Shown piece by piece: positions 1 through 32,535 of a DNA stretch of 32,535 nt. The number at the start of each line of letters is the position of its first letter. Position 1 is the first letter of the stretch. The DNA is from Candidatus Gastranaerophilales bacterium. Its GTDB lineage: Bacteria > Cyanobacteriota > Vampirovibrionia > Gastranaerophilales > UBA9971. Both the position numbers and the translations under genes were made by a program. The stretch lies in contig JANQEP010000066.1 in the NCBI GenBank assembly GCA_028278305.1, positions 1-32,535 on the forward strand, read 5' to 3'. The notes below the pieces were generated by a model. The model made no database searches, was not told the origin of the DNA, and saw nothing but the letters and a program-made list of their open reading frames with translations.

Positions 1-344
1 CAGGATTTAAAAAAAATTTATAAATAGTAACTTGAGTTAATTAGTGATCTTAATAAATAAACGTTAATTGCAAATTATTATATCAAAATTAAATTTTGGG
101 GCTTCGTGCGTAATGCTGACAGTGCCGACTGCTTCGCGCCCCTGCACCTAACCCTTAAAGCGGGTAGGTTGGGGGCAATTACAAAATTGCCCCCAACAGC
201 CTTAAATCCGCATTATCCCTTACAAAAATATTTCACAAAATAATGCGGATTTAAAACTGTTGGTGCGGCTGTCATTATCAGATACGAGATTTACCTGAAA
301 ACAAGCTACTCAGATACGGAATTACGAATTCACTCTATTTTTTT
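1..344. repeat. Intergenic foldback repeat region downstream of hydA
   Basis: No gene is visible here. The stretch holds nested inverted repeats. Positions 168-180 and 185-197 form a perfect 13-bp hairpin (GTTGGGGGCAATT arms, 4-nt loop). Positions 193-215 and 241-263 form 23-nt arms with two mismatches (core TTAAATCCGCATTA / TAATGCGGATTTAA). The flanks (about 103-125 and 264-280) show weaker inverted similarity, so the whole of about 100-290 may be one foldback element. It lies 3' of hydA on the minus strand and could stop transcription by structure, but no T-run follows a stem, so I do not call an intrinsic terminator. Confidence 0.6.
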
Positions 345-2390
345 CTACTTAACGTATTTTGATAATATTTTGTCTTTAAAGATCTTCTCTATCTTCTCAG
401 GAGTTGCTTCAGGAATGAATTCTTCGTCAATTACCACTGAAGGTCCTTGTGAGCAGTGTTCCATACAGAATGTAGCCCTTATGTTAACCTTGTTTTCAAA
501 ACCGTAATCTTTTATTTGTTTTGTCAGAACTTCGATTATGTTATAAGAACCTTTTGCATAACAGCTTGTTCCCACGCATACTTGAATATCAGTTACTTCT
601 TCACCTTCTTCAGCTGAGGAAAGAGAAATAATTTCCCCAAGAATCCTCTTTCTGTTCTTATAATGCGTATGAAGAAGTTCATGTGCGGTATGGCTGTTGG
701 GCTTTTCAAGCCATTTGTTATAAAGCCTGATAATTTCAGGATTATCATGGGATTTATGCAGAGGAGTATGGACATCCGCCTGATAAAGCCCTTTCATCCT
801 CTTTTTTTTGATCTTTTTGTCCTTATAGCTCTGAGGCTGCCCCGCACCGCCAATGCATCCGCCCGGGCATGCCATTACTTCTATCATATGGTATTGAACT
901 TCGCCGTTTTTAATTTTATCAATTAATTTTGCAGCTTCGCTTAAGGTGTTTACAACAGCGAGTTTTACTTCTGCGCCTTCGATTTCCATTGTAAACTCTT
1001 TTAAAGTATCAAAGCCTCTGGCTTCATTGATAGCGACTTTATCAATACGCTTGCCTGTAATGGTTTCATATGCGGTTCTCAAGGCTGCTTCGGCAACACC
1101 GCCTGATGAACCGAAAATTACGCCTGCGCCTGTAAAGATTCCAAACGGGGCATCAAGGTGCTCGGGCTGGAGATTATTAAAATCAATCCCGGCTTCTTTT
1201 GCCATTCTTATAAATTCCTGGGTGGTAAGCACAAAATCAACGTCTTTTATCCCGTCTTTCTGGAATTTTTCTTTATTTGCCTCGGATTTTTTAGCTGTAC
1301 ACGGCATTATAGAGACCACAACCAGGTTTTCCTTTGAAACCCACATTTCCTCGGTAAGAAGTTTTTTTGCCACCGAACCGAACATTTGTTGCGAGGAACG
1401 GCAGGTAGAGAGGTTTTTAAGCAGATCAGGGTATCTTTGCTCGACAAACCTTACCCATGCCGGGCAGCAGCTTGTGAATAGCGGCAGGTCTTCACCTTTT
1501 TTAAACCTTTCTATAAATTCTGCGGCTTCCTCCATAATGGTCAGATCAGCAGTGAATGAAGTGTCAAATACCGCGTCAAAGCCGATTTTTCTGAGGGCAG
1601 CGGTGATTAAGCCAAGAGTGTTTTCCCCGGGAGGAATCCCAAAGGCTTCACCGGCTGCAACCCTTACTGCCGGGGCAATCTGGGCTACTACTTTTTTCCC
1701 GGGGTCAAGTAACTGCTCCCATACCCTGTCAACATCGGATTTTATCCTGAGAGCGCCTGTAGGACATACTGAAGTACACTGACCGCAGTATGTACAGTCA
1801 ACTTCTCTTAAATCTTTTCCGTAAGCAGGCATTACTGTGGATTCAGAACCCCTGTTTACAAAGTTAAGACAGCCCGTTCCCTGAATTTCACGGCAGGCTC
1901 TCACACATGCCCCGCAGAGTATGCATTTATTAGGATCCCTTACTATCGAAGGGTTAGTATCATCAATGGGAAGCTGTTTTTCCCTGCTTTTGAACCGGAC
2001 GTTTCTTACCCCGAGTTTTTTTGATAAGTCCTGAAGATCACAGTTCTCACTTTTTGCGCAAACTGTACAATCCCTGTCATGGCTTGCCAGAAGAAGTTCA
2101 ACAGTCATTCTTCTGATTTTTCTTGTTCTTTCGGTATTAACTCTTACTTTCATGCCGGACTCCGGCTTTACGGTACAGCTTGTCTGGATTCCCCGTCCTT
2201 CAATTTCCACAACGCACATCCGGCATGCGCCGTATGTACTTAAATCCGGTCTGTAGCAAAAAGTCGGGACTTCTATGCCGGCTTTTCTTATTACTTCCAG
2301 CAGGTTTTTCTCGTCGGAAAAAGTGACTTCCTCTCCGTCAACGCATAATTTATTTTCAATTTTTTTATCATCTTTTACAGTAGTGGTCAT
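345..2390 (-). CDS. hydA: [FeFe] hydrogenase catalytic subunit HydA (NADH-linked, trimeric type)
   Basis: Catalytic subunit of a cytoplasmic multimeric [FeFe] hydrogenase, reversibly making H2 from NADH and probably reduced ferredoxin. Domains in order: N-terminal [2Fe-2S] (C45, C56, C59, C72); His/Cys [4Fe-4S] (H104, C108, C111, C117); two [4Fe-4S] ferredoxin motifs (C156-C166 and C199-C209); H-cluster domain with TSCCP (C308 proton relay, C309 ligand), MPC (C364) and ACPGGCIGGAGQP (C508, C512); the small-subunit region; and a C-terminal thioredoxin-like [2Fe-2S] domain (C605, C610, C642, C646). At 681 aa with this C-terminal extension it matches the bifurcating HydA type. The ATG has an AAAAGGAG ribosome site 8-9 nt upstream. 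It is last in hydC-hydB-hydA, 114 bp after hydB. The maturases HydE/F/G are not in the window. Bifurcation is inferred from architecture. Confidence 0.96.
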   Translation of the reverse strand: MTTTVKDDKKIENKLCVDGEEVTFSDEKNLLEVIRKAGIEVPTFCYRPDLSTYGACRMCVVEIEGRGIQTSCTVKPESGMKVRVNTERTRKIRRMTVELLLASHDRDCTVCAKSENCDLQDLSKKLGVRNVRFKSREKQLPIDDTNPSIVRDPNKCILCGACVRACREIQGTGCLNFVNRGSESTVMPAYGKDLREVDCTYCGQCTSVCPTGALRIKSDVDRVWEQLLDPGKKVVAQIAPAVRVAAGEAFGIPPGENTLGLITAALRKIGFDAVFDTSFTADLTIMEEAAEFIERFKKGEDLPLFTSCCPAWVRFVEQRYPDLLKNLSTCRSSQQMFGSVAKKLLTEEMWVSKENLVVVSIMPCTAKKSEANKEKFQKDGIKDVDFVLTTQEFIRMAKEAGIDFNNLQPEHLDAPFGIFTGAGVIFGSSGGVAEAALRTAYETITGKRIDKVAINEARGFDTLKEFTMEIEGAEVKLAVVNTLSEAAKLIDKIKNGEVQYHMIEVMACPGGCIGGAGQPQSYKDKKIKKKRMKGLYQADVHTPLHKSHDNPEIIRLYNKWLEKPNSHTAHELLHTHYKNRKRILGEIISLSSAEEGEEVTDIQVCVGTSCYAKGSYNIIEVLTKQIKDYGFENKVNIRATFCMEHCSQGPSVVIDEEFIPEATPEKIEKIFKDKILSKYVK

Positions 2391-2504
2391 TTATTTTTCT
2401 CCTTTTACATTTAGGATAAATATTTTTCCGTTTTATTGCCTTCAGGGTTTGTTACTCAGATTGCCGCGCCGCTTTACTTTGTTTTTTGCTCCCCGCAATT
2501 ACGC
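2391..2504. repeat. hydB-hydA gap with a degenerate dispersed-repeat core
   Basis: On the minus strand, positions 2500 to about 2453 read like a decayed version of the short repeat core seen elsewhere in the window (ATTGCGaGGAGCgaa...GCGaCGtGGCAATCTG). Here it begins AATTGCGGGGAGC and ends GCGGCGCGGCAATCTGAGT. It separates two genes that would otherwise be tightly packed. No promoter or terminator was recognised. Confidence 0.4.
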
Positions 2505-4364
2505 TTATCTCTTACTGATTGCATCAACCGGGCAGGCTGGGGCACATGCCCCGCACTTAATACATTTTTCCTGGTTAATTAAGAAGGGCTTTCTGATCTC
2601 ACCTTCTATTGCATCAACCGGGCAGGTTTTTGCGCATTTTGAGCAGCCAATGCATCTTTTACTGTCAATCTTAATTACTTTTAAAGCCTCACATACCCCT
2701 GCCGGGCATCTTTTACCGACAATATGGGCAAGATATTCTTCCCTGAAGTACTTTAAAGTGGATGCAATAGGATTGGGGGCTGTTTTTCCAAGCCCGCATA
2801 AAGACCCGAACCTTACGACCTCGGCTAGCTCCTCCAGAAGCTGGAGATCTTGCAGAGCGGCTTCTCCGCTTACTATTTTTTCTAAAATATTTAGCATCTG
2901 CTTTGTGCCTTCACGGCAGGGAATGCATTTTCCGCAGGACTCGTTCTGGGTGAACTGGAGAAAGAACCTTGCCACTTCCACGATGCATGTGTCTTCATTC
3001 ATAGCTACAAGACCGCCTGAACCTACCATTGCCCCTACTTTTGTCAGGGATTCGTAGTCAAGGGGCATATCAAGATGCTCTTCAGTAAGGCATCCGCCTG
3101 AAGGTCCGCCTATCTGGACCGCTTTAAACTTCTTATTGTTTCGCAGCCCGCCCCCGATTTCAAAAACAATTTCTCTCAGGGTTGAGCCTAAAGGAACTTC
3201 TATAAGCCCGGTGTTATTGACTTCGCCTGTAAGCGCAAATGTCTTTGTCCCTGCACTTGTCTCCGTGCCGTATTTTTTATAGGTATCAGCGCCGGTAAGT
3301 ATTACTGTAGGCACATTTGCAAATGTTTCAACGTTGTTAATCAGCGTGGGCTTGCCGAATAATCCTGATTGAGCAGGGAACGGAGGTTTTGGCATCGGCA
3401 TTCCTCTTTCCCCTTCTATAGAAGCTATTAATGCTGTTTCTTCGCCGCAGACAAAAGCGCCTGCACCTTCCTTAATTTTTATCCTGAACGAAAAACCGCT
3501 CCCGAAAATATTTTCCCCGAGAAAACCTTTTTCTTCAGCCTGTTTTATGGCAATTTTCAATCTTCTTACGGCAAGCGGGTATTCTGCCCTTACGTAAATA
3601 TACCCTTCATCGGAACCAACTGCATATGCAGCGATTAACATCCCTTCAAGCAGCCTGTGAGGGTCGCCTTCCATTATTCCGCAGTCCATGAACGCGCCAG
3701 GATCGCCTTCATCAGCGTTACAGATCACATATTTTTTATCGGAGTCATTTGCGCGGACAAACTGCCATTTCCTGCCTGTGGGAAAACCTCCTCCTCCTCT
3801 GCCTCTCAGTCCGCTTTTTACCATTTCTTCGCAGACTTCTTCAGGTTTATAATTCTTTAAGGTATAATCAAGAGCTTCATATCCCCTTGAATAAATATAT
3901 TCCTCAATGCTTTCCGGATCAATTTTTCCGCAATTATTAAGTATAAGCTTTATCTGAGATTTATAAAAATCTATTTCAGAAGTGTTTTTAAATTTATGTT
4001 TTGTCTTTGGGTCTTCATAGAGAAATTCTTCTATGATTTCGCCGTTTTTAAGGGTTTTTTCTATTATTTCCTCTACGTTTTCAGCTTTTACTTTTACGTA
4101 AGTAAGGTCAAGATCAGGAATAGAAACAAAAACACCCTGCTCACAGAAGCCATGGCAGCCGGTTTTTACGGAAGTGATTTTTTTGTTTTCCTTCTTAAAC
4201 TGCACGTCAGCTCCGAGTTTAAGAAATTTTTCATATATATCAAAAGCCCCGTTGGCAACGCATCCTGTACCGGAGCAGATTAAAACCCTCATACCCGTCT
4301 TTTGGAAATACTCTTCAGCTTTTTTAAACTCTCTTTTTAAGTCTGTTTTTATCATCTCAGTCAT
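2505..4364 (-). CDS. hydB: NADH-binding flavoprotein subunit of [FeFe] hydrogenase, HydB (NuoF-like)
   Basis: NuoF-like flavoprotein that takes electrons from NADH through FMN and passes them along iron-sulfur clusters to HydA. The 619 residues contain an N-terminal thioredoxin-like [2Fe-2S] domain (C30, C35, C70, C74); the NuoF core with glycine-rich FMN/NADH motif RGRGGGGFPTGRKW (187-200) and NADEGDPGAF (216-225); a [4Fe-4S] site (ESCGKCIPC with C477, C480, C483, plus C523); and two C-terminal ferredoxin motifs (C571-C581, C601-C611). The extra N- and C-terminal cluster domains separate it from complex I NuoF and match HydB of bifurcating hydrogenases. Its ATG overlaps the hydC stop by one base (TAATG), suggesting translational coupling, and AAGGAG lies about 11 nt upstream. 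Ferredoxin as second substrate is inferred. Confidence 0.95.
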   Translation of the reverse strand: MTEMIKTDLKREFKKAEEYFQKTGMRVLICSGTGCVANGAFDIYEKFLKLGADVQFKKENKKITSVKTGCHGFCEQGVFVSIPDLDLTYVKVKAENVEEIIEKTLKNGEIIEEFLYEDPKTKHKFKNTSEIDFYKSQIKLILNNCGKIDPESIEEYIYSRGYEALDYTLKNYKPEEVCEEMVKSGLRGRGGGGFPTGRKWQFVRANDSDKKYVICNADEGDPGAFMDCGIMEGDPHRLLEGMLIAAYAVGSDEGYIYVRAEYPLAVRRLKIAIKQAEEKGFLGENIFGSGFSFRIKIKEGAGAFVCGEETALIASIEGERGMPMPKPPFPAQSGLFGKPTLINNVETFANVPTVILTGADTYKKYGTETSAGTKTFALTGEVNNTGLIEVPLGSTLREIVFEIGGGLRNNKKFKAVQIGGPSGGCLTEEHLDMPLDYESLTKVGAMVGSGGLVAMNEDTCIVEVARFFLQFTQNESCGKCIPCREGTKQMLNILEKIVSGEAALQDLQLLEELAEVVRFGSLCGLGKTAPNPIASTLKYFREEYLAHIVGKRCPAGVCEALKVIKIDSKRCIGCSKCAKTCPVDAIEGEIRKPFLINQEKCIKCGACAPACPVDAISKR

Positions 4365-4894
4365 TAATTTTTTTCTCCTTCCCCGGATCTCTCTAATAGC
4401 TGGTCAATAATTATTGTAACAGCTTCAGCGGTGACTTTTGAGTATACTTTTTCATTTATTAAAACAACCGGGGCAAGAGCGCATGCGCCGACGCAGCGGA
4501 CTGTTTCCACGCTGAACTGCAAATCTTCAGTAGTAAACTTACTGCCTGTAAGCCCCAGTTTCTTTTTAATGGCGTTATATACAGGCATGCTCCCGCGCAC
4601 GTGGCATGCTGTTCCGTCACATACCTTGATTTCATATTTACCTTTCGGGTCAAGGCTGAACTGGCTGTAAAATGTGGCAACACCGTATACGCTTGCCGGG
4701 GAAATCTCCATAATCGTTGCTATATATGTCATGATTTCCTCCGGAAGATAGCGGTACTCTTCCTGCACTTCCTGGAGAATTGCTATCAGGTTGGATTTTT
4801 CGTATTTATATTTTTCTACGATTTCATTAACTTTACGAAATTTTCTTTGTTGTTCAAATACCTTTTCTATGTTTTTTTTCGCCTCAGCTACCAT
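4364..4894 (-). CDS. hydC: [2Fe-2S] subunit of [FeFe] hydrogenase, HydC (NuoE-like)
   Basis: NuoE / 24-kDa-type thioredoxin-like [2Fe-2S] protein, third subunit of the HydABC hydrogenase. The 176 residues begin with a helical segment, then carry the two cysteine pairs of the family: C92-x4-C97 (CDGTAC) and C134-x3-C138 (CVGAC), with the conserved GVATFYSQF stretch at 71-79. Length is typical of NuoE. It is the first gene of the operon. The ATG follows a strong AAAGGAG site at 4904-4910. A near-perfect Rex-type operator sits 24 bp upstream of the start codon, so the operon is probably tuned to NADH/NAD+ ratio. Confidence 0.94.
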   Translation of the reverse strand: MVAEAKKNIEKVFEQQRKFRKVNEIVEKYKYEKSNLIAILQEVQEEYRYLPEEIMTYIATIMEISPASVYGVATFYSQFSLDPKGKYEIKVCDGTACHVRGSMPVYNAIKKKLGLTGSKFTTEDLQFSVETVRCVGACALAPVVLINEKVYSKVTAEAVTIIIDQLLERSGEGEKN

Positions 4895-4917
4895 TTAAAT
4901 TGTCTCCTTTAATTATA

Positions 4918-4935
4918 TTGTGAAATATTTCTCAA
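4918..4935. promoter_or_regulatory. Predicted Rex operator
   Basis: The sequence TTGTGAAATATTTCTCAA differs by one base from a perfect TTGTGAA-N4-TTCACAA palindrome, the known binding-site form of the NADH-sensing repressor Rex. It lies 24 bp upstream of hydC and directly abuts a minus-strand TATAAT (4912-4917), where bound repressor would block RNA polymerase. That -10 box leaves only a very short leader before the ribosome site, so the exact promoter is uncertain. No rex gene is in the window. Confidence 0.65.
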
Positions 4936-4968
4936 TTAAAATCAAAATTTTTTCTTTATAAATCTTCA

Positions 4969-4993
4969 AATAATAGCTATTAATGCTATTATT
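4969..4993. repeat. Inverted repeat upstream of hydC
   Basis: Perfect 9-bp arms AATAATAGC and GCTATTATT flank a 7-nt loop. A T-rich run follows on the plus strand. No plus-strand gene reads into it. It may be a regulatory palindrome for the hydrogenase operon or chance structure in AT-rich DNA. Confidence 0.35.
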
Positions 4994-5195
4994 TTTTTAT
5001 TTTTGTTTCAATTAATTGATCTCTTCCTTTTAACAATTTATGTTGTTATTTTGTAGAAAAAAGTAAAAATTGAATTTATGCTTTTGTTTTGGTGATAATG
5101 GATATAGTGATTTTTTTCACTTTACGTTTTTAATTTATCATATAATAAGTGTAGTTTCAACTCTTAATTTTAAAACTTTTTATTACTTCCTTAGC

Positions 5196-6494
5196 TTAAA
5201 CTTTGCAATCTTCCGCAAACTGAAGGACAATTTCCCTGAGCCATTTCCTGCCTGTTAAAAAGCTTTGCCAGTCTATTTTTTCATCCGGTGAATGAATATT
5301 TTCAAGGTTTGCAACACCGATTATTACGGGAATAAACGACTCTAAATGCCTGTTTTGCTTCTCATTAGCAAGAATATGAGTTTCCGCTCCAGCGTGAAAA
5401 GAAGACGGCAGGGAATTTATATCATATTTTTTTCCTGCTTTTATTATGACCTTTGATAAAAAGTCATCATCATTTCTGATAAAAGGCATAAGATGAGGTT
5501 TGACATCAATGTCTATCTTTATTAAGCCTTTATATTTCTGATTTAAAGTATCAGCTTCGCTTTTTATAAGATTAACAAGCTTCTGTTCGTTTTCAGGTTC
5601 TGAGCTTCTTATAGAATAGGAAATTCTTGCTTGTGAGGTTATGGTATTTAAAGCGGAAGACTGACTAATGGTATCCATAAGCCCGGAAGCTGAGTACTCA
5701 TAGGGAATATGCTTATCCTGTCCTGCACAGATATCTTTTAGCATTTCAGAAATAAAAATATCAGCCGGACCGCCTATGCAGACTCCTGCATTTATGGAGG
5801 TGATAACGCCTTTTTGCGGGTCAGCCTTATAAACTCCCTGCGGAATTTTTGACGCAAATTCAGATAACACTTTAACAGCGTTTATTCTGTCTTTTTCGTG
5901 AATATTTATCCCGGAATGCCCGCCTTTTGCCCCGTGAACCTTTACAAATACATTTGTGAATCCTGCTCCTTCGTTATCTAATTCTCCCAATGTCTCCCCA
6001 TCAGCTATTATAGCATATTTTGAGCTTAGCCCGGAAGTATCCAGGCTTCTTATTCCGGTCATTCCTTTTTCTTCATCCCGGGTAAACGTAAGTTCCAGGG
6101 GTCCATGCTCTATATTGCCCTCAGTAAGTTCAATTGCAAGATCAATTATCGCAGCAATCCCGGCTTTATTATCAGCGCCGAGGGTCCTGGTTTTATCGGT
6201 TTCAATATATTTTTTGTCCTCTGACAGGCAAGGCTTAACTTCTTCGGATCCTCCCACAACATCCATATGGGCTGATAATAACAATGGCTGAATTTCCTTA
6301 TACTTTCCTGTACCCGGTATTTTGGCAATTATATTTTTATATGAATCGTATTGCGCTGAAATATTGTTTTCCTGAAAAATCCGCATTATTCTCTGTGACA
6401 CAGCATCTTCTTTCAGAGGAGGTGACGGGATTTCGCAGAGCTCCAGGAATAAATCCAGAAGCCGATATTTTAATCTTAGTTCTTTAATATCCAT
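5196..6494 (-). CDS. M20-family di-zinc aminopeptidase (peptidase T-like)
   Basis: Cytosolic metallopeptidase of the M20 clan, closest in layout to PepT-like tripeptidases. The expected metal and catalytic residues are visible: H76 and D78 in SAHMDVV, bridging D108 in GADNKAG, catalytic E141 and ligand E142 in TRDEEKGMTG, D165 in ADGE, and H401 near the C-terminus (ENIHSPDE). A lid/dimerisation domain is inserted at roughly 180-295, including the GGHSG motif. Length of 432 aa is normal. The substrate is probably a small peptide with a free N-terminus; the exact specificity cannot be read. The ATG has no clear Shine-Dalgarno sequence. It stands alone on the minus strand upstream of the hydrogenase operon. 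Confidence 0.88.
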   Translation of the reverse strand: MDIKELRLKYRLLDLFLELCEIPSPPLKEDAVSQRIMRIFQENNISAQYDSYKNIIAKIPGTGKYKEIQPLLLSAHMDVVGGSEEVKPCLSEDKKYIETDKTRTLGADNKAGIAAIIDLAIELTEGNIEHGPLELTFTRDEEKGMTGIRSLDTSGLSSKYAIIADGETLGELDNEGAGFTNVFVKVHGAKGGHSGINIHEKDRINAVKVLSEFASKIPQGVYKADPQKGVITSINAGVCIGGPADIFISEMLKDICAGQDKHIPYEYSASGLMDTISQSSALNTITSQARISYSIRSSEPENEQKLVNLIKSEADTLNQKYKGLIKIDIDVKPHLMPFIRNDDDFLSKVIIKAGKKYDINSLPSSFHAGAETHILANEKQNRHLESFIPVIIGVANLENIHSPDEKIDWQSFLTGRKWLREIVLQFAEDCKV

Positions 6495-6663
6495 AATTAC
6501 TTGTTTTTCAAATAGCTCCGGGCTATAGTATACTAAAAATTCCGTGTATAGTATTAATTTTTTATACGGATCTTTTGTTAAAAAGTTTCCTTTTCAGCTT
6601 TTATTCTATAATATTGAAAAGTAACATCATAGTTTAAACTAATAAAGAGTGGAGATCTACTAA

Positions 6664-6786
6664 ATGAGTGAGTACATTTTTAAAATGAAAAAAGGTGAAA
6701 TCGAGATTGAGTTAAAATCTGATGATTCTAAATTTATCGAGGACCAGCTTGATAAATGGAGAGACACCCTTGTTAAAGAGGACTAA
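6664..6786 (+). CDS. 40-aa small protein, homologous to the N-terminus of the next gene
   Basis: A 40-residue protein, very short but well supported. It has an ATG, a GGAG ribosome site (TGGAGATCTACTAA before the ATG), ends 33 bp before the next gene on the same strand, and aligns without gaps to the first residues of that neighbour (14 of 31 identical: M1, S2, Y4, F6, K7, K9, K10, E14, S19, D21, F24, Q28, D30, K31). The pattern is two amphipathic beta-like stretches (FKMKKGEIEIEL) followed by a helix (FIEDQLDKWRDTL). I know no function. A free-standing copy of a module that also heads a larger protein suggests a self-association or partner-binding element. Confidence 0.75.
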   Translation: MSEYIFKMKKGEIEIELKSDDSKFIEDQLDKWRDTLVKED

Positions 6787-6819
6787 GGGTATTTTCATTT
6801 TTTTAACCGGGAGATTTTA

Positions 6820-8001
6820 ATGTCATACTACAGCTTCAAAATAAAAAAAGACAAACTTGAGCTGGCAGTGATTTCAGAGGATAAATACTTTGTTATTACC
6901 CAGTTTGATAAGGTTTATCGTGAAATAACCGAAAAAGCCGAAAAACCAAAAACTGAAATACCGCCGGAATCAAAAAAAGAAGAAGCTCCTGTTATTAAAG
7001 GGCAGGAAAAAGTAGAAACTGCTTCTGTAGAAGCTTCTAAAACTTCCGTAAACGAAGAAACCCCGCAAGAAAAGGTTGAAGAAATTAAAAAAGAGGAAAT
7101 TAAAGCTTCTATAAAAACAGAAGAACCTCTCAAAAAAGAGAAGGCGCCAGAGAAAAAAGAAGAGCCTGAAACTTCCCCTCAAAGTGAAGAAGAAAAAACA
7201 AAGCAGGCTAAAGCCGAAATTAAAGAACCTGAAATCTCTCTGGCACCTGAGTCGCAAAAAGTAAAAGCTGGCGAAGAAACAGGCAAAGCTGAAGAAGTTG
7301 AGGGTTTCCCCGGGCAGGATGACACGGAATTTAAGGAAGAAACTGCTCTGGCTAATGAGCAAGAGGAATCGCTCAAAACAGAAACAAAAGATGATTTTCA
7401 AAAAATTATAGAGGAAAAATTAAAAGAAGAAGAGCAAAAAGACGAATTTTCTGAAGAATCACCCCCTGAAGAAATAAAAGAAACCATAAGCTATTACCAG
7501 GAGTCTGACGAGGATGAAAATCAGGGTTTAAAGGCTGAAGAGGAAATAGCAGAGACTTTACGTAAAAATTTTGAGGAAAAACCGGCAAAAAGCACAAAAG
7601 TATATGATATTCTCCAGGAAAAACTGGCATCTCTTCCCGAAGAAGAAAAAGACAGGCTAAACCTTAACAGAAAGAAGCCTGAAGAAAAAGAACCCGCTTC
7701 AGCACTCAGGTTCAAGGGGCTGGATGATTTAATATATTTAAAAAAGCCTCAGACAAAACTTGATTATCTTTTAGTTACCTCTTATTTTCTTAAAGAGAGC
7801 GAGAAAAAAGAAAAATATTCACTAAAACAAATTAATTCAAAGATTATCCCGCAGATTAAAGAACCCATCGACCATTCCGTAGTGCATGAATCAATAGCGC
7901 ACGGCTATTTTGAAGTAATTCCGGATACTGAAGGCACTTGTGACATAACAGAATACTCAATTACCGAAGAGGGCGTGGATTATTTATTAAATGAACTTTA
8001 A
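6820..8001 (+). CDS. Lys/Glu-rich protein with N-terminal short module and C-terminal winged-helix-like domain
   Basis: Three parts are visible in 393 residues. Residues 1-40 form the same small beta/helix module as the 40-aa protein just upstream. Residues about 41-290 are low-complexity and charged (runs of E, K, A, P), probably disordered. Residues about 298-393 are ordered: helical TKLDYLLVTSYFLKE, SLKQINSKIIPQI, a DHSVVHESIAHGYFEV turn and a TEYSITEEGVDYL end. This resembles a winged-helix fold I associate with uncharacterised prokaryotic proteins. No membrane segment or signal peptide is seen, so it is likely cytosolic. GGGAG lies before the ATG. It is probably co-transcribed with the 40-aa gene. 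The winged-helix call is inference; DNA binding is not shown. Confidence 0.8.
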   Translation: MSYYSFKIKKDKLELAVISEDKYFVITQFDKVYREITEKAEKPKTEIPPESKKEEAPVIKGQEKVETASVEASKTSVNEETPQEKVEEIKKEEIKASIKTEEPLKKEKAPEKKEEPETSPQSEEEKTKQAKAEIKEPEISLAPESQKVKAGEETGKAEEVEGFPGQDDTEFKEETALANEQEESLKTETKDDFQKIIEEKLKEEEQKDEFSEESPPEEIKETISYYQESDEDENQGLKAEEEIAETLRKNFEEKPAKSTKVYDILQEKLASLPEEEKDRLNLNRKKPEEKEPASALRFKGLDDLIYLKKPQTKLDYLLVTSYFLKESEKKEKYSLKQINSKIIPQIKEPIDHSVVHESIAHGYFEVIPDTEGTCDITEYSITEEGVDYLLNEL

Positions 8002-8075
8002 ACAACCCGAGTCGTCAATTAGCCAAAAGCAAGGATATGACCATGCAATTAGCAACTCGAGTTATTAGGAATTTT

Positions 8076-8294
8076 CCTGGTCTCCCGAAATTGAGTTGAT
8101 AACATCCAAATTGTCATTGCGAGGGCTCAATGACAATTTGAGAGCCCGTGGCAATCTGTGGAACTCCCCGTGTCAAAGCTTAAAATTTATAGCTTAATGC
8201 GACGTTGCTCAGATTCCCACCCCGTGTCAAGCACGGGGCAGGCTTCCGCGCAATGACATTTCGGGGGCTATCAACATGGTGCCGGGAGACAAGG
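8076..8294. repeat. MITE-like repeat element A, copy 1 (longer form)
   Basis: A 219-bp non-coding element with inverted ends: CCTGGTCTCCCG at the left and CGGGAGACAAGG at the right. Inside is a perfect 13-bp hairpin (8107-8119 with 8128-8140) and the widespread GTCATTGCGAG...GTGGCAATCTG core. A second copy at 20982-21151 matches closely but lacks about 48 bp, present here at roughly 8212-8260, which carries its own hairpin (CCCCGTG / CACGGGG). No coding capacity, so any movement would need a transposase elsewhere. Confidence 0.8.
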
Positions 8295-8360
8295 AGAATT
8301 TTAGAATTGAATAGCCCTGCCTGTGGAGAACTTACTTCAAACTCCCGGCAGTAAGTAGAT

Positions 8361-8457
8361 AACAAAAAATTTTTACGTTTTGTGTCATTCTGAACTTGAT
8401 TCAGAATCTCCCGGGACCCTGAAATAAATTCAGGGTGACACGTAAAAATTTTTTGTT
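8361..8457. repeat. 97-bp foldback element
   Basis: Perfect 17-bp terminal inverted repeats (AACAAAAAATTTTTACG at 8361-8377 and its complement at 8441-8457) enclose two further stems, ATTCTGAA/TTCAGAAT and CCCTGAA/TTCAGGG. The interior GTCATTCTGAACTTGATTC is a motif common in bacterial dispersed repeats. The whole unit would fold into a cruciform or transcript hairpin. Confidence 0.65.
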
Positions 8458-8540
8458 TATTCCTTATGATATAATATTGCTAACGCATTAGCGACAGTTT
8501 TTCAGGCAGGGCGGTCTTTACAGATACAGGTTAACAGATT

Positions 8541-9065
8541 ATGGCTAAAAATATCGTGCTTACAGGACTGATGGGTTCAGGAAAAACCACACTCGGTAAG
8601 TATCTTACCGAAGTAACGGGCATGGAATTTATTGATACCGACGATTTAATAATTCAAAAAGCAGGAAAACCCATAAGCAAAATATTCGCAGAAGACGGCG
8701 AACCCTGTTTCCGTGACCTGGAAGCTGAAGTAATAGAAGAATCAGCCCAAAAACAGGACTGCATAATTTCCACGGGCGGAGGGGCGGTTCTCAGGATCCA
8801 AAACATTGAAAACCTCAAGGCTTCAGGTATTGTATTCTACCTGCAAGCCTCAGCTGAAGCTCTATACGAGAGAACAAAACACGATACTTCAAGACCGCTG
8901 CTAAACACGGATGATCCCGCAGGGGTTCTCAGAAAACTTCTTGCATCAAGAAAACCGTTTTATGAAAACGCACATTTTACTGTTAATACTGAAAATAAGA
9001 CAATGGAAGAGGTTTCTAAACAGGTTCTTCGACTTTATCAAAGCCAGGCTGGGCATTTTGCATAG
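8541..9065 (+). CDS. aroK: Shikimate kinase
   Basis: Phosphorylates shikimate at the 3-hydroxyl with ATP, fifth step of chorismate and aromatic amino acid synthesis, in the cytosol. Visible features: Walker A GLMGSGKTT (9-17), shikimate-binding D34 in DTDD, R58 in CFRDLE, the GGG motif at 79-81, and the lid arginine R118 in TSRPLL. Length of 174 aa is typical. The ATG has no strong ribosome site. No other aro gene is adjacent. The last 50 bp overlap the 3' end of the convergent SbcC-like gene, so its C-terminal residues (VLRLYQSQAGHFA) are encoded opposite that gene's end. Confidence 0.95.
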   Translation: MAKNIVLTGLMGSGKTTLGKYLTEVTGMEFIDTDDLIIQKAGKPISKIFAEDGEPCFRDLEAEVIEESAQKQDCIISTGGGAVLRIQNIENLKASGIVFYLQASAEALYERTKHDTSRPLLNTDDPAGVLRKLLASRKPFYENAHFTVNTENKTMEEVSKQVLRLYQSQAGHFA

Positions 9066-11451
9066 ATACCACTGAGCTTCCTGTTTCAGAATCAAATTCT
9101 ATGTTTATTATATTGTCTATATCATCCTTGATATCTTCAATATGGGTTATCAAAATAACCTGCTCAAAATGATCAGTAAGGTTTCTAAGAAGCTGGATCA
9201 CATTAGCCCGGCGACTTTCGTCAAGGGAGCCGAATATTTCATCAAGAATTAACAAGGAAAGGGCTTTTCCTGATCTTTGAGCTATAATCTGGGAAACCGC
9301 AAGTCTTATGCATAAATTAACAATGTCTTCCTCTCCGCCTGATATGACAGGCTTGATTTCCCCGTCATCATGCAGGCAAATTTCGTATTTTTCGGTTAAT
9401 TCCAGCATGCAATACCTGTTATCCGTAAGATCAGAAAGGAATTTACCCGCAAGATCAGATATCTCAGGACGGGCGTTGTCATTAAGTTTTTCCCATAGTT
9501 GGTTATAAAACCTGTCAAGCTCATAAAGAATGTTGGCTTCTTCTTGCTTTTGCTTTATTAAATCAGCTTTTTCCTTATTAGATTTTTCTATTTTTTCTAT
9601 ATGCTCAAGCTCTCTGGATATACTTTTCTCTTCTGCCTCGGTTTTTATGAGCTCTTCACGGTTTTTATAGAAAATTTCCCTTGTCTCATGGTAAATTTTC
9701 TCGGTTTCTTTATATTTTTCCCCGGAATAGTCAAGCCTGTTTAAATCCTGGTCTATGGAGCTTAACCTGGCTTCTATCTCCTGCTTTGTTTTCAGGGCTT
9801 CATTATGGTCTTTTTTTATTCTATCAAAATTGGAAAGCTCAGCTTTAAGAGCAAGAATCTTCTCATATTGATCCCTTAAAGGGACTATCTGCTCTCTCAG
9901 CTGCTTTAAAAGGTCTATACTAAAACCTTCAGGAATCCCTTCCAGCTCCTGCACGACTTTTTCCAGTTCTTTTCGGCAGTTGTCAATTTCGGATTTTACA
10001 TTTACATAACGCCGTTTTTCTGCTTCATAATCGCCTTTTATAAGTGTAATTTCGTTAAATTCCCTTTCTTTCTGCTGTTTTTGCTTTTTTAAACCGTCAA
10101 GCTCAGCCTGTAGCGGGGAAGTTTTCTGTTGCTCCTGCCTGATAGCGCTGGTTTCATCTGCTAAATTCCGGATCTGGCTGTGGAAATTCCCTGTTACTTT
10201 GTTAAATTCGTCTTTTAGCGGTCTTTCACAGGTTGGACAGGTCCCGTTTTCACCTTTTTCGGTAATTAAAGCCAGTTGTTTTTTGATTTTTTCCATTTCT
10301 GAATGCTTTTGCTGTATTAGAACCTCTTTTTCCCTTTTTTGTCCTGTTAAATCAGATTCAATTTTTTGAATTTTCTTGTTTAACGAGCTTATTTCCTCGC
10401 TTACCGCGGGAAGTTGCTCTATTTTCGCCTTTTTATCCTTGCCGGATTTTACTATTTCATCCAGATAAAGCTGTTTTTCATTTATTTCTTTCTTAAATCC
10501 CTGTATTTGCAAAGAAAATTTTTGTCTTAAAGCGTCTTTTTCCTGTAAAAATTCCTGTTTCCTTATCTTTTTATCCAGTTCCCTGTATTCATCTTCTATT
10601 TTAGCGAAATCGGAAACTTTTTTATTTTTTACTTCAAGAGTTTTAATTTGCTCCGATAAATTTTGGGTATTTTTTTCCTGATAATCTTTTTTTTCAGCTA
10701 AACTCTTTTTTTCCCAGCTGAATTTATCAAAACTATCTTTTTTTGCTTTAATTTGCGCCCAGCCAGGCTCAATTTTTAACAAATTGTCAGAAATTGTATT
10801 AAAATGTTTCTGTTTTGTATTCAATTCGTCTGTGATTTTATCCAATTTTATCCGAATTTCGCCTTTTTCCCGAATTAAAACGTCAATATCCTGAATTCCT
10901 TGTTTCAGCCCGGAAACTTCTCTTTCTATATTGTTTTTATCTGATCTTGCAGCTTCTTGGGCTTCTCTTATCTTGTCGTAGTTTAATACTCCGGAAATAA
11001 ATTTCTTTCTTTCAACAGGTCCCTGGCTTTTAAGAAAATTAAGTTCTTTTTGACCCGTAAAATAAGTATTAAAGAACTCATTTTTAGTCATTCCAATCTT
11101 TTCTATAAGGTATTTAGTCACTTCCTGCTGGGAAGTCACAACCGGGGCAGCATTATCTTTCAGGTATACTTCCGCTTTATCAAGATATCTGAGCACTTTG
11201 AAAGTATCTTTATCAATTTCAAACACCAGTTCAACCAGCACTTTTGTGCGCGGTTTTGCCCTGTTAAACTTTATGGTATCTTTATTACCCCGTGCAGCTT
11301 CGGTTCCGTATATTGCCCAGGTGATAGCTTCAAGAATAGTGCTTTTTCCGGAGCCGTTAGCACCGTTTATTATAGTAATTCCGTCGCTAAACTCCAGATA
11401 GGAGTCCTCATGCTGACGAAAATTCTCAAGTTTCATGGATTTTAATTTCAT
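9016..11451 (-). CDS. SbcC/Rad50-like SMC-family ATPase
   Basis: DNA repair ATPase of the Rad50/SbcC type, which normally works with an Mre11/SbcD nuclease on DNA ends and hairpins. The N-terminus has Walker A GANGSGKST (about 30-38). A long coiled coil (about 165-640) is split by a zinc hook CPTC (C404, C407). The C-terminus has the signature ISGGEE (about 702), Walker B LLILDE (about 733) and an H-loop histidine (LITHIED, about 769). At 811 aa it is slightly shorter than most SbcC, nearer archaeal Rad50. The start has AAAGG close upstream; Met6 is an alternative. No sbcD/mre11 lies in the window, although the two are usually adjacent. It converges on and overlaps aroK by 50 bp. Confidence 0.9.
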   Translation of the reverse strand: MKLKSMKLENFRQHEDSYLEFSDGITIINGANGSGKSTILEAITWAIYGTEAARGNKDTIKFNRAKPRTKVLVELVFEIDKDTFKVLRYLDKAEVYLKDNAAPVVTSQQEVTKYLIEKIGMTKNEFFNTYFTGQKELNFLKSQGPVERKKFISGVLNYDKIREAQEAARSDKNNIEREVSGLKQGIQDIDVLIREKGEIRIKLDKITDELNTKQKHFNTISDNLLKIEPGWAQIKAKKDSFDKFSWEKKSLAEKKDYQEKNTQNLSEQIKTLEVKNKKVSDFAKIEDEYRELDKKIRKQEFLQEKDALRQKFSLQIQGFKKEINEKQLYLDEIVKSGKDKKAKIEQLPAVSEEISSLNKKIQKIESDLTGQKREKEVLIQQKHSEMEKIKKQLALITEKGENGTCPTCERPLKDEFNKVTGNFHSQIRNLADETSAIRQEQQKTSPLQAELDGLKKQKQQKEREFNEITLIKGDYEAEKRRYVNVKSEIDNCRKELEKVVQELEGIPEGFSIDLLKQLREQIVPLRDQYEKILALKAELSNFDRIKKDHNEALKTKQEIEARLSSIDQDLNRLDYSGEKYKETEKIYHETREIFYKNREELIKTEAEEKSISRELEHIEKIEKSNKEKADLIKQKQEEANILYELDRFYNQLWEKLNDNARPEISDLAGKFLSDLTDNRYCMLELTEKYEICLHDDGEIKPVISGGEEDIVNLCIRLAVSQIIAQRSGKALSLLILDEIFGSLDESRRANVIQLLRNLTDHFEQVILITHIEDIKDDIDNIINIEFDSETGSSVVSMQNAQPGFDKVEEPV

Positions 11452-11640
11452 AAAAACCTTTATTTTTGAAGTAAATCCCGGAAAATTATCTTAAATCCAG
11501 GCATTTTAGCAATATTTTCAACTTAAAAATTAATAAATTTATAAATAAAGAAGTAAGATTGAATATAAGCAAAAAGAAAAGATTTTACAATTTAAATTCG
11601 GAAATTTCAATAAAATCAGATAGTATACTCGCTAAGCAGG

Positions 11641-12234
11641 CTAATTTTCCAGCTTGAATAGCATCTTATACAGGCTGTCTTCTATATAAAGTCCCATGTC
11701 ATAATAGTTGCCTTCTTCTATAAACTCGAATTCCGCCTTTGCTCTCGGCGGTTTTTTAGGATTTCTACGCTTAAGAAGCTTTTTAAAGGGCCATTTTATA
11801 ATATTCCCCAACATAACAAAGGGCTTAACATACCATTTACGCTTTGGCTTCTGTGGTTCGGGAAAAACTTCCAGCGGATTTACGCGGTATTTTTTGTAAA
11901 CCGGCACAGCGCCTTTTACTATTCCTTTTTGCTTAAAAATTACAAACCTGTGACCGTCTTTTTTTTCAGGTTTTGCAAGGTAATATCCTGGATTCAGGAC
12001 TATTTTCTTATTTCTGAGACATACCGGCAGTCTTACAAGAACGTAAGGCGACACCACATAGCCATCATAGTCCTCGGATTCTTCCGGGTCAACCCGGCTT
12101 TCATATATAAAATCCAAAATCGGCATGTCTTCATATATGAGTTCATAATTGACTTTCCCGAATCCGTAAGACCAGTTTGCGGACGAGTTCAACATAAATA
12201 ATAATAAAATCAGGTATAGGATTAACTTTTTCAT
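11641..12234 (-). CDS. Exported hypothetical protein
   Basis: I do not recognise a family. The first 24 residues form a clear signal peptide (MKK, then LILYLILLLFMLNSSAN), so the 197-aa product is probably periplasmic or envelope-attached; no lipobox cysteine follows. The mature part begins with an acidic beta-rich stretch, then a basic, proline-rich central segment (about 120-165, with KWPFKKLLKRRNPKKPPR) and an acidic C-terminus. The basic patch could bind membrane or polyanion. It is transcribed divergently from the YihY-type gene and sits alone. Confidence 0.6.
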   Translation of the reverse strand: MKKLILYLILLLFMLNSSANWSYGFGKVNYELIYEDMPILDFIYESRVDPEESEDYDGYVVSPYVLVRLPVCLRNKKIVLNPGYYLAKPEKKDGHRFVIFKQKGIVKGAVPVYKKYRVNPLEVFPEPQKPKRKWYVKPFVMLGNIIKWPFKKLLKRRNPKKPPRAKAEFEFIEEGNYYDMGLYIEDSLYKMLFKLEN

Positions 12235-12353
12235 AAATACTTAACTCGAATTGATAATTACATTTTGAGAATCTTATTTAAATTAAGTCCGCTTTTTGGG
12301 TATGATATTTTTAATTATAATAAATATTTCCCATAAATTAACGGTAGTTTTAA

Positions 12354-13196
12354 ATGACTTTTAAAAACAGTTTTCAGAACATAATCAGGTCGACAATTAA
12401 GGATGATTGCCTGGTAATGGCTGCGAGCATGGCTTTTAACCTTATTTTAGCACTTTTTCCTTTCTTAATAGCGGTAACTGCGATCTTCGGCATTATCGGC
12501 ACTGAGCAGACAATAGACCAGATTATGTTATCAGTAAAAACAGTCGCGCCTTCTGAGGCTCTGGTTGTAGTAGAAAGGGTCCTGATGGAAATTTTGAATT
12601 CTTCCTCCAGGGGAATCCTCACAGTAAGCTTTATTATTGGTATTGTTTTTGCTTCAAACGCAATAAACGTGCTCATGAAACTTTTAAACAAAGCTTACGG
12701 AGTTCCTGAAACCAGATCTGTATGGAGAATCAGGGCATTAACCCTGTGGGTGATAATTCTTTTTATACTGGCTGTTTTTGTCATAACAAACCTTATCATT
12801 ATGGGCAGGGTTATTCTTGTATTCCTGGACAGTCATATAGGTATTCATGAACCTGTAATAAATACCATTAACTTCGCAAGATGGCCTGTAACCTTTTTAA
12901 TGCTGTTTTTGATAGGGTTTATAATTTATTACTTCATTCCTAACATATCAGCCAGTTTTAAAAATCATATATTAAGCACATTACCCGGAACTTTGTTTTT
13001 TACTCTGGTATGGCTCGCAATGTCAAGGCTTTTTGGGCTTTATGTTGAAAATTTTGCCCAGTTTAACAAAGTTTACGGCACATTCGGGGCTGTAATAATC
13101 CTGCTTTTATGGCTGTATTATACTTCCCTGGTGATTTTAATCGGCGGAGAAGTTAATTCTGAAGTTTACAGGCGTATTAAGACTAAAGAAACATAA
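12354..13196 (+). CDS. YihY/BrkB-family inner membrane protein
   Basis: Polytopic inner membrane protein of the UPF0761 / YihY-BrkB family (once misnamed ribonuclease BN). The function is not settled; transport is suspected. About six membrane helices are visible, with family landmarks: AASMAFNLILALFPF (23-37), the SNAINVLMKLLNKAYGV amphipathic stretch (101-117) followed by ETRSVWRIR, and the closing YGTFGAVIILLLWLYYTSLVILIGGEVN (241-268). Length of 280 aa is usual. The ATG lacks a strong ribosome site. The next gene, a DUF4395 membrane protein, follows after 83 bp on the same strand. Confidence 0.88.
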   Translation: MTFKNSFQNIIRSTIKDDCLVMAASMAFNLILALFPFLIAVTAIFGIIGTEQTIDQIMLSVKTVAPSEALVVVERVLMEILNSSSRGILTVSFIIGIVFASNAINVLMKLLNKAYGVPETRSVWRIRALTLWVIILFILAVFVITNLIIMGRVILVFLDSHIGIHEPVINTINFARWPVTFLMLFLIGFIIYYFIPNISASFKNHILSTLPGTLFFTLVWLAMSRLFGLYVENFAQFNKVYGTFGAVIILLLWLYYTSLVILIGGEVNSEVYRRIKTKET

Positions 13197-13279
13197 AATT
13201 TTAAATTGTTTATAAAAATGGAAATCAAATTTTTTTTAATTCATAATAATATTTATTAAATAAAGGTATAGGTGAAATA

Positions 13280-13723
13280 ATGAATGAAGTTTGTCCTGTT
13301 TCTTTCAGCAAAGTAGATGAAAACGCGGTACGTTTAAATGCTTTTTTAGTCATTCTGGGAGTTCTGGTATTTTTATTTACTCCTTTTAAGTGGATAATTT
13401 ATTTCCTGGTAATTGATTTTGCCCTGAGAGCAAGTAACAAGGGGAAATACAGTCCGCTGTTAATAACGGGTAAGTTTTTGCTTGGTTTGCTCAGAGCAAA
13501 GCCTTCTATGACAGATGCTAAACCCAAGCAATTTGCCGCGCTTTTAGGGCTTATATTCAGCGTTGCGATTATGATATTACATTTAATGCAGCAGGGTCTG
13601 CTTGCAGGGGTTTTAAGCGCGGTGTTGTCAGCTGTTGCCGCCATGGAAGCGGCTTTAAGTTATTGTGTGGGCTGTAAAGTATATTATGTGTTGCAAAAAT
13701 TCGGTAAAACCGGCGGTTTATAA
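13280..13723 (+). CDS. DUF4395 family membrane protein
   Basis: Small integral membrane protein that I place in DUF4395 from its layout: a leading VDENAVRLNAFLVILGVLVF helix (12-31), a second helix ending in DFALRAS, a linker containing KYSPLLITGKFL and DAKPKQFAALLGLIFS, and two C-terminal helices finishing at the SYCVGCKVYYVL motif (127-138). The paired cysteines of CVGC are typical and could be redox-active or bind metal. Function is unknown. Length is 147 aa; AGGTG lies about 7 nt before the ATG. It is probably co-transcribed with the YihY-type gene. Confidence 0.78.
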   Translation: MNEVCPVSFSKVDENAVRLNAFLVILGVLVFLFTPFKWIIYFLVIDFALRASNKGKYSPLLITGKFLLGLLRAKPSMTDAKPKQFAALLGLIFSVAIMILHLMQQGLLAGVLSAVLSAVAAMEAALSYCVGCKVYYVLQKFGKTGGL

Positions 13724-13818
13724 GCGGGATTCCTCCCCCGGGACATAGAGTGAATGAAAAAAACAGGGTAAGCCCGATAAGTTAATCCCTAAGTTTTTAT
13801 TACTTACTGCCGGATTTT

Positions 13819-14868
13819 TTATTTCAGCTTTGCTTCTTTTAACTCCCTGTATCTTCTTAACTTTGCCAAGCGTGAAAAAGAAGCCATAAACAAAATTATA
13901 AAAACCATCAAAACCAGGTAAGTCCGATGAGCGCCGATCATAAACGTTGCAATTGTACCCCCTGCAATGCATAAACTGTATAAAACCGCCACAGTCCTGT
14001 TTTGAGAGAGCCCTGATTTTAAAAGTTTATGATGAATATGCTCGTTATCTGCTTTCATGGGGTTACTGCCTTTTAAAAGTCTTCTGCAAATAGAAAAAGA
14101 CATATCTATTATAGGCACCGTGAATATTAAAACAGGTAAAAGTACTGATACGGCAACGCTTTTAACTACCCCGGTAACAGACAGTCCTGCAAGGACAAAC
14201 CCTGAAAATAGAGCTCCCGAATCACCCATGAAAATTTTTGCCGGGTAAAAATTAAATACGAGAAAACCCATCATAGACCCTGACAGCAATGCAGCTACAA
14301 AAGCACTGCCGGGCTGACCGGAATGTATGGCTACAATTCCGAGAGTTATAGCCATTATTGTGATAATTCCGCCTGCCAGCCCGTCTATTCCGTCAATAAA
14401 GTTAACCGCATTTGTTATGCCGACAAGCCATAAAGCTGTAAGCGGAAAACTTAATATACCAAGTGTTACAGGATCACCAAACGGGTTAGAGAGAACTTCT
14501 ATTCTTACACCCAGAATAAAAGCTATAATTGTTGCTGCTATCTGAACCATAAGCTTAAATCCCGGGCTTAAATCATAAATATCATCCACAAGACCAATTA
14601 CAAACAACAGGCTTCCGCCAATGAATATACCTGTTATACCGGTTTCATATGAATAATTGGAATTTGTAAAGATAAGAATTAAAAAACCGATTAGTGTTGA
14701 TATCCATATTCCTATACCTCCCAGGGTAGGTATGGGTTTTTTGTGAATTTTTCTTTTATTTGGATAGTCTACAAAGCCTCTTTTAAGACAAAATTTCCTT
14801 ATTAAAGGCACCATAACCAATGTAATTAAAAAGGTTATTAAAAAGCCCTGTATATGTGAATTAAACAA
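13819..14868 (-). CDS. Undecaprenyl-phosphate N-acetylhexosamine-1-phosphate transferase (WecA/TagO-like)
   Basis: Membrane enzyme moving a sugar-1-phosphate, probably GlcNAc-1-P, from UDP-sugar to undecaprenyl phosphate, first step of lipid-linked polysaccharide assembly. Visible motifs: D95-D96 (VDDIYDL), NAVNFIDGIDGLAGG (153-167), catalytic-loop D216 (FMGDSGA) and HIHH (277-280), with about ten membrane helices. The HIHH motif favours WecA/TagO over MraY. Length of 349 aa is normal. The start is a TTG at 14866-14868; GAGG lies about 12 nt upstream and no better in-frame start exists nearby. No other surface polysaccharide genes are adjacent, so the final polymer is unknown. Confidence 0.9.
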   Translation of the reverse strand: MFNSHIQGFLITFLITLVMVPLIRKFCLKRGFVDYPNKRKIHKKPIPTLGGIGIWISTLIGFLILIFTNSNYSYETGITGIFIGGSLLFVIGLVDDIYDLSPGFKLMVQIAATIIAFILGVRIEVLSNPFGDPVTLGILSFPLTALWLVGITNAVNFIDGIDGLAGGIITIMAITLGIVAIHSGQPGSAFVAALLSGSMMGFLVFNFYPAKIFMGDSGALFSGFVLAGLSVTGVVKSVAVSVLLPVLIFTVPIIDMSFSICRRLLKGSNPMKADNEHIHHKLLKSGLSQNRTVAVLYSLCIAGGTIATFMIGAHRTYLVLMVFIILFMASFSRLAKLRRYRELKEAKLK

Positions 14869-15416
14869 TGAAACAACAATCCTCTAAAATAATATATTTT
14901 ACGATAGTATTAATCATTATATTAAATCAAACTGAATTTTAAACTAGTATAGCCGGATAATTAACCTGAATCATGAAATAGAAAAATCATTGATACGACT
15001 AGAAGCGGTCTCAAAAGTATTGAAAGAAATCTTCATTGTCATTGCGAGGAGCGAAAGCGAGCAGAGGCTGGAAGGCTAAGGCTCTTCGCCTTAGCCTGGA
15101 ATGCCGTTTAATGCGAGCTTTCAAGACAGGTGCGAAGCGCCGACGTGGCAATCTGTCCAGCTAATTTTATAGCTTATTAGTTTTAAATATGTGGGCTTTC
15201 AGCCCACTCAGACAGATTCTCACGCCGTGCGAAAAAGAATAATAATGCTATTGTGTCTATGTCTTTAGTTTCGCACTCCTCAGAATGACAGTGTTTTCTA
15301 CCCGGCACTTTTGAGACCGCTTCTAATTCAAAATTTCCTAAGACGCCTACTCTACTTTTGTAAAAATTCATTATTTTACCGGTGCATTAAAAAGTGATTT
15401 AAGTCATACTCTAAAA
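14869..15416. other. Intergenic region occupied mostly by a MITE-like element
   Basis: No gene is supported in these 548 bp between the divergent wecA-like gene and the 548-aa protein gene. Positions 15000-15325 are the MITE-like element. The flanks (14869-14999 and 15326-15416) are AT-rich and must hold both promoters, but I could not identify boxes with confidence. Confidence 0.6.
15000..15325. mobile_element. MITE-like element B with perfect 19-bp terminal inverted repeats
   Basis: The left end TAGAAGCGGTCTCAAAAGT (15000-15018) is repeated exactly in inverse at 15307-15325. Both outer ends finish in TA, which would fit the TA target duplication of IS630/Tc1-mariner type transposition. The interior is non-coding and holds a perfect 10-bp hairpin (15073-15082 with 15088-15097), a 7-bp hairpin (15191-15207), and the GTCATTGCGAGGAGCGAA...CGACGTGGCAATCTG core shared with element A. 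No transposase is present, so it would be non-autonomous. Confidence 0.8.
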
Positions 15417-17063
15417 ATGAAAAATAATCATTTAGATAACTTAATAAACAATATAAAACGGGAATTTAAAAACGAGCAATGGTACTGGCATGTGGTAAAT
15501 CTTGCCTGGACAGCCGGTCCTGTTACTTTTATAGCTGTGTATACCGCACATTATATAGGGTATGGACAATTTACTTCTATAAAAACAATTATTTATTTTG
15601 GTCTCTATACTGTTTTTGCGGGGTTATTTGCATTAGCTTTCCAGACCGTGAAAAATGCTTCGGTTAATCCAAAGCTTATTGAATTTAAATATGAACTGCA
15701 TTTTGTAATAGACAGATTACTTGCATATATCTATTTCTGCAAGGAGCACCATATACTTTCCCTTTCCCCGAGCCAAAGGGATATGATGGCGGCATGGTAT
15801 GTGCTGAGCAGTTCTACTTCTGATATTGCAATGATTCAGCATGCGGTGTATCTGTGCACAAAACAAAAAGACCTCGCAGAAGCTATTGAGCATATTGAAT
15901 TTTACCGTAAACAGGGCTTTGCAAATCAATTGACGGAAAAATATAAAAGAATTGAAAATTCCCTGGATAAAGCATTCAGTCATATAGAGCTGACATTTCC
16001 GTCGCTTGCAAAAACCTTAAAAGAAAGGTTTAAAGGTAATATAAAAAATACAAAACTTGGCATCGAAAGACCGCAGGGCTTTTTATCACGTTTAATTACC
16101 GCCGCGGACCAGGAAAACCAGGAAGACAGGCATATCCGGACTGAAGATGCTATAGCGCTTTTAAACCTTACAATTGAGCTTGTCTTAAACCGTAAAATTC
16201 TGACGCTTCATCCTGAATTCGAAAGTGAAAAAAACCTGGAAAAGCTATTCAGGGAATACGAGGCAAAAATTTCTGATTTTAAGTTAATCAGAAGGCTTAG
16301 AAACAATAAAGCCAGGGAATTATTACATCTGGTAAATTCTCATTTTAACCGCATAGAATTTTCTACGGTCGGAATTAACAGCACTCAGCTGAATGATGTT
16401 TTAGCCGAGCTTAAAACATCTCATAAATACAAAAGAGTTATGCGCAATGAGCAGGTAAAAAAACTTTTTGAGGAAGTCAGCCATAAAAATAAAAAGCTTA
16501 AAAACCTGCTGGCAAGGCTGAAAAGCATATATTCCGGAAAACTTGCGAATGCCAATATTTCTCAAAAAGATGTTTCCATTAACGAAAACTATATATTTTT
16601 GGAGTATAAGCAAAAAATTGAAACTATCAGGGCTTTAAGCGGGATAATTAAAAAACATGAATGTGAAGCTTTGAGTATTGAGTGTATCAATAAAATCTGT
16701 TTTGAGATAATTGATATTCTGGATGAAAAACTTAATATTTCAGAACACGATGAGCAAATCGCCATAGAAGAATCAATGGCAGCGGACTTAAACATACTGG
16801 AGCCTAATTTTACTACAGCATATAAAATTGAAATGATTGCAAACCAGATTAATGAATTGCAGGACTCCAAAACAAGGACTATTCACAGGTTTGTAAAACA
16901 CCTTGTGCAATATTATCACTTTGAGCCTTCTGAGTCCTTCAGGCAAAAAATTGTTTCAGACTATCAGGGTGAAAAAGAATGTCTGGATATACTTTCAGAA
17001 CCTTTAGAAAAAATTGATCATATTTCACTTGAAAACCTGGAAAAAGAAATCCTTAAAATATAG
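15417..17063 (+). CDS. Membrane-anchored helical protein of unknown function
   Basis: I recognise no family. The 548-residue product has two membrane helices near its N-terminus (about 25-48 and 55-77) joined by a short polar turn. A long, mostly helical soluble part (about 80-548) then follows, rich in Lys, Glu, Leu and Ile and with coiled-coil-like stretches (about 255-400). No enzyme motif or metal site was seen. The positive N-terminal segment before the first helix suggests that both termini are cytoplasmic. The ATG has no ribosome site. It is followed by a strong bidirectional terminator at 17136-17163 and preceded by the MITE-like element, so it appears monocistronic. Confidence 0.65.
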   Translation: MKNNHLDNLINNIKREFKNEQWYWHVVNLAWTAGPVTFIAVYTAHYIGYGQFTSIKTIIYFGLYTVFAGLFALAFQTVKNASVNPKLIEFKYELHFVIDRLLAYIYFCKEHHILSLSPSQRDMMAAWYVLSSSTSDIAMIQHAVYLCTKQKDLAEAIEHIEFYRKQGFANQLTEKYKRIENSLDKAFSHIELTFPSLAKTLKERFKGNIKNTKLGIERPQGFLSRLITAADQENQEDRHIRTEDAIALLNLTIELVLNRKILTLHPEFESEKNLEKLFREYEAKISDFKLIRRLRNNKARELLHLVNSHFNRIEFSTVGINSTQLNDVLAELKTSHKYKRVMRNEQVKKLFEEVSHKNKKLKNLLARLKSIYSGKLANANISQKDVSINENYIFLEYKQKIETIRALSGIIKKHECEALSIECINKICFEIIDILDEKLNISEHDEQIAIEESMAADLNILEPNFTTAYKIEMIANQINELQDSKTRTIHRFVKHLVQYYHFEPSESFRQKIVSDYQGEKECLDILSEPLEKIDHISLENLEKEILKI

Positions 17064-17135
17064 AAACAGTGGTGAAAAAAATTTTAAAATACGTATGGTT
17101 TACCCTTTATACATTTTTAGAAATTTCCTCAAAAG

Positions 17136-17163
17136 AAAAAGCCTTTTAATTAAAAGGCTTTTT
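17136..17163. terminator. Bidirectional intrinsic terminator
   Basis: A perfect 28-bp palindrome: an AAAAA run, the stem GCCTTTTAATTAAAAGGC at 17141-17158, then a TTTTT run. It works in both directions, ending the plus-strand 548-aa gene and the minus-strand flavodoxin cluster, which converge here. Confidence 0.9.
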
Positions 17164-17188
17164 ATATGAAAGGTAAGAAAAGTTATAA

Positions 17189-17635
17189 CTAACTTTTGCT
17201 CAGCAAAGTACTTTTAATTTTTTCAAGCCATGCCGGAAATCCTGTATCAAAGTCATCATCAGAGAGCTCTACCGGTGCAAGTCTTTTTGCCCCGAATTTC
17301 TCCAGGAACATGTCAAAATCTTTTCCTGTCTTGCAAAAATGTTCGTAAAAAGACTGTCCGAGCGCAAAAACCGCATAATTCAGGTTAGATAAATCTATAC
17401 CTGAAGAATTTTTCAGCTCATTATAAAGGTTTTCCGCATTTGCCGGGGGGTCTCCATCTCCCCAGGTGCTCGTTATAATCAGGATATTTTTATATTCTTT
17501 AAGGTTTTCAACAGACACATTCTGCATATCAACTGCTTCTGCCTTAAATCCCTGGTCAGTAAGCTCCTTTTGGGCATCGCCTGCAAGTCCTTCTGAATTT
17601 CCTGTTTCTGTGCCGAATAAAATTTTAAATTCCAT
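17189..17635 (-). CDS. Flavodoxin
   Basis: Small FMN electron carrier, cytosolic, able to replace ferredoxin when iron is scarce. The 148 residues show the FMN phosphate loop GTETGNSEG (8-16), the STWGDGDPP loop (56-64) and the ALGQSFYEHFCKTGKDFD flavin-binding stretch (91-108). The latter two resemble the flavodoxin domain of CysJ/cytochrome P450 reductases more than classic short flavodoxins. The ATG comes directly after the TAA of the 87-aa gene (TAAATG), with AAAAGGAG inside that gene's end. It is last in a DUF2023 / 87-aa / flavodoxin unit preceded by a predicted DtxR-type operator. Iron control is inferred from that site and from known flavodoxin biology. Confidence 0.92.
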   Translation of the reverse strand: MEFKILFGTETGNSEGLAGDAQKELTDQGFKAEAVDMQNVSVENLKEYKNILIITSTWGDGDPPANAENLYNELKNSSGIDLSNLNYAVFALGQSFYEHFCKTGKDFDMFLEKFGAKRLAPVELSDDDFDTGFPAWLEKIKSTLLSKS

Positions 17636-17899
17636 TTATATCTCCTTTTTACTGCTTTCATTTGTAATATTAGTCTCATAGGGCGGTAGTATATTGTCTT
17701 TGTAGACTCCCATGTACTTGATATCATCAATTTTAAATACCCAGCTCATGGTATTAGCTTCTCCAAGATGGAGAAGACAGAAATTTTTGTTGTCAAGATC
17801 TGTTATTTTACCCATATATCTTGCGTTACAGCAATAATTCAACTGGATAATAACATCATGACCATAATCAAGCGCCTGCTGCAAATATTTTCTTATCAT
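17636..17899 (-). CDS. 87-aa hypothetical protein, possible small beta-barrel
   Basis: I do not recognise it with confidence. An N-terminal helix (MIRKYLQQALDYG) is followed by alternating strands: DVIIQLNY, ARYMGKITDLD, NFCLLHL, WVFKIDDIKYMGVY. This order looks like an SH3- or Sm-like small barrel, an inference from pattern only. C23 and C24 are adjacent and could bind metal or form a disulfide. A strong AAAAAGGAGG site precedes the ATG. It lies between the DUF2023 gene and flavodoxin with almost no gap, so a role tied to flavodoxin or iron status is likely. Confidence 0.7.
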   Translation of the reverse strand: MIRKYLQQALDYGHDVIIQLNYCCNARYMGKITDLDNKNFCLLHLGEANTMSWVFKIDDIKYMGVYKDNILPPYETNITNESSKKEI

Positions 17900-17929
17900 T
17901 TATATTCCTCCTTTTTTACTGAAATTTAT

Positions 17930-18373
17930 TTAACCAATCAAATCATCAAGCTCTAAGCCTTTTTTCCGCATTTTTAAATACCTGTCGCATTGCTGCAGCC
18001 TGTCATAGCCCAGCATTATTCCCAGGATAAAATCCTGCTCAGGTGTGAGTTTGTTTAGCTGAGAATCAAACGTCGACACAATATCAATACAAAATTGATT
18101 TCCAAAATACACGTTAATTTTTTCATCTGTTATTTCATGAATAACATATGGAATTTTTTCTTTTTCAAGCCTTTTTTCTATGACTTCCTTGTTTTTAGCC
18201 CTCTCTGTCGTTAATACCAGATTTCTCAGCCCTTTTCTGTACTCATAGATATGATGGCAAAATACCTGTAGTTCATTAAAATTTTGCCTGTCTAAAAACG
18301 CAAAGGCGCCAGGGGCTTTTGAGCATATATCATCGTATTTTTTTATGTTTTTCCCCATGTTTATCAAATTCAT
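17930..18373 (-). CDS. DUF2023 family protein
   Basis: Matches what I recall of DUF2023: FCHHIYEYRKGLRNLVLTT, a central KIPYVIHEITDEKINVYFG region and the closing LTPEQDFILGIMLGYDRLQQC segment. The biochemical function is unknown; in some Bacteroidota members I recall it next to flavodoxin, as here. I chose the ATG at 18371-18373 (147 aa) because GGAG lies 9 nt upstream at 18383-18386. A start at 18406 would give 158 aa but has no good ribosome site and abuts a predicted operator/promoter. It is first of a three-gene unit with the 87-aa gene and flavodoxin. Confidence 0.78.
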   Translation of the reverse strand: MNLINMGKNIKKYDDICSKAPGAFAFLDRQNFNELQVFCHHIYEYRKGLRNLVLTTERAKNKEVIEKRLEKEKIPYVIHEITDEKINVYFGNQFCIDIVSTFDSQLNKLTPEQDFILGIMLGYDRLQQCDRYLKMRKKGLELDDLIG

Positions 18374-18406
18374 AGCTGACTTCTCCATGTTTGAATTGCA
18401 ATACAT

Positions 18407-18424
18407 TGTTCTATATGCCTAACA
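18407..18424. promoter_or_regulatory. Predicted DtxR-type operator, DUF2023/flavodoxin unit
   Basis: Minus strand reads TGTTAGGCATATAGAACA, sharing TGTTAGG-N8-ACA with the sites upstream of dtxR and of the truncated regulator. A TTGAGA (-35-like, 18429-18434) lies 18 bp from AACAAT. The surrounding 27 nt also closely match the truncated-regulator site. The internal symmetry is weak, so binding is less certain than at the dtxR promoter. Confidence 0.45.
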
Positions 18425-18441
18425 TTATTCTCAAAAAAATT

Positions 18442-19662
18442 TTACGCTTCGCTATATTTAAGGCTACGGCTTGTAAACCTCTCAAAAACCCGGTTATCGG
18501 AATTTTTATATCCTTTAAAATTCTCCGCGTTTTTTTTACAATTCCTGTTTTTACCCGCATTATTGGGTTTTTTCGGGCAGTTATCACCGTTTCTGTAACC
18601 AATACCTGCCCTGTAACCTGATACTGAGTATAATATAGGAAGAGCAGGTTCAATCCATCTTAAGCCTGACATTACCGCAACTGTGGCAATATCGTCTACA
18701 TGTAAGCCGATATCAAGAGCCTCGGGTCTTCTTTCTGAATATAAGCCCCTGTGGTGCTTATTATTTTCTTTTTGTCCTTGCTGCCCGCCAAATAACCGGT
18801 TAATAACATTTTGTCCGAAATAGTTAGCTATTGCGCTGCCTCCTATCACTCCTGTTATGGCTATACCGGTTATCATCCCGAGCGCCCTGCTGGCTTTTGA
18901 TTTTATGTTCATTTTTTCCATTATTCCAAGAGCAGCCCCGGCTCCAACATTACACAGGAATATGTTTGCAAGGTACTGGTAAGATCCTTCATTGATTTTA
19001 TCGCGAATTCTGTTTTTCCATTTCTTTTCGGTTAACATGTCTCCTGTAATACCTCCTGCTATTCCGCCAAGAACAGGCGCAAGTCCCATCAGGGAAAGCC
19101 TGCCTATCTCTGAGAAAATCTTTTTGGATGTAATATTTTCAGGGTCAGGAATTAACTTGTTTAAAAGCTTATTTCCCCATTGATTTTTTCCTATAAGCTC
19201 GTGTAATTCACCTATTTCTCTTTTTTTCAGAGGATTTTCCACCAGGTTATCAAGAAGCTGGTTTATTCTCGGGTTTCTAAAAAGATTCCTGGTTTCCTGG
19301 TCTATAGCCGGGCTTTTTATGAGCATCCTTCTGAATCGATTTAAAAACCTTTCGGATACTTTTTTTGTTTGCCCGGGAGTTTTTATAGGAGTTAATCCCC
19401 TGAATCCCTTAAAAATCTCTTTACCGAAGATTTTCACAGGCTTTATACCCCTGGTTGCCACAAGGATTGATGCTACTGTAGCCCCGAGCACACAGAAATT
19501 TTTTATAAAGGTTTTCTTTTTTTCGTTTTCAGGGGCTCTGTAAGTATCATAAAGACCGTACCCGACTGCTCCTGCCGCTAAAACTCCCGGCACTGCCTTC
19601 GAGAATTTTGATACGAGCATTGGCTGGTCTAAATATTTACCTATTGTCATAAGAGAGTTCAA
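18442..19662 (-). CDS. Hypothetical membrane protein, glycine/alanine-rich helices
   Basis: No family recognised; I have an impression of similar proteins in Melainabacteria-type genomes. The 406 residues have several glycine/alanine-rich hydrophobic segments (about 24-40, 56-72, 190-210, 230-250, 262-286), alternating with basic loops (for example FLNRFRRMLIKS). The C-terminal tail is polar and Asn/Lys-rich. Its probable start is TTG (19660-19662), supported by AAAGG about 10 nt upstream; an in-frame ATG at 19648-19650 is the alternative. It lies inside the co-directional DtxR-flavodoxin cluster, 42 bp after the DUF5320 gene. A link to metal handling is possible only by context. Confidence 0.65.
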   Translation of the reverse strand: MNSLMTIGKYLDQPMLVSKFSKAVPGVLAAGAVGYGLYDTYRAPENEKKKTFIKNFCVLGATVASILVATRGIKPVKIFGKEIFKGFRGLTPIKTPGQTKKVSERFLNRFRRMLIKSPAIDQETRNLFRNPRINQLLDNLVENPLKKREIGELHELIGKNQWGNKLLNKLIPDPENITSKKIFSEIGRLSLMGLAPVLGGIAGGITGDMLTEKKWKNRIRDKINEGSYQYLANIFLCNVGAGAALGIMEKMNIKSKASRALGMITGIAITGVIGGSAIANYFGQNVINRLFGGQQGQKENNKHHRGLYSERRPEALDIGLHVDDIATVAVMSGLRWIEPALPILYSVSGYRAGIGYRNGDNCPKKPNNAGKNRNCKKNAENFKGYKNSDNRVFERFTSRSLKYSEA

Positions 19663-19704
19663 AATTTATTACCTTTATTTAAATACGAATGACAATTTGC
19701 TTAT

Positions 19705-19896
19705 CTAAGTGGAATTTCGTTTTACAAATATATCGCCTTGTTGTCCTTTATCAGCAGACTGTCTGTATCTAGCCCCGCATGATGATATGCCCCTTTCCTG
19801 CTGAGGTCTGCTTGTCATATCAGTGCGACAGCCGCCGCAGCCTTTACCTGTCATTGCTCCTCTACCTATCGGTCCTGTTCCGTCTAAATTTGGCAT
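19705..19896 (-). CDS. DUF5320-like small Gly/Met-rich protein
   Basis: A 63-aa protein beginning MPNLDGTGPIGRGAMTGKG, the typical opening of DUF5320 proteins. In other anaerobes such genes often neighbour P-loop iron-sulfur carrier or NifX-like genes; their function is not established. Four cysteines (C20, C23, C40 and the preceding CGGC pair region) are compatible with metal binding. An AAAGGG site precedes the ATG. It lies 14 bp after the truncated DtxR-like gene, in the same orientation as the metalloregulator cluster. Confidence 0.75.
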   Translation of the reverse strand: MPNLDGTGPIGRGAMTGKGCGGCRTDMTSRPQQERGISSCGARYRQSADKGQQGDIFVKRNST

Positions 19897-19910
19897 AATT
19901 TTTTCCCTTT

Positions 19911-20141
19911 CTATTTAATAAAATACCTGCTAAATTCCTTTGAATATTCCGGGTCGTTTAAAATCCTGTCTTTTGTATGTTCAATAAAGCATTTAAGCCT
20001 GTTTAAGGCATTTTCAGATATAGAACCTTCAAGTTTTAAAGTGTTTTTTAATGCCTCATTTTCATTTAATCCAAGTACTTCAATCATAAACTGATAGATA
20101 ATACCGTATTTGTTCTTCATTTCTATTAATTTTTTGTTCAT
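19911..20141 (-). CDS. Truncated DtxR-like protein: dimerisation domain only
   Basis: The product aligns with residues 81-124 of the full regulator just upstream (19 of 44 identical, ungapped) but lacks the entire N-terminal winged helix. The metal-ligand positions have changed: H81 to Y12, C104 to L35 and H108 to G39; only E107 (E38) remains. It therefore looks unable to bind DNA or metal but may keep the dimer surface. I take the ATG at 20139-20141 (76 aa). An ATG at 20184-20186 is possible but overlaps a predicted operator, and neither has a clear ribosome site. It could be a dominant-negative partner of the regulator or a decaying duplicate; the open frame and operator favour a real gene. 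Confidence 0.6.
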   Translation of the reverse strand: MNKKLIEMKNKYGIIYQFMIEVLGLNENEALKNTLKLEGSISENALNRLKCFIEHTKDRILNDPEYSKEFSRYFIK

Positions 20142-20167
20142 AATTTGTTGTTTTAACCGCGATAAAT

Positions 20168-20185
20168 TGTTTGATCCACCTAACA
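20168..20185. promoter_or_regulatory. Predicted DtxR-type operator, truncated regulator gene
   Basis: Minus strand reads TGTTAGGTGGATCAAACA, an imperfect 18-bp palindrome (12 of 18 positions symmetric) sharing TGTTAGG-N8-ACA with the other two sites. A TTGCGT at 20190-20195 lies 18 bp from AACAAT, the same spacing as at the DUF2023 site. It sits 20 bp past the dtxR stop codon. Confidence 0.5.
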
Positions 20186-20205
20186 TTAAACGCAAAAAAA
20201 TTTTA

Positions 20206-20652
20206 TTAATTGCCTTTTTGCATGTAAAATTTTTTAAATTCTTCAAGATAATTATTACTTTGACATTGAAACTGTTTATTAAACTCTATAAAAGAGACAA
20301 GTCTTTTTAATACATCCTCTGATATTACATGCTCAATCCGGCATGCGTTTTCCTGGGCTTCTTCCTTGTTGAGCCCCAGGATTTTAACAAGGAACTCATA
20401 TAAAACCTGGTGTCTCTGCTGAACTTTTTGAGCAACTTTTTCTCCTGCCGGGGTCAGGGAAATTACATCATAACGTCCGTAATTAACAAGCTTTTTATCA
20501 GCAAGGTTTTTTAGGGCTTCTGTTACAGAAGACCTGCTAACCCCCAGGCGCCTTGAAATTTCAATTGCCTTAACACCCTGTTTCTCTTCAATTATTTCGT
20601 AAATAGTTTCAAGATAATCTTCAAGGCTTGCTGATATTTTTTTCTTTTTCAA
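20206..20652 (-). CDS. DtxR/MntR-family metal-dependent repressor, iron-type ligand set
   Basis: Cytosolic metal-sensing repressor. Residues 1-70 form the winged helix (recognition region VSRSSVTEALKNL, 38-50); residues 71-140 form the dimerisation and metal domain. Ligand positions by comparison with DtxR and MntR: D12, E15, H81, C104, E107, H108. Cys at 104 (ENACRIEH) matches C102 of iron-sensing DtxR/IdeR, where manganese-sensing MntR has Glu, so iron is the more likely effector. There is no C-terminal SH3 domain, giving 148 aa like MntR. The start is a TTG with AAGGA 7 nt upstream. A palindromic operator lies inside its promoter (20702-20730), indicating autoregulation. It heads a co-directional cluster ending in flavodoxin. 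Confidence 0.9.
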   Translation of the reverse strand: MKKKKISASLEDYLETIYEIIEEKQGVKAIEISRRLGVSRSSVTEALKNLADKKLVNYGRYDVISLTPAGEKVAQKVQQRHQVLYEFLVKILGLNKEEAQENACRIEHVISEDVLKRLVSFIEFNKQFQCQSNNYLEEFKKFYMQKGN

Positions 20653-20701
20653 CTTTTTATCCTTTTTGCTTGTTTACGTTATGTTTATTAATTTTAAAAT
20701 G

Positions 20702-20730
20702 AATGTAAGGTAAACCTAACATTTTGTCAA
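20702..20730 (-). promoter_or_regulatory. dtxR promoter with embedded DtxR-type operator
   Basis: On the minus strand a perfect -35 TTGACA (20725-20730) is separated by 17 bp from a -10 TACATT (20702-20707). The spacer and -10 carry the 18-bp operator TGTTAGGTTTACCTTACA (20704-20721), symmetric at 14 of 18 positions and close to the TTAGGTTA-type half-sites of DtxR/IdeR boxes. The -10 is about 50 bp upstream of the TTG start. Repressor binding here would block polymerase, so the regulator very likely controls itself. Confidence 0.8.
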
Positions 20731-20755
20731 GATAAAAATTAAGGGGTCAAAGAAT

Positions 20756-20874
20756 AAAAACTTACGCATTTTAAAATTTTTCAAAAACTCCCGCCCGCCC
20801 TCAAAGGAGGTTAAAGGCTTAGCCTTTAACAATTCCATATAGATTTTTGAAAAATTTTACGTAAGAATTTTTTC
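20756..20874. repeat. Foldback element with AT-rich terminal inverted repeats
   Basis: Perfect 16-bp arms TAAAATTTTTCAAAAA (20772-20787) and its complement (20844-20859) are extended outward by CTTACG / CGTAAG. Inside is a perfect 10-bp hairpin GTTAAAGGCT-t-AGCCTTTAAC (20810-20830). Non-coding. The ends resemble, but do not match, those of the 97-bp element at 8361-8457. Confidence 0.6.
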
Positions 20875-20981
20875 TTTATTCCTTAATAATTTGTTACTTA
20901 ATTTACTGCTTAATAAAATTTTGTAATGTAAAATAAAGAAATTTTTACAGGCAGCAATTTGAGTAACTTGTTAAGAAACAG

Positions 20982-21151
20982 CCTGGTCTCCCGAAATTGA
21001 GTTGATAACACCCAAATTGTCATTGCGAGGGCTCAATGACAATTTGAGAGCCCGTGGCAATCTGGGGAACTCCGTGTCAAAGCTTAAAATTTATAGCTTA
21101 ATGCGACGTTGCCCAGTTCGGGGGCTGTTAACATGGTGCCGGGAGACAAGG
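20982..21151. repeat. MITE-like repeat element A, copy 2 (internally deleted)
   Basis: A 170-bp near-identical copy of 8076-8294 in the same orientation, with the same ends (CCTGGTCTCCCG and CGGGAGACAAGG) and the same internal 13-bp hairpin. It lacks about 48 bp near the right end: after GACGTTGCCCAG it jumps to TTCGGGGGCTGTTAACATGG. It lies just upstream of the exporter operon at 21212. Confidence 0.8.
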
Positions 21152-21211
21152 CAACCGGGCTAAGCAGGTAAGATAAAAGAACTTGCTGATCAATTTGTTT
21201 AAAATACAAAA

Positions 21212-22327
21212 ATGAGCCTTAAAAAGAAAATATTTCTAATTATAATTATTCTGCTTATAATCCTGTTTATTGCCTGGTATTTGCTTGGAGGAACCGGGTC
21301 TGTCGCTTTAGAGATAAAAAGGCAGGATGCTATTAAAGGTATAACCGTAACAGGAAACGTTGAATCCACAGAAGATATACAGATAACAGCGGAAGTTACG
21401 GCAAGAATAGAAGAAATCCTTACAGAAACAGGGAATTCGGTAAATAAAGGCGAAGTTTTAGCTTATCTGAGAAGGGAAGAGCAGATAGGCGAAGTTACCG
21501 CAGCCAGCGCCAATATTGAGGCATTACAGGAGCAACTCCAGAGAAACAGGGTTCAGTACCAGGACGCGCTTTCTGATGAAAAGAGATACGAGGATTTATA
21601 CGAGGAAGGGGCAGTTAGCAAAAGAGACCTTGAAGAGAGGACTTTAAAAAGACAGGAGCTGGAAGAGTCAATTGACCAGAGGCTACAGGAAATTCAGGCT
21701 GCCCGCGGGGAATTAAAAGCCGCAAAGAGCAGGCTCGAGGATTACGTGATTAAAGCTCCGCTTTCCGGTATTATTACGGATAAATTCGTTAGTACAGGTG
21801 ATATTGTTACGCCCCAGCAGACGCTTTTCAGGCTTATTGTTCCTGAAGCCATTTACCTGGAAGCTGAGGTTGAGGAAAATGAGCTTGAATCCGTTGAAAT
21901 CGGGCAAAAAACCCTTGTTATATTTGACGCTTACCCTGAAGAAATTTTTGAAGGGCGGGTTTATTTAATTTCCAAGGAGGTTAACCCGGTTACAGGAACT
22001 TTTGACGCCAGGATTACCAGGCCACAGGATACTGAATACAGTATTTTTGTTGGAATGACCTTTGATGCAACTATTATTGCGGAAGAGTATAAAGATATTT
22101 TAATAATACCAACTGATTTTATAGAAACAGAAGACAGTAAAACATACGTATTTAAGCTTATAAACGATTTTGCCTCTAAAAAGCAGGTGAAAATTGAATT
22201 TTTCAACAATAATGCTGTCAGAGTCCTCGAAGGTATTGAAGAAGGAGAAATTATCCTTAGAAAAACAGATACAGGAAAGCTTAGAGATAATGAAAAGGTT
22301 AAAATTATTGAGTATAGAAAACAATGA
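21212..22327 (+). CDS. Periplasmic adaptor (membrane fusion) protein, MacA/HlyD-like
   Basis: Links an inner-membrane ABC pump to the outer envelope. The 371 residues have one N-terminal membrane anchor (about 6-26), the first half of a lipoyl-like domain (about 55-87), a coiled-coil hairpin (about 95-175) and the second lipoyl half with KAPLSGIITDKFVSTGDIV (181-199). A beta-barrel and membrane-proximal domain make up the rest. No ribosome site precedes the ATG. Its stop overlaps the permease start by four bases (ATGA), so the three genes form one operon. No TolC-type outer membrane channel is nearby. The substrate is unknown; such systems export lipids, macrolides or peptides. Confidence 0.88.
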   Translation: MSLKKKIFLIIIILLIILFIAWYLLGGTGSVALEIKRQDAIKGITVTGNVESTEDIQITAEVTARIEEILTETGNSVNKGEVLAYLRREEQIGEVTAASANIEALQEQLQRNRVQYQDALSDEKRYEDLYEEGAVSKRDLEERTLKRQELEESIDQRLQEIQAARGELKAAKSRLEDYVIKAPLSGIITDKFVSTGDIVTPQQTLFRLIVPEAIYLEAEVEENELESVEIGQKTLVIFDAYPEEIFEGRVYLISKEVNPVTGTFDARITRPQDTEYSIFVGMTFDATIIAEEYKDILIIPTDFIETEDSKTYVFKLINDFASKKQVKIEFFNNNAVRVLEGIEEGEIILRKTDTGKLRDNEKVKIIEYRKQ

Positions 22328-23568
22328 AATTTTATGAACTATTCATAGCCCTGAGGTATGTAACCTCGAATTTAAAGCAGTCCATAATAATTACAATGGC
22401 GATAAGTATCGGGGTTTCGCTTATTATATGGATTCCGTCGATAAACCTGTCATTTTTTGACGATTTAATTGACAAATCCGTTGCGAGTGCGCCTAATATT
22501 ACTATAGAAAAAGAGCTTGATACTTTTGAAAAAAATGCACCGAAGTTTAACCTGTTTTTTGGTGACAGGACACTTCTTCTTAAAGACCAGGTCCAGACCA
22601 GAAAGAGAAATATAAAGTCTTATAAAGAAATTATGGAGCAGATTAAATATGTGGAGCAAATAGAAGCTATGTCCCCTTACGTGAGTGAGCAGGGTTTTGT
22701 GATAAGGGGCACTGAAGAAAGAGGGGCTCAGATACGCGGAATCATTCCTGGGCGGGAAGTAAAGGTTACAGATATAGAAAATGACATTATCCGCGGGGGA
22801 ATCCGGAATTTAGGGATTAACGATATAGTACTGGGTGAAACGCTTGCAGATAAATTAAACGTTGATCTGGGGGACAGAGTGACTGTTACAGGACCGCGGG
22901 GCTCTTCCAAAAGCCTGAAAGTAGTGGGGATTTTTTCAACGGGACTGAGGGAAAACGATGAATTTCAGGTGTATGTAGCTTTAAAATCAGGTCAGCAAAT
23001 ATTTAATCTCGGCAATGACGTGAATGGAATAGGAATAAAGATAAAAGATATCTATAAAGCCAGGGAAGTAGCGGGAAAGTTACGGGAAATTACCGGTCTG
23101 GACGCTGAAAGCTGGATGGAAGAAAACAAGCAGATTCTTGACCAGATAAGCAGGTTCAGGCTCATTATTACTTTTATTAATTTCCTCATAATTTTTTCAG
23201 CCGCATCCAGTATTACCAGTGTTTTTATAATGCTTATAGCTTCAAAGTCAAAAGAGATAGGAATTTTAAAGTCAATGGGCGCAAAAAATTTTTCTGTAAT
23301 GTCTGTTTTTCTGATTCAGGCTATTTCATTGAGCCTGCTGGCGTATGTTCTGGGACTTGGTTTTGCCAAACTGCTTATAGAGTGGTATGCGGGAATTATA
23401 GAATCAGCCGGGGAAACTTTCTTTAGCACAGAAATCCCGGAATTTAAAATTAGTATGGAATATGCGGTTCTTGCATTCTTTTATTCATTATTCACCAGCA
23501 TTCTGGCAAGTATTATACCATCCTACCAGGCTGCAAAACTTAACCCTGTAGAGGCGATAAATGGCTGA
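22324..23568 (+). CDS. ABC transporter permease, FtsX/MacB/LolE-like
   Basis: Inner-membrane permease of type VII ABC systems. The 414 residues show the family's four-helix plan: TM1 (about 20-42), a large periplasmic domain (about 45-275), then three C-terminal helices (about 278-305, 328-352, 378-402) with the conserved ASKSKEIGILKSMGAK cytoplasmic stretch (about 304-319) and the closing SYQAAKLNPVEAI. These systems usually work by mechanotransmission rather than by passing substrate through the membrane. It overlaps the adaptor gene by 4 bp and the ATPase gene by 8 bp, so translation is coupled. MacB fuses permease and ATPase; here they are separate, as in Lol systems. Confidence 0.9.
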   Translation: MKFYELFIALRYVTSNLKQSIIITMAISIGVSLIIWIPSINLSFFDDLIDKSVASAPNITIEKELDTFEKNAPKFNLFFGDRTLLLKDQVQTRKRNIKSYKEIMEQIKYVEQIEAMSPYVSEQGFVIRGTEERGAQIRGIIPGREVKVTDIENDIIRGGIRNLGINDIVLGETLADKLNVDLGDRVTVTGPRGSSKSLKVVGIFSTGLRENDEFQVYVALKSGQQIFNLGNDVNGIGIKIKDIYKAREVAGKLREITGLDAESWMEENKQILDQISRFRLIITFINFLIIFSAASSITSVFIMLIASKSKEIGILKSMGAKNFSVMSVFLIQAISLSLLAYVLGLGFAKLLIEWYAGIIESAGETFFSTEIPEFKISMEYAVLAFFYSLFTSILASIIPSYQAAKLNPVEAING

Positions 23569-24262
23569 AATATCGAAGAATACACTTTTAAAACTCGAAA
23601 ACATAAATAAAACTTATACGGGAGTCCAGCCTGTACATGCATTGCGCAGCATTAACCTTACCATATGTAAAGGGGAATTTTTAGCCATTGTCGGTCCGAG
23701 CGGATCAGGAAAAAGTACAATGATGAACGTTCTGGGACTTCTAGACGCGCCGACTTCCGGAAAACTTTATTATCTGGGGCAGGAGACTTCTAAATGGGAT
23801 GAAAAACAAAAAGCAGAGTTCAGAAACCGGGAAATAGGCTTTATATTCCAGGCGCATCTTTTGCTGCCGGAGTTTACCGCGCTTGAAAACGTTCTTATGC
23901 CGTCTTATATTTCCAGGAAAACGAAAAAAGCACAGAAAAACAGGGCTAAAGAAATTCTTGAAAATGTAGGTTTAGGTGATAAGTTTTACAGCAAGCCTGC
24001 CCAGCTCTCGGGCGGTCAGAACCAGCGGGTTGCGATTGCCCGAGCGCTTATGAACAACCCTTCCGTGGTTTTTGCAGATGAACCTACCGGTGCGCTTGAC
24101 CAGAAAACCGGTACTGAAATTTACAATCTTTTCAGAAAAATCAATGCTTATGAAGGCATGACTTTTATTATAGTAACCCATGAAAGAGATTTAGCCCTGA
24201 AAGCTGACAGGGTTATTGAAATTGTAGACGGCCGCATTGTCAGAGATGAAAGACATAATTAA
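23561..24262 (+). CDS. ABC transporter ATPase, MacB/LolD-like
   Basis: Energises the adjacent FtsX-type permease. Visible: Walker A GPSGSGKST (45-53), Q-loop Q97 (FIFQAHLL), signature LSGGQNQRVAIARAL (149-163), Walker B VVFADEPTGALD (169-180) and H-loop H207 (VTHERD). Length of 233 aa and the LSGGQ(N)QRVAIARAL plus ADEPTGALD combination are typical of the LolD/MacB/FtsE group. The ATG lies within the end of the permease gene. It closes the three-gene exporter operon. Confidence 0.94.
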   Translation: MAEISKNTLLKLENINKTYTGVQPVHALRSINLTICKGEFLAIVGPSGSGKSTMMNVLGLLDAPTSGKLYYLGQETSKWDEKQKAEFRNREIGFIFQAHLLLPEFTALENVLMPSYISRKTKKAQKNRAKEILENVGLGDKFYSKPAQLSGGQNQRVAIARALMNNPSVVFADEPTGALDQKTGTEIYNLFRKINAYEGMTFIIVTHERDLALKADRVIEIVDGRIVRDERHN

Positions 24263-24336
24263 ATGTCAGTTAATTTTTTAAATTCCTTAAAACTTGCCTT
24301 TAGTCTAAATTATAGTTTTAATGATGACGTGACGTT

Positions 24337-24801
24337 CTAGAATAAAGCAGGGATTTTAGGGGAAGTTCTCAACTCCTCCAGGAGTTTTTCAATGTTTGTA
24401 TATTGCCTGAATGCTGAAAGATATCTTAAATGTGCTACCTCATTAATGTCTTTAAGGTAATGCAGGACTTTTTCCCCAATGAAGCTGCTGTTTACTTCTT
24501 TTTTTGCATTCATTAATATTTCTGATTCCACACATTCAGCAATTTTATTAATCATAATACTGTTCACATGATTTTTTTTACATGCATCAGCTATGCTTTT
24601 TACCAGTTTTTCCCTGCAGAATTTTTCTTTTGTTTTGTCTTTTTTTATGACCATTATAGAACTGTTTTCAACTCTTTCGTAAGTTGTAAACCTTCTATGA
24701 CAGTCATCACATTCCCGTCTGCGTCTTATACTTGATTTTTCGCAGGATAATCGGGATTCCAGCACTCTTGTATTTTCATGAGAACAAAAAGGACAGATCA
24801 T
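24337..24801 (-). CDS. nrdR: Transcriptional repressor NrdR
   Basis: Nucleotide-sensing repressor of ribonucleotide reductase genes. The N-terminal zinc ribbon has C3, C6, C31, C34 and the RRRRECDDCHRRFTTYERVE stretch (26-45) typical of NrdR. The ATP-cone domain follows from about residue 49 (VIKKDKTKEKF) to 140. Length of 154 aa is standard. GAGG lies 7 nt before the ATG. No ribonucleotide reductase gene is in the window and I saw no NrdR box here. It converges with the exporter operon. Confidence 0.96.
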   Translation of the reverse strand: MICPFCSHENTRVLESRLSCEKSSIRRRRECDDCHRRFTTYERVENSSIMVIKKDKTKEKFCREKLVKSIADACKKNHVNSIMINKIAECVESEILMNAKKEVNSSFIGEKVLHYLKDINEVAHLRYLSAFRQYTNIEKLLEELRTSPKIPALF

Positions 24802-24944
24802 ATTCAGCCTCTATTTACTTTTTGACGCTTACTATAAGTATAAATAAAGAATATCAGAAAAATTTAGAAATTATTATATCATAAAGTAAGTATTATCAGG
24901 TGACTTAGAGTAAATTTAAAAAAAATCAGAAAAAGTGTCTGTTT

Positions 24945-25769
24945 TTATTTATTTTCAGAAATTTTTTTATTGCAAAATAACATGATTAGACCGGATATTC
25001 CTGTTAATATTAGCAATAAGCTTATAAACTGGGCAATATGCAAACCCATGATGCTGTAAATATTATCTGTTCTGAATATTTCTATAAAAAACCTTCCTAC
25101 AGAATATAAAATCAGATAACTAAGTGTAACAACACCGCTAGTTGCACGAAATTTAGGACGAATCACGTAAAACAGAACAAAAAACACAGCTAAGTTCCAT
25201 ATTGATTCGTACAAAAATGCGGGATGAAAGTATTCGTATTCAAAATACTGCGATGGTCGGTTTTCTGGCGGTATGTAAACTCTTAAAGGAAGATCAGTAG
25301 GAGTTCCAAAAGCTTCAGAATTAAAAAAATTTCCCCAGCGACCTATAGCCTGTCCTAACGGCAAGGCACATGCAAAAAGGTCAGTGTATTTAAGCAAAGA
25401 GATATTTTTAATCCGGGCATAAATCAGCAGAAAGAAAAAACATCCTATTATAACCCCATGAATTGATAGTCCTCCTTTCCATAGCATAAAAATTTCCGCA
25501 GGATGCAAGGAAAAATAATCCCAGCTGAAAATTACATAATACATCCGCGCAAATACAATGCCTCCAACTAAAAGCAGCGTGGCAAGGTTAATTATCTTCT
25601 CTGAATCTATATTTTCCTGTTTTGCAATATGCAAAGACACCCCGAGCCCCGCAAGAAAGGCAATTGCTATAATGATCCCATACCAGTGAACATCAAAGAT
25701 TCCCGGGCTTATAAATATTTCACCCGGGGATTTAAAAGTTATCTGCGCTAAGGTTAAAAACTTCTCCAT
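24945..25769 (-). CDS. lgt: Prolipoprotein diacylglyceryl transferase
   Basis: Inner-membrane enzyme that transfers diacylglycerol from phosphatidylglycerol to the lipobox cysteine of prolipoproteins. About seven membrane helices. Signature residues by comparison with E. coli Lgt: H104 (SIHG), R144 and N147 in GRWGNFFNSEAFG (143-155), the HPAFLYES motif (182-189) and R226/R233 near the last helices (SVGRFFIEIFRTD). Length of 274 aa is typical. No clear ribosome site. Downstream of the OppC-like gene on the same strand, 70 bp apart. It implies that the cell makes lipoproteins. Confidence 0.95.
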   Translation of the reverse strand: MEKFLTLAQITFKSPGEIFISPGIFDVHWYGIIIAIAFLAGLGVSLHIAKQENIDSEKIINLATLLLVGGIVFARMYYVIFSWDYFSLHPAEIFMLWKGGLSIHGVIIGCFFFLLIYARIKNISLLKYTDLFACALPLGQAIGRWGNFFNSEAFGTPTDLPLRVYIPPENRPSQYFEYEYFHPAFLYESIWNLAVFFVLFYVIRPKFRATSGVVTLSYLILYSVGRFFIEIFRTDNIYSIMGLHIAQFISLLLILTGISGLIMLFCNKKISENK

Positions 25770-25839
25770 ATAAAAATCATAAACTAAAAATTTTTTTCAG
25801 GGTTTTTCAGGGAAAAAACAAAAAGCCCGATCAAAATAA

Positions 25840-26919
25840 TTAACGTTTCATCCTGCTCTTAGGATCAAGAATATCCCTTACCGTGTCGCCTACAAGGTTA
25901 AAAGACAGAACCGCAATAAAGATAAGAAAGCCTGGTGTGAGTAACCACGGACGGTAGAGAACATTTATATATTCCTGTGCCTCTTTCAGCATATTCCCCC
26001 AGCTGGCGTCAGGTTGCTGAATCCCCAACCCCAGGAAGCTAAGTCCGGATTCCGCCAGAATATAGCCCGGCACGCTGAGTGTCATTGCAACTATTACATA
26101 ACTTGCTGTCTGAGGAAGGATATGATGTACAATAGTACGCATAGAACTTGCTCCAATTGCCTCTGAAGCTTCCACAAATTCCTTATTCTTTATAGAAAGG
26201 ACCATTCCCCTTACAACCCTGCTAAAACCCGCCCATCCAATAAATGCCAGTATTATTGTAATAAACGCAAACCTCTGCACGCTTGTCATATTAGCAGGAA
26301 GCACAGCTGCAAGAGTAATTAACAGGAAGAAACCGGGTATGCTCATAATGGCTTCGGCGAATCTCATCATCAGGGAATCTGTCTTTCCTCCGAAATAACC
26401 GGAAATTCCACCGTATAGCAGTCCGATAGGGAATGAAATAAACAGGGCAAGAAACCCTATGGTCAATGAAATCTGCCCACCGTAGAAAAGCCTTGAAAAA
26501 ACATCCCTGCCGTTTATATCAGCTCCCAGCAGAAAAAGCCTGCCGGGTTCATCAACACCTATAAAATGAATATCAGACGGTATAAAACCGAATAATTTAT
26601 AATCCTGTCCTTTAGTAAAAAATTTCAGGTAATATTTTTGGGATTTATCCGGAATATAGTCCATCCTGAAAGTCTGCGGGTTAAAACGCCTTTCGTAGTT
26701 ATAGGTGTATGGCAAGCAAAGTTCGCCTTGCTGGTTTATTATATAAATTTTTGAGGGAGGAGAGTAAGACAGGTTTCTGTCGCTGAAATATTTTGAATAT
26801 GGCGCGAAAAATCCGGCAAAAACAATGAAAATATACATTGAAAACAGTACGATTATTGCGCTCAGTACAATTTTATCTCTTGTAAGTCTTTTTATAAATT
26901 TATTTTGTATTATTTTCAT
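25840..26919 (-). CDS. OppC/DppC-type ABC transporter permease
   Basis: Inner-membrane permease of a peptide/nickel-type ABC importer. TM1 (about 17-37) is followed by an extended outer region (about 40-130) containing KIYIINQQGELCLPYTY and LLGADINGRDVFSRL. Five C-terminal helices carry the EAA loop EASEAIGASSMRTIVHHILP (about 243-262). At 359 aa it is longer than E. coli OppC because of the outer insert, a form seen in several phyla. The binding protein, OppB-type permease and ATPases are not in the window; upstream is the divergent hisS. No ribosome site lies near the ATG. The substrate is unknown. Confidence 0.88.
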   Translation of the reverse strand: MKIIQNKFIKRLTRDKIVLSAIIVLFSMYIFIVFAGFFAPYSKYFSDRNLSYSPPSKIYIINQQGELCLPYTYNYERRFNPQTFRMDYIPDKSQKYYLKFFTKGQDYKLFGFIPSDIHFIGVDEPGRLFLLGADINGRDVFSRLFYGGQISLTIGFLALFISFPIGLLYGGISGYFGGKTDSLMMRFAEAIMSIPGFFLLITLAAVLPANMTSVQRFAFITIILAFIGWAGFSRVVRGMVLSIKNKEFVEASEAIGASSMRTIVHHILPQTASYVIVAMTLSVPGYILAESGLSFLGLGIQQPDASWGNMLKEAQEYINVLYRPWLLTPGFLIFIAVLSFNLVGDTVRDILDPKSRMKR

Positions 26920-27093
26920 CAGGACAACTTTTCAGGTCTTTTTTCTCCTACTAAAATATACTACATCTAAGCCTAAAAGATTAATACAAAACCAGGTACT
27001 TGTAAGAAACAAAAACGAAGAAAATTAAAATGTAAAAAGGGTTTAAGATATTTTTATAATATAATTAAACTGAATAAATTTAATGAGAAAAAA

Positions 27094-28347
27094 ATGAACT
27101 ATAAAGCTCCGAAAGGAACAAAAGACATACTGCCTTACGAGGCACATATATGGAAATATATAGAAGACAAAGCTCAAAATATCCTTGAAAAAGCTAATTA
27201 TAAAGAAATAAGAACCCCTGTTTTTGAATCCACTGAACTTTTCACCAGAGGTGTAGGGGATTCTACCGATATTGTGAACAAAGAAATGTACACATTCCTG
27301 CAAAAAGGCAGAAGCCTGACACTCAGACCTGAAAATACCGCAGGAGTAGTAAGGTCTTTTATTGAACATGGAATGCACAGGCTTCCCAGTCCGCTAAAGC
27401 TCTGGTATAAAGGAGCAATGTTCAGGTATGAAAGACCCCAGGCCGGAAGACAACGGCAATTTCACCAGCTGGGATTGGAACTTTTCGGAATTGAAAACCC
27501 TTGTGCAGATGCTGAAGTTATTCAGATTGCAATGAATTTCCTGGATGAGCTGGGCTTAAGCGGTCTTTCACTAGAAATAAACAATATAGGCTGCCCTGAG
27601 TGCAGGAATGAATATAAAAAGCAGATAAAAAGCGTCATTAAACCTAAACTGGAGGATTTCTGCCCGGATTGTCTTGTCAGGTTCGAAAAAAACCCTCTAA
27701 GAATACTTGACTGCAAAAACGAAAAATGCAGGCAGCTTCTTTGTTTACCGGAGATAGACAGCGTAATAAGCCGGGATTTTATCTGCGAATCCTGCGTAGC
27801 ACATTTTGAAGAGCTAAAAGAATATTTAAAAACTTTAAATATCAAATATACTGTCAATAAAAAGCTGGTAAGAGGTCTTGATTACTATAATAAAACTGTT
27901 TTTGAAATAACCAGCACAAACCTCGGCTCACAAAACGCTGTTTGCGGAGGAGGAAGATACGATCCCCTGGTATCTACGCTGGGAGGTCCGCAAACTCCGG
28001 CTGTTGGCTGGGCAATAGGCATGGAAAGACTTATAAGTTTATGTAAAGTCCCCGAGGAAAAACCCCTTGATGTTTTTATTGTCTCTGATAACAAAAAACA
28101 AGCCCTGAAACTTGCCTCAGAACTAAGAGGCTTAGGAATTTCCGTTGACCTGGATTTTTTAGCGAGAAAATTTGCAAAGCAGATGGAAAAAGCCTCAAAA
28201 ACAGGTGCAAAATTTGCGTTGATTCTCGGAGAAGAAGAATTAAAAACCGGTACGTTGACTCTTAAAAACTTATCAACAGGCAAACAGGAGAGTATTTCCA
28301 TAAAAGAAATCCCTCAAAGAATTTTTTCTTTACCCCTTAATTTTTAG
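27094..28347 (+). CDS. hisS: Histidyl-tRNA synthetase
   Basis: Class II aminoacyl-tRNA synthetase charging tRNA-His. Visible: motif 1 region around 40-60, motif 2 WYKGAMFRYERPQAGRQRQFHQLG (104-127), HisA signature LVRGLDYYNKTVFE (258-271), CGGGRYDPL (284-292), motif 3 GWAIGMERL (305-313), and a C-terminal anticodon-binding domain (about 320-417). The insertion domain is cysteine-rich (C167, C170, C190, C193, C207, C212, C217, C231, C234), as in many bacterial HisRS, and may bind zinc. Length of 417 aa is typical. The start has only weak GAG upstream. Divergent from the OppC-like gene. Confidence 0.97.
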   Translation: MNYKAPKGTKDILPYEAHIWKYIEDKAQNILEKANYKEIRTPVFESTELFTRGVGDSTDIVNKEMYTFLQKGRSLTLRPENTAGVVRSFIEHGMHRLPSPLKLWYKGAMFRYERPQAGRQRQFHQLGLELFGIENPCADAEVIQIAMNFLDELGLSGLSLEINNIGCPECRNEYKKQIKSVIKPKLEDFCPDCLVRFEKNPLRILDCKNEKCRQLLCLPEIDSVISRDFICESCVAHFEELKEYLKTLNIKYTVNKKLVRGLDYYNKTVFEITSTNLGSQNAVCGGGRYDPLVSTLGGPQTPAVGWAIGMERLISLCKVPEEKPLDVFIVSDNKKQALKLASELRGLGISVDLDFLARKFAKQMEKASKTGAKFALILGEEELKTGTLTLKNLSTGKQESISIKEIPQRIFSLPLNF

Positions 28348-28422
28348 CGAAACATACACCCACTATGCTGGAAAATGAATCCGCATTTTAGCAGGCGGTG
28401 CTATATGTATTTTGTTTATGTC

Positions 28423-28692
28423 TTAATCTGCTTTTTTACAGCAGCCTGTTAACCAGTGAAGCGCTAAAGCAGGGGATAGCACAAAAAAGATTAAAATAAC
28501 TTTAAGACATCCTAAAAGAATAAAAACAAAATTACGGTAAAAATCAGGATCAACACCATACCAGACCTGTGCCATTTCTGTTGCAAAGTCCTTTAGGAAA
28601 ATATAGGATACTACACTGATTATAAAAAACAAAAAGCCTATAACGAAAAATTTATAAAGAAACTTTTTAGCTAAAATGAGTTTTTCATTCAT
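28423..28692 (-). CDS. Small two-helix membrane protein, hypothetical
   Basis: An 89-aa protein with two clear membrane helices (about 13-33 and 51-78), a short acidic outer or inner loop (FATEMAQVWYGVDPDFYRN) between them, and a C-terminal CCKKAD tail. A strong AAGGAG site lies 8 nt before the ATG, which supports translation. No family recognised. It is monocistronic, converging with hisS and divergent from the eRF1-like gene. Confidence 0.65.
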   Translation of the reverse strand: MNEKLILAKKFLYKFFVIGFLFFIISVVSYIFLKDFATEMAQVWYGVDPDFYRNFVFILLGCLKVILIFFVLSPALALHWLTGCCKKAD

Positions 28693-28856
28693 AACTCTAT
28701 CTCCTTTAGATTAATACAAATAATAGTTTACACATTTTAAGTTATTTATAAAAGCGCTTTTTGAATAATACTATAAATTTTGTATTACCTTGAAGTGTAA
28801 TGAAAACCTGAAAAACAGATAGTATTATGTTTTAGTTATAATAACAAAAATGAGCT

Positions 28857-29984
28857 ATGCAAAATAAAAAACTGTCTTATCTTTCAAAACTTCCTGAAAC
28901 CGGCTTTCCTTTTATAACCCTCTACCTGCATGTAAATGCGCATGAATATCTGGAGCAAAAGGAAAAAGACAGGATTTTCATTAAAAATTCTTTTCAGGAA
29001 GCAGAAAAAAAGCTTCATAATAAAAATGACAGGGAAAAACTTATCAGCCTGCGAAAAGATGCTGAAAAAATAATGTATTTTCTGGAAAATAAGTTAATTT
29101 CAAAAGCACACGGGGCGGCAATATTTGCCTGTGATAAACTGGGAGTTTTTGAAGTTTTCCATTCCATAATGCCTTTTGAAAACAGCTTTGCCGTAAACTC
29201 CATACCTCACCTGAAACAACTTGCATATCATTTTGACGAGTGCGAAAACGCTCTTGTAGTGATGACCGACAAGCAAAATACAAGGATTTTTAACGTCAGG
29301 CTCGGCGGATTTATTTTTGATGAAATAGATATGAAACATGAAATTCATGGGTTCCATAAAAAAGGCGGCTGGGCACAGATGAGATATCAAAGGCATATTG
29401 AAAACCAGGCTCATACGCATTTTAAGGAAGTAGCAAGGATTACCTCAGAGATGCTGGATAATAATTCATATGATAATCTTATAATCATAGGGCAGCATTA
29501 CGAGGTTAAAAACCTTCAAACACTTCTGCCTAAGAGGATAAACTTAAAAACAATTGATATAAATTCCCTGGATATGAGAGAAAATATCAATCATATACTG
29601 GAAAAAATAATTTCTGACCTGCATGAAAATGAAATTCATAAAGAAATAAAGGCGGTAGAAAACATAATAGAAACGTCCCCGATAAACTCTACGCTGGGAA
29701 TGCAGGACACTATAAGACTTATAGAAGAAGGACGAGCTGATACAATAGTTATTCCCGGATATAAAACCTATCAGGGCTGGAAATGCAACGGGTGTTTATA
29801 TGTGGCAAAAGATCAATACCAGCCCGGCTGTCCCGAATGTAATGGCAATTACAGGGAAACAGACCTGGTTGAGGAAATAATAAGGCTCACCGTTCAAAAC
29901 AACGGCAAAATAGAAATGGTTAAGGATACAGCCGCTGAAAAACTTGAAAAATTTGAAGGAATAGGGGCTTTAATCAGGTATTAA
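28857..29984 (+). CDS. Bacterial eRF1/Vms1-like protein (baeRF-type)
   Basis: Related to archaeal/eukaryotic peptide release factor 1 and Vms1, as described for bacterial eRF1 homologues. An N-terminal region (1-125) is followed by the VMTDKQNTRIFNVRLG strand-turn (135-150) and a catalytic-loop-like GGWAQMRYQRHIENQ (170-184), in place of GGQ. The eRF1 domain-3-like part (about 200-300, GMQDTIRLIEEGRADTIVI) and a C-terminal zinc ribbon (C310, C313, C325, C328) complete it. A role in releasing peptides or tRNA from stalled ribosomes is inferred from relatives and not proven in bacteria. Length is 375 aa. No ribosome site; the ATG at 28857 gives the full domain. Confidence 0.82.
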   Translation: MQNKKLSYLSKLPETGFPFITLYLHVNAHEYLEQKEKDRIFIKNSFQEAEKKLHNKNDREKLISLRKDAEKIMYFLENKLISKAHGAAIFACDKLGVFEVFHSIMPFENSFAVNSIPHLKQLAYHFDECENALVVMTDKQNTRIFNVRLGGFIFDEIDMKHEIHGFHKKGGWAQMRYQRHIENQAHTHFKEVARITSEMLDNNSYDNLIIIGQHYEVKNLQTLLPKRINLKTIDINSLDMRENINHILEKIISDLHENEIHKEIKAVENIIETSPINSTLGMQDTIRLIEEGRADTIVIPGYKTYQGWKCNGCLYVAKDQYQPGCPECNGNYRETDLVEEIIRLTVQNNGKIEMVKDTAAEKLEKFEGIGALIRY

Positions 29985-30020
29985 GGAAGTAATAAAAAAT
30001 TCTTACATAAAATTCCCAAT

Positions 30021-30050
30021 AAAAACAGCCTTTTTTATTTATAAGGCTGT
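30021..30050 (-). terminator. Intrinsic terminator of the Skp-like gene
   Basis: Read on the minus strand, ACAGCCTT (30050-30043) pairs with AAGGCTGT (30032-30025) and is followed by TTTTT. It lies 28 bp past the Skp-like stop codon. The plus-strand 3' side lacks a T-run, so it mainly serves the minus strand, though the stem also follows the eRF1-like gene. Confidence 0.75.
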
Positions 30051-30077
30051 CATCGATATGCACGCTGTGGTTGGGCA

Positions 30078-30536
30078 TTATTTCTCTAATTCAGCTAAAA
30101 CTTTTTTTGTTATATCTTCTCCCCCGGCGATTACAGTTTGTTTATCCATTACAAGGTCATATTTTCCATCATCTGCTACTTTTTTTATGGTTAGTAAAAT
30201 ATCACTTTGAACCTGTTGCCATTTTTTAGAAAAAATTTCTCTATATGTTTTACTTTTTGTCAGAATTTCCTCCGCAAGTTTTTTTTCCTTTTGGTCTTTA
30301 ACCTCTGCTTCCTTTATTTTTTTAACTTCTTCCCTTGCTTTTGCGATCATTTTATTTATTTCTTTCTGGTTCACCTGCAAATCAGCCTGGGCTTTTTGAG
30401 CTTTACCATAATTTTTAACAACCTGGACCATATCAACCAGAGCTATTTTAACTTCAGCGGAACTTTTGGAGTTAAACCCAAATAAGAAGCTAAATATAGC
30501 AAGTGTAATCATAAATAATTTTGTTTTATTTCTCAT
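30078..30536 (-). CDS. OmpH/Skp-family periplasmic chaperone
   Basis: Probable periplasmic holdase for outer membrane proteins. A signal peptide (about 1-27, ending SKSSA) is followed by the family's conserved opening VKIALVDMVQVVKNYGKAQ (29-47). A long, Lys/Glu-rich helical hairpin (about 48-125) then leads to the closing strand-rich YDLVMDKQTVIAGGEDITKKVL (124-145). At 152 aa it has the usual Skp size. AAAGG lies about 9 nt before the ATG. No bamA or lpx genes adjoin, which is the common context elsewhere. Presence of this gene supports an outer membrane. Confidence 0.85.
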   Translation of the reverse strand: MRNKTKLFMITLAIFSFLFGFNSKSSAEVKIALVDMVQVVKNYGKAQKAQADLQVNQKEINKMIAKAREEVKKIKEAEVKDQKEKKLAEEILTKSKTYREIFSKKWQQVQSDILLTIKKVADDGKYDLVMDKQTVIAGGEDITKKVLAELEK

Positions 30537-30868
30537 TTTATAAACCTTTCTTTTACTATGTCGATTAACAAGAAAATATTAAAAAAAATCTTTTATTTTT
30601 TATATAAGCCAAATGTCTAATAAAGTATTAAACAGGAGAACTAGCTCTTGATACCAAACTAGAGAGTAAAGAAAAATAATATTTGTTAAGAAAATGTTTA
30701 CAAATTTTTAAGGCTAATCATAGGGAAAATTCCCCGTATAAAGTGAAAAAAACAAAACAGCCCGATTTACTTATGTAAAATAATTTTTTACTCCTGAGAA
30801 AATAAGAGCCTTCCCTGATTTTTGCTGATAAAATAAAACATATTTTTACAGGGGACTGAGAAGTTATC
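30537..30868. other. Divergent intergenic region, Skp-like gene to AGCS symporter
   Basis: These 332 bp hold the promoters of two divergent genes. It is AT-rich with several A/T runs. I saw no convincing paired -35/-10 boxes, operator palindrome, riboswitch or terminator. No gene is supported. Confidence 0.5.
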
Positions 30869-32437
30869 ATGAGAAAAATTTTTCTGCTGGTAAATTTAGT
30901 AATACTTTTTTTTATTTCAGACAAAGCATTTGCAGAAGGAATTGACAAAAAAATAGATAATCTGATTGCACCGGCTTCTGACGCTGTTTCCGGGCTTGTT
31001 TTTTACCCGGTAAGTATAAACAGTGTAGATATGCCTGTAATTATTATCTGGCTTTTAGTCGGCGCTATAGTCTTTACAATTATAACAAAAGGTATCGGGG
31101 TCTGGGGGTTCAAGCACGCTGTTGAACTGGTTTTTGGAAAAAAGAAAAATAATGAAGTAAAAGACAGCGGTGATAAAGGGGAAGTTTCTTCGTTTCAGGC
31201 GCTTTCAACCGCATTATCAGGAACAATCGGGCTTGGTAACATAGCAGGTGTTGCAATAGCTATTACAATGGGAGGTCCGGGCGCTGTTTTCTGGATGATT
31301 ATAGGTTCAATCTTCGGAATGGCTACAAAATTTATGGAAGCCACACTCGGAATTAAATACAGAAGGGTAAATCCGGATGGAAGTATTTCCGGAGGACCAA
31401 TGTATTACATTTCCCATGGACTGACGAGGATGAAAATGAGATGGCTTGGACAGCCCCTTGCTGTAATATTTTCCTGGATGTGTATTGCTGCAGCTATTGG
31501 AGGCGGTAATATGTTCCAGGTCTCAATGGCAACTTCCCAGATTGTAGAAGTAACCGGAGGCCAGGACAGTTTTTTTCAGTCTAATAGCTGGGTTTTTGGA
31601 CTTTTAATTGCGCTAATCATCAGTATGATAATTATCGGTGGAATCAAGAGCATAGCAAAAGTTACAGAAAAAATAGTGCCTTTTATGTGCATTCTTTATA
31701 TGATTTCAGGATTTGTAGTGATTTTATATCATTTTACGGAAATTCCAAATGTAATAGCCCTGGTTATTAATGAAGCTTTTAACCCCGAAGCTGTAGAAGG
31801 GGGTATAATCGGTTCTATTATCTGGGGTCTAAGACGTTCAGTTCAATCAAATGAAGCAGGTGTAGGCACTGCGCCAATTGCATATGCTACGGTAAAAACC
31901 CATGAACCCGTATCTCAGGGATTTGTTTCCCTGCTGGAACCTTTTATTGACACAGTTATTTTATGTTCAATTACGGCTTTTGTCATTCTGGTAACCGGAG
32001 CACATGCAAGTACAGAAGGTCTTGTGGGAGTTAAGCTTACTTCCATGGCTTTTGAGTCTGTAATACCATTTTTTCCTTATATTTTAGCGCTTGTAATTAC
32101 TCTTTTTGCTCTTTCAACATTACTCTCCTGGTCTTATTACGGTCAAAAAGCCTGGAACTATCTTTTTGGAGAAGGTGAAAAAAGAACCAGAACCTATCAG
32201 TTAATTTTTTGTATTTTCATAGTCATAGGATCTTCAATGAATATGGCAAGTATCATTGATTTTACGGATGCAATGCTGCTTGCAATGGCTGTTCCTAATA
32301 TTATAGGAATATATCTGCTAACTCCCCAGGTATTAAGAGAACTGAGAGTCTACTGTGCAAAATACAAGGTGGGAATATTTAAAAACTCCGTCTCAGAAGT
32401 ACTTGCAGATTCCGCTGTCCCGGAAGTAAAAAGATAA
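30869..32437 (+). CDS. Alanine/glycine:cation symporter (AGCS family)
   Basis: Inner-membrane secondary transporter importing alanine or glycine with Na+ or H+. The 522 residues start with a signal-like helix (about 3-22), then about ten membrane helices. The AGCS core is clear: STALSGTIGLGNIAGVA (113-129), GGPGAVFWMIIGSIFGMATKF (135-155), GGPMYYI, and the SNEAGVGTAPIA motif in the second half. Length is slightly above the usual 450-500 aa because of the N-terminal extension (about 1-55). A GGGGA lies about 12 nt upstream of the ATG. It stands alone at the right edge. Confidence 0.93.
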   Translation: MRKIFLLVNLVILFFISDKAFAEGIDKKIDNLIAPASDAVSGLVFYPVSINSVDMPVIIIWLLVGAIVFTIITKGIGVWGFKHAVELVFGKKKNNEVKDSGDKGEVSSFQALSTALSGTIGLGNIAGVAIAITMGGPGAVFWMIIGSIFGMATKFMEATLGIKYRRVNPDGSISGGPMYYISHGLTRMKMRWLGQPLAVIFSWMCIAAAIGGGNMFQVSMATSQIVEVTGGQDSFFQSNSWVFGLLIALIISMIIIGGIKSIAKVTEKIVPFMCILYMISGFVVILYHFTEIPNVIALVINEAFNPEAVEGGIIGSIIWGLRRSVQSNEAGVGTAPIAYATVKTHEPVSQGFVSLLEPFIDTVILCSITAFVILVTGAHASTEGLVGVKLTSMAFESVIPFFPYILALVITLFALSTLLSWSYYGQKAWNYLFGEGEKRTRTYQLIFCIFIVIGSSMNMASIIDFTDAMLLAMAVPNIIGIYLLTPQVLRELRVYCAKYKVGIFKNSVSEVLADSAVPEVKR

Positions 32438-32535
32438 TAATACCCTGTTGCTAAAACATAACCCTGAAACTTATTATCACTTAAAAGCCGGTTAATACCA
32501 AAAGACCTAACACAAAAAATAACCCGGCATTACAT

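Follow-up and report, generated by a model that had tools for sequence, protein, structure and literature searches.

Microproteins of the Id and LITTLE ZIPPER types are stand-alone versions of the interaction domain of a longer, regulator-like partner, which they bind and block; these families are eukaryotic and unrelated in sequence to the proteins considered here. In kleisins (ScpA, MukF and Scc1), a small N-terminal domain is followed by a long disordered linker and a C-terminal winged helix. Here we characterize a bacterial gene pair in which a 40-aa protein is encoded directly ahead of a 393-aa protein headed by the same module. The pair lies in a 32,535-nucleotide stretch of DNA (the whole stretch analysed, hereafter the window) from a Candidatus Gastranaerophilales bacterium of the class Vampirovibrionia. 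Among the titles found in literature searches on Gastranaerophilales, Melainabacteria, Vampirovibrionia and RecN/kleisin, none describes it.

A free module precedes a protein headed by the same module

The small gene (6664..6786, forward strand) runs from an ATG start to a TAA stop and encodes an acidic protein (pI 4.64) predicted to fold as beta-beta-alpha. A ribosome-site-like GGAG (6651..6654, forward strand) is located 9 nt 5′ of its start. Following a spacer of 33 bp, the long gene (6820..8001, forward strand, ATG start) has its own ribosome-site-like GGGAG (6809..6813, forward strand) 6 nt upstream, in agreement with the preliminary description, which had placed a 40-aa reading frame 33 bp before a 393-aa frame, each with a ribosome site. 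No terminator-like site was found between the two genes in the window, and the predicted fold of the intergenic spacer was no better than that of shuffles (z -0.27). Among relatives, a Shine-Dalgarno-like 4-mer is present 5′ of the small gene in 73 of 79 (a raw count made without a shuffle control).

The free protein and the N-terminal module of the long protein (6820..6933, forward strand) are identical at 14 of 31 positions without gaps (13/30 when the start methionine is excluded). When the second segment was shuffled 100,000 times, neither the score nor the identity count was reached once. When profiles of 19 free and 18 N-terminal modules were compared with each other (hhalign), the match had a probability of 98.7% (E 1.5e-16). 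The two modules are therefore paralogues, as had been proposed from the identity alone, and they are the only copies in this genome at E <= 0.01.

Predicted structure of the long protein

Downstream of its 40-aa module, the long protein continues into an acidic low-complexity linker of 215 residues (residues 41-255; 6940..7584, forward strand; pI 4.47; 58% E+K+P+A) and terminates in a C-terminal domain (7744..7998, forward strand; pI 4.98). Across 79 relatives its length ranges from 174 to 786 aa, with nearly all of the variation in the linker. AlphaFold2 modelling of the last 150 residues (56 rows, from 55 of the 80 loci plus the window) returned a winged helix with pLDDT mostly above 90 (84 residues at >=90). 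The long protein is thus confidently predicted to end in a winged helix behind an acidic linker. The model falls among MarR/PadR-type winged helices, with VIA-align Z scores of 8.6-9.9 across 70-86 residues. The many other winged helices recovered include chains of the cohesin head module and of MukBEF, at Z 8.7. Foldseek gave a best E of 0.002, and a search of a viral structure library recovered generic winged helices. The acidity of the domain weakens the case for a plain DNA-binding role.

When both modules were modelled as a read-through tether (39 rows), each adopted a strand-strand-helix fold (mean pLDDT 65.5, pTM 0.36); the low pTM suggests no fixed packing between them. A fold search with this two-module model listed no similar solved structure (best Z 3.3), and since the model is of middling confidence, this absence means little.

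Searches of Pfam, NCBIfam, PHROGs, PADLOC and PDB sequences assigned neither the small nor the long protein, nor the single-chain relatives described below, to a credible family. In Pfam, neither the C-domain of the window nor the first of the 16 rows in the C-domain set had a family, and across these rows sub-threshold matches were scattered (Pfam, NCBIfam). Isolated weak matches were taken as chance: murD (0.00083) and MecA (0.0033) for single C-domain rows, and phrog_17585 (0.0013) for one headed protein. The same applies to a PCNA chain (0.005, C-domain profile) and designed TIM barrels (0.00016, small-module profile), for which comparison with the PDB yielded no passing stretch. PADLOC gave one weak match, LmuB (0.0047), for the single-chain protein L228. 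The free protein and the long protein fall outside every Pfam, NCBIfam and PHROG family.

The pair is conserved and the small gene is under purifying selection

Of 122 relatives recovered in a collection scan, we retained 80. At all 80 of these loci the free gene lies ahead of a module-headed long reading frame, at a spacing of -4 to +213 nt (<=20 nt in 67 of 79 relatives); locus L069 is masked inside the long gene, with its N-terminus still readable. The pairing of a free module with a module-headed long protein, noted in the preliminary description, is thus strongly supported. Test profiles were built from families f1-f7 only, which left 67 of the 80 loci as independent tests. Here the C-domain was detected at E < 0.001 in all 67 left-out long frames, and the N-module in 64 at E < 0.05 (56 at E < 0.001), the misses (L102, L106 and L109) having diverged N-termini. 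Neither was matched in any of 976 other frames of at least 100 aa.

In a sample of 60 relatives, the small gene was found in 20 (families f1 and f3-f7); the 40 without a credible copy belong mostly to family f2, in which chance small-module matches within long frames turned up in two genomes. Across a wider sample of 289 class genomes, the small-module profile has matches at E <= 0.01 in 84, and by our count 66 carry the free gene; G221, with a weak match containing two stops, was set aside. The preliminary description had regarded relatives with a missing or interrupted small frame as evidence against its proposal. No free frame is broken in any of the 80 loci, while 17 of the 289 class genomes (genera g28, g38 and g40) have a module-headed protein without a free gene. 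Genus g41 likewise keeps the long protein and lacks the free gene. These results suggest that the free copy is dispensable in these four genera.

Comparison of the small gene of the window with that of its congener L062 gave pS 0.84 and pN 0.012, and comparison with L066 gave pS 0.79 and pN 0.077. The median dN/dS was 0.085 over the 1191 of 3240 pairs retained by a pS filter of 0.1-0.7, and two pairs reach 0.5. Taken together, these results establish that the small gene is a real gene under purifying selection, and that in Gastranaerophilales and further Vampirovibrionia the two genes form a genuine unit.

Genomic neighbours of the pair

An mnmA match follows the long gene in 33/80 loci. In 32 of these the next reading frame starts at -29 to +17 nt (the remaining locus is the masked L069), and MnmA identity was confirmed by NCBIfam in 4/4 cases tested. 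Within the order, the pair often overlaps mnmA. In the genome of the window this linkage has been lost, with mnmA on contig C98, and it is kept in the congener G001 (L063). At 16 other loci the pair is accompanied by two membrane-like reading frames, tentatively spmA/spmB; the two tested gave no NCBIfam match. Other neighbours include murA.

The intergenic stretch at 8010-8360 of the window, between the long gene and a shikimate kinase gene, corresponds to the position of mnmA in many relatives and by eye contains repeat-like inverted motifs (CATTGCGAGG...). Elsewhere in the window, three genes at 345-4894 (reverse strand) encode an iron-only hydrogenase catalytic subunit, a NuoF-like flavoprotein and a thioredoxin-like 2Fe-2S protein, a layout resembling that of an electron-bifurcating hydrogenase. 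Two genes from the pair, 9016-11451 (reverse strand) encodes an 811-aa Rad50/SbcC-like ATPase with a Rad50 zinc-hook match, which scores far under the curated Rad50 cut-offs. An AgcS-type amino acid carrier (TIGR00835) is encoded at 30869-32437 (forward strand).

The free module is the most conserved part of the pair

Mean identity over 31 loci with mnmA was highest for the free protein (82%), followed by MnmA (57%), the C-domain (46%) and the N-module (39%). The free copy is thus the most conserved piece, more so than MnmA. Distances between free modules and between N-modules correlated with r 0.75, and the partial correlation was 0.11 given the C-domain and 0.10 given MnmA; no specific co-evolution of the two modules was found in this mirror-tree test of 31 loci. 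The preliminary description had suggested paired self-assembly or competition. The pairing on which that proposal was built holds throughout, whereas neither fixed packing nor specific co-evolution of the two modules was detected.

The modules of class members with a single copy (12 sequences from g28, g38, g40 and g41, representing few independent lineages) scored 35.3 bits against the free profile, compared with 22.0 for paired N-modules.

Single-chain relatives outside the class, some of them adjoining recN

Outside the class and within the same phylum, the single-chain profile has matches at E <= 0.001 in 20 genomes; these are weak in G306 and G454 and strong in the other 18. No free module gene was found outside the class; there the small-module profile matches long frames only, apart from a 29-aa frame with a stop in G423. 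Modules of the single-chain relatives (n=14) scored a median of 23.5 bits to the free copy and 16.6 bits to the N-module. At the C-terminal end, profile A4 matched the C-domain of the window at 3.1e-7 and profile A3 matched several outgroup C-domains. The long protein of the window thus shares both an N-terminal beta-beta-alpha module and a profile-homologous C-terminal winged helix with the single-chain family.

Fifteen upstream sides of single-chain genes were examined (10 plus 5 of family f18), and recN was located directly upstream in 7, with gaps of -17 to +8 nt. These recN neighbours match TIGR00634 at 1e-99 to 1e-133; two score above the curated cut-off, and the five below it have reading frames cut by the fetched stretch. 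Combined with the domain layout, this linkage hints at a role in repair or on the chromosome, a speculative reading taken up in the Discussion. Within the class, 271/289 genomes have recN whether or not they have the pair, so co-occurrence says nothing about partnership, and recN was rejected as a partner on this criterion. In the genome of the window, recN is on another contig (C74), unlinked to the pair.

Several further proteins of related layout were observed. A second module-headed winged-helix paralogue of 248 aa, lacking a free gene, is encoded at L193:2044-2790 (reverse-complement coordinates; genome G011, C9), and the next reading frame looks, from its motif, like a CheY-type receiver. 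L224 (G157) and L225 (G260), of 311-316 aa, begin with a module-like stretch, contain a winged-helix-like one and extend into an additional C-terminal region; they come from genera in which we did not find the pair, and are possibly a separate branch of the module-winged-helix family. L228 (G454, family f40), a 187-aa protein with the same layout, comes from another class of the phylum and matches the profile weakly (7.8e-6).

Discussion

These data support a module duplication in one lineage, strict co-maintenance of the two genes and a functional split in which the ancestral, constrained surface remained with the free copy. We tentatively favour a model, to which we give somewhat less than an even chance, in which the pair is a two-chain form of an ancestral one-chain adaptor and the free module and long protein co-assemble. 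The ancestor would have been a small adaptor composed of a beta-beta-alpha module, a disordered linker and a winged helix, an architecture that other lineages of the phylum have on a single chain. An additional, stand-alone copy of the N-module would then have been gained, encoded just upstream and translated with the long protein, a direction of duplication that we infer. The free copy would have retained the ancestral sequence, and with it a putative role in docking onto a conserved cell component; the copy heading the long protein would have diverged in sequence without losing the fold. The two modules may still co-assemble, such that the free module holds the conserved target and the winged helix engages a second partner. 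The 80/80 pairing with its short spacers, the recovery of both domains at the left-out loci, the purifying selection on the small gene, the single-chain relatives outside the class, whose modules score closer to the free copy, and the rate asymmetry argue for this model; the unpacked tether model, the lack of specific co-evolution, the genera without a free gene and the acidic C-domain argue against it.

The same rate asymmetry, the unpacked tether and the lack of specific co-evolution would also fit two modules that never meet, the free one serving a conserved target alone and the N-module binding something else, with the genes held together by dosage or operon inertia. We consider this less probable, since pairing is kept in 80/80 loci across neighbours as different as mnmA, the two membrane-like reading frames and murA, which makes inertia alone a poor explanation. 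Rather unlikely is a competitor role, in which the free module takes the site of the N-module or caps it, leaving the long protein inactive until the ratio shifts. The free copy is indeed the same module, encoded upstream, presumably (judging from the spacing) in the same transcript unit, and it is closer to the single-chain relatives than the N-module is, but a protein acting purely as an inhibitor would not have to be the best conserved component, and in conservation the free copy far exceeds the long protein.

We see little prospect that the pair is a toxin-antitoxin system or another selfish element. Two adjacent small co-translated genes, one with a winged helix, would suit such a system, but the distribution is vertical, class-wide and single-copy rather than patchy or mobile, queries with relatives from outside the class gave no plasmid or phage match, and PADLOC returned none for the long protein. 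It is scarcely credible that the small frame is a chance frame, or that one gene was split by a frame or stop error. The spacer of the window is in frame (36 nt with the stop), as it is in 35/79 relatives; against this, pS far exceeds pN in the comparison with L062, spacers are out of frame in 44/79 and others contain several stops. A read-through product was rejected for the same reason, as the spacer frame is not kept and many spacers carry extra stops.

It is improbable, though worth stating alongside the two-chain adaptor model, that the pair descends from an undescribed accessory factor of RecN/SMC-like repair machinery. The ancestral chain would have been co-translated with recN and kleisin-like in layout, with a long disordered linker joining a small N-domain to a winged helix at the C-terminus. 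In Vampirovibrionia the docking module would have split off as a nearly invariant 40-aa subunit, and in Gastranaerophilales both genes would have been re-wired into the mnmA operon.

A 40-aa protein that is more conserved than MnmA, class-wide and outside family models points to a function under strong selection for which annotation has no name. The lineage also provides a natural series of states (single chain; free module with headed chain; headed chain alone; neither), so that why a module is freed beside its own parent becomes directly testable.

Among known systems, MarR/PadR-type regulators resemble the C-domain in fold, but the domain of the window is acidic and has no sequence-family match, and to our knowledge the N-module and long linker are absent from those families. 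The resemblance to kleisins lies in the overall layout and in the single-chain relatives adjoining recN, an SMC-like gene; however, the N-domain of kleisins is helical and binds the SMC neck, whereas that of the long protein is predicted to be beta-beta-alpha, there is no sequence link, and recN is unlinked in this genome. The pair recalls Id-type and LITTLE ZIPPER-type microproteins in having a free domain copy, and differs in that its two genes lie side by side on one strand and that partner binding is hypothetical here. Further counterparts are the single-chain relatives (such as L174, L175, L177 and L179), which have the same N-module, linker and winged helix and align as one family. Six aligned members form one chain of 156-208 aa with no free gene nearby, whereas in the window the free gene is present beside the long one.

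Follow-up and report, generated by a model that had tools for sequence, protein, structure and literature searches.

A stand-alone dimerisation domain next to a DtxR/MntR-type regulator

The window analysed here, a stretch of 32,535 nucleotides, corresponds to contig C127 of a Candidatus Gastranaerophilales genome (G000; 2.17 Mb, 160 contigs) and carries on its reverse strand the gene of a DtxR/MntR-type regulator (20206-20652), which is followed, about 65 bases past the regulator stop codon, by a small ORF (19911-20141). The regulator comprises 148 amino acids, starts with TTG, and contains both DtxR domains and no SH3/FeoA domain. All six ligands of the primary metal site (D12, E15, H81, C104, E107 and H108) are present and invariant among four relatives, and the closest solved relatives of the protein are MntR proteins. 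Further downstream, and likewise on the reverse strand, lie a gene for a DUF5320-family small protein of 63 amino acids (19705-19896), which starts 14 bases past the small ORF and also occurs in G001; a gene for a 406-aa protein of the KYLDQP family without a Pfam match above cut-off (18442-19662); and a cluster of genes encoding a DUF2023 protein (17930-18406), an 88-aa protein and, as the last named gene, flavodoxin (17189-17635), the classic low-iron replacement for ferredoxin. Named relatives are MAGs of Candidatus Gastranaerophilales and Caenarcanum. In five genomes (the window's own, G001, G002, L117 and L118) the 406-aa protein follows the regulator locus, whether the small ORF is present or not.

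The small ORF translates into 76 amino acids without internal stops and encodes a stand-alone DtxR-type dimerisation domain. The Pfam domain Fe_dep_repr_C (PF02742) matches residues 6-58 (E 1.3e-6, 28.8 bits, curated cut-off 27), while the orthologues within the genus score slightly under this cut-off (24.9 and 23.9 bits) and the L117 copy reaches 15.3 bits. No match to the winged-helix domain PF01325 was obtained in either the 76-aa or a longer 111-aa reading of the frame, and within the gene pair this domain occurs only in the neighbouring regulator. This bears out the sequence-only reading of the DNA, according to which the frame behind the regulator matches the dimerisation domain only; of the 19 identities in 44 residues stated there, the 19 stand, and the aligned core positions number 45. 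The small protein aligns without gaps and over its full length, tail included, with the C-terminal half of the regulators of the genus, and identity between small protein and regulator amounts to 33-41%. The longer start, a TTG at 20246, is not favoured, since the frame of G002 closes just before the ATG and conservation begins at the ATG; a chance ORF is ruled out by the Pfam match and by orthologues at the same place in relatives. By eye, no clear Shine-Dalgarno sequence precedes the ATG in the window, G002 or L117, so expression of the small gene may be low. Structural modeling using AF2 yielded a confident five-helix fold (pLDDT 86, pTM 0.69), for which Foldseek returned MntR as the first PDB match (E 1.3, weak), followed by IdeR, DtxR and SloR, all with non-significant E-values.

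In the numbering of BhMntR, H77, C99, E102 and H103 are each conserved in all of 48 regulators compared. In the DtxR family position 99 may be E or C, and two further metal ligands are contributed by the DNA-binding domain. In the small protein of the window three of these four ligands of the dimerisation domain are replaced (H77 by Y, C99 by L and H103 by G), exactly as had been read from the letters, and E102 is retained. The corresponding positions of the L117 protein are S, I, E and S; thus, the H, C and H ligands are replaced in all four small proteins, and E102 is the only ligand that is kept throughout. Compared to MntR, IdeR, DtxR and SloR, the small protein shares the PF02742 dimerisation domain by sequence as well as the pattern of the interface, but differs in consisting of 76 residues only, without the winged-helix domain and without the H, C and H ligands. 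Judged by its sequence, it is not a DtxR-type regulator: it has kept the dimerisation domain, but the DNA-binding domain and three of the four metal ligands of that domain are missing.

Distribution, origin and selective constraint

The sequence-only reading had suggested looking for the gene pair in relatives. G001 and G002, the other two genomes of the genus, both carry it intact, and their small proteins are 59% and 66% identical, respectively, to that of the window. A fourth, divergent small protein of 88 amino acids is encoded directly after the regulator in L117, the regulator of which is 69% identical to that of the window; this copy was reached only through a search with the regulator. 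Hence, in all four carrier genomes the small ORF lies beside a parent-type regulator. In L118, a close relative of L117, a very similar regulator is present and the small ORF is absent. No other intact stand-alone copies were identified at the cut-offs used among 286 genomes of the order, 382 of the class and 146 of the phylum, which are overlapping samples and of which the searches of class and phylum could miss a copy as divergent as that of L117. A search of the genome-contig database with the three small proteins of the genus gave no match. A domain tree joins the four small proteins in one group (support 97/91) near the lineage of the adjacent regulator, the L117 protein sitting on a very long branch and the 76 columns of the alignment being few. 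A single origin from the lineage of the adjacent regulator, with loss in some relatives, would be the simplest reading of these sequences.

It should be mentioned that the L117 sequence (JAQVDK010000033.1) belongs to a MAG titled Eubacteriales; its locus is highly similar to those of Gastranaerophilales, and the title is probably wrong. In addition, G001 harbors a decayed second copy of the regulator/small-ORF locus (G001:C313; L041, about 1360-1600), in which the iron promoter, some 15 codons of the regulator tail, the second box described below and, of the small ORF, a remnant of 32 amino acids can be recognised. This relic precedes an unrelated ORF of 212 amino acids and may have brought it under iron control.

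When all three species of the genus are compared, the small gene has an omega of 0.065 and the regulator one of 0.051, and omega = 1 is rejected for both (2dlnL 52.7 and 190.7, respectively); dS is saturated in this comparison except between the window and G002. For this pair, omega is 0.206 for the small gene and 0.090 for the regulator, with omega = 1 again rejected (2dlnL 16.0 and 70.8). The small gene changes more quickly than the regulator, yet purifying selection clearly constrains it. The sequence-only reading had considered a duplicate on its way out, with a dN/dS near 1 as the mark of a pseudogene. For the main copy this is refuted, as the gene is intact in L117 as well as throughout the genus (three genomes) and as omega = 1 is rejected in both comparisons.

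Iron box and second box

The promoter of the regulator (20702-20730, reverse strand) consists of TTGACA-N17-TACATT, with an iron box, ATGTTAGGTTTACCTTACAT (20703-20722), lying between and over the hexamers. The same layout is found in the window, G001 and G002: TTGACA stands two bases ahead of a box of the form ATGTTAGGCTTGCCTTACAT, the right end of which overlaps the -10 hexamer TACATT. Apart from its position upstream of the regulator in all three genomes, the box occurs upstream of feoB in G001, G002 and, in weaker form, G000; in G002 it also precedes the DUF2023-flavodoxin operon, and both G000 and G001 have it ahead of a methyltransferase gene. In these box searches the counts at two mismatches are near those of the control, and only the best matches are meaningful. 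Orthologous regulators head feoA/feoB in G007 and G009 and a DUF5320-like/feoB pair in G004. As the box precedes genes for ferrous iron uptake and flavodoxin as well as the regulator gene itself, the adjacent regulator is, going by the established roles of these genes, very probably an iron repressor with operator-like sites. A perfect or near-perfect iron box lies directly ahead of an isoprenylcysteine-methyltransferase-like gene in two species (L092, G000:C83:3379-3398; L094, G001:C4:6016-6035).

A second, weaker box-like element, ATGTTAGGTGGATCAAACAA (20167-20186, reverse strand), is located between the regulator and the small ORF and is conserved in all carriers of the small ORF; its right half is degraded in the window, G002 and L117. 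Related elements occur 3' of the regulator also in G007, G009, L118 and L120, where the small ORF was not found. In the form TGTTAGGN6RAACAATGTAT, allowing up to two mismatches, seven occurrences were identified in five genomes, compared to 0-1 hits per strand in the control, and these sites are always situated after an adjacent-type regulator or ahead of a DUF2023 gene. An element of the same type, TGTTAGGCATATAGAACAATGTAT (18401-18424, reverse strand), is present where the DUF2023 gene of the window begins; all elements of this type that were found lie at iron loci, in G000, G001, G002 and G007, and in G001 (C329) one lies inside a clear promoter with TTGACA ahead of DUF2023. From its sequence context, the second box looks like an internal promoter-operator for whichever gene comes next. 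Its occurrence in relatives in which feoA or another gene, and not the small ORF, follows the regulator indicates that it is part of the 3' region of the regulator and predates the small gene. An operator acquired together with the small gene is therefore rejected: the operator-like site noticed upstream of the small ORF in the sequence-only reading is real and conserved, but not the small gene's own. In L117 the box abuts the ATG of the small gene, so that the gene would either need read-through there or the box may act as a roadblock. The motif GTTAGGC had raised the possibility of an integron attC site, but by eye no matching inverse core was seen upstream, and no Rfam match to an RNA element was obtained within 17000-21300.

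A second DtxR-type regulator, of 182 amino acids, is encoded elsewhere in the window's genome (G000:C98, L071:3566-4114) and also at L043, L020 and L028. It, too, has lost metal ligands, H77, C99 and H103 all being changed in the copy of the window's genome. It possesses a Cys-rich tail (CPCKEP...CSKC...C...CC..C), lies in the window's genome near cystathionine lyase-like, tRNA thiolase-like and HydE-resembling radical-SAM genes, and is possibly an Fe-S or thiol sensor, as far as its sequence suggests.

A candidate metal-blind partner of the iron repressor

MntR dimerises via helices 4-7, for which the interface residues have been listed (PMC6860424). In MntR numbering, all four small proteins keep F83, L87 and E102 as well as hydrophobic residues at positions 101 and 105, and the three proteins of the genus additionally keep N97 and S106 of the interface. 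Interface positions agree with the regulator more often than the remaining positions do, but this is no more than a suggestive trend (Fisher p 0.055-0.09 per genome, the genomes not being independent), and among the small proteins themselves the interface shows no greater invariance than the rest (p 0.44). When its SH3 domain is missing, IdeR forms a stable dimer even in the absence of metal (PMC10317159); by extension, the adjacent regulator, which lacks this domain, might combine with the small protein whatever the iron level. Like a microProtein, the small protein is a single domain derived from the interaction domain of a larger regulator and is maintained by selection. We therefore favour, with a probability of roughly one half, that it antagonises the adjacent iron repressor as a metal-blind partner of the microProtein type, acting by inferred heterodimerisation. 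This fits the observed selection, the loss of ligands with the interface largely kept, the shared iron-regulated locus and the bacterial precedents discussed below.

It might further be speculated, at somewhat less than even odds, that the DtxR family has evolved a dedicated anti-repressor that is induced by iron starvation, blind to metal, and poisons its parent by heterodimerisation, thereby providing positive feedback on the iron response. Under the favoured explanation, the regulator would release its own promoter when iron drops, and regulator and small protein would be made together; the small protein would occupy one place in the regulator dimer, and the resulting heterodimer would have only one DNA-binding domain and no more than one metal site and would be unable to hold the palindromic iron box. 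A sharper or longer derepression of feoB, flavodoxin and the regulator operon itself would be the result. As the small gene sits within a locus headed by the regulator's own iron box, falling iron would raise the level of its product and thereby strengthen derepression. With iron scarce, the repressor would already be in its apo form, and such an antagonist would thus matter only at intermediate iron or during recovery.

Alternatively, the small protein may homodimerise or bind another protein and have a job separate from antagonism, for example together with the DUF5320 and 406-aa proteins of the operon. Its large divergence from the regulator (33-41% identity), a conserved helix, EALKNTLKLE, unlike the regulator's own sequence, and the conservation of the 406-aa neighbour would agree with such a role; we nevertheless regard it as unlikely, as what the protein has retained corresponds to the dimer helices of the parent family and its gene stands beside the parent regulator in four of four genomes. 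Still less probable is a positive partner, in which a stable heterodimer would bind half sites or the asymmetric second box as a co-repressor or with altered targets, similar to FleT for FleQ: an asymmetric binder is imaginable given the degraded right half of that box in three carriers, but the same asymmetric box is present in G007, where the small ORF was not found. The small protein might also act on the metal-site-poor, Cys-rich-tail paralogue, which exists in the window's genome and G001, and not on its neighbour; this appears very improbable, since its match to the adjacent regulator is the better one (E about 1e-11 vs 0.009) and its gene is linked to that of the regulator and not to the paralogue gene. 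A decaying duplicate or chance ORF, for which the truly decayed copy in G001 with its 32-aa remnant and the missing gene in L118 might be quoted, is hardly credible for a gene that is intact in four genomes and for which omega = 1 is rejected with a 2dlnL of 52.7.

As an antagonist of the adjacent repressor, the small protein would, by analogy, work like TrlR, CerN or SinI (PMC11655674, PMC6192195). TrlR of Agrobacterium is a truncated TraR that forms inactive heterodimers, and the small protein would resemble it as a truncated partner-antagonist; however, this member of the LuxR family is 88% identical to TraR and has kept ligand binding (PMC11655674), while the small protein is 33-41% identical to its regulator and has lost the ligand site. 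CerN of Cereibacter sphaeroides is an HTH-less homologue and antagonist of the full-length regulator CerM, with which it shares 31% identity, read by the authors as ancient duplication or rapid divergence (PMC11655674). CerN also belongs to the LuxR family and acts with AHL, whereas the effector site is gone in the small protein. SinI of Bacillus subtilis, a small anti-repressor, binds to SinR and changes the way in which SinR interacts with DNA, but SinR belongs to an unrelated regulator family and is not a metalloregulator. Plant microProteins are small and consist of a single domain, with which they disable a larger relative via heterodimers (PMC7534434); they are eukaryotic, and for the small protein such a function is putative. 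The sequence-only reading knew of no described case of such a partner. This holds for the DtxR family, for which no dimer-poisoning partner was found in the open-access literature, but not for other families, where truncated partner-antagonists such as TrlR and CerN are known, with FleT as a further precedent (PMC11655674).

What would be new, accordingly, is the dimer-partner trick in the DtxR family, as it is known already from other regulator families. Descriptions of DtxR/IdeR-type iron repressors usually name metal as their only tuning input. If the proposed role holds true, a natural dimer-poisoning partner would represent a second, protein-level input to these repressors and, at the same time, a compact tool to study them.
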